A stretch of 64,000 nucleotides of DNA from Pegea sp. RAD2-039 (Eukaryota > Chordata > Thaliacea > Salpida > Salpidae). This document shows, in pieces, positions 1-64,000 of the stretch; the first letter of the stretch is position 1; the number at the start of each line of letters is the position of its first letter. The position numbers were made by a program, and so were the translations under genes. The notes beneath the pieces were generated by a model. It was not told the DNA's origin. It saw only the letters and a program-made list of their open reading frames with translations, and did no database searches. The stretch lies in the NCBI GenBank assembly GCA_034620365.1, contig JAQGEQ010000204.1, positions 372,001 through 436,000 on the forward strand. Reading direction: 5' to 3'.

Positions 1-2106
1 AAACCAAAGTACTTATGATATGCTGTTGTAAATTGTAAATTTTATTTCTTGAAAAATACTCAGAATTAATTCTTAACTAAATCTCTCAAAAATTATGAAA
101 TGTGGTATGACTTGAATACGTGATTTACTTGGAGAGAGTTTGTGTAACATGACAGCTTATTGCTTATTTATATTTGTTTAATTTGTTTTTATATTTATTT
201 GAATTGGTTTATAATAATAATATTTTAACAATTTTTTGTATTCTTCTAAATTATTTTATTACAACGCGTTTTGCGATTTCAGTTTTGAAGGTAAGTGAAC
301 TGTTTTATTATTTTTTTGTTTAAAACTAAAAGTACTTTTAATATTTTCATTTCACATATTCCGTTTCATCAAAAACAATTTTTATTCTTGGACAAACAAA
401 GTTATAGATCAAATTTACTATAATTCCCAAATAAACATTTATAAGGTTAAAAAAATAATGAAGTAGAAAGCAAATGTGAGTACAAATTTAAAACAAAGAA
501 GAAGCTAAAAGTTAAAACTATCAGAGTTTATCTTAATTACTTTGTTTACACACTTGTTTTAAAATCTGATAAATTTAACAGTAATTAAGTGACTGTTTTT
601 AGTTAAACTTAACAAATGTTGTAAAAAAACTTCTTTATAATGTACCAGACAACAAAAAACTTGATTCATAGGAAATTCAGTTTAGTTAGGTTGAAATTGA
701 ATTGTTTATTCAGTATTCAGCAAACATCATGAACTAGCTTTTAACGTTAAAAGGCTGGTAAAGTCTAATAATTAACCAATACGTTAGTTTCTTTTGTAAA
801 ATTTTTAAGTATTATTTATATATAGCAGTTGACAACAAATTTCATCTTGAAATACAATACACAAATTAAAGTTTAGGAAAGCATTAATTGTTAAAAGTTT
901 TGAGATTAATAGTTTTTCACTAGGTACTTGTTAATTTTATCCAAAATTTGGTGTTAAAATATTAGGTTTGTATTTTCCGTAGTTAAGGGCGTTGTCATTT
1001 TATGAACTATTCTACGTTTTAAAGCAAACTGCTCCTTTTTTAGGTTTCACACGTCAAAAAATACCCTGTTAGATATTGTTAGTAGAGAAATATCAAAATT
1101 TATAGACGCAATCAAAGCGATGCTTTCTTTCTTAGGTAATTTTACAAGCCTTTATCAGATCTCTTATTTAACTACCTTTAGTATCTTTATACAAATTGTC
1201 AAAGAGACCCACCTTAATCCTTCAGGTTCTTCTTTAATTAACTTACTATTACTTGAAACTAGTATTTATAAAAATTTGCGTCATATTCAACTATTTAGAT
1301 TATCAAATCACATCACATGACGCCACTCTTCATATAAGAATAGTCTAAAAGTTTGTTTAGTAAATAGACTTGCTATTTGCAAAATATGACATCGTAAAAC
1401 TCTTAGTTTTAAACAAATAGAGCTCTTGGTAACTCTAGCAAACATTGTACACTGGCAATAAAAAGTATGTTTGATCAATTACCAGCCTTTTCTTTACAGT
1501 CCTTTTTTTACAAGTACATTTGAGGTTTTAATTTTCAAGAGCCATTTCACTAATGCAAAATGTAAAACGGTCAGTAGAATGTGTGGCTTAGTTTGCTTGT
1601 TTTTCTCACAGTAGTTTTGATTTTGAGTATCAATTCATATCAAATTTAAGAAACCATTAATCATTAGAAAAGCTTGATGATTTAAGAATTAATTAAAAGT
1701 TTGTTCATAATAAAAATTATTAGAAATAGTGATAATCAAAGATCAGGTTTAGATTAATGGAAAATATTCTTACTTGATACATATAAAAATATTTTTTTTT
1801 ATAATTAGAAGATTAAAATATGGATATCGATTTCATTTTCATTGAGTTTTATCAGTTTTAGTTCAAGTCTTACTAAAATTAAGTTTCTTTTTAATTTTTA
1901 CAAATAATTTTCAAAAAGTTTAGTATACGCAAAAACATCCTCAATAACATAACATAAGTTTTTTGAAAACTAAATCTTATAGAAGAGAAGAAAGATCTGA
2001 CTTTCGTTTAGCACAGAAAAGTGAAATCATTTGTTTAACAGAATATTGTGTCTGTAGATTTAATTGATTAAACATAAAGTTGATAAAATCAGTAAGACAG
2101 CTGAAA
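1..2106. other. Intergenic/5' flank, no gene recognised
   Basis: AT-rich sequence upstream of the claudin-like gene. The longest open frame (about 66 codons near 1120-1320) has no recognisable family features and looks like chance. An 8-base segment at 283-290 is flanked by a good acceptor (ttgcgatttcag) and a perfect donor (gtaagt) and could be a micro-exon or part of a 5' UTR exon of a gene that starts outside the window, but nothing else supports this. Promoter and 5' UTR sequence of the claudin-like gene probably lies at the right end. Confidence 0.5.
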
Positions 2107-5100
2107 ATGAGTGGAGTTAACTATGCTGGTATGGGTTTAAGTATTCTATCGATGGGCGGAATACTATTTTCTACAATATCTAGAGAATGGAAGCGTAATA
2201 GCGCTGAATCTTCACAAGCAAATTTGCATCAAGTTTTTAGCACCTTTGGTCTTTGGGTTCGATGTACTTCACCTTATCCTGGTCAATTCAGCTGTGATGC
2301 TTATGATACTGCTATATTTGGCGTGGAACGTAAGTACTGGTTACTTCTTCTTAATATTGATACTAATTACTTGAAGATAAACTATTAATTTTGCTTTCTA
2401 TAAGTTTGACTATAAATAATTTCAAGTCTGAGAAACAAATAATTTTTGAGGAATTTATGTTAAATACAAATGATTGAAGCTTAACTTTAAATAAATTTAT
2501 GAAAAATATGTTTTTATAAAAAATTTTGATATTTTGATATGTCAGAAAGTGTGATGTTAAGAACTATTATGTCCAAACTAATAATTATCTAACTGCTGAA
2601 AATATCCTTTACATTTTGCTGTTTTTACAAGGAGTCAGTAAAAACTCATCTGTAAAAGTTAATCATTAAAGAAGAATATAAAATCGAATATAAAAATGAG
2701 TTTTTCTTGAAATGATACTCAAATTTCTGCTTCGAATTTATACACTTTCTTCGATTTTAATTTAATTTTTTCAATTTTGAATACATTTATAAATTGAAAG
2801 TTTCAATTTAAACAAAATAATATTGATAAGAAAGCCGAGACATCTTATGATCCAGTTTTTTGTATTTGCTTTTCTGGGGACAATAATAAATTTTAGTTTC
2901 TGTTTAACGTTTATTTTCCACTCATTTCTCTTTACATCAAACATTCTAATATGAAAACACTTAAATAAAAATCTTGCTTTTATTTCAGTATTTCCTAAAA
3001 TGTTTTTTCTCATTAGTTGTTAAACTATAATTTAAAGTTTCATATCACTTTAAACACATCTTAGATAGATTTAATGTCTGTTCAGTATCATATTGGCAGA
3101 CCAAATGACGCATTAATGACACAACACAGCCTGACTCAAACTACTAATGTATAAATTGAAGCAACACAAGATCAGTGTAAGCTCTAAGTGATATATATGG
3201 TAGAGTTAGGATGCGTTATCCAGAAAGAGTTTTTTCTTGTATAGCTATTTGGCTTGCTGCAATAGGTGTAGGGTTTGATGTAGGTTCTCCATTATGGAAG
3301 ATATCAAGCACAAAAGCATCAAAAGTAAAAACAATGACAAATTGTGAAGGGTTATGGGTTCGTTATATTACCGAATTAGATGGGTCTACTCATTATGAAG
3401 CTTTTGAAAAACCTTTTTTTGCTCAGCCTTGTAAGTTTGATCATTTAGAAACAGTTTTTGATAAAAGAGACTTGTTTCTAATCTACTTTAAAGACTATTT
3501 GCTTCCAGTTTGCTATCTAATATTAAATGCTTATCTTTTCTGCTTGGTAATAGTTTTTCTTGTGGTTGTGTTAATTTTTTCTATGATATTTGCAAAATAA
3601 GAGTAGGAAGGTTGTACATGATTTTAAAACTCAATGCTAGTCGATTTTTATTGCCAATGCAACTTAAATTTTTATTGCCTTATTAAATGTAAAATTATCC
3701 AAGTCAACTGATTACAATTTATCTTAAATTTGTTTTGTTTTTATGTCTGATTTTAGGACTCAGCAAATTATAAACTTATGTTTGATGATAAAAGCTTTCA
3801 TTTCATCTCATAAGGTCTCATCTTAATAAGTTAAGATCAAGTATTACGAAATAAGCTAAAACGTCTTTGTAGCAAAATGCGCGGGATAAATTTTCAAAGA
3901 ATTCTAGTTTTTTATCAAAGTTAATATTTAACTAACTTAGGGATGTTGGTTCTACATTAGCTTTTCTATGTGGATACAATGGGGTACAAGCTAATTTCAA
4001 GTAAAAATTTGTTAATGTTAATAAATAATCAGGTTATTTAATGTAAACTGATTAAACTAAGTTTCCAAACCGTTAAAAGCTGTAAATGTAACTTTTTCAA
4101 TTTTTTATTTAGTTTATTTCAACATTTTGACATGTTTCAGCTTATCTTCAAGCACAGCGTGCAATGATGGTCTTGGCGTGTGTGTTTATCCTTGGTGCTG
4201 TAGTCACTTCAACTATGGCCCTACCTTGTACTGCAGCACTCAGTGGAAAACCAAAAAGACAAGTGGCGCTGACAGGAGGAGTACTAGCCATCTTGGCAGG
4301 TAGAAACGACTCCAAAACTTGGAGTCAACATTTTTCAACAGGATCCTCTTCCTTTTGAAATCAACATGCAAAGATCGCGGCGTTTATGTCCTTTTTGTAG
4401 CCTTTCTAATTGCTCCTCCTTTTGTATTCTCTTTGCATGTTGAAACCCTTCAGCACCTCTTCAATTTCAACGAGCAATGATGGTGATTGCCTCATTGAGT
4501 GCAGTTATTGGTGTGATTGCTGCTGCCTTAGGAATGGATTGTATAACAGCCATGGAAGATAGTAATAGGTCAAAAGTTTATACTGGACGCTCAGGCGGTG
4601 GTCTGATTTTGTTATCAGGTAATAAATCCAAAAATCAATAATTGAAGTGATTCGATGATCCAATGGTAAGATTTATCAACAAACCAAGAAAATGAGATGG
4701 CATTGAAAAGTTCTTACTAAATTATAACAATTTTTCCTGAAAAGTATAAAATATTACTACTTCAAGTTTATTGTTTTAAGAAAGGTTGAATTTAAAGTTG
4801 AATAATTTGATCAAATTCTGTAACTTACTGCTTTAATTTTACAATCTTCTTTTACTTTAACTTTTTGGGAATCTAGTCAACCATAACTATCGACAAAGTA
4901 GTTTTTCTAAAATTATAAAAGGGAGCAAAATTAGTTTTATGACTTCTATTCTTACATTTGATGCAGTTTTAAAAAGCCTGATTTTATAGATAAGCAGTTT
5001 TTAACAACTTTGAAAAATATGGTTACAAAGTCTAAATGTTCATTTACAAATTTTGTGAAATGTATAACTTTAAAGTGGTTTGCCATACAGATGTATTTCT

Positions 5101-6375
5101 ACAACACTGCTTATATGCTTGTTTATCACGTTTTGTTTAATTGTTTCATTACATAAAATTCTCAGTCCTCTAAATTGTTGTGCCAACATTAGGTCTTGTT
5201 ACTGTGACTGCCGTATCATGGTACTCGAGCGGAATAATTTACGAATACTTCGATCCAGCTTTACAACATGTACAATTCAAATATGAGTTTGGTTCAGCCC
5301 TCTATGTTGGTTGGACTTCGGCGGTGATTATGAAATTATTTATTTGAAACTTATTTTTCTCATTTCAACAGGAGTATTAACCCTAGCAAGTGTATCATGG
5401 TATGCTGCTGTAGTTGTACAAGAATTTCACAAACAGCAATTAACAGGAGCAACTTTTGTTTATGAGTTTGGTTCAGCTTTATATGTTGGGTGGATTACTT
5501 CAGTAAGTAGAAGAGAAAGTTGAAAGTATCGCCTTAGAAGTGTGGATACTTTAGTTGGTGTGAATCAAAACCAATCAAAACGACTCTAATTTGTAACAAA
5601 TTTGTTACTCTGGAAAAGCTCTATCATAATAAGGATTCAGAGAACAAGTTTAATTAAAGCCAATAATTTGCAATATAATTTGAAAATGCAAGATCAAATA
5701 TAATTTAGAATTACAAATATAAAACGCATGCTTTAATTGACTTGCTTCAAACTTGAAAATTATTTTTGCTGTTTTTATCAATTGTGCAAACTATTAATGC
5801 AAAGAAAATCGAATCGAAAAAGTAGCATGGCTTGCTTAGAAGACAATCAACTTTGTAACTTTATATTGATTCTGTGAATTTCAGTCTCTTGATTTTTTAT
5901 TTGTTTTACATACGATTAGAATTTAAAACAATTTTTATGTTTCATTGTACTCAATAATTATATTTTGTGTTTTGTTTGTTTAATATAAGAGTGCTCAAGT
6001 ATTTTCATCGTATCTGCAAAGAGCTTTTATCATGTTAAGTTTTACTTTGTGGTGCTTGAGATAACAAAGTGAAATTTTGAAATTATAACAAACAATTTTC
6101 ATAAATTCACTGCTTAATTGAATCTTTCAACTAAAATACTTTTATCTTAAGTTGTTTAATTTACTTAAGAAAAATAATTTTAGAGTTATATAAAAATCAC
6201 TATGCTGATTTGTTTCTTAAGAGCTGTTATCTTTAACCAGGTTCTCGCTATCATTGCTGGATTTCTTCTACTGTGCTGTAACTGTGGAGGTAATGAGGAA
6301 TCAGATGATTATCCTTACAATTATGGACACGCTGCAGCCGCACCGACCAAACGTGCTAACACCGAATATGTTTAA
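2107..6375 (+). CDS. Claudin-like tight-junction protein with duplicated exons 1, 2 and 3
   Basis: Four-transmembrane claudin family protein, expected at cell-cell junctions, where claudins form paracellular barriers or channels. Exons of one form: 1A 2107-2329, 2A 4141-4299, 3A 5193-5323, 4 6241-6375. These give 648 bases and 215 residues, the usual claudin length. Exon 1A carries the signature W-GLW-C-C of the first extracellular loop (GLWVRC, then a second Cys ten residues on). Exon 2 has QRAMMV, like the claudin second membrane segment. Exon 3 has VSWY and the conserved G(A/S)ALYVGW of the fourth segment. Exon 4 ends NTEYV, a PDZ-binding C-terminus as in classical claudins. Every exon border has GT-AG sites and matching phase (1, 1, 0). 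Each of exons 1-3 has a second phase-compatible copy (1B, 2B, 3B, listed separately), so up to eight isoforms are possible. Family assignment is secure; the exact claudin subtype is not. Confidence 0.85.
3211..3430 (+). CDS. Claudin alternative first coding exon 1B
   Basis: A second first exon with its own ATG at 3211 and a strong donor (gtaagt) at 3431, ending in phase 1 exactly like exon 1A (220 versus 223 bases). It encodes a first membrane segment (FSCIAIWLAAIGVGF), the conserved PLW, and GLWVRY. Aligned without gaps to 1A, both first-loop cysteines are replaced by tyrosine (codons at 3364-3366 and 3394-3396). Because it starts with ATG after about 880 bases of intron sequence, an alternative promoter is the simplest way to use it, as in vertebrate CLDN10 and CLDN18. 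Splicing to either exon 2 copy keeps the frame. Confidence 0.75.
4454..4618 (+). CDS. Claudin alternative exon 2B
   Basis: Second version of the exon for the second membrane segment, 154 bases of intron after exon 2A. Acceptor at 4452-4453 (accctt-cag), donor gtaata at 4619. Like 2A (159 bases) it begins needing two bases of a codon and ends in phase 1 (165 bases). It encodes LQFQRAMMVIASLSAVIG, close to LQAQRAMMVLACVFILG of 2A, and keeps the Cys found at the end of this segment in claudins (GMDC versus ALPC). Including both copies would keep the frame but add an extra membrane segment, so either/or use is expected. Confidence 0.75.
5372..5502 (+). CDS. Claudin alternative exon 3B
   Basis: Second version of the exon for the second extracellular loop and start of the fourth membrane segment. 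It is exactly 131 bases, the same as 3A (5193-5323), with identical phases (1 in, 0 out). Shared residues include SVSWY/AVSWY and YEFGSALYVGW. Its donor is strong (gtaagt at 5503), while that of 3A is weaker (gtgatt at 5324). The two copies are separated by only 48 bases (5324-5371), which probably makes splicing 3A directly to 3B difficult. Confidence 0.8.
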
Positions 6376-7022
6376 TCATGTTTGATTTGCTATTTTGAAT
6401 GAGATGAGAGAAAAGGTGTTTTCTGTTGGTTGATCATATGTTAATTAGAATATGTTTATTTATATAAACATCTTTGAAACTCTACCCTTTACTTAACAGC
6501 TGTTGATTTAATTGAAATGGTTTTATAGATAAACTCTAATTATATACTTTTGTAAAGTTATACTAGCTCAAAACTATGGTTACTAATGTTTTCAATCTTA
6601 TATTATTTACGAAATTTATAATACTTTCATTATCGTTGCAAAAAGTTATTAATTTTTCATAAGTAAAAAGTGTTTCATCAAATCAATCTTTTAAATTTAA
6701 TTTGTAACTTACAAAACTTTATTTTTTAACACCTTGTTTTTGTAATGAGTTTGTAGGATTATGATGATACTATACTTTTTATATACGTCTTTGTATAGTT
6801 TTATGTGATCATATAAACCACTTCTTATACTTAATTTTAATACGTTTTGTTTGAAATATCTTTTGAATGTTAGTAATGTACAGAATGAGGCATTTTGCCA
6901 ATAAGATTTTTTAAATTGCTGTATGTAGCTAAATACTTTTTATCAAAAATTATCTATGTTTGAATTAAATGGTTAATGTAAACGACAATTAAAATTGCTA
7001 CTGATATGATTACGTTGTATAT

Positions 7023-7028
7023 AATAAA
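7023..7028 (+). terminator. Candidate poly(A) signal of claudin-like gene
   Basis: AATAAA about 650 bases after the claudin stop codon and 280 bases before the stop of the convergent C2-domain gene. It is a plausible cleavage/polyadenylation signal, but such hexamers are common by chance in AT-rich DNA. Confidence 0.4.
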
Positions 7029-7308
7029 ACTAATGAGCCTGAAATAACAGTTTGTTTAATTTTTTAATTTACCAAAGAGTTTTAGAAAGTCATTTATACA
7101 ATAATTATGAATGTTTTAAGATGTTTGGAGTGGAATTTTTAAATATGACCAAAAATGTAGATAAACATTAAAGATGTTACTATTTTTTTGTAAAAATTAT
7201 TTACATAGAAACAAAATTAAACAAATAATGATTATTAGATTTCTTCAAATTGTTGTAAGTATCTTGTAATTTATTAACTAAGTAGCCAAAAGTGAGATTT
7301 TTTATGTT

Positions 7309-10300
7309 TTATTTCTTAGTTTGATAGTTTTCTCGTGAACTTGATGCTTTTGTTGAATGTTCATTAATATTTAAAGTCTTAAATTGTCTAATAGATTTGA
7401 GAACTGTTGTTAGAGCAGATGTTTTAGCTTTTCTAAATTGATTAACTTCTATTGTAGGAACATCTTCATTAACTGTATTAAGCTCGTTTTCAATTTCTGG
7501 CCTAAAATGTAAATAATTTTGTTTTTCTATTAGATTTCTTTTAGCGTATGCAGTGGATATTGTTTTTAATTCAAAAATTTTTATGAATCATTTAAATGTT
7601 AGTAAATATTTTGTTGAGTATAAATATAGTATCATTTTGATAGTCAATTTAATGTTATGATTCTTTTAAAATTTTATGTTTGAAAATATAAGGGCTAACT
7701 CATCACCTCATTTGGATGTTATGTTCCCGTTTAGTTATTCCTTTTGCTAGTTGAATTAGGGCTGGAGTATTTTTTTTATTTAGATCATTCAAACCTTTCA
7801 TCAGTGTTTCTTTTGCAGATTCATTTGACTCCTTGTTTTCTTCTAAACAAATGATAATACAAGCCTGAGTTCTCAGTTTTAACACAACAAAAAACGTGTT
7901 ATATATTACAACTATCTATGAGTTAGTGAGTTAAAATACAGATCAAAAAATCTATACAATTAATTTAACATGTATTTAAATACAATTAAATTTAGACAAA
8001 CTTCTTTATCAGAATTGTTTAGTAAGTTCAAACATATCTTACAAATTATACAATCGCATTAGGGATTCCGTAATATTTTCATTATATATAAAACGTCTGA
8101 TAAATTTTCAAACCTCGCTTCAAAACAATGTTTTCTAAAAATCTTAGTTTATCTTGTGTAGAGTGAAGATTGGAATACATTTTTTTCATACTAGCGAGTC
8201 TTTCTCTTTTGTTGATCAAGTCAGTGACATTTAATAAGTTTTTCTAAAGTAAATGTCAATAATATGAACGTTATATCTAAGCAGAAGCAAGCTCCTATTT
8301 AAGAACTATATCAGAAAACTTATTTCGTTTACAACTAAAAGATTATTTTAGTAACTTACATTATCACCGATATTTGTACTGTTAGCGGAAAGGTTGGTTA
8401 GTTTGTTGATAGCATTGCGATTTTTTGTTAGTAAGTTGGCTTTGTTTTCTTCCTCTATTTTGTTCTTTTCTACTTTGGATTTGACTAAAAGAGATCGCAT
8501 TAGCATCTAGCAGTTGGTATTATTGTAAAGCAATCAACTCACGATTGAAAAAAAGTGAATGCTCGACAGCTTTGGTTGGCTTGTACAGATTTTGACCAAG
8601 TTGGTGAGAGTTACCATAACCAAAAGCACCATAACGAAAAACAAACTCCATTTGAACATCAACTATACGTTTACCGTTCAGTTTTAATGTTATAGTTTTT
8701 GAACCTTCAAGATTTTTTATGAAATCATATAAGTGTATATCAGCTTGTCTGAAATTGTTCAAAAGTCTTAATAATCAGTTTCAATTATTGCAGAACGAAT
8801 AGTTTTGTAATTTTTGTAGTGTTTGCAGATACTTTTATAATTCTTCACTAAATATTTTTGTGTTATGATAAAGTAAATGAATATTTTATAATTCAATAGA
8901 TAAAATATAACTTTTTATAGAAGCAATCTAAAGCCACTGATGCAAGATAAAACCAATAAGATGCTTGGTGATATACATCAAAATATAAACTTAGCAATTA
9001 TAAGGAAAGATGAATTTTAAATAGACCAAGAATTGCTTTTTAAGTATAGCCTAATGGCTATCTAATTTTATTCTAATTAACTTAAGTACAATAAATTACA
9101 AACCCCAAGTTAATTAAAGAGCTTGCAGATGCATTATTTTGTGTTTCAGCTTCAAATAGCTCAAAAATCAAATGATTACCAGAATTTTTGGTGTCTAACA
9201 CAACAGGAAAATTCTATTGAATGAGAATATAATTATTAATCTTTATATAAGTTTTCAGAAGAAAAACCAGAAACTTGATATAGTTTTATACATATAAGTT
9301 TACATTATTAGTTTATAAAGCACCTTTAACATATCAACTTTTTGAGAGTCATTTTTTTGTCCACTGCTGGGAACTGGAAAAAAGTCATCATCATCATCTA
9401 ATTGTTCGGATGCAGTGTCTTGGCTTTCAGCATCTGAATCAAAACTAGCTTCTAACAAATCTTCTTTTTTTCCAGAGGAAGGGTTTAGTTCTTTAGTTTT
9501 TTTTGAACCATCTATTGAAGGTTTCATTTTTCTGAATACATGTAGTTTAACTTGAAATTAAGATTTTAGAGCTAACTAATTAAAAATATCAAACCTTAGC
9601 CACTAGCAACCGAGAACAAACTATTTAATTTACTCTTATTAAGCCTACATCTTCAGCTGGCTCAAAAAATTTATTTAATTCAAATTTTTGAAGTAAATCA
9701 CCTGGTATTTGTAGTTCTGTTTGGATTATTTGCGTTTATTTTATCTATCTTAATAATTTCGCTGTTGTACAAAAGACCCTAAAGTAGAAAAACAAAGTAT
9801 TCACATTTCTAGTTATACAGACGTATGTCCTCACATTTAAACTAATCCTCAAAAAAACTGAAATCTTATTGCTAGATGACAACGAAGTTGCATAAAAAAA
9901 TAATTTAGCAAAGTTACTCAGGCTCAAAATGTGAACAGATAAGATGCCTGAAAAATAATTACTTTATCAAATGTTAAGATAAGTAAATCAATTACTTAAG
10001 CATTATGAGCTAATTTTTTGTACTTCTGTTGACATTAATATTTATATTTAATAACACTTATAAATAATAATTGCTGGCAAATAAAACTTATTAATTTTTT
10101 GCTATTTTTTTCTATATATTTATTCATAATAACTGATTACAAAATAAAAGTTTATTAATGTCAGTTATGAACCAATTAGAATTAATTTACAAGCTTACAG
10201 ATAATCTTACTAAAAGCTATATTTAAACCACTTACCATGTGGATTACCACTGCATATTTGCTTAAGTTTTGAATTGACATTTGGATCTAATTCATTTGCA

Positions 10301-10593
10301 ATTAGATTAGCTGCTGCCTGTGCTCTTTCAGCAATATAATCCGCAATAAATTTCTATTAGTTAAGAATAGATAGAGTGATAAATTTATTGATCAACTTAA
10401 ATATGAGTATAAATTTCTCTCTCTAAGTTTGAAGTGTGTGAAAATGTATAAGTTAAAACTTAAAAAATTACAAGACTAAATTAGAAAGAACATATAAGTA
10501 AAATTTAACTAATAATGGTTATATTCTTTTAAATTGTTGTATTTATTTTGCTATTTATTAGATAGATAGCCACAAACTTACACTTTCTGTCAT
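7309..10593 (-). CDS. C2-domain and coiled-coil protein, possibly CATSPERT/C2CD6-like
   Basis: Minus-strand exons: 10593-10582 (start MTES), 10353-10236, about 9716-9649, 9531-9324, 9213-9104, 8748-8543, 8484-8360, 8243-8114, 7842-7707, 7501-7309 (stop). Phases match at every junction except 9649/9531, where a small exon is missing or a border is wrong. The product is about 435 residues. It begins with a helical segment (AERAQAAANLIANEL), then an acidic serine-rich linker (EQLDDDDDFFPVP). Next comes a C2-like beta sandwich (HLIFELFEAE, then ADIHLYDF, then FVFRYGAFGYGNSHQL), and last a charged coiled-coil tail with RERLASMKKMYSNL and KLRFLENIVLK. The YGxFGYGxSHQL stretch followed by a RERL/FLE helical tail recalls the C2 domain of C2CD6 (the CatSper targeting subunit tau of sperm flagella). 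That identification is from memory and is an inference. Other ciliary C2 proteins are possible. Confidence 0.6.
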
Positions 10594-12977
10594 GGTTAGT
10601 CAACTTTTTACTTCAATAATTAAACCAAAAACTGCTGAGATTCAGCTTAGTTTCAAGAGCTTTACATTGTAATTGTGACGTCACCTAATATGTTTACAAC
10701 ACACCTTGATTATTTATTTATTTATTGATCAGTGTGTAATTTGCTTCCTTCTTTTTCTATCTTTAAAACTCACAGTACTACCAACATATTATAATGATTA
10801 GGGGTTGACAAACTTTTGGAGTTCAAAAGCCAAATTTCAATCTCAACTGTAGTCAATTGCAGCAAGTTTTTACAGTAAAAATCGTCGTAAAAGTATAATA
10901 CTACTACTAGTAATCAAATTTTCATTTGAAAAATGTTCCAAAAGTTCAAGGAAAGTTATTAATCATTATAAAATATGGCGCAATTGTACAATTTGCAAAA
11001 TTTTCTAAACTGTCTGTCACTCGGCTGCTGTACTGGTTTGTTATTGCAATTACTTTACTAAAAAGTCATTCGGACTGAGATGTTGAGCCAAATACTGAAG
11101 TAATTTTCTGAATATTTGCTAAAAACCAGAAGATTTTTTCTAAGAAACGAATTTAAGATCCCATCATGAATTAACATTTCAAGTCAATTACTGTCTAAAA
11201 CATTATTGCCTATTTAGCAATCCTAATTCGATGAGATCAGAAGCTACTGCTGAATCTACTTTGTGAAAATCTATTGACAACTTCTTTAAAGGTAAAGGGC
11301 AACACATTTCACCGTTTTGATGCTTGAACTCGTTAACCAAATTGCTAATAAGTTTTTCATATGTCTCAAAAGATTAGTAAGCTGGATAGTTTGCTGCGAT
11401 TAAAAAAATTGCTGCAATTTTATAAGTAAACTATGTTTTCGAAAAACCAATGAAAAGATGCTGTACTATATACTTGGTGGAGCAGTTTATTTTTCTTGTA
11501 AGAGTTATTTAATGCTAAATTTGCACGATATTATCAACTATGAATGTCAAATTAACAAGTATTTTTTGTATATAAGTTGAAAATTGTCTTTCTTTCTCTA
11601 AAAATTAATGGATTAATAAGATTAGAAAATATTTTAAGACAACCAGCAAGATTTAAATATTACAGTGAAATGAACAATTGATTTAATTTTAAGCAATATC
11701 AATAACAACAAAGATAAAACTTGCAATGATCTTTTCCTAGCCAAAGTAAGTGAAATTAAAACTTTGGATATGAAGGTAAAGAGTTTGATAGTTAGATAAA
11801 TATCTAATGTGTCCGTACCTTTAATAATTCAAACATTTAGGATAGGTAGCTAAGAAGGCAGTTATTTCCAACTTATTTAATAACTTTTTCTATATCGTAT
11901 GAAAGAAACAAATATAACAAAACTTCTGGTTCAAAAGCCAAGTCTTAAAACACCAGAAATATAAATAAACACAAAAGTTCAGAAACTAAAAGTTTATATA
12001 AAAAATTAGATTATTGAAGTCAAAAGATTTTGGTTACATAATTCTGAAGATCGGTCATCTAATTTCTTTATCAGATTTTTTTATTAATGCATTTTTGCGT
12101 TCAAACCCTTTCATGCATAGTCAAATAAAAATTAATGTAGTAACTTATTCTTGAATTAAATCAAAAACAACATTTAGAACGAAAAATTGTTAACAATTTT
12201 GCTTGTAAAAATTTTGAAAATCAGTATGATATTAAAATAAGAAGTATTTGTTTTTAACCTAAAAGTTAGATCTATAAAATTTCAGCAGCACCAAAAGTAA
12301 GTTATGTTTTTAATGGTTTTATATAACGCCAAACCGGACATAACATAAGGAGCTGGGAATACTAAGTTTTCAAATATACAAAATCTATTTAGGTCACAAA
12401 GTGTAATGAAGCAGTACGAACGGTGAATATTTTAAAATTTCACAATGACTCAAAAGAAAATAAAAATATTTTAGTAAAAAGTTTATTTTTAAACTTTTAA
12501 TTTGGTTTCAGTTAGATTATATTTTTAAATCAGATATTTGAAAGTTGTTGTAAACCCTTATCTTAAGTTAATGATTATTTATTTAAATCTTTTGAACAGT
12601 TATCAACAACTTGAACAGCTCTAATAAAATCAATATACAAAACTTCGAAATAATTCAAGCACACTTCAAAACTTTTCTCTTTAAAGTTGTTATTAATAAT
12701 CTAATAATGAAACTAGTATGGCTAAGAAACAACAATTTATCAAAAATATTGTATATTTCTTACATGGTAGATAAACTAAAAGTTCTAAAGGGTTTCAAGA
12801 GACAAGCATGAAAAGATAAAACAGCAATTGATGATATTGATTTACTAAACATTAAATTTTCACTTATTTTGATAACCGAATTGAAACAGTATCAAACTAT
12901 AATAAAGTTCTAAAACTAAGTTAGCGCAAAATTGAATGATAATAAATAAGATGAATTAGAATTGAATCAAAGAATAT
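10594..12977. other. Intergenic region between two divergently placed minus-strand genes
   Basis: About 2.4 kb without a supportable gene. A (TTTA)n-like stretch occurs near 10710-10725. At 10799 a motif (ggggttgacaaacttttgg) resembles hAT transposon ends, and on the minus strand around 11225-11380 there is a short coding-like stretch. Both are weak and may be an old transposon relic. The right part holds the 3' UTR of DDX1. Confidence 0.4.
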
Positions 12978-15900
12978 TTATGCTTTGTTTAGAATAGAAG
13001 AAATGTTATTTGAAAGAAGAAGAAAAGATGATTGTGCTGTACGTTCAAGATCTTGTAGTTGTTGAACAGTAGGTGCAAGTACATCAGCATGGCCCTTATA
13101 GGACAGCTGATTCAACCCACCTTTGCCACGTTTTTTACCATAAACAACCTGAAATAAAAATTACCAAAAAATAAATCAAATGCTGAAATATAAACGACTG
13201 ATCGTACCTTTCCGTCAAACTCATCAACCGGAATCTCCATCTTGGATGTAGTTTGCTCAATTGTGATCTTAAGATGACTTTCAACATCTCCTAATAAAGT
13301 TGCTTCATCATACCTGCCACACATCAGTCAATATTTGAAATAAAAAGAGATTTAATAACAAACCAAATACAGCAGCCTCCATGGTCAGTTAAGTTAGTGT
13401 TGTAGCACCCTCTGCCACGATTCCTGCAGTTGCTATGATACCAAACCTACAAAGAAAATTTAAGATGTGCTCACATACAAACAACTTCCTACTTTCTCCT
13501 TATGTTTGGTTGCAACTAACGAAATGGCTAACCCCATTCGTTCAGCTCGTCCAACACGACCAATTCGATGTACATAGTTTTGTTTATCATCAGGTAATGT
13601 TACATTAATCACAAACGGAACTCCTCGAATATCTATTCCTCTGGCGGCAACATCAGTGCAAATCAGATGACGAACCTGAAAAAGTCAACAGACTTTCATC
13701 GACTGAATAATAAAATGAAACAATTTCAATTGTAACTAACTCGCTGTGCTTTGAATTGTTCTAAGTTGGATCTTCTTTCAGGTGGTTTTCTGTCACTATG
13801 AAGACACACACACGAAAACTCGTGCTGATGAACCCGAGGACCTCCTCCAAGTTGACAAAAGTATCTTTCTAAATTATCACAGTCAAGTTTTGTACGACAA
13901 AATATAATCGATTGTTCCATTTTGTGCTGTTTAATGGCTTTCACACAATATTCTCCTATAAGTTGTAGTTGTCAAGAAAAGTGATCAGAAAATTATAAAA
14001 AAACCTTTTAAAATTTTAACTCCTTCTGAATGTTTTTCCATCGATTCACGTGATGTAGCTCTGACATCATCAGATTTATGAACCCCATCAGTGAGAACAT
14101 GATTACGAAGTCCCATCCAACTTGGATCAGTTACTGGATTAACAGGAACAACTACATGATGTACAGTTTCAGGAACTGAATCTTCACCCTATATAAAAGA
14201 TGAAGTAAAAACCTAGATACGTAAAATGGTGGAAACTTGTTAAGCTCTGATTAGAAGTGTCATCAGCAGAGAGTTGGTTGAAATGATTGAGTTTATCTGA
14301 CATAAATAATAACAAAATCTCACCTTTAAATCAACCCAGGTTGGAAAATGCATAATTTTCTCTGACAACTTTTTAACATCGAAACTATGTAAAGTAGCGG
14401 AACAAACAACTACTTGCAGTTTCCTTCCATCAGAAGTCATCTAAATCACATCAATGTACTTGTGCAAATATTTCAAACAACCAACCTTGGGAATTTTAGA
14501 ATAAGTTCGATTTATAAAATCTCCATTACCAGCACTAAGCAACCCATCACATTCATCAAGTACCATAAATCGAACATGATTTAAGCTAATCTAAAAAGAA
14601 AGTAGCCTTGTGAAAAACTAGTAGTGACTTGTTACTATTGAGGTAGGTGTTCCACAGTTTATAACAAAACATTTGGTTTTGATAAAGTACCTTGTTAGAA
14701 GATATGAAATCATCAACTCTACCAGGAGTTCCAACTAAAATATCGACACCTGAAGAGATAGAGCGCAGCTGTTCAGTGGCAGCGACACCTCCAACTACAA
14801 GAGTCGTCGTTAGTTTCGGATTTGTTAGTTTAGAACTGAGTTTTTCAATGATGTTGTAAGTTTGTTCAGCAAGCTCTCTTGATGGTTCAATGATGATTGC
14901 ATAAGGAGAATGGTTTGATTTGACCTTCAACAAAATTTACAAATAATCAAATAGAAATGATAAATTGAAATATTACCGGAGTAGATGATATTGAGTTGCT
15001 TTTTAAACTTTTAATACTTTCATTGTCAGAAGCATCTGACAAAGCTTTATAGCCTTGTGTTGGTGGATAAGCAAATTTAGTTTTTCCAAAATTCATTTCA
15101 ACTTCAGCATCTTTTAGAACACAAGCGGCATAAAATGGATTCTTTCTCATATATCCTGGTATATCAAAGGCATGACCGAGACTAACACCATTTTTGGAAA
15201 AAAATATTTTTCCTAGAAAAATTTTACAATTAAAAGATTTAGCCTAAAATTCAACAAAAATTTTTTAGATAATTTTGTAGATTTTTCAGTTTTAATAAAC
15301 TTAAAGACTACAATTAAAAACTTAGATAATAAAAAATATACATTGTATTACCTTCATCAATATTTAAATAACAGCCAATAACATCATTATTTCCAAAGGG
15401 TTCACCATATGTATCAAATTGTGAACAATTTGACTTTTTACCAGTTTTTCCAAATCCATAACCATATTTATCAGTACCAAGATTATAACTAGCTTCAATT
15501 GTGGACCAGCCAACACGTGTTAAGCCATGGTCTTTACATGATGCCTAAAAATTTCCTTCAATAATTCTTTGAATCAAATTATAAACATAATTACAAAATT
15601 ATTCTAAACGATAATACAACTTTAAATTTAATAGAGAAAATCTTCTACCTCATAGTACCATTTGCCATAAGTAACAGCTTTAGTTGATCTTGCACCGTGC
15701 CATTGCTTGAATTCTCTACATTGACACAACAACCCATTTTCAGCAATGACAAATTTTTCACCTCTGTCATAAGCATTCATCTTCCATTCATTTGAAACTT
15801 TCTGGTAAAAAATCAAAAGAAAATAAGACTAAGAAAGATTTAAGAAAAGTTAACTTACAGTTTTTCCTTTTTTAGTCTTATGAACATCTTGATAAGTTTC

Positions 15901-16095
15901 ATGAACTATCTGTATTACTGGTATACTAAAAGCTGCAGTTTTTCCAGAACCAGTCTCAGCAGCCATTAGAACATCTCCACCACCAAGAATTAAGGGAATT
16001 GATTCAGCCTGAATATCTGTTGGTAACATCCAACCAAGCTCATCAACAATACCACCTATTTCAGGCATGACACCAAGATTTTCAAAAGCTGTCAT
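12978..16095 (-). CDS. DDX1: ATP-dependent RNA helicase DDX1
   Basis: Complete 13-exon gene: 16095-15859, 15801-15649, 15544-15352, 15212-14977, 14924-14691, 14590-14486, 14440-14324, 14188-14005, 13955-13741, 13675-13493, 13446-13364, 13313-13208, 13148-12978. All phases agree, giving 2,217 bases and 738 residues (human DDX1 has 740). Motif [10 protein letters not shown] is at residues 45-53. The SPRY domain typical of DDX1 follows inside the helicase core ([29 protein letters not shown]). Then come [14 protein letters not shown], motif [20 protein letters not shown] and [11 protein letters not shown]. The C-terminus keeps PVDEFDGK and [16 protein letters not shown]1 acts in the tRNA ligase complex, 3'-end processing and the DNA damage response in other animals. 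Motif II reads DECD (residues 363-366) rather than DEAD. The start is the conserved MxAF-GVMPEI. Confidence 0.97.
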
Positions 16096-17249
16096 CTTCA
16101 AAGAAAATCTATTCAATCCCTATTTGAGATAATAGAAATATTAAAAATCAAAACAAATTTTTCAAATATAGATTTAAATGAAAATAAAGTTATAAGTAAA
16201 ATGATGAACATAGGTACAACTAGTTACAACATTCAAACTTTTATATAATTTATATCACAAGAATTTAAAAGTAGATGAACTTTTAGTCTATTTATCAACT
16301 AATGAGACCAGGAAACCTATTTTTACTTTATTCAAAAGTTTCAAACAAATTTTGAAGTTTAAATAGATGTGCAAAATTTTAAAATTTAATAATTATCTCA
16401 CAAATAACTTTATATTTTCCTTGAACAGAATATTATTGTTGATAATCTAATACTTTTTATGTATATAAACTTGAATAGACTAAATTTTCAGAAAAGTATA
16501 ATGAAAGACACAAAAATTTATAAAAATTTGTTTCAATTGTTCAAAATTCAAAACTATAGAAAGAGAAAATTGTTTTTTCAGGAAACATTTTATCAAACTT
16601 TTTATTTAGAAAAAAACATCAGCTTTCACTTAATTTTCTACAAATGGAAACAAAAGCCTAAAAGAAATAATGAAACATTAATGTTATGATAATTTTCTAC
16701 AAAATAAACTTCATAGGATCTATTTAAAGTTTTACAGTTTCGCTCAAACGATCACTTTAAAAACTATGCAACAATCGAACATTAATCATAATATTTTTGA
16801 AAAGCTTCAAGATAAATAACAACTCTTAAAAATTATATTATTTGCTATTATTACCTGTATAGTAGCAAAATAAAATCGTTGTCTCCAGTTATTAACAAAG
16901 TTAGTTCAAATCTTATAAACATTTGAATCAAAAAAATAATGTATGACCATTTGCTATCCAAATTAAATCTAAAAATAAAAATGTAATCAATTGTTAGCCG
17001 ACATAATTAAACTATTTCTTGAAAGTTAGTTCATCAATTGAATACTAAATTCTCAAATCTTTTAAGACAAGAAATATTTTGACCTTAAAAAGGTTTTTAC
17101 CTTATACGTCTGTCTTAAATTAGAGTTTAACTCTTCTGTATAAAGTTCTCACCTTAAAAAGATGATAAAAAGGTTGAATCCTATATCATTCACTATAAAA
17201 AAATTTTTAGAGGTGGGATACTCTTTTACTTATACAAAAACCGTATAAG
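16096..17249. other. Intergenic, upstream of DDX1
   Basis: AT-rich sequence holding the DDX1 5' flank. One 76-codon open frame on the plus strand (16459-16689) is lysine/asparagine-rich and has no family features. No gene is seen. Confidence 0.4.
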
Positions 17250-17845
17250 CTCTCTATAAGCTCAATACTAAATTCTTGCAGTATTGACACCTTTTTTGAC
17301 CTTGTATTACTATTTAAAATAATTAATGGTTTGTATCATCTTGACTTTATATAATAATTTAAAGATCGCAATTTCTCATACGTCCCTAGAGTCATCATTC
17401 AAGAATAACCCGTTCAAGAACCTTAATATTACCCAGAGAAGTAAGTACTTCTCAAATAGAGTAATAAAGGTTCGGAATTCTCTTTCCGATTCCATTACTG
17501 CATAAAAATCTATCCTATCTTCTAAAATTATGCTAAAAATGATTTGGGTAAATTCCAGATAATATAAATTACGCTGCCAGGTCCCTCATTTTCTTCTCAT
17601 ATTCTATTATATTAAATTTTTGGTTCATGGTCTGTAATTTACATATGCCTCTAATAATAATAGGGCCTACTTCGGCCAAAATCTGCCATACCTCTTCAGT
17701 GTTTCTATTCTTTCTGTATTAATTTTAAAGCGTGATACTTAAAACCTTTTCATTCTTCATTCGTTCATAATACTAGGTTTTTGTTCGTTATAAGAGCTGA
17801 TGAATTTGTCACTCGCAGCCATCCGTTGAATAAATAAATAAAGGT
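17250..17845 (+). mobile_element. Relic of the 3' end of a LINE (non-LTR retrotransposon)
   Basis: Two fragments match the C-terminal end of LINE reverse transcriptase ORFs of the CR1/L2/Jockey type. At 17298-17351 the plus strand reads DLVLLFKIINGLYHLDFI and then stops, matching the usual DLxxTFKIxNGLxDLD. At 17401-17502 it reads RSKYFSNRVIKVRNSLSDSI, matching FFSxRVVNxWNSLPxSV. The two are one base out of frame with each other and stop codons interrupt them, so the element is dead. The sequence then runs through a GC-richer 3' UTR (agggcctacttcggcc at 17661) to a short gaataaataaataaa tail near 17828-17842, as in many LINEs. The 5' part is missing or unrecognisable. Confidence 0.65.
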
Positions 17846-20800
17846 AATTCACATACTAAAAATCCAACAACAAACACAAATGTAAACTTTGAAAAAAGAG
17901 ATGTTAAACTGATAGAAAATAGCAAAAAAAAACAATAAATAAATTATAAATATTATCCTCCTATTTGTATACTCCTCTATAAAACATAAAATAGTAATTG
18001 GCACACTATACATTTGGAGTAACATTATAAGCTATCAAAACTTTTCATTTAACAAAATCATTGATTCGTTGAAAAACTGCATTACAAACATATGCTGTGA
18101 TTAGTAATTGTCGTTTAGGATTCTTCTACCACTATGAGTACAAAGAAAATCATGTAAGTCTTCTCTGAAAAAACTGGTGTTCAAAAACTTGTTTAAAAAA
18201 CTGATGTATTATTTAAGATCAAAAGCATCAGAAACAAGTAAATCGATATTTTCAATTTTAATTTATCAATAATTTGATTTTATATGTTGATTAAAAATAA
18301 AGACTAAAAATCATAATTTATCACAAAGTAAAATATTTCGATTTTTTCGTATTTTAAGAACAAATAATTATTTGAATTATTGATTAAAGTTCATTAGTAT
18401 TAAAAAAATCTAATTAAATTAGAATAAGACTTTGATGTTGTTTAATTCTAAATATCTCTACCCTAAGAACCAAAAATAATGTAACTTGTTTGAATTGATG
18501 CAGCGTTTTAAACTAACCATTGAAAAGTTTCTCTCGTAGATTTAAGTCTAATAATTGATGATACTGATTTTTAGTGCAAAGGGTCGGCCATCTTTAGCAT
18601 TTCAATCATAGTTCTTGACCTTTTTCCACAATTGCCTGAAATCTATCTTTAGCCTACTAAGTATCTTTCTCGAACAATTTTTGAAGTCGTTTGTTAACTT
18701 CTAGTAATTATATTTTCAAAATATTGAAATTAATAATTAGCTCTGATTTTATGATCATCTTCATCTAGGTACTAAAATACTATAGCCATGGCTTTATTGC
18801 TAATTTTATCAAATTTTTTATTATTTCCCATAAACAGTAGTTGGGTATCTTAATTAATGAGAAAATATAAGTCGCTTGAAAAAAATTTGAAAAATACTTA
18901 TTTACCTGACAAGGTTGTTCATTGTATTAGAAAGGTGTTTGAAAATATTTAGCTTTTAGTTGTACTTTTAGATATTACATCATACTTTAACTTCAAACAA
19001 TCATCATACAGCAGTTGCATTTCCTACACTAAATTTACTAATCATTAATAATTTATAACGAATTGGTTTTACTAACCTGCTATCTATTTCATTTTTAATT
19101 TGTAAATTGTATTCAAAATTAACTCCAGAGTAATTACTATAAAAGTTATTTTTAAATTAGCTACGACGAGCAGCTTATTTTGTCAGATGTTTTTTATTTG
19201 TTGAGCAATCAACTTTCATACCGATATTTAATCAATTAATTTGTCTGTTATGTTATATGATTAAAGATGAAACAAAGTTGTTTGGTTTTATACAACTACA
19301 GATTCAACAAGAAAATATTCTTAATTGAATGTAATTAATTGTAGATTAAAGTACTATGGTTATTTATTGTAATCTATTTATTTTTTTTCAAATTGTTGTC
19401 TAAATTGTTAAATTTTAATTTCTATCAAGATTTACTATCATTTCTACTATTCTTGTTTGTAGTTGTAATGCATGCTTATCTAATGGTGAGAAATTTTAAA
19501 AATGCATATACTTAAAAGAAGTTTGATGTTAGTCGGAAAAACCTCGTGTAATATAAACAAATTGCTTTACTACACTTCCTAAATTGCGTTTAAGCGTTGT
19601 AAGGTTTTCATTATTTGAATAAATATATTTGATCGTTAATTGCATTTTTTGACATTTATTAGTCAAATGTTTAAAGAAACAAAAGATTTAGAAAAGTTAG
19701 TAATGTAGCGTAGGTTAGTTAATACCAGGTAACTTTCTTAAAAGTTATCTTAAGTGATATAATGAATATATTATGACTTTAAATATTTTAACAAAAAACT
19801 TATTTAGAATTATTTTTACTTTTTCAAATAAACTAAATTAAATCTTTATTTAAATTTTTTTTTCAGTCTCATGTAACGAGTTTTGATATTACTAAATTTT
19901 TATTGATTTACATCAGCTAGTAATTTTCAAACTTTTATATGGATATTTTCCTGTGCTTGACTAAAAGCAATTTACAGTTTATAAATGTGTGTTTGTTGAT
20001 TTGTTTATATTTATTATGTTTTAAATGCTTTGACCATCAAACTTTTTTGTTGGTAAAATTTTGACTTTTTCATCAAATGTACTAAATATATTTAGTTTAT
20101 TTTAGTAAATTTAATCAAGTAAACAATTTTAGTTATTGATTATTTTATTATTGATTACCTACTTAGTTAAGCTTCAAATAAACTGATTAACATTTTGTTT
20201 AAAACTACTGATTATTGTATTATTTTGCTTACTAATTTTTAGCTTTTAATGATCTTAATATATAGATGGTTTATGTTTTCTAAACTAATTACATACAGTT
20301 ATGATAAATGATTATAGTAAGTATACAACTAATTGTTTATTATATTGATAAATAGTCTAATTTTAATTATAACTTTAAGTTAGCTTAAAAGTACTTATAA
20401 AGGAATATGCATTTGATCATTATCAGTAGTATTTTTATCTAATTATATTTTTAGATAGCAATTAATTTTAACTGATATTGTATTTTAGGTAGCTTTACTC
20501 TAGCAAATATAAACTGTGTTATCTATTATTAATTATTATTAACTAAGCATATTTTTTTTATCAATTATTGTTTCATAAAATTTTTAATATCTTATAAATT
20601 ATAAGTAATTTTAAATAATATTCAAGTTTTGTAATAAGTTTTTTTAAAGTTTTTAAATTTTAGTCTTTATATAATTATAAAATAAAAACTTGGGTGATAT
20701 AAAAGAAACAATATATCTTAATTATAAAATGTTTTTCTCATAAAAGTATATTACTTATAAAACTGACATGAAATATGGAAGTTAACAATTGTTTTCAAAT

Positions 20801-20869
20801 ATTAAATAGCTGAAGTTTATTTTAAACAGATTTCAGATGTTTCTATCAAAGAGTTAAATCATTATTATA
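17846..20869. other. Intergenic, upstream of DCAF15
   Basis: About 3 kb of very AT-rich DNA with only short open frames. No gene or repeat is recognised. A six-codon upstream reading frame (ATG at 20837, stop at 20855-20857), placed directly after an acceptor-like tttcag, precedes the DCAF15 start by 33 bases. It may mark the start of the exon carrying the coding region. Confidence 0.4.
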
Positions 20870-23263
20870 ATGAGTTTTAAAAAATCTGGTTCAACTTCTG
20901 ATAAACAGTTTAGAAAATTTTCTGCCATACATATATTAAAAAATCGTGAAATTTATGGAATTGCTTGTCATCAAAAGAGACGAAACCCAGGTGGAACGCC
21001 ATCTAGAATATTCTCAACTTTACCTAATAGACTTGTATTTTCATTAAAAGATATTGTTAGTATAGAAAAGTTAGTGGAAGAAGCTCATGTCTTTCTTGGA
21101 TTTAATAGTGATGGGACACTGCTCATATCTTATACTGAAGTTTTTGAAGCTGAAGAAAACACTGGGTTTCCTTCTTATGTATATTATTTACATTGGTGGC
21201 TGTTTGATTTTCATAGATCAATGAAAAAGCTGGCATCAGTTCGTTTGTTTGCAAATGAGAAAGTGTCATCACCACTCAAGCTCACCTACGCTGAGTGGCC
21301 AAAAACAAAATCGAAAATAATTTTTTATGGCTGGGAAAATGATTTAGAAAATTGTTATATTACTGTAGCTGCTGTACCATCTTTATTAAATTGTTTGAAC
21401 TGTTCTTTTGTAATAACTGACTCACAAATTTCTTCACCAGAAAAATGTCTTGAACATGGTTTTTCTGTTCATATGAAACATACATCTGTTTCTTCTCATA
21501 CAATTATTCTTAACTCTAGAGGACTTAGGATTGACAACTTGATCATCTTAAACATGGGTCATTCTATTGCTGTCATGAGTTTAGGAATTTTAAAGAAAGG
21601 AGCCAGTACAGACTGTTTACCATTATCATTATTCAAAAAAGCAAATTCAAGAAAAGAAAAGTTTTCTTCCACTACTTCAGAATCTAATAGTATGACTGAC
21701 AGTACTAAATATAGCTCTCAATCAAGTGAAAGTTATAATAGTCAAAAGTTATCTCAGTGTTCTGTTGAAGACTTTTCAGAAAGAACAAAGTCAGAAACAG
21801 ATGCAGATGTTTGTTCATTCCCACAAAATTCTCAAGATTCTCAAATCTCTATCAACAATAAAAACACTTTGGTGTCTCCACATCATCCACCTGAAAAAAC
21901 TCATTGTGCTTGCAACAAACAAATGCCACCCCCATCAAGTGATTTTCGAACAACAAATTCAGCAAAGTCGTCTCAAGAAGACCCTTATTTTGATTATTAT
22001 TCAGAGCCTAAAAGTATAGTTTTAAGACAACCATTTTCTCAGATAGACGCTTCTAAGTATCACAATGAAAACGTTTGTATTGGAGTTCATTCTAGTAACA
22101 GAAGTATGCAGTTAAATAAGGAATGTTTTTCTGCTGCTTCTGTCAGTAGTGCTAACCGCTCTAGGCTGGGAATAACAAGAAAGCGTTATAATACTCAGAA
22201 TGTGGAAAATGATTGTGATAAAATGCCATTGTCACCTGTTCAAGATTGCTCTATAACTTTTAAATCTTCAGAAAGCACCGAAGTTCTATGTACTTACTGT
22301 GGACTGAAAATAGATAACAAATCACTGTGTTTGCCTACTGTAAAGTTTTCAGAGGATAAAAAGTCGAAAAATTATCTGTCTCAAAAGCATAATTCTTTTG
22401 CTTCCTGTAATTTTCTGAAAAATCGAAAGTTGTTACTAAGTGAAATCAAAGAAGCACATGAACCATGGCAACATTCACTAGACCTAAACGCGCCAACACC
22501 GAGTCCTTCGACCAGTGAAAGCAGTTTTGGTGAAGTAGGTTCATCATCAGTAATTAAATCTGGCCGTCAAGGTGAAGGTATTTCCTTCATTGAGACACTT
22601 TATGAACAAACGCTCGACGTTCGAGCTGACAATGAGTTCAATGCTGCCTTATCTTCTGATGAAAATGGCCTTTTTTATGGACCGGTCACTTTCCAGGGAG
22701 ATGCTGGCGTACCCCTGATACCATGTCAATCTAATAATACATTAGATGCTGCTGCCTTCAGCCAAGATCTTGTACTTGATATTGAGCATGTCATCTTTGA
22801 TGTACTCCTCACCCGTTCCTACGTTACATATAAACTTGGTATGCTAATCGATTATGACGTTCAAATTGTAAACACTTGTCCCGCTACTCATTCGGTAACT
22901 ATGTTTGTTGTGGCACTTCTTGATATTTCAGCTAAACGAAAACGTGAAGACAATCATCAATCCTCACCTAAGCCTTCAGTATCCAAGAATAATTTTCATG
23001 AAGTTCAGTTTTTTCTTTGCTGGCGTCTTCAAACTGGACGGTATGAGGTGGTTGCTTGGCATTTGAGGCCTTATTCTGAAAAAGTAAGTGGTAAATGGGA
23101 TGCATCATGGACAAGAGAAGTTTGTACCAAGGTACGACATGTTGATGCAATCCCACAAAGTCGTCATTCATCTGTCTATTCTTTAAACAATTCGAATGTA
23201 ATTAGTGGAAGGTCGTTAAATCTGTTATGGGACCCCGACCAAATGTATGTCATTCGCAAGTGA
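20870..23263 (+). CDS. DCAF15: DDB1- and CUL4-associated factor 15 (DCAF15)
   Basis: Single uninterrupted reading frame of 797 codons. DCAF15 is a substrate receptor of the CRL4 ubiquitin ligase: it binds DDB1 and DDA1 and recruits substrates. The N-terminal half shows the conserved blocks LPNRLVFSLKDIV, AHVFLGFNSDGTLLISYT, YYLHWWLFDFH, VRLFANE and LTYAEWP. These are followed by a small cysteine-containing segment (LLNCLNC) and CLEHGFSVHMKH. The middle (about residues 245-600) is a serine-rich low-complexity linker, longer than in vertebrates (human protein about 600 aa), and holds a CxxC pair (CTYCGLKI). The C-terminal domain is conserved (LDIEHVIFDVLL, IDYDVQIVNTCPATHSV, FFLCWRLQTG, TRE-C, LLWDPDQMYVI). 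ATG at 20870 is the first in frame. The complete absence of introns contrasts with its neighbours. Confidence 0.9.
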   Translation: MSFKKSGSTSDKQFRKFSAIHILKNREIYGIACHQKRRNPGGTPSRIFSTLPNRLVFSLKDIVSIEKLVEEAHVFLGFNSDGTLLISYTEVFEAEENTGFPSYVYYLHWWLFDFHRSMKKLASVRLFANEKVSSPLKLTYAEWPKTKSKIIFYGWENDLENCYITVAAVPSLLNCLNCSFVITDSQISSPEKCLEHGFSVHMKHTSVSSHTIILNSRGLRIDNLIILNMGHSIAVMSLGILKKGASTDCLPLSLFKKANSRKEKFSSTTSESNSMTDSTKYSSQSSESYNSQKLSQCSVEDFSERTKSETDADVCSFPQNSQDSQISINNKNTLVSPHHPPEKTHCACNKQMPPPSSDFRTTNSAKSSQEDPYFDYYSEPKSIVLRQPFSQIDASKYHNENVCIGVHSSNRSMQLNKECFSAASVSSANRSRLGITRKRYNTQNVENDCDKMPLSPVQDCSITFKSSESTEVLCTYCGLKIDNKSLCLPTVKFSEDKKSKNYLSQKHNSFASCNFLKNRKLLLSEIKEAHEPWQHSLDLNAPTPSPSTSESSFGEVGSSSVIKSGRQGEGISFIETLYEQTLDVRADNEFNAALSSDENGLFYGPVTFQGDAGVPLIPCQSNNTLDAAAFSQDLVLDIEHVIFDVLLTRSYVTYKLGMLIDYDVQIVNTCPATHSVTMFVVALLDISAKRKREDNHQSSPKPSVSKNNFHEVQFFLCWRLQTGRYEVVAWHLRPYSEKVSGKWDASWTREVCTKVRHVDAIPQSRHSSVYSLNNSNVISGRSLNLLWDPDQMYVIRK

Positions 23264-24586
23264 TTGAGTCGTGAATATCAATCGGTACTTTCCCATCGTC
23301 CCTATATCTTTGCCTTGACTTATCAAATACATTTGTTGAATACCATAAATGTTTGAATTGCTTAAACTTGTTTTTTTTGTTTTACATTTGAAGTGAAGCT
23401 CTCTACAAATTTTTCATTCATAGTTCAAATATTTCATGAAGTTGTTATCTTCAATGTTATCTTAATTGTATTTACCTAATTTTTTACCAATTTTCTTTTT
23501 CTATTTGTTTGTATGAATTTATTAATTTCACAAACATTAAAATTACAATTTTTTTATCTCGTTTTATAACTTATATTTTACTGAAATATTACCGAGGTGA
23601 CAGTTAGAACTGGTAAACCAGCAACAAAATTACTTTGAAATTAACAAGAATATAAATAATTTAGTAAAATAGTTATTGTAGAAATTTGAAAGATGAAATA
23701 TTTAACGTCGAAAAGTTATTAAAACTTTCTGTAAAACGGAATTAAAATTCAATCTGATTTTTATCTTTTAATTTAAATTTTATTTGTACTTGATTATGTC
23801 TTTAAATATTTGTAACATTTCAAATAATTACTAATTGACTTGATTTTCTAACTTGAATTCATTTAGTTTTGGATGGATTTTTATGAATCAATTATTTTCT
23901 ACTGTAGCTAGCCGAAAATTGTAAGCTGTCAGTCATGTGACGTCAGGCAATAATACAGAGAACACGAAAACTGAAAATGAAGTTTTGTTTTGTCGTTATC
24001 AACAGTTATTCTTCTCTTTACTTATTTATACTGTCCAAATTTTTTTTTGGAAAAAATCAAAAAGACAGCAAAATGTCTTGCTTTATTATCTTGTTAAAAT
24101 TTGTTTAAGGTTTTTCTTCAATCGATATCAGTTTGATACAAATAAAAATCAATTTATCCCTCTCTACATATCAACCTTAATTTTAGCAGAGAAAATAAGA
24201 AACTGTATCTAATTATTTGTAATTCAATTACAAGATTAGCAAATCTAACTTTTAAGTCTAAAACCAACTGACTAAATGTAAAATCTCTGTTCAATTTTAA
24301 TTGTTATTTCTCTTCAACTACGTACACTACTAAACCTGCAAAGTTTAATTACAATATTTTGGTGATCATCTTATTCAATTCTATCTACAATAAAATGGTA
24401 AATGATAAAAACAACGCAGCTATGTAATTTATTTATTTAATTAAAATTATGTATTTAAATTACTTGAAAAAATTAAAAGATAATTTTTTGTAAATCAGCT
24501 GATATCTAAAGTGCTTTAAATTGAAGGATTTTCAATTACTTAAATATTTTCGTTTAAGACTCTTCAAACATTCACCCGTGATGATA
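23264..24586. other. Intergenic between DCAF15 and the acyltransferase (convergent)
   Basis: 3' flanks of two convergent genes. ATTAAA near 23536 could serve DCAF15. On the minus strand, AATAAA motifs (plus-strand tttatt at 24428-24437) could serve the acyltransferase. A 91-codon open frame at 23937-24212 is lysine/phenylalanine-rich with no family match and is judged noise. Confidence 0.4.
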
Positions 24587-27500
24587 TTACAAATTAGTTG
24601 AAATATTTTCAAGTGATGCATAACATGGGTTAGTTTTCTCATTATTATCGTCTATTGAATAACTTTCAGCTTTTTCTTCAAAATCTTTAAAAGTATTTTC
24701 TTTTTCAACTTGCGTCTCCTCTTTAATCCAACTTTTTTCGATCGTGGTTAAAGGTGCTAAATTGAATTGATGACTAGGGGAAGATTTACGTGAAGGCAAC
24801 AATATTCTAAGAAGTTCTTGGCAAGGCCACTCAACCAAAAGTGCAACAAGAAAAGCAAACATCAGTGAAATGACGACGTTTCCTGAAGTCAATTATGTAA
24901 AGTCAAATAAACTTTTGATTTTATTAAATTGTTTAAATTAAAAATAAAATATTCGACTATCATTACAACTAAGTGATTCTTCAATATTTTCAAGTACTCA
25001 TTAACATTTTCTATGGTTTTATATTTACCTGAATTCTAGTAATAGTCAGTTTATGTAATTTGTCTAATGTTTAAGAATACTTATTAAAAAAATCACCTAT
25101 GTATGTGTAAGCGAACCAAACTAAAGAAAAATGTATGTATTGTTCCTGGACTGTTATATTCCAGTAAACGATAAAAATGTGAACCAAATACAATGCATAT
25201 GTCAGCCGACTTAATGGTAAGAAGAAAGACCAGTTTAGAAATTTAGTTGCAGGACCTATAAGCAATTTTAAACATTAATTAGTTGTAAAAGTGATTTAGT
25301 TTTATTTTTAATAATTAAATAAAAAATTAGATAAAAAATTTCATCAAACTTAAAGAAACCTCCAAAACCACAAGTGCAAGCAATTACTACCCAAGCAATG
25401 CATAATCCCCAGGCAGGCCGTGTAACTGCATTATAGAATGCTGCCACGTCTACGTCCATCACATTGATTTTTTGACTTGAATATTGAGTCAGAGCAAACG
25501 GCCCATAAATTATACTGACAGCTGTACCAGAGGCTAATATCCATCCAACAAAAGCTAAGATCTTTTTAAAACATTTTTTTAAACCTTATAATCGGTATCA
25601 TCGCACAGTTTTACATTTAATTAGAAATAAAAAATTTTAAGTGTATTTTATAAAAATTGTTTACTTAATAAAATATTAGTTGAAGTGTACAGTGTTGAAC
25701 GTAAACATATAAGTTTTTATTTTTTTAAGTAAAATTAGAAAAGCGATATATTTAAGTAAGTGTTCGCACAATTCCGACAATTCGAGTTTAAAAAATACCT
25801 TAGATATTTTGATTTTTCTTTCTGATGCATACAATATATACCCTGCTAAAACTCCAATAAGATAAACAGAAACTCTACACCAAGGAGTGATATACAAATC
25901 AGACTTGAACCTATCTTGATAACTTAGTTTTTCATTTGTATCATTGGTAGTATTTGTAGGAGGAATCAAGCGGGATGCTCTAAAAACAGTTTCTTAATCA
26001 ACAAAAAGTGAAAAAGAATTTTGTAATGGCAAAACCATGCTAATATTTTGATTAATTAAAGTGCTGTCAAGTATAAATAGGATGAGAAATATACAGCAAA
26101 TAATTAATAATAGTAACCCGTAGTATGGTATGCTCCTTGTTGATAAATAGTTTAAATCTTTTTATAAATTTATTAACGATCATCTTATTTGTTAAGTATT
26201 AGCTCTAATTTATGCTGTTCTCTTACATAGTTAAATAGTTGGCTTGTGTAACTACCATTGGTTGTTTCGATGATGAACGTGACAACCACCAAGTGATACC
26301 AATACTAGTCATAGCTAGAAGAGTAGTTATAAGGACTCCTAATTTGGGTGATCTAAAAAGTATTTTTTTCCTAGATTTGGTTTCAAATAATGCTTTAAAA
26401 TACTTTATGAATTATATAAGAGCTTCGTTAATTAACATTCAATTTCATCATAGTCTGTAATAATTTAAAAAGAAGTTTACAGTGATTACCGATAACAAAA
26501 TATTGCTTCCTAGAAATTTGCTAACATAAAAGGAAAAGTTAATAATTTACTGTAAACAAGTAACAAAAGATTTAAAAAGTCCAAACAGTTGTAATAGCTC
26601 ACTTGTAGATGAGATATATCAAGAATAAAGAAACGATGAAAAATTGCATATCACAAGCTAAATACCAGCCATGAGTAAAACACTGTTAAAAATATACTAA
26701 GTGTAATTACACAAGTCTTGTGTTAGCTCAATCAGTTGCTACAACTTCTTAAGATATTAAAAGATATTTCAATATTTTTGGGATCAATAATAGACTTACA
26801 AATCTATACAAGTATTTATAAATCATTGAAAATATATTAAAATTATTCTTATAATTATATAGACTAAACTTAATTTTGATAAATAAGACTGTTTTTATTT
26901 CAATATCTATAAAGATGTTTTACTGAAAAAGTTTGTAAACTCACGGGATTAGAAACTGGATACAAGTTGTTGATATAAAGTAGATTTGTCCACCATTCAT
27001 TATAGCATCCCTCTACTATACTCTCAGAGGCCTCACCCCAAAAAGGACCAGAGCCCATAAAGTTATACACACCAGTCGAAAACACCAACACATACGCATA
27101 TAAAGGAGTTAACCTAAAGTATTTTGTTAATTACTGTTTAAAATAAACAAAGCAAAAATCATAATGATATATCATTATAAAGTGTATTAATTTACAATAA
27201 TAAAATAATATTTATTCTATAACAACTAAATTGAAATATTTTTTATCTATTCTTAAACTTTTTGCAGCTTTTTTATTTTTATAGTTTAGAATTTACTAAA
27301 TTATTTTTAGGCAAATAAACTTTACCTCAAATACCGCTGTAAAAGCATCAATGCCATATTTAAATACTTTTTTGTTGTATTTAGGTGCTTAAGAGTTAAA
27401 TATGATATTAATAAACCCCCGATGCAAAAAAATGTATCAACAGAAAAAGACGCATTTAACAAGACCATAAACCCAAATCGGGTTTTTATTTGTTCGTTAA

Positions 27501-29689
27501 GAACAATGATATTGTCTAGAAATAAAAAAAATGTAATTAGTTTATTTAGGCGCTCATTTAAGAGATACTGTAAAATTAAGATATCAGAAATATGAAAATG
27601 AGATATTTACTAATATGCAAGAGATGAAACTGTTATTACCCATATATGTTAACGAAAATGCACCAGTATGTCCTAACACTACCCAGATTGTACTTATTAC
27701 TCTTATACCATCTAAAGAATCAATGTGACCAGGTGATCGCTTCGTGTCAAGTATTTTTTCTCCATTTCTTATTACAGAAAAGCACATTAAAAACCTGTTT
27801 TTCGCACCTAATAATTATAAATTTTCTAATTAATCAGCAGTTTCTGCATTAAAAACTCATTTGAAATAGTTTACAAGAAAACCCTATAGTTCAATTTATA
27901 GATGATTTACATTTTGTAAAGTAATTTCTGTACTTTTAATTTTGTATAATTTTAAACACTTACTAATAAAAAACATTCATTAATCTTTAAGTTTTTTCAA
28001 CTATTATAGTAGAAACCTAAAATACTTACTGTTATGCGATGGTTTTGATTTTTGACTTCTTCTTAATACATCATTAAGTGTTCCAAATATTGCAAATAGC
28101 AGAAATACTGCTGATAGAACTCTAAAGTAGAATATTTTTAATTGCATTTTTTTAAGTAAATACAATTTATTTAAATGTGTTCTAGAAATAAAGTAAAAAT
28201 TGTTCAATACAAACTAAAGCGTTTTTCACAAATCACAACTTTTAATGAATTATTATTTAAACGATTAAGTTACAAACTACAAAAATGAAATTACAAAATA
28301 ATAATATAATTGAGTGTACCAACATCGTTGCAATATAAAATCCGGATGTCGAGTTGTTTTGATAAGAGCATTTAGTGTTAAGTGAAGGAAGTCTGAGATT
28401 TTCTTCTGTTGTAGTCAAGTTTTGAATGATTTCTTCATCACATGAATCAGGAAAGCAAGAACTGATTTGGATATCATACGGAATTGGAGCTTGAGGCTAA
28501 ATTTTAAAAATCCACAAAATTGAAAAAAAACTATTAAATTAAGAGCAAATTGTCGAGAAATATTAAAAAACTCAAGTCAGTATTACAAACCAGATGAAAA
28601 ATTAATAAGACTAAATCAAAATTACAGAAATCAACTTACTGTGTTATATTTGTTAGTTATTAATCAAGTAGCTTTCTTATTTTAGAATCTTGATAATGTT
28701 ACTAACTATGTATCGAAATCCATAATAAGTGCTACAAAATTTTCCTTTGAAGTTTTGCCCCATAGCATTGACACATTCCCAATAGCGCCCCATCCAGCGA
28801 GCATTTCCTTCTAACATCCCCCTTTGCCTTGCTCCCCAAGAGTCTTTCACTAATAATTGAAATCATAAAATCTCAAAGTGTTTTTGTAGATCTTTTGAAA
28901 TAACTTTAAACATAAATAAAAAAATCAAGAATTGAGTTTTTGGTCAAATAAATAATAAATTATTGGAAGATATGTTAAAGTAACAATATTTTTTACAAAT
29001 TTACAAGAATTTAAAAGAATATTAATTTTTATTGCTTAATTGCAAGCGTCTTTGATTAAAGATCTGAGACTTGCTTTGTAATGCATACATCTTTAGTTGC
29101 TTTATATCACTTATCCATATTTTGATATCATGAAAACATTTTTGATTATTTGGTAAGTCATCTCTATCTATCATCTCCATCAATCTATGAATTCAATTTC
29201 CGTTGAAGTTTTAAAAGTTATGATAAAAATTTAAGATTAAACTAAACTTTACTGAATAAATAAAATTAACAAGTATTTGTCAAAAGTTTTGACGGATAAT
29301 CTATAGAAACTATTGGTGTGTACATCTAAAGGTGAAAGTTGCATATCATCATACTGTGCTTCATTCTATCTTTAATATGTTGTTTAAAGTCTATTTTAAA
29401 GTTAAAACAGAATTTAATCATATCTAAGTAAATATTATGAAATAAGAAACAACCGTTTCATTTTTTCAAAAGATTACTTTTTAATTATATTTTCTTTCAT
29501 CTCAAAACCAATCAAAGTTGGATATCTTTCATTTTGATCAGAAATTTCCAAGTTGATTTCTTGGCTCACTTCATCATTTCCTGAGTTTATTCTCCAAGGG
29601 TTGTGTATCCAACCGAAATTTCGAATTTTAGATTGTGTAAGAGTGGAATGAATTAAAAAAATGCAAATTTGTAAAAAAATTTGCTTCAT
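24587..29689 (-). CDS. NRF-6-type membrane acyltransferase (nose resistant to fluoxetine family)
   Basis: Complete 14-exon gene: 29689-29478, 29184-29075, 28849-28707, 28496-28324, 28121-28030, 27807-27640, 27515-27326, 27113-26945, 26682-26603, 26352-26227, 25979-25799, 25561-25360, 25255-25097, 24882-24587. All phases agree, giving 766 residues. A signal peptide (MKQIFLQICIFLIHS) is followed by the extracellular NRF domain (KCFHD, KDSWGARQRGMLEGN, YWECVN, SSCFPDSC). Then comes a multi-pass acyltransferase-3 domain: LDGIRVISTIWVVLGHT with the catalytic-type His, NASFSVDTFF, RYLRLTPLYAYV, GWYLACDMQFF, VYLIGVLAGY, LSRLTYALYLVH. The C-terminus is a Ser/Glu-rich tail. Members act in lipid handling and transport in nematodes and insects; substrates are poorly known. 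The second intron begins with GC (donor gcaagt at 29074), all others with GT. Confidence 0.93.
29074..29074 (-). other. GC-AG splice donor in the acyltransferase gene
   Basis: Exon 2 ends CAA A and the intron begins gcaagt, the typical strong consensus of GC-AG introns. Only this site gives the conserved continuation YALQ-M-KDSWGARQ in phase 1; there is no usable GT nearby. Confidence 0.75.
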
Positions 29690-32600
29690 TTCAAAATTCA
29701 AATCTGATCTTCTGATTTCAAATCTAAAATTTTTGGAAGCTTATTTAATGATGTACTATTAGGTTGATTTCAAAATATCTTCAAGTTCTTACTATATCAT
29801 CTACTATCTTATAAAATACTACAAAGATTAAAAAATTTACACTTTTCCTAAATATTAATGAAAATCACTGCACTAGCTTGAAATTTTACAGCAAACAATA
29901 AAACTTTTATTTTGAGCTTAAACCTTTAAATTTAATATGATTTTTAATTTTACTGAAATTATAGCTTCAGCAATTATGAAAACGTAGTTAATCATTTAAT
30001 AAAACAACAGATTTGTTATTGGCATTGCATGAACGAAACTCATCTTCACTGTAAACCAAATATTAGCTTTCTGGTTATTTACTACAAGTGATCATTGATA
30101 TTCAATCAGCAATGAATATGTGTTTGTTGCCTGAAATACAAAAACGCGAATTAAGTTGTAAATTACATACTAAAGTTTTTAATTGATGTTGGCTTTTATA
30201 CTGAAAGCAATCTAATTGTGATACTATGCTTCGAAGAAATCTTATAGCTTAATTATAAACTTTGATTATAATCCTTCCTAGAGTTTAGGTTTTAACAAAA
30301 TATAAATTTGAAACTTAGATGCTTTCTTTTTGGTTGCGCTAGACTTTGATTAGAGTAAATTGTGCGCTGAACTTTAGATCAATTTTTTGATGACACTTAA
30401 CAATTTTTACGAGAATAAAAGGCATTTTAAGACTTGAAGGCGGTATATTTAGATGGTGGATTGTGATCGGAAAGTATTTTTAGAGTTATAGAGATGGGAG
30501 CTAAGCAAGAACAATTATTTTAAGGCTTACATAATCATATATAAAACTTGGAAACAAAATTGTCAAATAACAATTCTCGTTGTTGATACTTAAACAGAGA
30601 TCAAAAAGTCCAAACAATAAATAATGTTCACAATTATGTAGCAAAAATATACAAAGTCAAAAAATCTCTTAATTATAGATAAAATGTGATTTATCACACA
30701 CTTATAATTTAACTATTCAGTTTGCATTGTCTCAAGCGCACCACTTTGTGAACTGTATCATTTTATAAATGTATTCTGTTGCTAGCTATCAGCACACTTT
30801 AAATTGATAAATTCATTGCTTCTAATCATTGATGTTTTGAAAAATATGTAAAATTGTGTACTTTTTTGCTCGTTATTTTTGTTGCTTTAAAATCGCTTGA
30901 CGTTTGTTAAATACAGTTATTGTGAAGTAGCATCTAATTTAACTGACTTGGATACTTCAGAGGTATTGCAGAACAATCATTTTGAAAAGCAGACTTTATA
31001 TTTCAATGACTATCAAAATAATTTTAAATGGTCATAACTCCGAAGACTTTAACAACAAAAATACTCCAACAGTAATCAGTATTTTCAGATGATTTGACAG
31101 AAAAGACAATTAACTGAGTTTGTTCTTTTAAAGCAAATTTCAACTATATCTAAAATTTAAAAATAAAATAAGTACTTCACACTAACAGCTGCAAGAAAGT
31201 AGTAATTTTCAGTCGTAAAACATTTTCTATGAAATTTTCTATTGGTCAGAGGTCTAATAGCTCCAAGTGTTTAATTAATCAAAGAAGCTTTGATATTGAA
31301 TACTGTGTATATTCTCTCTAGTAGGACCTGATGGCACAACTATTTTAGCGAACAAACAGACACACTTCATACGAGACACTTATACAAAGCAAAATAGGTA
31401 AGCTCAACTTATTATCGTAAGTTGTAAAGTTTTTCAGAAAAATTAAACTAATTTTTGTAAGAAATCAATGTAGAGCAAATAGTACAGTAATGTAGTTTCA
31501 ATAAAACTGGGTGAATATGCTTGTAAAAAGATTTTCTTTTTGATTTATTTGGTCGATATGTTAAAATGAAAAGAGAAATATTGCTAAATATAATAAAAAG
31601 TTCAGCTTGATATGAAATTCAAGTTCTTCAAACATTATAGTTTTACCAAAAAAATAGTTGAAAAAATATTCAAGACAAAACTTAAGATCATTTAAAAAAG
31701 TATCATAATAAATAAATCTATAATGAGTTTTTAAAGACTTAGATAAAAGTGTTTAATTCTATTTTAAATGTGTATATGTCATACATATTTATTTTGTAAT
31801 AGCTTGCATCTTTTAGTTCCTTTGTTTCACGTGTTCATATGACACTCATAGTATTTCAAAGTCAGTTCATTTATAAATATCTTAAAATTTAATAAACGAA
31901 AATATAAAGTTAGTTTAACTTTTTTTAATTTCAGTAAAATTTTATGGATGCTGAGTATTATCTGCTTATTGTTTGATGGGGCGTTCTTGTACCAGAGGCT
32001 TTCATCTGGAGTTACTAAATTGTTTAAAATAGCTTTCACTACTTTTTAATACTTTGTGTGAGTAAATAAAGAGTCTGAACTGTATGATAAACTCTAAACG
32101 CTCATTGCGAATAAAATAGATGTTCTAGTTGAGAATTATTGCTTATTTATATTTTTTAGGTAAATAATAAACGATACTTAAAATAAGAGTTTGATATAAT
32201 TAATTGGATAAGATAATAATATATAAGTAAACTTTTCTTAATATATATGAAGATTTTGATAATTTCATGAAACGCTCCTTAAATTTTATTTCTAAAATTT
32301 TTTCGAGATTTTAATTTCGAGACTAAATTGTGCTTGTTGGACTTGATGATAACGAACAATTATAAAACTGTTTTTAAGCTCATCAAATTAAGTTAATAAA
32401 AAATCACTGCTTAGACAGAAAAAAAGAATTTTACTTGCTATTATTTTATTAATCTGTGTGAATTAGTTTAAAGAATCAGATTATAATAAGAATAAATTAT
32501 CACAATGGGTAAGATAATTTAATAGATAGTTTTACTGGTAATTTTATAAGAAGATTAAGAAATCTTATATAAGCTTATACAAATTTACATTTCAAATATC

Positions 32601-33201
32601 ACAACAATTTAGTCTATTTGAACAGTTTGTTTTGAAGTTCAGATACAAAAATAGTTTTTAAGTTTGAAATATTTCAACGGGTATATCTGATTATCATCAT
32701 GTAAGTAAACAATTTTCAATGTAGTAGCATTAACAGCTTTTACTAGATGATATTAAACGGTTTTATTGGGCAGAAGCTTACAATTTAGGTTAGGGTTTTG
32801 TTTTCTCTCAAAAGCGTTGGTTTTAGCATTTTAAAAGAAATTGTTATTATACACTTCCACTGAATGAACTCAATGAAACTAATCCAAGCAGATTTTGGAT
32901 AAATTTTTCTTGATAAGATTCCACAAACTAATTGATGAGCTGGCTTAACTCAATCATCAACATTTTATTTTATAGTCTGGAAATTGTAGATCATCTATTT
33001 GTTATTTTAATTGCACAACACTGCTTCAACTAAGCAAAAAAAAGCATTCTACAAATATATAAGCGAAAGATTATTCATTAATCTTCATAACAGTTTTTCC
33101 TTATCACAGGAATCATTATTCATTTATGAGTTTGTAAAGAAGTAAACTGAGAATATAAGTAAACTTATTGACCTTTGGTATCTGCTCTTTTACGATCAGC
33201 T
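29690..33201. other. Intergenic between divergent acyltransferase and SVEP1-like genes
   Basis: About 3.5 kb of AT-rich DNA between two divergently transcribed genes. It should contain both promoters. No open frame above about 70 codons, no RNA gene and no repeat was recognised. Confidence 0.45.
33056..33063 (+). promoter_or_regulatory. Candidate TATA box of the SVEP1-like gene
   Basis: TATATAAG lies about 140 bases upstream of the start codon at 33202, which would leave a 5' UTR of roughly 110 bases. In such AT-rich DNA this is only suggestive. Confidence 0.25.
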
Positions 33202-34906
33202 ATGAAGTTTCCATTTTTTGCTGCTCTTTTTCTAGCCATTTGCATCTTAGATGCTGCTCTATCACAAAGACATAGAGGTAAGATTAATCTAAACATTTAT
33301 TCAAATTTTTACTTCAATCATTTTGCATATTCAATATTTTTATCCATAAAACTTTTTCAGGTGGGCACAAAGCATTTGGGAAATTAAGAGGTGAAAAATT
33401 TCAAGAAAATCAAATCTTGTCGGCGAAAAAATTTTTGGGCAAGCCTAAAAGTCCAGAGTTCGATGTTGACATGGTAAGTTGATAAGGTCAAACTTGTTTC
33501 ATATTTATTCAGCTTACTATGCTTTCAGGTAAATCTTTTTCGTGAAAACGTGAGAAGACTTCGTGAGCGTCGAAAACTGGATTTGATATTTTTAATTGAC
33601 GCATCAAGAAGTGTGGAACTTTCTAACTTTAAAGATGAGGTCTTTATTTTTTATTTTAAACAAATTTGATCATCTTCACATCTTGTTTCAATTAACTATG
33701 AAATTCTATTTATTCAGTTTACAAATTCTAGATGAAAATTTTTTATAAAGCTAAATAGTAAGATAATTTAGAAAAAAAAAATAAATTTGGAAAAGTTTAG
33801 ATTAAGTATTCGGTTTTCTTGAATCTGTAAAATGGTCATTTTTTTAAAGATTCGATTTGTTTCGCGGTTTGTCAGTGGTATTCCCGTTTCGGTGAACACA
33901 ACTCGCGTAGCTGTAGTGACGTTTGCTGATAAATCAACGACCTGGGTTGATCAAGTAACCTCTGACAACATACACGAACATAAATGCTCGTTGTTAGGAA
34001 CTTCACTTCCCGCCATAACCTATGCGTAAGTGTTATTTCAGTATTATTCTCAACAAGCAAATATTTACATTTATATTTGTGTTTTATAACTTTCATTTTT
34101 TAAGTTGCACAAATTTATGTATAGCGATTATTCTCCTACAAATACATTGCTATTAATGTCATTGATTATTTTTATCAAATAATCAGATTATCACATTTGA
34201 CTTCTTAAAAAAAGAACTATTAAAGACTTAGTCATTAAAGATCACGAAAAAAACTTTTATTTTGTTTATAACTTTATTGCAACGTTTATAACTTTATAAC
34301 AACCCTTTTGTTTATAACTTTATTGGTTTTCAATTTTATTTGGTTCAATTATTGGGTTTCTAGGAGTGGATCTACTTACACATATGGTGGATTTATGAGA
34401 GCAAAGGTAATTTTATTTGTCATATTTCATACCAATTTTCAAACTATCACTGAATTTGCTCCATAAGATAAAATATTTCAGCTATCACATTCAAAAGTTG
34501 AAAAATTAAATGAAATCGAATAATTTATTGAGAATTCACTTTTTTCTTTTCTTTTATATCTAGGAAATAATTTCTAACGCCCGATTAGATTCCAAAAAAG
34601 TAATTTTACTAATTACTGATGGTAAATCAAACGGAGGAAATCCTCAAGGCTTGGCTGAAAAAATAAAAAGAGAAGGTTAAACGATTTCACTGAATACAAA
34701 AATTTAAATCAACTTTTTTTGGAGATGTGAAAAAATAAGATAACCAAGAACTATATTCGCAGGAGCTGAAATTTTTACTTTCGGAATCCACTCAGGAAAT
34801 GTTGAAGAGCTTACCTCAATTGCTTCGGAGCCAAAGTCCGAACATGTCTACATTTTGAAAACATTCAAAGAGTTTGAAGCTGTTGCAAGACGAGCATTGT
34901 ACAGTG
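33202..34906 (+). other. SVEP1: SVEP1-like block 1: signal peptide and von Willebrand A domain
   Basis: Exons 33202-33277, 33361-33473, 33529-33639, 33850-34025, 34364-34406, 34564-34675, 34763-34906. The first exon encodes a signal peptide ([21 protein letters not shown]). A basic stretch (RRLRERRK) precedes the vWA domain, whose metal-ion site DASRS is at residues 87-91 (DxSxS). It continues with [34 protein letters not shown] and [14 protein letters not shown]. All parts align in order with vertebrate SVEP1. The third exon's donor (gtcttt) is weak. Confidence 0.88.
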
Positions 34907-37900
34907 GTAAGTATGACTGAGGGTTTATTTGTGAACTCTATAACCTTTATCAGCTGCCAAAAATTTATACGTTACGTTCAAGCAAATTATTGCTGATGCT
35001 TTCATGATTCAAATTACATGTACAATTATAGTAACTGGAAAATTCCTTAGATTCTGGAGTGGCTGAGTATATAGTTGATGAAGACTATCACTGTGATTCC
35101 TACTGTAGTGAAGGGATGTGTTGTCACTGGAAAGGAGCTTGCCGGTGTGGAATCACAACTGGTCAATATGAATGCGTTTGTAATCCAGGGTATTATGGTT
35201 TTGGTACAAAGTCTTCTGGATGTGCTCGTAAGCTTATCAAAGATTTCTATAAGCTCTACCATGATTAAAAGTTAATGATATCTACAGCATGTCCAATAGA
35301 CACATACAAGACTCACCCGAAACCAGGAGGCATTGAGACATGTAATGCCTGTCCAGACGAACATATGTATTCATCAGAAGCTAGTATAAGTGTTCAAAAC
35401 TGTACTTGTTTTGAAGGATATAAAAAGGTGATTAATATCTTATATCTTATTCACGAAAGTCAATAAGAATACTGTCTATTAGTTTTATATTATTGAAAAT
35501 TTTGAGAACTGCTCATTAGTGAATTAATCTGATACAGGTTGATAATGGAACAAGATGTGAGCAAATCACTTGCGGAGAGTTTGAGATACCTGAAAACTCT
35601 CATTACCAATTTTATTCTTGCGATGATTCAGCTCTTTCGAGCTGTCAGTTTGTTTGTGATGAAGGTTATGACATGGAAGGTACAAATAGAATTAGTTGCA
35701 ACTTAGCTGGACAATGGGAGGCGAGTGATGGTGGCCCAATACAAACTCCTGAATGTATCAGTAAGTATTTTTAATAGAGTTCACTGCTGTATAGTGTAAC
35801 CTTCGACAATTTAAAAAATTATATGTGTTCCTAGTTCGAAGGTGTGAAGAAGTAAATCCACTCACTAATGGAAGAGTTATCTGTGATAATGATGAGCCGA
35901 CCTACAAGACTGCCTGTCAAGTAGTTTGTGATGAAGGGTATCATTTAATTGGTGCGGGAGAAAGAATTTGCTTGAAAAATGCTTACTGGAGTGAAAATGA
36001 AGCTTTTTGTGAAGGTTTTTTATTACTTAAAATATAATTTTGAATTACTTTGTTATTAAAAAACTGTTAAGAATTCAATATTTTTGTAAACAAATGACTT
36101 GTTAAACTGAAAGAGTAGTAAGTGTGGATATTTTAAAAGTATATGTTGTCTATTAGCTATCTTTTTATTCAGAAATTCGCTGCCCGGTACCGTTTGCTCC
36201 TGGCAATGGTAAGATATCAGAAAACTGTCTTGCTAGTTCAAGTGAAGATAACTCATTTGACTATGGAACTACTTGTGAATTAACCTGTAACCCTGGTTTT
36301 AAACTAAATACTGATTCCCACATCAACTGCACTGGCTCAGGAAAATGGAGTACTGATACAAAGCGAATCAAATGTGTTGGTTAGTAAACATAATTTGTTT
36401 AGCGCTTTCAAAGAATATAATTAAACTAAAAATCTTTATTCAGCCTAAAAAGTCCAACATTTAAATGAAATAAGAAGATAGAAGCAAATTTTGTTTAATA
36501 TATTTAAAAATGTAAAACTAAATTGAATTTGAATTACTTCAATGAAATTTTTAACTGTTTTTCCGATTTTTATTTGAACCATAAACCTTCGTTTTAATAG
36601 AATTTCTTTGAAATGTTTATTGTACGATGATAGATTTATTTTCAGTAAAGCTTCAGTACGTTTATGAATGACATTTTACAGATGTTGAGCCTCCAGTGGT
36701 GGTTTGCCCTCCTTCGATTGAAGCTGTTGCATCAGACTGGGCGTCTACTGCTCTTATTGAATGGGATATGCCAGAATTTGACGATAACTCAGCCCAAGTA
36801 ATTTTCTTAATGATATATATAACTTGACTAATATTTTTTATATCATATTACTTATACATTATTAGCATAATTTGTATAATTTAATAAACCTGTAGAGAAG
36901 CTTACATAAAAAAAACAAATTTTTCGAAAGCTACATAAAACCTTGCTCAAATTGAACAGTTCAAAAATATATTGAGAAATTTTATTAAAGGTCTTACTAT
37001 CAGTTTCACCGAGTTATACGTCTCCTTATCATTTTGAAATTGGAGAAACAAATCTAACGTATACTGTAACTGATGGTAGCGGACTAACAGACGAGTGTAT
37101 GATTACATTTACTGTCATTGGTGGGTATTTAACTTCAAAATATTTGTAAACTGTAAAAACGGAGCTACAGAAAATTTTTATAATTTTTACAGACAAAAAT
37201 ATTGATCTAAGCCTGTACTAGAGTCTTATGAAAACCTATTTTCATATTATTTTAATCATTAGAAATAAATAATCTATTTGAAATAGAATGAGTTCTTTTA
37301 TTAAAAACAAGTCAGCCACCTGACACGAATTTTTTTAAATAGATGAAACTTCTCCTACAATAGTATCTTGCTTTGATCGAGAGCCGATTTTAATTAACAA
37401 AAACCAAAGTACAATTGAGTATGCTAATTGGCCAATCCCTGAGTTTGAAGATAATTCAGGTAATATTTTCTATAAAACCTATTTAAGTAGTCATATACTA
37501 TTTAGATTTACGATAAATTATTTTCGTCTTGAAAGTCTTTTATTTTCAACAATTTAATCAAATATAATTTAATCTAAATTTAGGAAAAGTCGAAATAAAA
37601 GGCAGTCGCGAGTTCGGACCCCTCAATTTAGGAAGAAACCAAATCATCTACACAGCGCATGATCCAACTGGAAACTCACGAAACTGTATTGTAACTGTTA
37701 GTGTTCAACGTAAGAGAATTGCCTCCTTTTCTTTTTAAAGTTTTTTATTATGAAGATTTTTGCTTTCATCGAATTATGTAAATATTTTAGATGATATTTG
37801 TCCTACACTTGAAAATCCTCGTCATGGGCATACAGAATGCGCAGCCGATAAATTTAATAATCTTGGATGTGAACTGGTTTGTAACAATCTACGGTGAATA

Positions 37901-40900
37901 AATCTCAAAACTTTGTATTCAATCTATATTTACACAAACTAATAATTCTAAAATTGTAGCTTTGGTTTTGCAATGCAAGATAATCTTCCTTACTACTTGT
38001 GTCTTGAAGACGGTTTTTGGGATCCAAAGCCCGAAATTCCGCACGATTGCTCATGTACGAGTATAAAGTTGATAATCTATTTTTGAACTAGCTTTAATCG
38101 TTTCATCAAGTTTATATCGAATTAACTAATTTGGCTGTTTCAAAAAGATTTTATTGTTTTTCTTACAGATCAACGCTATTCAAGTGAAATTTACAAAGGC
38201 TACAGAATGTCTTATAAATTACCTGTAGGTCAAAATTGTTCTACCCCAGAATATCTGGAGAGCGTTAGGCAAAGTGTCTTCGAAAAATACGAGCCCTTAG
38301 TAAGTTCTTAATTGAAGTATGCATGTTGAGAGTTCGAAGAACATTAGAACAAAACTGCTTAGCTAAAAAAGCTTTTTTAAATACAAAATAATTCCTTATT
38401 TGGTTGACTATTTTTATGTATTTCTAAGAATAATTTTTCGTGGTAATTAATTTTAGAGAGAATTTTTATCTGAGGCTTATCTATTCATTTATACTTTAAT
38501 AGGTACCTGGGTGGTGCTCTAATTCACGAGTCAATCTAATATGTTCGTTAGTTTCTGTAAAAGTTCAATGTGTTCTACTTGGAGAAGAAGAAGAAGAAAA
38601 TGAAGAAGAAGTTCAACAATCAGAATCCCGGCTCTATTATTATTATAATGAGGATTATCCATATTACAGTGAGTAGAATAAATAACTTCCTTTTTAATAT
38701 CAATTTTCTATTAATATACTTGAGAATGCATCTTTAAGATATCAACTTAGAAAATAGTTTTTTAACTTTTTTGCTAATTTATTCATTTAGACCCAGAGTA
38801 TTAATTGCGAATTTTATTAGATACTAGAACAAAAAGGGAGATAAAGACTTTTGAATCAAAAAAGAAGCGACGACGGTTAGTTAAACAGTCATTTTAAGTT
38901 TTAATACACAGCATTATATTAAGAAAAACTTAGAGAGCTTTATATCAAGTATCAATAAGTTAAACTTCACAACCTAAATGCACTTATATGTAGCTATGAA
39001 TATTTTATATTAACTGAATCAAATATGCATTTGTTACAATCTAATTTAAAGAAAAACTTATTTTTAAAATATTTTTACAATTAGATAACAAACTAAACTG
39101 AATTAAGCTGAGTTGTTTTAACAATTTTTAATAACAACTCTTTTTTAATATAATTGATCAGTAAAAGCTTTAATCAATTTTGTTTAATACAGAAGATATC
39201 AGTATCAGTATCAAGAGAAAGATTACGAACCAACACCCCCTCCTCCATTGAGTGAATACGATTATGATAGCGATTATGAGCAAACACCTCCTCCTCCATT
39301 GAGTGAATACGATCATGATAGCGATTATGAGCAAACACCACCTCCTCCATTGAGTGAATACGATCATGATAGCGATTATGAGCAAACACCACCTCCTCCA
39401 TTGAGTGAATACGATCATGGTAGTGATTATGAGCAAACACCACCTCCTCCATTGAGTGAATACGATCATGATAGCGATTATGAGCAAACACCACCTCCTC
39501 CATTGAGTGAATACGATCATGGTAGCGATTATGAGCAAACACCACCTAGACCTCGAGGAAGAGGTGATAACAGCATTTATGAGCAAAACGAATATAATTC
39601 CAATGATGAAGAATATGATGGTGGCTATGGAGATCAGTCTGATCCAATTTATGGGGATTACCCAGAAGAAGATGAACCAGATGATGATTATCCTGATGAT
39701 AAACCAGACGAGAAGGATTTTGGACAAAAACTTAGTGGGACTGGAGACGAATATGAAGATGAAATTTATCAAACTATCCTTCAAACTGATAGTACTACTA
39801 CTCAATATGAAATACAGGTTATGCTTCTTATACGAGGTTAGTTATAGATGAATAAGTATTTTTGTACTTTTACTTATCTTTAAGCAAGACATCAAGACTG
39901 AAATGTTTATTACTTTTAAATAGCTATTTAAAAATGAAAGATGAAATTTATGAGTTATCTTGGTGAAATATTAAAAGAAAAATGTAATTGCTTATTATAA
40001 ATCAAAATATCTTGAAAAATGAAAGTTTGAAATAATAATTTACCATTTAAAGGACATATTTAGATAAATAATCAGAGCTTTTGACAAACTGGCGAATCTT
40101 TTTCAGCTGAAGTAGTTTTAAATGATGACAATGTTGAAGAGAGTCGAAAACGGCATTCAGCGATGTCGGAGTTCTTTGATCAAATTCAAGTCAATGACTT
40201 CAACATTGAACAAATGCAGTCAGTTCTAAATACTTAAAACTAAAAAAAAATAAAGTTTCTGATAATTGATCTAAAATCAAATCATCCATTTACTTGAAAA
40301 ACTATTGCTTGTTTAAATTATTTAAAGAGAAAATTTTGACTAAAGTGTTTTATTTTGTATTAATGTTGCTTTTTTGTTCTTCTAAATGATGAAAATTAGA
40401 GGCCGTAGTTTTGGAAATCCTCTTGAATTTCAAGAAGGATCCTATGAAGCAACTGAGTATCAATTAAAGTGCCCTATAGGATCTGTTTTGCGACGATCAG
40501 CATTTTGTGGTTAGTATTTGTAGCTACAAGGCTCGCAAAACTAATGAGCAACTTTTTCTTCCATATTTCCAAAAAAATCCATATTTTTTAATGCTTCAAC
40601 GTTTTACATTTTGTATCTGACAGTTTCAAATGTAGTCATCAATATAATCATTTTTACATTTTCATTTGACACTTTTTTATAGATAATAAAAGTAAAGATA
40701 TTGTAAAAATATTATTCTAACCTAAGAAATATTAGTTGAGTTGGAAAAAAATATTGGATAACATATTAATTTTATTTCTCTTCTTAAAAATGTTTACTAT
40801 TTTTGCTTTACAATTATTTTATAAATTGAATTCCAATCATTCAAAGTGTTACTCACTGACTTTTTGTTTTTTATCATTCATTTTAACAACTTGTTAAAAT

Positions 40901-43900
40901 AATTACAAACTTTTCACAGCTAGTTGTCCTATTGGTACTTATTATGATATGGATTTTGATGAGTGTAAAAGTTGCAAGATAGGATTTTATCAAGACCATG
41001 AAGCCCGATTGACTTGTATAGCGTGTCCTCCAGGTTCATCAACACTATCGATACATTCTCGATCGTTAGATGAATGCAAACGTTAGTTTCATTTATTCAT
41101 TTTCACAAACAATCTTTCTAAATTGGCATGGACAACTTAGCTAATATTTCCATCAAGCTTTTTCAACTAATTTATTAAAAAATAATTTCTATCATCCAGT
41201 AAATAGTAATTAATTGAGCAGCGTTCTGCTGCACCTGTTGTACATCTTAATCAATTTATGTTTTCAAACAGCCTTATGTTTGAGTGGAAGTTTTTCCAGC
41301 AGTGGTATGGAACCATGTCAAGCCTGTCCTGTTAATACTTATAGCGATCAAATTGGATCAACTGAATGCACCTTGTGCAGAGAAGGAACCGGAACCCCTA
41401 ACCGCGGCGCAAATCATTATGAGAAGTGTCAAGGTAAATTAAATAGAGCCAACACTTAATATTCTGATTTAATGTGAAGCTCACAATGTCTAGCTAAAGT
41501 TGTTCTGAAATTTATGCCACAGACGTTTGCAAGCAAGGATATACATCTTATAATGGTTTTGAGACGTGTTATCCATGTCCACTGGACACATTTCAACCTG
41601 AAACAGGCCAGAACTTTTGTTATGTCTGCCCTGTTGACTCATACACAGCCCAGAAATCTTCAATAAATGGAGCTGATTGTATTGGTGAGTAACTTTTTAC
41701 ATTATCATCAGCATATAATAAACTAAACCTTAATTTAGGGCAGCTTTTCGTTAAGCATATATACTTATTTTTAAACAGTTTTTGCAAAATATTTTTCAGT
41801 TGATTCATAAGTTGTTTTAATTTGTACAGAGTTTATCTTGCTCTTAACGTGAATATTTTTACTTTTAAAAACTATCATCTTTATTGAGATTATTTATCAG
41901 CTTCAAAAACATCTGATTTACAGTTAGTAACATTGATTTCACATCAATACTAAGCATCAATTTAGCAGCAATGAATCTTCATATAATTTTGGTTCTTGAG
42001 GTAATGGCCTTGAAGCCAAATGGTTGCAGTTAGCTGAGTTGAATGGTTTTCTGTATTTCATACAAGCAATAGTTATCAAATTTTGAAAATAGAAAGATTT
42101 GTGATTTCCTTATATTCATTTTATAGTTTAATTTCTAAATAGTTATACAAAAACAGCATTATATAAACTTATTACAGCTTAAATTATTTCGATTTATCTT
42201 TTACTTGAAACAAAACCTTTGAAAACAAACCTTTTATAATCACCGATAATTCCAGTAATATTTTTCTGGGATATTTGATGACTTTTTCTAAACAAATTAA
42301 AAAATATATTTTAAGGTGCAATACTGAAACAGATCAAACAACGCAATCAACTTGTGATAATTAAAAACTTAAAATATAATTAAAGCTAACTTCTGACAGT
42401 TTGAAAAAATTGTAAACGATGTAATGCACATCAGCATTGCGCTTGTTCCAGCAATGACTGAGCTAACGATGAGCCATAGAACTATTTCCATACCCTTATA
42501 TGAGCTAGGATACTTTGAAAAACTTTTGGATCTAAAGAAAGCAAAAAATAATGAGTACCTTTATAATAAATGATTAAATTATAAAACTTATAGAAAATTG
42601 TTCAACTAATTGTTGATATGAAATTGTTAAAACATATAAAACTGTTCTGATATAAATAGTAACAACAAGCAAAATTAAAGTCTCTGCTATTGTCAAGATA
42701 TTTGATGAAACTATTTTATTTTAAGTGTGTTACTTCATATTATCAAATTTACATTAAATAAAATGTCATAAAATAATATGCTTAAGTTATATTAACAAAT
42801 GATGAAAATGAATTTAAAAATTAAATATTTCTGTATTGAGACTTACTTAACGCAGTTTGATGTTAAAATCTCAGACTGAGCAGATGATAATGTTAAGTTC
42901 GTTGTTTCGGTTGGGACATTTAAGTCTATAGATGCTTGAAATGTTGTAACTATGGTTTGCTGCAATTTCTTCAACTTTTCTTCAATTTTCTTCTTTTCAA
43001 GTTTTTTCTAAAGTTGTTTTTTACCTTAATGTTTTAAAACGTACAGCATTGTGGATACTTAAAACAAATTTTTGTTATTAACCAAAGTAATTTTATCTGT
43101 AATTAGTATAGTACTTAAATCTCACAGCCTTGTTCTTTTTCAATCGTCTTCTTGCTTGCCTTGATCTATGTGTTTTTTGACACTTATTCTCATTTCCACA
43201 AAGGTGTTGTTTCTCACACACACGCTCAAAGAAGTGCTTAACTCTGCAGTTCTTACATCTAATTCAAACATTTATAAAAAAGTCAGATTCTTTTTTCAAT
43301 ATTCTTAATAGTATGGAACTTGCTTTAGTGGGTTTCCAATAACCAATAATTTTGTGAGAGATTTAATGCAAAGAAATGTCGGTGCACTTACAGTTGACAA
43401 ATAGTTGTTACTCAAATCTAGTACTTTGAGTTTGCTTAAGTAATCGAAGCAATGCTCTTGATCTCCGATGCGAAAATGACCACTCAACAACTCCTGTATG
43501 TTTATCAGAGAATAATTTGAATAAAATAAATCTAAGTTCGCCATTATATTACTTAACAAATAGGTTTTATCACTATTTTCCAAATTTTAACTCTATATGT
43601 AACCAGTTGTACTGTGATCTAAAATACATAGAAAGAAAGTAAAGTTCTTAGAATTAAAAGATAACCAACTTACTGGTTGACAATTTATGTTTTGTGTTAT
43701 TTCACGATCTATACTTTGAATCTTATTATTTGATAGATTTAATATTTCAAGGCTAATCAGACCTTCAAAATTGTATTTTTCTAATTTTTTTAATCTGAAA
43801 AATAGAATAATCATTAATTGATAATTAACTAAAAAAATAACTTGTTCTGAATTTTTATTTCTACATGATTGACTAAATGCTTGAAGAACATCTTTTCTTA

Positions 43901-46900
43901 GTATAGAAAAACACTGGCGAAAAAATGATTACTTACTGATTATTTGCAATATTTAATTTCACTAGTTGAGGCAAAAGACGAAAATTTCCATATGAAAGTG
44001 AAATTATTGAGTTGTGATCTAATCTTAAAACTGTAAGATTAATAAGAGGTCTTAAGACGTCCCTTGAGATTGATGAAAGCTGATTTCTACACAGAAAGAG
44101 CTCATGGAGAGAATTAAGATTTGCAAAGGCGTCAGATTCCAAACCTAAAATAAAGTTTGGCTGAAATTAGCAACCAGTTCTAAGAATATAAATTCTAATT
44201 CAGGATATTTTCTAGAAGTTTATAAAAAAATTGATTGTCAACAATGTTCGAACTTTTTATTTGATTGTCTGTTAAATTTAACAGTGTCAATTGTCCTAGT
44301 CCACTAAAAACACGTGACTCCAGTCTTTCAATGTTGTTATCTGATATATCTAGAAACTGAACTTTAGAAGAAAAACGAAATGCATTTGAATTTCGTAAAG
44401 TTATTTTGTTCTTCTTTAAAACTATTGTGCGAAAATTCCTTGTGTTGAAAACTTGGTTTTGATCCTATCAATAATAAATTTAACTTAGTTAATCAAATGC
44501 AAAACACTGAAATATATTTTAAAATTGAAACAATAATTTCAAGAAACATGTCATAGCTATTTAAGAGCAATGGTTCTTACTGATGTATATAAACTGGTCG
44601 AGTTATTAAAACTTTAGTAACTAAACAGCAAATATGTGACAAAAGATATTTGTAACCGAATATTTTGAACAACTCACCATTGTAACTGTAACACTTCGAA
44701 TAATATTTTTTTGACAAGTAAACTTTGTTGGGATCGACGTTAAGTTGTTTAAAGTACAGATAAACAACCTGTCATCGCAATGGCAGAGTTTTGTTTCAGC
44801 ACTATTTATAAGCAACAAAACTAAGCAAGCAGCCAAACATTGAAAGTTACAAGTCATTATTTAAAACTATTAAATCAAGCTCTATATAAAAAAGAACAAA
44901 AATCGTTATCAACAAAGTTGACAAAATCTAATGCTATAAAAGTATACCAACTTGTAAAACTGAAGTAAAAATGAAAGTCAACAACTACCTCTGACTTCCC
45001 AAATTCTAAATGACAAAATTATTTATTAAATAACTTATTTTCAGTTTTTTTAAACCACTCATGATTGCTTCCTATTAGCTACTTCACTAATACATTTCTG
45101 CAAGTGTTGCCGCCTAAAAACGCTAAATAACTAAATACACAACTCGCTTATATATATAAATCGTACTTTTTTACAAAAAATGACTAACCGCACATTAACG
45201 ACCAGTTACATGTCAAATTCACTTCAAACAAGCTATTCTGTTAATTCAAAAGTACAAGTTAAGCTGGTCAAATTTGATTTAGTTTTGATAGAAAATTTAA
45301 AATTACTAAAATTGTTTTATTTCAGACAGCATTAGTTGACTTTCTCTTTATGTCTGGCTAATTCAGCTTATAGAGTCTAACCTAATTATCGAGCAATTGA
45401 AGATATATTTGTGAAAATTCAAAGCTATCAGCATTAGATTATTGGCAAATGACTACAGAAGCAAAGTTAAAAATTTATAAAATGAGATTTATTAAGCCGA
45501 ATTTAGTTTTATTCAAAAAATAACATTTTTCATTCAGGATATACTTATCTTACAAAGTAAATTAAATAAAAGTAAAAACTAGATAAATAATTTTTATACT
45601 TATAAATCTTTTTACACAAATGTAAATCAGCTCGTTTGGTTAATCGCTATGTGTTAATATTTTTTCTGTTCTAAAATTTATTATATTTTTTACGTTCATG
45701 ATTAAACAGTCTTTAAAAAAGCCTTTTAAAGCTCAATATATTTGCAAACCAAGACAGTGAACACCGAAATGACGAGTTGCTGCTATAGAAACATTTACAA
45801 GCTTACAGTTTCTGTTTAAATTTGATTTATTTTTGATTTTCAGTTTAAGTAAATTGAAAAATCTTATTTTTACTTATCTCTACAGGTCATACCGACTACA
45901 TAATGGCACTTGAGAAATACCGAGTTGTTTATTACAATGACTGTTTTACTGGTTTGTAAAAACATTATTCTTATTAAATAAACTTTATATTATTAATTAA
46001 ACTCAAATAAACTTCTCACATGTTGTAGATCCATGTAAGAATGCAGCAGAGTGTGTAGCTAAAGAAAGTGGTGGCTACGAGTGCTTATGTAAAGATGGTT
46101 ATCAAGGTAAAGTTCTCATATCTTTAAAACGTTTTGTAATTTTGTACAAATCAAAATCCATTTTTTATAGGGAGAAACTGTGAAACTGAAATTGACGAAT
46201 GCGAAAGTAACCCTTGTCAAAATGATGCAAGTTGTTTTGATTTAGTCAATGGATATGAGTAAGTAAATCGACATCTAAAACTTTAAGCTGTAGCAACATT
46301 GAAACCAAATTTATGTTATACTTCTAGTTGTGAATGTGTGTTTGGATACGAAGGGTCTAATTGTGAAACAGATATAAACGAATGCAAAAGCCAACCTTGT
46401 TTAAATGGGGCTGAATGTGTTGACTTAGTTGGAAACTTCTCTTGTAATTGCATTCTTGGTTACACAGGTAACGTGTTTTGAACTAAAATTTAAAGCTGCT
46501 TAAAAAGTATAAACATTTTTTAAAGTAGCTTATCGATACTTTTTTATCAATTAGGTCGATTATGTGAGATCAATATTGACGAATGTCATTCAAGCCCATG
46601 TACAAATGGAGGCTCGTGCACTGACTTAGTAAATGGATTTGCTTGTAATTGTTCCAGAGGATACACAGGAGTATTTTGTGAAATTGATATTGACGAGTGT
46701 CAATCTAGCCCTTGTATGAATGGAGCAACTTGTGTAGATTTAATTGATGCTGCCAGGTATACTACTTACATATATATATATGAGAGTTAGTCAATTAGAG
46801 TTAACTAATAATTTATCATGATGATTTAGATGTGATTGCGTTGTTGGTTTCACTGGTCAATTTTGTGAAATCAATATTAACGATTGTGAAGACGGAGTCT

Positions 46901-49900
46901 GTGGGGAACATGGGACTTGCGTAGATCTTGTTAATGCATTTGCATGTAATTGTGATCCTACTTATACTGGAGAATTTTGTGAAACAAGTTAGTTTTGTTT
47001 TTATTTTATTTGAACTTTTATATAATTGTAAAACTATATTTGTTGTAAGAAACTTTGTCTTCAAATACTACCTTTACAATTTTCTTTTCTTTAAACCATG
47101 AATAATTTACAGTTTTTGAAACTAGAATTTCTTAATCACTAAAATCTATGATAATTATCTTCCTGGTATTTCTAGACTGCTGTTAAAACAGAAACACTAT
47201 AAAGAGTAAAATTAAAACATTATAAAAGCAAATAATGAATTATTTAAATCGCTCTTTAATTTTAAATTTTAAACATTTTCAAATTCAGTTTTAATAAAAA
47301 AACGAGTAATCAATAAGTTATATTTTTTCTATTAATCAACAAAAACTAAACAACGTTATTTAAACAAATGATTTTTTCTCAGTCTTCAAATCAATTATGT
47401 ATACTTGCTCCGTTTATTACTAATTATTACATTACATTTTTTAAGAACTGGAGCCGGATTTCGATTTAGTTTTTGATAATCCAAAAAGTTACCACCATGT
47501 AAGAATTGGAAACGGAATACCAAACATCACGCAGTTTACCATCGCTACATTTTTCAAATCTAATGTAACTGGTGTTGAAGGAACATTATTCTCATATGCG
47601 GTTGGAGATGGCTCTGATGCAGATGAATTAGTCATTACTAATCTTGAAGTGTTGACTTTGTATGTATTACCTTCTTAAGTTAAAAATTACAAATAAATCT
47701 CTTATGAATTCACAAATTAATTAATTTATAAAACTTAGAAAACTCACGATAAAGTTTAGATTTTAAGCTCATTGAAGCTTTTGATTAGTTTCATCATATT
47801 TGTTACAACTTTAAATAAATGTAATAGCTATTAAATAATCAACAAAAATATTCTAGAAGATTTGAAATCATTCTAATAGTGCTCATTGGTGAAAATAACT
47901 CAGAGCAAATTGAAAAGTTTTTAGTTTTAGCCAATTTAAACTAACTATTTTTGAACTTCTATTGAACAAAAAATGACTTTAATTTTTTTAAGAAACGGAG
48001 ACGTCAACCTCTTTGTGATTCCAAGCATTAGATTAAAAAGAATTAAACATCAATTTATTATTTTAAACGTTTCATATTGGACCAAATAAAATACAATAAA
48101 TTTGGTCACTTATAGTGGCCACCTACTCTTCAAAGTAACAACTAGCACATCTTTAAGCTTACTATAGAATCCTTTAAAAAATCTTGATGATACCTATACA
48201 AACTCATCACTTTAACAAATCATTATTTTACATTAGAATTATTCGTGGTGAAGAAAGAGTTACTGATTTGCCTGAGTTAAACGATGGAGAGTGGCACCAT
48301 CTGGTCGTCACATGGACTAATGACGGTGGCAATTGGAAGGTTTACCTTGATAGACGTTTGTTTGATGAAGGTATAGACTTTCAAACAAATCAAGTTATCA
48401 GAGGAGGTGGTGTACTAGTAATCGGTCAAGAGCAGGATTGTCTAGGAGGATGCTTTTCTTTATCTCAAGAATTTCTAGGTTTGTTATAATGTTAGTCTCG
48501 AAGAGTTATTTTATCAACAATATTTGTTTAGGGCAAATGACTCAAATGCAGTTCTATGATTATGTTTTTACACACGTACAAGTGACTGGACTGTTTTTAA
48601 ACTGTATTAATAATGAGGGAAATATAGTTGCGTGGCCAGATGCTCTTGGCAGAACTATTGGCGAGGTAGACGTAGTTCGACCTCAATCGTTCTGTGAACC
48701 TTGTCCAGAGCTTAATTTTGATGAAAGGTTCATTGTAACTCCGGTGGTGAGTTATTGAGGTCTAATAGCAAAATAATGATAACAAATTTATAACTAAGTT
48801 TGATAAAAGCAAACAGACTGATTTTATGGTTCTAAATTCCTTTAAATATTTTTCACCACGGTAATTAGTTTCCATTACTTAGTAAATCATTCATTTGTAA
48901 AGTAAATAATCATCAATAAAGGTTTCCCCTAAAATATTTTCCAGAAAGAAAACATTGTTGATGTAAAATGTAAATACGGCTTCCATGAAATGCTTAAACG
49001 GATTCGATGTACGAGATTTGGACTTTGGCGTTACGGGAGGAGACCTACTAAGCATCCTGAAGAAGAATTGAACTGTGTTCCAATTACTTGTCCTGCTCTT
49101 GAAGATGTAATTAAAACAATTTTTTGAATGACTTTTTTCAACTTCTGTTTATAAAAATCTTTTATATTTTCAGCTTCAATATGGATCTGCAGTTGCAACT
49201 GGATATAAATTTGAAGATACTGTCAAATATTCTTGTCATAAAGGTTTTACTTTAGTAGGCGCATCAGAAATTGTTTGTCAAATTGATGAAGTAAGTGAAA
49301 CATTTTCGAAAATATCAGCTGATTTTATTTTTAAAATTTTGTGATTACAACTTGTTTCAATGCATTAAGAATCTTCTTGTTTAAGAATGCCCTTAATTGT
49401 AGTTTCGCTAAGAAATGCCAGATTTTAAATTTTTAACAAGTTATAACACAAATGGTCGAGTTAGAAGTCAAAAATACTCAAAAAAGTTTACTTTAGTTTT
49501 CCAAATGAGTTCAATTGTAGCAAAAATGTGAATAATGTAAAATAATTTAGACATGGTCTACTTCACCACCTACTTGTCAAGACAATGATGAATGCTTGAA
49601 CAATATTTGTCACGAAAACGCTGTTTGCCATAACAACATCGGAAGCTTCACCTGCGTCTGTCAAGAAGATTTTACAGGTATTGTAAAGATATAATTTGAA
49701 ACATATTTGTATCTGATTTACTAACAATTTTAGAGTGGTATAAATTGATTTTACGAGTTTATTTAAAAATCTTGTCAACAAAAATTAGTAAAGATATATT
49801 TGAACGTAGAAGCAATTTTTCACAGGTGATGGTTTTGAATGCTCGCTGATAGATTGTGGAAGCCCGGGAGTTTTGCTTCATGGTCAAATCACAGGATTGG

Positions 49901-52900
49901 ATTTTAATGTAGGAGGAATAGTTCATTTTTCATGTACTAAAGGATATCGTTTATCTGGTCCAAGTGAAAGGATTTGCGAAAAAAATGGTAAAAATATTTT
50001 CTGTAAATATTCGAAGAAAAAAAATATTGTTAATTGTAAACATTGCTGTTTTAATAATTTAGTTTTTAAATATTTTTGTCAATATTTAAGGGCAATGGTC
50101 AGATTACTCTCCTGTTTGTGAAATTGTGGAATGTTTGGAACCAACTCCAATCTTACATGGAACTATTCATCTGTCAAACTCTATCATTTATGGTAGCTCC
50201 ATGACATATGTATGTGATGAAGGCTACGAATTATTTGGTGATATTTCAAGAGGTCTGTTGAATTATATCCAAATTTAAATGATTAAATTTCTGTTTTTAA
50301 AAGTGAAATAATTTGAGTAAAAATAGAAAAACATAGAAAGTTATGCAAGATTTATTCTAGTTTGTACTGAAACTGGTCAGTGGTCAGGGGAAGAACCTTC
50401 CTGCTTACCAGTGCGTTGCCCTGAAGCCCCTGAAGTTGAAAATGCAATCGTCATTCGCAATCACTTTCGAGACTACTACCAATATCAAGATGAGATTAAT
50501 TACATGTGTACAGCCGGTTATAAGTAAGAAAGTCATCTACTTCAACTTGATAGTCGAATAAACTCGTTTATACTTTGTGTAGAAGTTTCCTTATTTTCAC
50601 TTTTACTGCTCTTTAACGCGACGTTAGATCAATATTGAAATATTTCTTCTTTATCATAAAGATAAATTTTAAATTTATCATATAGATTGTTTGAATGCTT
50701 TTCATTTGTTCTTTTTCAACATAGCAAAAAGTTTGACTTAAAATTCTGCATAATATAGTTTTAGGTAAACTGACAAATTTTATAAAGTAAAATTCTACAG
50801 TCTCAATGGTGAGTCAGGAATTGTTTGCGGGTCTAATAAAATGTGGATTGGTGAAACTCCTGTTTGTGAACCAATTTCATGTGGACGACCATTAGACATC
50901 GAAAATGGAAAATTTACAGGTTAGTTTATTATAGATTAAACACAAACATAAAAGTCGTAAAAAAATTTGAATTACAGTTAAAAAATTAAAACACCTATCC
51001 TAATTTAAGAAAGTAAATGTAATTCTAATAAAATAATTAATTATTAAGAGGTTAATAAGTTAATTAAAAAGGGTAAAGCTGTTATAATTTGTAAGTAGAC
51101 AAATATTTGGTACAAAAATATTTTGCGTAAACCAAATTGCTAGGTGCAAAAATAGCATGAAATATGACATCAATTAATTTACAGGCTCTTTATTTGTCTA
51201 TCGTAAAACTGTTGTTTATGAATGTGAGGAGGGTTACCATCTACAAGGTTCAGAATGGATCACATGTCTTGAAACAGGACTGTGGAGTGACCATGCTCCA
51301 AACTGTGCTCGTAATTTCTGTGGTGAACCACCATCAATCAAAAATGGAAAAGTATCAGGTAAATATTTAAACATAAATTAAGTTAAAATTTTTCAGTCTA
51401 AAATATTCATCGCAAAAATAATTGTAATTTGAAAATTTTTCAGGTGATGCACAGTTATTCAAAGACGAAGCTTCGTATTCCTGTGATGACGGTTACTTCC
51501 TGGAAGGGGTGAAGTCAGTGACTTGCTTAGCAAATGGAGAGTATGGAGATTTATCTACAAGTAAACAATTTATCTCAATAATTTTTTTTTGTCTTTATCA
51601 ATTAATGAATTTTAGATACTGAAAAAGAACCTCCAGTATGTAACAGGAAACCTTGCGAAGAACCACCATATATTAATCATTCGAATTATGAGCTAGTTAA
51701 AGATGATTTAGAGCTTGTGTATGAGCAACTTATCAAGTAAGACTCTGATATACTTTTATTAAAGCCGTTATAGAAAAGAATAACCATGAAAAACTAACTG
51801 AGAAAAAATTCTAACAATTAAACAAAGTTTAACATAAAGTAAAAAGAGGAAAACAAAAAGTTATATGAATGTCATAAGTAAAATAAAATAGTAATAAAAT
51901 TATAAACCACTAGCTTCCATACAATTTGCAACAATTAACTTAAAATCAAAGAGAAAATCCTGAAAATCTTAATTATTTTTTCAAAAGAATCCGTAAAATA
52001 AGAAATGTTGCTAGAAATTAAGAACAGTAAGTACTAAAACCATACAGTCTATTAAATCGACATTTTTGCAACAACCACTGCTTGCGAAGAGTTTCAAAAC
52101 AATTAAAGTTTGCTTTAAATTTGAAAGAGCCATTTGATAAGTTTATCAAAACAATTCACACATAAAATGTTTTCAGATATACTTGTAATGAGGGATACTA
52201 TCCAACTGGTGATGACACATTACTATGTCAAGCTGATCAAACCTACAACTCCACAGAGGACTTCTTCAAATGTCTTCCTGTTCCCTGTGTTTATCCTCGT
52301 TTACCTCAATACGGAGAATATTCTTTGAGAGCACATGATCAAGTGAGTCAAATTTGAAATTTTTCATTTGTTTGACAGAATAATAAAACTATATCTATTT
52401 TTATGCTGACAAAATCATTTCAAATTTTTTCAGCAAACTGTTCAAACTGAAGATTACGATTTATCATCACAGCAACAAGTAAAAGATGTTTCATTTAGAG
52501 TTTCAAATTCAATTACTATTAAAAGTTTTCTTCTATTATTTGAATTTTAAATAAACAAACATAGTAAGAGTAGTTAGAATATAAAACATATAAAGCTGCT
52601 TCAGATTTAAAACAAATCTTGTTTTTGAATTTTAGCAACAAAGCACAGATGAAAATGGATTTGTTTTTGGAGATATTGTGGATTACTTCTGTGATGCTGG
52701 TTTCACTTTGGAAGGAAACACTGAAGTGACTTGTCAATCAAATAGCGAATGGTCTGGATTACCACCAACCTGCTTACCAGTGGTGTGTCCTATTGAAAAG
52801 GTTGAACACGCAGACTACAGGTATTTGTCAGACTTTTAATTGAAATTAAATGTTTTAAAGAGCTAATTTGATGTATAATTTATTTGTTTTTTAAAAATTC

Positions 52901-55900
52901 TTAACGAAAAGATATACATTAACAAACACACAACATTTAAGGCTGATTGAAGCAAGATTTGGAGAAGATAACTTGTTTGGAAGTACAATAACGTATGCCT
53001 GTGGTGAAGGATATGAATTAAGTGAAGAATCTAATCCTACAAGAACCTGTCAAGCAGATGGTTCATGGTCAGGTATAAATTTACCGACTCCTTGGTTTGA
53101 CTATACAAGCAAAAGAATTTATTTTATAAAAAAGCTTTAAATATACTGGTAAAATCAGTTTTAAATATTTGGTAAGTAAGTCTCACATAAAAGAAAATAA
53201 AACAAGCTCTTAGTGATAAAGAAAAGACTTGAAATATGAAATCAATTTATAAACTTACATTAGAAAAGTCAATTTGTAATTTAGGTTCGCCACCAGTATG
53301 TGAGCTAGTGATTTGTGGTTCTGCTCCTGTAGTAGAGTATGCCAGAAGAAGTACAAATGACTCTCGTTCTTATAGTCAAACAGTTGTATATCAATGCAAT
53401 CCAGGATTTGAAACTAAAGATTTTACTACAGTTGAGGTATCGATCGTGTTACACTTGCTTATTGGTAAAATTATATGAAAAAGTTTGCTGTGAAAAGTAT
53501 TTTTAAATATAATTACTGAAGACAAACCCTAAAATTCAATCTTTGTAATGAAGTTCCTCAATTATGTAGTGTCAACAAGATGGTACTTTCACGACACCTC
53601 CAACCTGTAACCCTATCAAATGTGGTGAGGCATTAACTACACCACATGCATCAGTTACTTACTCTGATGAATATGCTCCATTCTCATATATGACGACAGT
53701 TTTATATGTTTGTGATGAAGGATATTTCGTTTATGGTCCTGAAAGTTTAGTTTGCTTAGCAGATGGTACATACGGAAAAGTTTCATCGGGTAAAAATCTT
53801 CAAAATTAAACTGAAAACTGTAACTAATGAAAACCAACACTAAAACCTTTTAACCATTCAGACATTTCTTCTGATCCACCTTTATGCTTACCAAAGTCTT
53901 GTGGAGATCCACCTTCTTTGCAATTTGCATCTTACTCGACTGTTGACAAGAATGCTGGCTTCACATTTGGAAACTCTGTCAGGTAAATCATTCCAAATAA
54001 TAAATCTGTTCTATTTTGTTCTTACTTAATTTTTAGCTGTTTAAACTTTTTATATTACTTTATTCAAATTAAAATGAGTAATTTATAAAACTTTTTCAGA
54101 TATACTTGTAATGAGGGATACTATCCAACTGGTGATGACACATTACTATGTCAAGCTGATCAAACGTACAACTCCACAGTGGACTTCTTCCAATGTCTTC
54201 CTGTTCTTTGTAGTGATCCTCCTTTACTTCAATACGGATTATACTCACTTGAGGATAATATTCAGAATGATATAGAGGTTCAAACAAAAAATAAAAATTT
54301 TTAAGAAACTATACTTGTATAATTTAATTTAATATTACTTTAAAAGATAAGTAAGGCACTTTTTATTCTAACGTTTAGGCTATTAGATTCAATTTTTAAA
54401 TATTGTAGTTGAAAATTTCACATATAATGAATAAAACTACTTATAGATTCGATGCATCGATCTGTATAACTTACTTTGTTGTAATGATTCTAAAACTTTC
54501 CATTTTAATGGTGCAGCTTATTTTCATGTTTAATTCCTCTTATAAAAGACACCATATAAAGTTTTTGCTTGTTTAGTATACTATTTTCCATTTGGCGCAA
54601 CATCCGAATCCATATTACTCACGTTTTTTGTCGTGTTTCCATTTATTGTTTGATTTTCTGTTGTTAATATTCATCAAGTGCTATCATAAATTTTCTTAAA
54701 TTATTATTACTTAAGTAAGTAATTACAAAATGCCCTTTTAATTATTAAACATTGAGTATCAATTTCAGTTAGACCTTAAAGCACGTCGAATTTTTGTTGG
54801 CAGCTTTACTTTCAAAACATTTATTTACAAAAATTGTTGATTAAAACTTTTATTAATGAAGTAGTAATTGAGTAAAAAGTAGCTTATATTATCTACTTGT
54901 ATATTTATAGAGAAGTGATGATAAAACTTTTCACTTTGGTGATGTATTGGAGTATTCATGTGATGCTGGTTTCAATCTAGTTGGTGAAAGCAGTTTAGTG
55001 TGTGAAGCAGATGGGACATGGGATCGTGAAGCCCCTGTTTGTGAGCCAGTTGTCTGTCCAATTAAAGCCGTTAAAAATTCGTCTTATAAGTGAATATTGT
55101 TTTCATTTTTTTATTAGCTAACAATTTTAAGTTGGTTTGTATATTCTATTTGTTTGGCCATAATTTCAATATTATATAATCCTGAATTTGTATATATTTT
55201 AATAATCCTTCAAAGCAACTTTTTATAAAATGTTCTACGTATAAAAAAGTTTGTAATTAAGTGTTTAGAGCTTGTATCCTAACATTGATTATAGTTGAAT
55301 AATAAAGCTTAATTAATTTAAATATACAAATTTTCAAACTCTTTTAAAATAACTTTATTTTTATTTAGTATAGAAAATAGTTCCTTTTTCCATAAATGTT
55401 TATTTTTTAAGACTTTACGACGGTGAATATGGAAATGGAAACGTGTTTGGAAGTATTATAGCCTATTCTTGTGATGAAGGATACCAATTAAGTAATGATT
55501 CAGTCTCAATAAGAAATTGTCAAGCCGATGAACAGTGGTCAAGTAAGAATTTAAAAAAGCAGCTTAAAATGAAACTTCTAGAAATAATTTATAAACTTTT
55601 GTTATTCTTTAGATGAGAAGATAGTTTGTGAACTAGTTATTTGTGGTGTATCGCCAGAAGTACCTTATAGTTATAGAAGACCTGTAAGACCTCTTAGTTA
55701 TAATCAGACTGCTGTATATAGATGCAAGGCTGGCTTTGAAACCGATGATTGGAAACGGACTCGGGTAGGTTTCTATATTTTTATTAAACTTAAACAAATT
55801 GAGTCGTGTATGACCTACCAGGTTACGTAATATTGTTCTAACATAGTTAAAACAAATGAAAGCTTACTTAAGATAAACCATTAATTAATATCTCAGTAAA

Positions 55901-58900
55901 AATTCAAATTTAATTTTTATTATCTTTATGTTTTTTAAATCAAAATAGTGTCAACAAGATGGTACTTTCACGACACCTCCAACCTGTAACCCTATCAAAT
56001 GTGGCGAGGCACCAACTACACCACATGCATCAGTTACTTACTCTGATGAATATGCTCCATTCTCATATATGACGACTGTTTCATATGTTTGTGATGAAGG
56101 ATACTATTTAGAAGGAGTTGAAACATTAACTTGCTTATCAAGAGGAATATATGGAAATGCTAAAACCGGTAGATTTCAGTTTAAATATCTGTTCTATCTC
56201 TAATAATTACAAAATAAGCATACCTTATACTTTATCATTAACAGGAAAGAAAACTCAAGCTCCTAAGTGTCTTCCAAAGCCTTGCAGTGAGCCACCTGTA
56301 GTGAGTGATGCTTCTTATGAAGTTCAAAACAAAGAAGCTGGCTTTACATATGGAAATATTATAAAGTATGTTTATTTGTTAGCATTTATTAGTGGATGAA
56401 TTTAAATCAATAGCTTCATTTAAAATATCATTTAGAGTTATATTTGCCTATAGAAAGTAGATTTTTGTTAAATCGTTGAGTACCAAACATTATATCAGTA
56501 AGACTGAAACGTTTTAGTAGATTAACCTGATACGGTTTATTCATGACCTTAATCATAATAATTACATTTTCTTAAACCAAATTAAAAATAAATATACAAC
56601 AAAATTAATTATCAACTTTACATGAAAATTTTAAGAGAGGTTATTATATCATACTGTGTAAAACTGAAATATCGAAACTTGGTAATATATCTAGTTCTCT
56701 CAATTTTATAAAATTGACCATTTATAGTTATAAGGTTTTGTGTTTGCTATAAGAGCCTTAAATGTTGTCTTCAGCAGCCAGTGCATAAATAAAATAAATC
56801 ATTAGAAATGTACAGAAACCAGATTCAATATTTAACCATAAACAAACTTTTTGTTTTAATATTTTAAACGCTTTCAATTAAAACCAAGTACAAAAAAAAA
56901 ACTTTTTTAGTTAGAATTCATGATTGATTAAATTTTAAGAGCTAATAAATTGTTAAATATCTACTCCATTTGACCATTACTCTAAGGTAAGTGATGCTAG
57001 TAATTCATACAAAACTCAATAACTCAAGTGTAAAATTGTTTCAAAATATAAGATTGACAAATTTAACATTTCACGAAACTCATTTTCCAGGTTATCTGTA
57101 AAGAGCTCACATGTTTTGTTCTAGAAAATAATTAAAAATAGCTTTAGATATTTTAGAAATTTGGAAGAACTATCTACTACTGCTATAAGAAAACGACAAT
57201 TTAACATTTTTCAGATATACTTGTAATGAGGGATACTATCCAACTGGTGATGACACATTACTATGTCAAGCTGATCAAACGTACAACTCTACAGAGGACT
57301 TCTTTAAATGTCTTCCTGTTCCCTGTGTTTATCCTCTTTTACCTCAATACGGAGAATATTCTTTGAGAGCACATGATCAAGTGAGTCAAATTTGAAACTG
57401 TTCATTTGTTTGACAGAATAATAAAACTATATCTGTTTATATGCTAACAAAATCATTTCAAATTTTTTCAGCAAACTGTTCAAACTGAAGATTACGATTT
57501 ATCATCACAGCAACAAGTAAAAGATGTTTCATTTAGAGTTTCAAATTCAATTATTATTAAAAGTTTTCTTCTATTATTTGAAGTTTAAATAAACAAATAT
57601 AGTAAGAGTAATTAGAATATAAAACATATAAAGCTGCGTTAGATTTAAAACAAAGCTATATTATATCAAAACAAATCTTGTTTTTGAAATTTAGCAACAA
57701 AGCACAGATGAAAATGGATTTGTTTTTGGAGATATTGTGGATTACTTCTGTGATGCTGGTTTCACTTTGGAAGGAAACACTGAAGTGACTTGTCAATCAA
57801 ATAGCGAATGGTCTGGATTAACACCAACCTGCTTACCAGTGGTGTGTCCTATTGAAAATGTTGAACATGCAGACTACAGGTATTTGTCAGACTTTTAATT
57901 GAAATTAAATGTTTTAAAGAGCTAATTTCATGAATAATTTATTTGTTTTTTGAAAATTCCTAACGAAAAGATATACATTAACAAACACACAACTTTTAAG
58001 GCTGATTGAAGCAAGATTTGGAGAAGATAACTTGTTTGGAAGTACAATAACGTATGCCTGTGGTGAAGGATATGAATTAAGTGAAGAATCTAATCCTACA
58101 AGAACCTGTCAAGCAGATGGTTCATGGTCAGGTATAAATTTACCGACTCCTTGGTTTGACTATACAAGCAAAAGAATTTATTTTATAAAAAAGCTTTAAA
58201 TATACTGGTAAAATCAGTTTTAAACATTTGGTAAGTAAGTCTCACATAAAAGAAAATAAAACAAGCTCTTAGTGATAAAGAAAAGACTTGAAATATGAAA
58301 TCAATTTATAAACTTACATTAGAAAAGTCAATTTGTAATTTAGGTTCGCCACCTGTATGTGAGCTAGTGATTTGTGGTTCTGCTCCTGTAGTAGAGTATG
58401 CCAGAAGAAGTACAAATGACTCTCGTTCTTATAGTCAAACAGTTGTATATCAATGCAATCCAGGGTTTGAAACTAAAGATTCTACTACAGTTGAGGTATC
58501 GATCGTGTTACACTTGCTTATTGGTAAAATTATATGAAAAAGTTTTCTGTGAAAAGTATTTTTAAATATAATTACTAAATACAAACCTTAAAATTCAATC
58601 TTTGTAAGGAAGTTCCTCAATTATGTAGTGTCAACAAGATGGTACTTTCACGACACCTCCGACCTGTAACCCTATCAAATGTGGCGAGGCACCAACTACA
58701 CCACATGCATCAGTTACTTACTCTGATGAATATGCTCCATTCTCATATATGACGACAGTTTTATATGTTTGTGATGAAGGATATTTCGTTTATGGTCCTG
58801 AAAGTTTAGTTTGCTTAGCAGATGGTACATACGGAAAAGTTTCATCAGGTAAAAATCTTCAAAATTAAACTGAAAACTGTAACTAATGAAAACCAACACT

Positions 58901-61900
58901 AAAACCTTTTAACCATTCAGACATTTCTTCTGATCCACCTTTATGCTTACCAAAGTCTTGTGGAGATCCACCTTCTTTGCAATTTGCATCTTACTCGACT
59001 GTTGACAAGAATGCTGGCTTCACATTTGGAAACTCTGTCAGGTAAATCATTCCAAATAATAAATCTGTTCTATTTTGTTCTTACTTAATTTTTAGCTGTT
59101 TAAACTTTTTATATTACTTTATTCAAATTAAAATGATTAAGTTATAAAACCTTTTCTAGATATACTTGTAATGAGGGATACTATCCAACTGGTGATGACA
59201 CATTACTATGTCAAGCTGATCAAACGTACAACTCCACAGTGGACTTCTTCCAATGTCTTCCTGTTCCTTGTGTTTCTCCCACTTCACCACAATATGGATC
59301 ATTTTCTCTTAAAACTAATTTTGCTGTATGTATAAATTTTTATTATAATAAGTTTTATAATTACAACTTTTGTGTGATAAAATTCCTCTCTAAGGAATAA
59401 ACTTATCTATCCAGCTTATTTTGACATTTTTCAGTTACTGGAAATAAAGAAGAATCAACAATTAAATGGATTGCGAGCAGCAAAAACAATTTCCCAGGTA
59501 ACTTTTTTGCAATTCACATAATTTCTTACTTGGTAATTCAAGCTAATTAATTTGTTTCTGACTGTAAATAAAATCTGTATTTTAATTCATCTATATTGTT
59601 GTGTAAATATTTTATTCTATTTTTATTCTAATCGTTTATATTTTAACTTTAAACTTCTTTGAATGGATTTTCTGTAGTATTTTCATGTAGCAGTTTGAAA
59701 ATATATTTTCTATTTTTTATAGCTTTTAGTTGAAGCTACTAAAAGTAACATCACTTACAAGTTTGTATATTTTCAGCAGCAAAGCACAGATGAAAATGGA
59801 TTTGTTTTTGGAGATATTGTGGATTACTTCTGTGATGATGGTTTCACTTTGGAAGGAAACACTGAAGTTACTTGTCAATCAAATGGTGAATGGTCTGGAT
59901 TACCACCAACCTGCTTACCAGTTGTGTGTCCTATTGAAGAAATTGAAAATGGTTATTATAGGTAGGATTATTATTTTATATTTAACTCTTTTTATATTTT
60001 TCTTTTCTATCTTTGAAAGTAGAATTAATATAAATATTATTATAAAAAATCCTGACAAAATACTATTTAAACTGTTTTTAATTGACTTTATAGTCTTCAA
60101 AATGGTGATTTTGGAGAAGGAAATGTTTTTGGCAGTATTGTTATATACATATGTTACGAAGGATATGCACTTACTAAAAGGTCTATCCATATCCAAACTT
60201 GTGGTGAAACTGGTGCCTGGTCAGGTGAACGACTGATATTATAATGATATTAGAACGAACCATTTCTTTATAGAATTACCTGTTTTTTTATAAAGCATCG
60301 TTTGAAATTCTTATTCTATCACAATAAAAAATGATTTCTTTTTATTTAGATAAAGTACCTATATGTAAACTGGTCTTCTGTGGTGTAGCTCCCAAAATCA
60401 ATTTTGCTATCAGATCAAATAAGTCAAAACTTTCATATAACCAAACTTCTGAATACAAATGTCAATCTGGATTTGAAACCAGTGACGAAACTACAATTCG
60501 AGTGAGTCTAAATAACGAGATTAAAAATTTTCAATAGAAACGATGACTAAAAACAGTTTTATGTCTTGTTAGTGGTAATTTTCAATAAACATCAGCAGCT
60601 AATCTCTAACTATTTCAATTTATTCATTAATATTGAAAACTTAAATCTGTAGTGCCAGCAAGATGGAACTTTCACTCCTCTGCCAGTTTGTCATCCGGTT
60701 AGATGTGGAGAAGCTCCTTCGGTTGAGTTTGCATCTATAGCATACACTGATGAACATGCACCTTTCTCATTCCAAACAAAAGCTCGATACATTTGTGAAA
60801 AAGGGTTTGAACTTGTTGGGAAGGAAGTTTTAACTTGCAAAAGTAACAGAGAATATTCGAAAAGTCCTCCTAAATGTAAAGTCATCACCTGCCCAATTCC
60901 TGGTAATGATTTCACTGAACTTAACTTAATACAAAATTGATCAAATATTTTTAGTTTTTATGTTTTTGTAAAGCGTTTTATTTTATCAACAATCAAATTT
61001 TCAGAGTTTAAAATATATTGTTGCAGTCTTGACAATGTTCCAATAAGCTTTTGTAACACGTTTAAAATGTTACAGAAAATATACAACATGGATTTGTAAC
61101 TACATCTGTTGCAAGAAATGTCTCACATCCTGAGCTTTATGGAAAAGGAAAACATGCTCCTAATTCTGTGGCTGTATATGTTTGTGACGATGGCTTTCAA
61201 GTAAAAACAGTTATATTTATAAATTGAACGTATTTCTTAGCTTGCACTATTTATTCAAACATTTGTGATAAAAATAGAATAAGAAACGAATATTTTTTCA
61301 TCATTGTAAAGCAACATTTTTTTAAAACAAAAATTATTTATTTGTAGATTGGTGATGTGGTCGAAGAAGATGAAGGTGAAAAAGACGAAGAAGAGTTACT
61401 GACTGTCTTATTGGATTTAAAATTAGGTGATTTAAGTAGTATGAAATATTGGTGTCAAACTTCATGTTTAAATATCAAAAAATGCAGATGATAATTTAGT
61501 GAAAATGTATCTACCAACTGTTCGTTGTTTTGATCCTTTTTATTCAACTATTACCAATTCACGACGGACTCTATTTTCTTCTCAGATCTTTTAGACAAAC
61601 CACAATCAAACAAAGTAAGGACTCTTGGTATGGATGACGATTCATCCTTTCATCATCTCCGATCCTGTCTAGACAGTGGAGACTGGCAGGTTAATGTGCC
61701 AGAATGTAGTCGAATGACTTGTGGGAAGCCTCCTTATAGACCTAACTCATTTTTCAATCCAATAGGTATTTAGTTACTTTTTATAATTTTAAGTATTAAT
61801 TCTTCTAAACACCTTTGACTTTTTATTTTTCAGATGCTGGAGACAAACTTGTGATGTTCTCTGGAACTGTTCAATATGAATGTGATGAAGGTTATTATGC

Positions 61901-64000
61901 TCATCATGATGAAGATGATTATGGCAGTGGATTTGAAGCTTCTGGTTCGAATCAATACTTTGAATTCATGGAAACGGTTGCTTGTGTTTGGGATGAAACT
62001 CTTCAGGATGTAGTTTTTGATAAAGTTGTGCAGTGCAAACCTGTACCTTGCCCTGAACTACAAATACCAGATCATTCTACCTTCCACGCGCACTTTGATT
62101 CACCCCCCGTTGATAATCAATACGTATACGAAACTGTCATCACATTCTTCTGCGATTCTGGGTATGTACTTAATTTAAAAACGAATAGATTAAACTCTGT
62201 TTTATCTTAAATATCATTTTACTTTTTAAAACTTTGGAAAAGCATTTCAAACGAAATAATTTTGATGATTATAATGTAAAAAGTTTTAGATGCTAAAATC
62301 TACGCCAAGACTTTATAAATGACATCGATATTCAATTGAACAGATACCGTCGAAAAGGTGCTAAGGAGATTGAGTGTCTATCAGATTTGGCTTGGAGTGA
62401 CGATCTTCCAACATGTGAACCAGTAAATTGTGGCGAAATCAGTCCACCCTTAAATGGCCAAATGATTGGCGATGTATTTACATATGGAGAGGTTTTAGTC
62501 TTTTCGTAAGTTTTTTCTATGCAACAAAAAATTTAACCTTATTTTAACAAATCCTTAAAAGGACAACCCTCGCCACGCAAATAAATAAAAAAAATAAGTT
62601 TGTAAAACTTCTTTTAATTATTATCAATTTCTTACAGATGTGATGAAGGCTATGAACTTGATGGAGAATCTGATACAATAGAATGCTTAGAAGATAGATC
62701 ATGGAGTGGACTACCTCCTGAATGCCGACCTCTTCCATGTGGAGAACCTCCTCTTCTAACGCATGGATCTGTAAAATCCGACTCTAACTTTTTTGGAGGA
62801 ACAGCACTTTATAAGTAAATATTTTCTGTAGTTGTTATTGAACAAATATAATTTGAGAGTAGTTGTTAAGATTGTGTTTGTTAAGCTCTATTTTGTCATA
62901 TACTCAGTTTATAAAAACTAAATTTTATTCAAATTAAATACAATTAATTTTCTATGTTCATTTGTTTGTAGAATTTTCATTGTTAAACTGAAAATCTTAG
63001 ATACTCAAATAATCTCACTTCAAAGCTTTAAAACAAACAATTTTTGTTATTGTTCAGATGTGATGAAGGTTTTGAAATCAATGATATTCAGTTGCTGACT
63101 TGTGAATCTGATCAAAGATGGACTGCAGATGAGGAAGGTCGTCAACCAAAATGTAGCAGAGTCCGGTGTGAGATTATCGAATTGACACCACATTTGGACT
63201 ATAAATTTGATCATATACCTGAAGATTTCTTTACTATCCATATTCCAGAAAAGTTGTAAGAGTTTATGTTTTGAGCTTTTTTTGTTCTATAAAATTTATC
63301 TCTAAAAACTTGTTCTTTCAAATCATAACCAGCTTAACGCTACTTAAATAAAGCTACAAAAACTCATCAGCTATTATTTACAGTCAAGATTTTCCATATG
63401 AAGCACAAATCTCCTTCCACTGTGATACAGGATTCGAACTTGCTGGAACTCAGACACCAGTAACTTGTCAAGCAGATGGAACTTATTCTAGTAAGTTTGA
63501 CTCTTCCATGTTTGATTAAACTATTAATTTCTATAAATAAACTCATATAAAACGAATAGCATGACACAAAACTAAAATAAAACAATGGAATAAAATGTTT
63601 AAACTTTTGTAGAACCATTCCCAACTTGTCAGCGAAAAGACTGTGGCCCTCCACCAGTACCTCACCAACACCAAGCAGTTACTGGTGAAAGAACAACCAC
63701 ATTTGAGAGTATAGTGATGTATTCATGTCTATATGGCTATTATCCTTTGACACCAACAACTATCGAATGCCTTTCTAATGGTAGATGCATTTTGTTAACT
63801 TCTCAATTGATTTTTTAAACTTAAAAACAACTGTTTCAGGTGAGTGGTCTAGAACTGAGATTCCATTATGTGAACCAGCAGATTGTGGACCACCATTTAT
63901 TCCTAAACATGGTGCTGTAGCCGGAGATGATTACTTTTTACACAGTGAAATAATATTTTCTTGCAATCCCGGTTATAACTTAATAGGAACAGATGTAGCT
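33202..64000 (+). CDS. SVEP1: SVEP1/polydom-like giant secreted adhesion protein (3' end outside window)
   Basis: I could chain 82 coding exons with matching phase and GT-AG borders, about 4,190 codons, still open at the window edge. This is already longer than human SVEP1 (about 3,570 aa). Domain order is the same as vertebrate SVEP1: signal peptide, von Willebrand A, cysteine-rich module, sushi 1-3, two HYR, divergent sushi, a Tyr/acid-rich segment, three GCC2/GCC3 modules, six EGF, pentraxin/LamG, sushi with one EGF, then a long sushi array. Vertebrate SVEP1 is an extracellular matrix ligand for integrin alpha9beta1 and Tie-family receptors, needed for lymphatic development. The role here is unknown. 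The C-terminal EGF repeats of SVEP1 are not reached. The gene hosts an antisense LRR gene in the intron 41685-45885. Exon coordinates are given in the block entries. Confidence 0.93.
35051..36379 (+). other. SVEP1: SVEP1-like block 2: cysteine-rich module and sushi domains 1-3
   Basis: Exons 35051-35227, 35288-35427, 35538-35760, 35835-36014, 36173-36379. The first exon holds [11 protein letters not shown] and [12 protein letters not shown], the second a GCC2/GCC3 module ([23 protein letters not shown]). The next three exons each carry essentially one sushi (CCP) domain with four cysteines and the usual G-Y/F and W positions ([32 protein letters not shown]). They are 1-1 phase modules typical of exon shuffling. 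Confidence 0.85.
36682..37709 (+). other. SVEP1: SVEP1-like block 3: two HYR domains
   Basis: Exons 36682-36797, 36991-37120 (first HYR) and 37343-37459, 37584-37709 (second HYR). Each domain starts D-PP/SP followed by a Cys ([28 protein letters not shown]) and has W-P-FDDNSA or W-P-FEDNSG. Each ends with the Y-T/A-D-SG...C pattern ([26 protein letters not shown]). HYR domains are immunoglobulin-like folds that sit between sushi domains in SVEP1 and related proteins. Confidence 0.85.
37791..38875 (+). other. SVEP1: SVEP1-like block 4: divergent sushi, acidic/tyrosine run and polybasic exon
   Basis: Exons 37791-37893, 37960-38054, 38169-38299, 38503-38665, 38821-38875. The first two make a divergent sushi domain ([20 protein letters not shown]). 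The fourth carries a (GAA)n-derived glutamate run and [12 protein letters not shown], in the place where vertebrate SVEP1 has a shorter Tyr/acid stretch. The last small exon ends in KKKRRR, a polybasic sequence that matches furin-type cleavage preferences. Vertebrate SVEP1 also has a basic site in this region. Confidence 0.7.
39193..39836 (+). other. SVEP1: SVEP1-like block 5: large acidic tyrosine/proline-rich exon
   Basis: A 644-base exon, the largest in the gene, beginning with a YQYQYQ stretch right after the polybasic site and carrying the tandem repeat described separately. It continues with [20 protein letters not shown] and [14 protein letters not shown]. It ends in the conserved-looking IQVMLLIR, which joins in phase 1 to AEVVLNDD of the next exon. 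This ending fixes the donor at 39837 (gttagt), because the earlier GT at 39818 leads into a stop. The many Tyr flanked by Asp/Glu are good candidates for tyrosine sulfation in a secreted protein. Confidence 0.75.
39248..39553 (+). repeat. Coding tandem repeat, 6 copies of 51 bp (17 aa)
   Basis: Six direct copies with starts 51 bases apart (39248, 39299, 39350, 39401, 39452, 39503), unit protein [17 protein letters not shown]. Copies differ by only a few bases (dat versus cat; gatagc versus ggtagt), so the array is young or homogenised. Because 51 is a multiple of three and the unit has no stops in other frames, the antisense strand also stays open over this stretch; those antisense frames are artefacts. 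Confidence 0.9.
40107..41684 (+). other. SVEP1: SVEP1-like block 6: linker and three GCC2/GCC3 (ephrin-receptor-like) modules
   Basis: Exons 40107-40218, 40400-40509, 40920-41081, 41272-41433, 41523-41684. The first two encode a linker ([27 protein letters not shown]). The last three are each exactly 162 bases, 1-1 phase, and each codes one cysteine-rich module with the C-x2-C-P-G-(T/S) and GxYxD/GFYQD patterns ([34 protein letters not shown]). Order and content follow vertebrate SVEP1. Confidence 0.88.
42369..44857 (-). CDS. Leucine-rich-repeat single-pass membrane protein, nested in SVEP1 intron
   Basis: Complete 8-exon gene: 44857-44678, 44464-44254, 44144-43937, 43794-43674, 43493-43324, 43258-43126, 43007-42847, 42531-42369. 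Phases agree throughout, giving 448 residues. A signal peptide ([16 protein letters not shown]) leads into a cysteine-bearing N-terminal cap ([12 protein letters not shown]). About seven LRRs follow ([61 protein letters not shown]), then a C-terminal cap (GNPLKCKNC...CEKQHLC). A very basic helical stretch ([19 protein letters not shown]), a Thr/Ser stem and one membrane segment ([19 protein letters not shown]) complete it, with a tail of only about 15 residues. It is probably an adhesion or receptor-like surface protein. I cannot assign a specific family. It lies wholly within the 4.2-kb SVEP1 intron on the opposite strand. One intron uses a GC donor. Confidence 0.85.
43323..43323 (-). other. 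GC-AG splice donor in the nested LRR gene
   Basis: The exon ends CTA AA and the intron starts gcaagt. Splicing here joins GNPLK to CKNC, the expected LRR C-terminal cap, in the required phase 2. No GT in that phase exists nearby. It is the second GC-AG intron in the window. Confidence 0.7.
44858..45885. other. Remaining intron sequence upstream of the nested LRR gene
   Basis: About 1 kb of SVEP1 intron that also serves as the 5' flank of the antisense LRR gene. It is AT-rich, and no further coding or repeat feature is seen. Confidence 0.4.
45886..46987 (+). other. SVEP1: SVEP1-like block 7: six EGF domains
   Basis: Exons 45886-45951, 46029-46106, 46171-46258, 46328-46467, 46555-46756, 46830-46987. 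After a short linker the exons encode six EGF modules, as in vertebrate SVEP1. Five carry the calcium-binding start ([50 protein letters not shown]). One exon holds parts of two domains, and several introns fall inside EGF domains at phase 2 after the third or fourth Cys. Confidence 0.9.
47446..48746 (+). other. SVEP1: SVEP1-like block 8: pentraxin/LamG domain
   Basis: Exons 47446-47659, 48237-48478, 48532-48746. Pentraxin/laminin-G-like features are LDLVFDN-type start, [65 protein letters not shown], and [12 protein letters not shown] near the end, matching the single pentraxin-like domain of vertebrate SVEP1. The last exon also begins the next sushi domain. Confidence 0.88.
48945..51736 (+). 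other. SVEP1: SVEP1-like block 9: sushi domains with one inserted EGF
   Basis: Exons 48945-49106, 49174-49290, 49551-49677 (calcium-type [19 protein letters not shown]), 49826-49987, 50091-50252, 50361-50523, 50801-50919, 51185-51358, 51444-51560, 51616-51736. Sushi hallmarks recur ([55 protein letters not shown]). The single EGF among sushi domains is at the same place as in vertebrate SVEP1. Most borders are phase 1; some domains are split at phase 2 just before the third cysteine, the pattern also known from complement-control proteins. Confidence 0.88.
52177..53982 (+). repeat. SVEP1: Sushi higher-order repeat, unit 1
   Basis: Exons 52177-52342, 52434-52478, 52636-52820, 52942-53072, 53285-53436, 53570-53789, 53862-53982 (166, 45, 185, 131, 152, 220, 121 bases; 340 codons). 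The unit spans five sushi starts (LPVPC, LPVVC, CELVIC, CNPIKC, CLPKSC). The second exon is a 15-residue glutamine-rich linker ([15 protein letters not shown]) inserted inside a sushi domain. It is nearly identical to unit 3 in exons and introns. Confidence 0.88.
54100..56365 (+). repeat. SVEP1: Sushi higher-order repeat, unit 2
   Basis: Exons 54100-54277, 54911-55089, 55412-55542, 55613-55764, 55949-56168, 56245-56365 (178, 179, 131, 152, 220, 121 bases; 327 codons). Same exon order as the other units, but no separate linker exon. The start of its first exon and of its 220-base exon are nearly identical to units 1 and 3, while the middle exons are diverged, so the unit looks mosaic. Two introns (54278-54910 and 55090-55411) are longer than in unit 1. 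Confidence 0.85.
57215..59041 (+). repeat. SVEP1: Sushi higher-order repeat, unit 3
   Basis: Exons 57215-57380, 57472-57516, 57695-57879, 58001-58131, 58344-58495, 58629-58848, 58921-59041, with the same lengths as unit 1. Each feature lies 5,038-5,060 bases after its counterpart in unit 1, and introns align almost base for base apart from one 21-base insertion before 57695. Homology to the unit 1 region starts at the first exon's acceptor and ends inside the next unit's first exon (about 54218 versus 59277). Confidence 0.88.
59160..60902 (+). repeat. SVEP1: Sushi higher-order repeat, unit 4 (partly diverged)
   Basis: Exons 59160-59325, 59435-59497, 59777-59961, 60094-60224, 60350-60501, 60653-60902 (166, 63, 185, 131, 152, 250 bases). 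Exon order and phases repeat those of units 1-3. The linker exon is 63 bases with unrelated sequence ([16 protein letters not shown]), and the last exon is longer and lacks the 121-base partner. The 185-base exon is very close to those of units 1 and 3; the 131- and 152-base exons are clearly diverged. Confidence 0.85.
61076..64000 (+). other. SVEP1: SVEP1-like block 10: further sushi domains with acidic inserts, runs off window
   Basis: Exons 61076-61200, 61348-61426, 61586-61765, 61834-62161, 62344-62505, 62638-62814, 63058-63255, 63384-63490, 63613-63780, 63840 to the window end. The exon at 61348-61426 inserts an acidic run ([16 protein letters not shown]) in the middle of a sushi domain. 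The exon at 61834-62161 carries acid-rich [17 protein letters not shown] in a loop, with two Ser-Gly pairs. The rest are ordinary sushi domains ([40 protein letters not shown]). The reading frame is open at base 64000. Confidence 0.85.

Follow-up and report, generated by a model that had tools for sequence, protein, structure and literature searches.

A tunicate claudin locus in which exons 1, 2 and 3 each come in more than one version ahead of a single last exon

Claudin diversity in vertebrates is mainly a matter of many genes, and in the UGT1A and protocadherin arrays tandem variable first exons at the 5′ end are joined to shared 3′ exons. Choice between exons of a single claudin gene is described for vertebrate CLDN10, where, as set out in passages of PMC6862131, the alternative first exons of the 10a and 10b forms swap the first transmembrane segment (TM1) and the first extracellular segment, so that charge selectivity is changed. 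Dscam-type clusters, in the passages of PMC6071210 that deal with them, consist of tandem homologous exons of which one enters each transcript, the lock being supplied by RNA pairing, and the title of a paper cited there ties steric hindrance to Dscam exon 17. The titles and abstract openings listed by literature searches (up to 20 per search) contained nothing on point about alternative claudin exons, in tunicates or generally, and passages of a study that counted three tunicate claudin orthologs (PMC11203038) make no mention of them.

Here we analyze a claudin locus in a 64,000-nucleotide stretch of DNA (the window) from a tunicate genome; the nearest named homologs are also from tunicates. 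We found that a locus with alternative copies of the first three claudin exons is real. Our preferred reading, to which we give about three chances in four, is that one tunicate gene yields several claudins through tandem exon duplication, with coordinated exon choice and a single last exon.

Layout of the locus

On rereading of the sequence, the coordinates, lengths and phases of the seven exons in the window held as originally predicted, and all internal borders are GT/AG. All seven lie on the + strand, and the codon score gave a coding signal in every exon. Exon 1A (2107..2329, 223 nt) provides the start, TM1 and a first extracellular loop containing W...GLW-C-C; it is open and ends in the donor GAAC/gtaagt (a slash marks the border). 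Exon 1B (3211..3430, 220 nt), a candidate fourth first exon, is also open, with the donor CCTT/gtaagt. Exon 2A (4141..4299, 159 nt), which by inferred topology encodes TM2, the inner loop and the start of TM3, is followed by an intron at 4300..4453 and then by exon 2B (4454..4618, 165 nt). Exon 3A (5193..5323, 131 nt) encodes the end of TM3 and the second extracellular loop, and an intron of 48 nt (5324..5371) leads from it to exon 3B (5372..5502, 131 nt). Exon 4 (6241..6375, 135 nt) encodes TM4, CCNC and, immediately before the stop, NTEYV, so that the PDZ-binding YV tail ascribed to the last exon is indeed there; the same YV finish occurs in 24 of the 26 non-vertebrate homologs having that end. 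Reading frames are open in all eight combinations of the window exons, with products of 214 to 217 aa, and the four isoforms scanned, from the eight possible without the upstream exons alpha and beta, all matched Pfam PF00822 (PMP22_Claudin) at 63 to 74 bits against a curated cut-off of 26.7.

Two more first exons, overlooked earlier because they fall outside the window, lie just upstream of it. Exon alpha is at contig 42:368645-368879, and exon beta, at contig 42:371766-371991, ends ten bases before window base 1; positions 1..2106 on the + strand are the stretch between beta and 1A. Both alpha and beta are closer to 1A (35/73 and 29/74 residues) than 1B is. The claudin first-loop signature, W-GLW-C-C, is present in beta and 1A and, with GIW for GLW, in alpha; 1B retains the W and GLW but carries Tyr in place of both cysteines. 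The full candidate set comprises four first exons, two second exons, two third exons and one last exon, which supports the prediction that exons 1, 2 and 3 exist in alternative copies ahead of one last exon. A search of contig 42:350001-384000 at E < 0.5 brought up no further exon 2, 3 or 4. A diverged exon 4 escaping that search would rescue a reading of the locus as nested genes.

Relationships within the exon pairs

The original prediction held that each of the three upstream exons has a second, diverged copy. For exons 2 and 3 the resemblance is well above chance, with alignment scores of 76 for the exon 2 pair (best of 1000 shuffles, 23) and 118 for the exon 3 pair (best of 1000 shuffles, 17; 19/43 residues identical), and 2A/2B and 3A/3B are adjacent homologous exons of equal phase, as in mutually exclusive clusters. 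The similarity of 1A and 1B is weaker (score 38, equalled by 1 of 1000 shuffles; 18/72 aligned residues identical). Direct descent of 1B from a copy of 1A was not supported, given this weak similarity and the position of 1B in the tree, where it is a long branch that could not be placed; a clade of 1B and alpha was weakly rejected (p-AU 0.038). Nor was the claim supported that 1B is the partner of 1A: the attested alternative is beta, and 1B has neither transcript support nor the two signature cysteines.

These exons bear on a reading to which we give somewhat less than even odds, namely, that the array works only in part. Beta and 1A, together with 2A and 2B, would be used, 1B and 3A would be decaying or rarely used, and alpha would be minor, so that the locus would yield two main claudins, 1A-2A-3B-4 and beta-2B-3B-4. 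The loss of the cysteine pair from 1B fits this reading. No 1B-class homolog was present among the 32 aligned. However, 1B looks coding from its composition, with a codon score of 30.4 and no stop, whereas 500 control windows of 219 nt, taken from the very introns used as background, averaged −14.8 (maximum, 9.1), and none of the 500 was stop-free in the frame read. Read in reverse, 1B has one frame whose score comes close to this (29.8), but that frame contains 5 stops, so the freedom from stops is the stronger coding evidence. Within the 160 nt upstream there are five ATGs for 1B, three for beta and none for alpha and 1A. The donor of 3A, GCG/GTGATT, is weak, deviating from the usual consensus GTAAGT, and the third exons of the homologs P0001 to P0007 and P0009 are all closest to 3B, as a partly working array would predict; yet 3A is stop-free, has a codon score of 19.8 and retains YEFGSALYVGW intact. 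Near-identical transcripts of 1B, alpha and 3A were not found, which points the same way as the 3B-like third exons but is weak evidence, because the search required shared 5-residue words (for alpha it gave one protein) and the transcript sample is small.

Exon joins in relatives and age of the duplications

Two environmental sequences from near-identical organisms, in the form of protein translations, contain exon joins. P0017 joins a first exon 93% identical to 1A onto 2A, the 2A residues being identical, and P0028 joins beta to 2B, with a second exon that is 98% identical. Each runs on into sequence matching the next intron of the window, and they are therefore not fully spliced mRNAs; full-length homologs carry one exon 2 member. 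Because neither reaches exon 3, a shared last exon is seen only in relatives. There, different first exons with a common downstream part were seen at the protein level in three pairs: P0001/P0003, from another tunicate, are identical over the last 88 residues; P0007/P0009, again from another tunicate, over the last 89; and P0013/P0010, from Ciona, over the last 57, with exons 1 and 2 differing in each pair. Together with the one exon 4 at the locus, the shared ends of the first two pairs support the predicted common last exon.

To assess the pairing of exons 1 and 2, we counted the tunicate-like homologs in which both could be read, 27 in all. A 2A-type second exon was present in 7 of the 8 with a 1A-type first exon and in none of the 19 others (Fisher 9e-6, a value that overstates the case because the rows are related). 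The four vertebrate rows, omitted from this count, all come out as a non-1A first exon with a 2A second exon, in most cases narrowly; when they are counted as exceptions, the Fisher value is 9e-4. The one exception to the pairing within the count is the Ciona database protein P0008, which is 1A-2B-3B. Because the 1A-2A and beta-2B pairings recur in relatives, exons 1 and 2 look as if they are chosen in coordination rather than freely. We consider it improbable that all 16 combinations are freely made (eight had been proposed originally). The eight open combinations in the window would permit it, and in Ciona a 1A-type first segment is joined to 2B and 3B in P0008 and to 2A in P0013, but P0008 is a database protein, and the 7/8 against 0/19 distribution of 2A speaks against free mixing. 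Two or more nested claudin genes, each with its own last exon, are very improbable, the tandem order of the first exons being the only hint of them and the single exon 4 found in 34 kb and the exactly shared ends of P0001/P0003 and P0007/P0009 arguing against separate genes and separate last exons alike.

The original prediction came with the remark that no claudin with all three upstream exons paired was known. Such pairing is not unique: in Ciona the claudin-1-like isoforms X1 and X3 have the last 57 residues in common, while each of the three segments before this end is different; judged by the sequences of relatives, Ciona included, similar exon-duplicated claudins are not confined to this genome. 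In the tree, 1A fell together (93/96) with 1A-type exons that include those of Ciona and Styela, 2A grouped with the second exons of P0001, P0007, Ciona X3 and C. savignyi (85/80), and 2B fell in a clade of 20 rows (96/95). An origin within the window's own lineage was rejected for 1A/beta (p-AU 2.8e-7) and for 2A/2B (p-AU 8e-4), the groups having been named after the tree was seen. The exon 1 and exon 2 duplications thus probably predate the split from Ciona. A 1A clade without Styela was not rejected (p 0.186). The placement of Ciona with the window's 1A and 2A stands at only 93/96 and 85/80.

The Ciona third segments grouped with each other (99/91), and the window's 3A was left unplaced. 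That the third-exon pairs of Ciona and of the window go back to one ancient origin was neither supported nor rejected (p-AU 0.133), and placing 3A and 3B of the window together gave a p-AU of 0.2. The Ciona exon 3 pair may be of independent origin.

Intron structures, a proposed mechanism and known systems

The 2A/2B intron contains a hairpin just past the 2A donor (4308-4326), a second hairpin (4333-4360) and a perfect 14-bp stem (4361-4374/4430-4443) that ends 10 nt ahead of exon 2B, a candidate lock on the 2B acceptor. Besides this stem, no perfect inverted repeat of at least 12 bp (loop, 3-100) occurs in the window, and a 14-bp inverted repeat was reached in none of 3000 shuffles. The intron folds with an MFE of −41.6 and a z of −5.46, equalled by 1 of 200 shuffles, and this z is the lowest of 639 + strand windows. 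CTAAT at 4406 lies within the stem loop and is likely the 2B branch point. A mobile element was rejected, the genome search finding a single copy of the intron, as was a known RNA, there being no Rfam match over the window; for 4290-4470 the one Rfam match, at 15.8 bits, was at chance level (threshold, 55). Inclusion of both 3A and 3B shifts the frame, and inclusion of both 2A and 2B does not. The 3A/3B intron, at 48 nt against 80, 104, 111 and 355 nt for four introns in three other claudin genes of the genome, is possibly below spliceable length. It and the 2A/2B stem may prevent double inclusion.

We propose that alpha, beta, 1A and 1B are alternative 5′ coding exons that each supply the first extracellular loop together with TM1. 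They probably have their own 5′ ends, whether from separate promoters, from addition of a spliced leader or from both. Exon 2 would be picked from 2A/2B, as dictated by the 5′ exon, exon 3 would be picked from 3A/3B, and all would be joined to the single last exon. The 14-bp RNA stem would loop out the 2B branch-point region, so that 2A could not be spliced to 2B, and the 48-nt intron would block double inclusion of exon 3. The expected outcome is a few coordinated claudins with different first loops, and hence different paracellular selectivity, and not all 16 combinations. The exact spliced leader of Ciona, a sequence confirmed in a passage of PMC7986045, occurs in a tandem array with a period of about 199 bp; in the 3 kb of this array that were read, we did not find the Sm motif of Ciona, AGCTTTGG. 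We regard as doubtful a more elaborate scheme of a 16-isoform locus in which promoter or spliced leader would select the 5′ exon and this choice would set exon 2 via an RNA stem switch. In that scheme a hard-wired splicing code would yield a few matched claudin pairings, retained from before the Ciona split, exon 3 would have re-evolved and 1B would give a claudin without the canonical disulfide.

Exon choice at this locus appears to alter the two extracellular loops as well as the helices that lie between them, with choices that look linked across exons. If this is confirmed, the locus would be a compact natural setting in which to study which segments of a claudin have to match, how splicing is coordinated between distant exons and how frequently the duplication of exons takes the place of gene duplication.

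Unlike in the UGT1A and protocadherin arrays, the downstream exons here also alternate, apparently in step with the first exon. The first-exon swap of TM1 and the first extracellular segment resembles that of CLDN10, whose isoforms differ in exon 1 according to passages of PMC6862131, whereas the present locus has four first exons, and its exons 2 and 3 are also duplicated. Tandem homologous exons and a candidate RNA-pairing lock recall Dscam-type clusters, but each cluster here has two exons, and there is one local stem instead of docking and selector sequences or a shown competing structure. The claudin-1-like gene of Ciona (X1, X3; F6PQC6) likewise has alternatives for each of segments 1, 2 and 3 and a common end, its exon borders being inferred from protein alignment, and its 1A-type and 2A-type segments group with those of the window; two first segments are seen there, compared with four candidate first exons here.

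Structure and extent of the claudin locus

When coordinates and phases were rechecked, the seven exons of the claudin locus at 2107-6375 (1A, 1B, 2A, 2B, 3A, 3B and exon 4, with 3A at 5193-5323) proved to be placed and phased as originally predicted, and all eight exon combinations were open, at 645 to 654 nt. Four of the eight isoforms were scanned with Pfam, and each matched PMP22_Claudin at 63 to 74 bits (cut-off 26.7). The resemblance between 2A and 2B and between 3A and 3B was above that of all 1000 shuffles, and the resemblance between 1A and 1B was equalled by 1 in 1000. Despite this weak likeness to 1A, exon 1B is coding-like: it is stop-free with a codon score of 30.4, whereas 500 windows from the same introns that served as background scored at most 9.1, none being stop-free in the frame read. 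One reverse frame of 1B scored 29.8 but contained five stops.

The window corresponds to contig 42:372001-436000 in an assembly of 105.7 Mb. Searching this assembly with the window claudin, we found two further candidate first exons upstream of the window, alpha (contig 42:368645-368879) and beta (contig 42:371766-371991). Each has an open frame with GIW or GLW ahead of the cysteine pair, and finishes at a phase-1 GTAAGT donor. No additional exon 1, 2, 3 or 4 was found in contig 42:350001-384000 at E < 0.5, where the sole other match (E 0.40) contained a stop. The original observation was right, but the locus is larger than described, the full set being four candidate first exons, two second exons, two third exons and one last exon.

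Further claudin matches lie on contigs 12, 21, 30, 48, 121 and 262. On contigs 262 (919000-939000) and 21 (318000-328000), first-loop and third-exon-like pieces are repeated, which suggests ordinary tandem whole-gene duplicates, unlike the window locus. Elsewhere in the window are an open frame of 801 codons that matches the DCAF15 WD40 domain (20858-23263, 159.6 bits), a coding 51-base tandem repeat open on both strands (39188-39841), the plus-strand frame of which gave no match in a Pfam search, and a Sushi domain in an open stretch (61809-62210, 30.1 bits). Exact copies of the 16-base Ciona spliced leader, a sequence confirmed in PMC7986045, stand together with GTA in a tandem array that repeats about every 199 bases (contig 4:1134845-1142220); among the matches listed, other exact copies lie on at least contigs 11, 19, 38, 70, 194, 216 and 249. 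Because the 3-kb stretch of the array that was read showed no Ciona Sm motif (AGCTTTGG), the array units are only candidate leader genes.

Exon joins and apparent coordination of exons 1 and 2

The best matches in a protein search with the window claudin were environmental sequences and Ciona claudins; these and the spliced leader mark the genome as that of a tunicate. P0017 and P0028, ORFs of environmental contigs from organisms nearly identical to this one, have first exons 93% identical to 1A and 95% identical to beta, respectively; their second exons are identical to 2A (P0017) and 98% identical to 2B (P0028). The P0017 translation joins 1A to 2A and then runs into the 2A/2B intron as RNDFKTWSQHFSTGSSSP, the window reading RNDSKTWSQHFSTGSSSF at the same intron start, and in that of P0028 beta is followed directly by 2B, after which it enters the next intron and agrees with the window once a frame shift of one base is allowed for. 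Since the joined exons are 1.8 kb (1A-2A) and about 4.5 kb (beta-2B) apart in the genome, these joins imply splicing. Both ORFs retain the intron after exon 2 (window 4300-4356 in P0017 and 4619-4660 in P0028) and end short of exon 3; the retention hints at slow or regulated splicing there. P0034, an ENA ORF, continues past its 3B-type exon as VSKRES where window 5503-5523 reads VSRRES, and the intron start after 3B may thus be conserved.

Both forms are present in three further lineages. The last 88 residues are identical between P0001 (1A-2A) and P0003 (beta-2B), as are the last 89 of P0007 and P0009 and the last 57 of the Ciona proteins P0013 (1A-2A) and P0010 (beta-2B), and we infer that each shared-end pair comes from a single gene. 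The Ciona pair leaves the supposed uniqueness of the arrangement unsupported.

We aligned 32 of the 36 proteins returned by the searches (leaving out P0032, P0034, P0035 and P0036) and tabulated those 27 tunicate-like rows in which both exons could be read; P0026, having no exon 1, and the four rows from vertebrates were set aside. Exon 2A was carried by 7 of 8 rows with a 1A-type first exon and by 0 of 19 others (Fisher 9e-6); the vertebrate rows came out as 2A combined with a non-1A first exon, in most cases narrowly, and entering them as exceptions gave 9e-4. A smaller 15-row table gave p 0.002, and all these values overstate the coupling because the rows are related. The lone exception was P0008, a Ciona database protein reading 1A-2B-3B; alpha and beta types scored close together in P0016, P0018, P0020, P0022, P0023 and P0027, which does not affect the 1A-versus-rest split. 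The choice of exons 1 and 2 thus appears to be coordinated, and the free combination of exons in the original prediction finds no support.

Age of the duplications and the weaker members

Trees were built on 44 to 76 columns, and the constraint groups were picked after the tree was seen; with these, a single group made of window 1A, window beta, P0017 and P0028 was rejected (p-AU 2.8e-7), as was forcing together window 2A and 2B (with P0028; p-AU 8e-4). Ciona 1A-type and 2A-type segments cluster with those of the window, and the exon 1 and 2 duplications are likely, but not proven, to predate the split from Ciona because the supports (93/96 and 85/80) fall short of the starred level. The two Ciona third segments cluster together (99/91). 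Window 3A is unplaced, and both a shared origin with Ciona 3A (p 0.133) and a window-specific origin (p 0.2) are allowed.

Exon 1B is a long branch with no placeable position. Tyr replaces both of its first-loop cysteines, which alpha, beta and 1A keep, and within 160 nt it has five upstream ATGs (beta has three). It was the closest type for 0 of 32 aligned homologs. Exon 3A has an unusual donor, and none of the tunicate-like rows aligned was clearly 3A-type; P0012 (131 versus 119) and P0023 (124 versus 118) lean to 3A over 3B, and the third exon of P0013 is nearly tied (123 versus 125). A search for a near-identical transcript of alpha found none, returning one protein in all; P0014 is alpha-like (155 versus 124). 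The missing matches for 1B, 3A and alpha are weak evidence, because the protein search requires shared short words.

Possible enforcement of exon choice

Double inclusion of 2A and 2B would preserve the frame, whereas that of 3A and 3B would shift it. RNA pairing is given as a known lock for mutually exclusive exons in an extract of PMC6071210. The 154-nt 2A/2B intron, single copy in a genome search, folds at -41.6 kcal/mol (z -5.46; 1 of 200 shuffles folds as well), its z being the lowest of 639 plus-strand windows (40 shuffles each), one of which has lower energy. The intron contains a perfect inverted repeat of 14 bp, a length that 0 of 3000 shuffles reached; no other perfect repeat of this kind of at least 12 bp (loop 3-100) occurs in the 64-kb window. 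Because the stem stops 10 nt short of exon 2B and its loop contains CTAAT (at 4406), which we take to be a branch-point-like motif, the stem may hide the 2B acceptor from 2A. Between 3A and 3B the intron measures 48 nt, compared with 80, 104, 111 and 355 nt for four introns of three other claudin genes here, and its shortness could act as a lock on exon 3 choice. Both the RNA stem and the 48-nt intron are thus putative locks. Compared with known alternative-exon claudins, what is new here is the larger number of alternatives and their apparent coordination.
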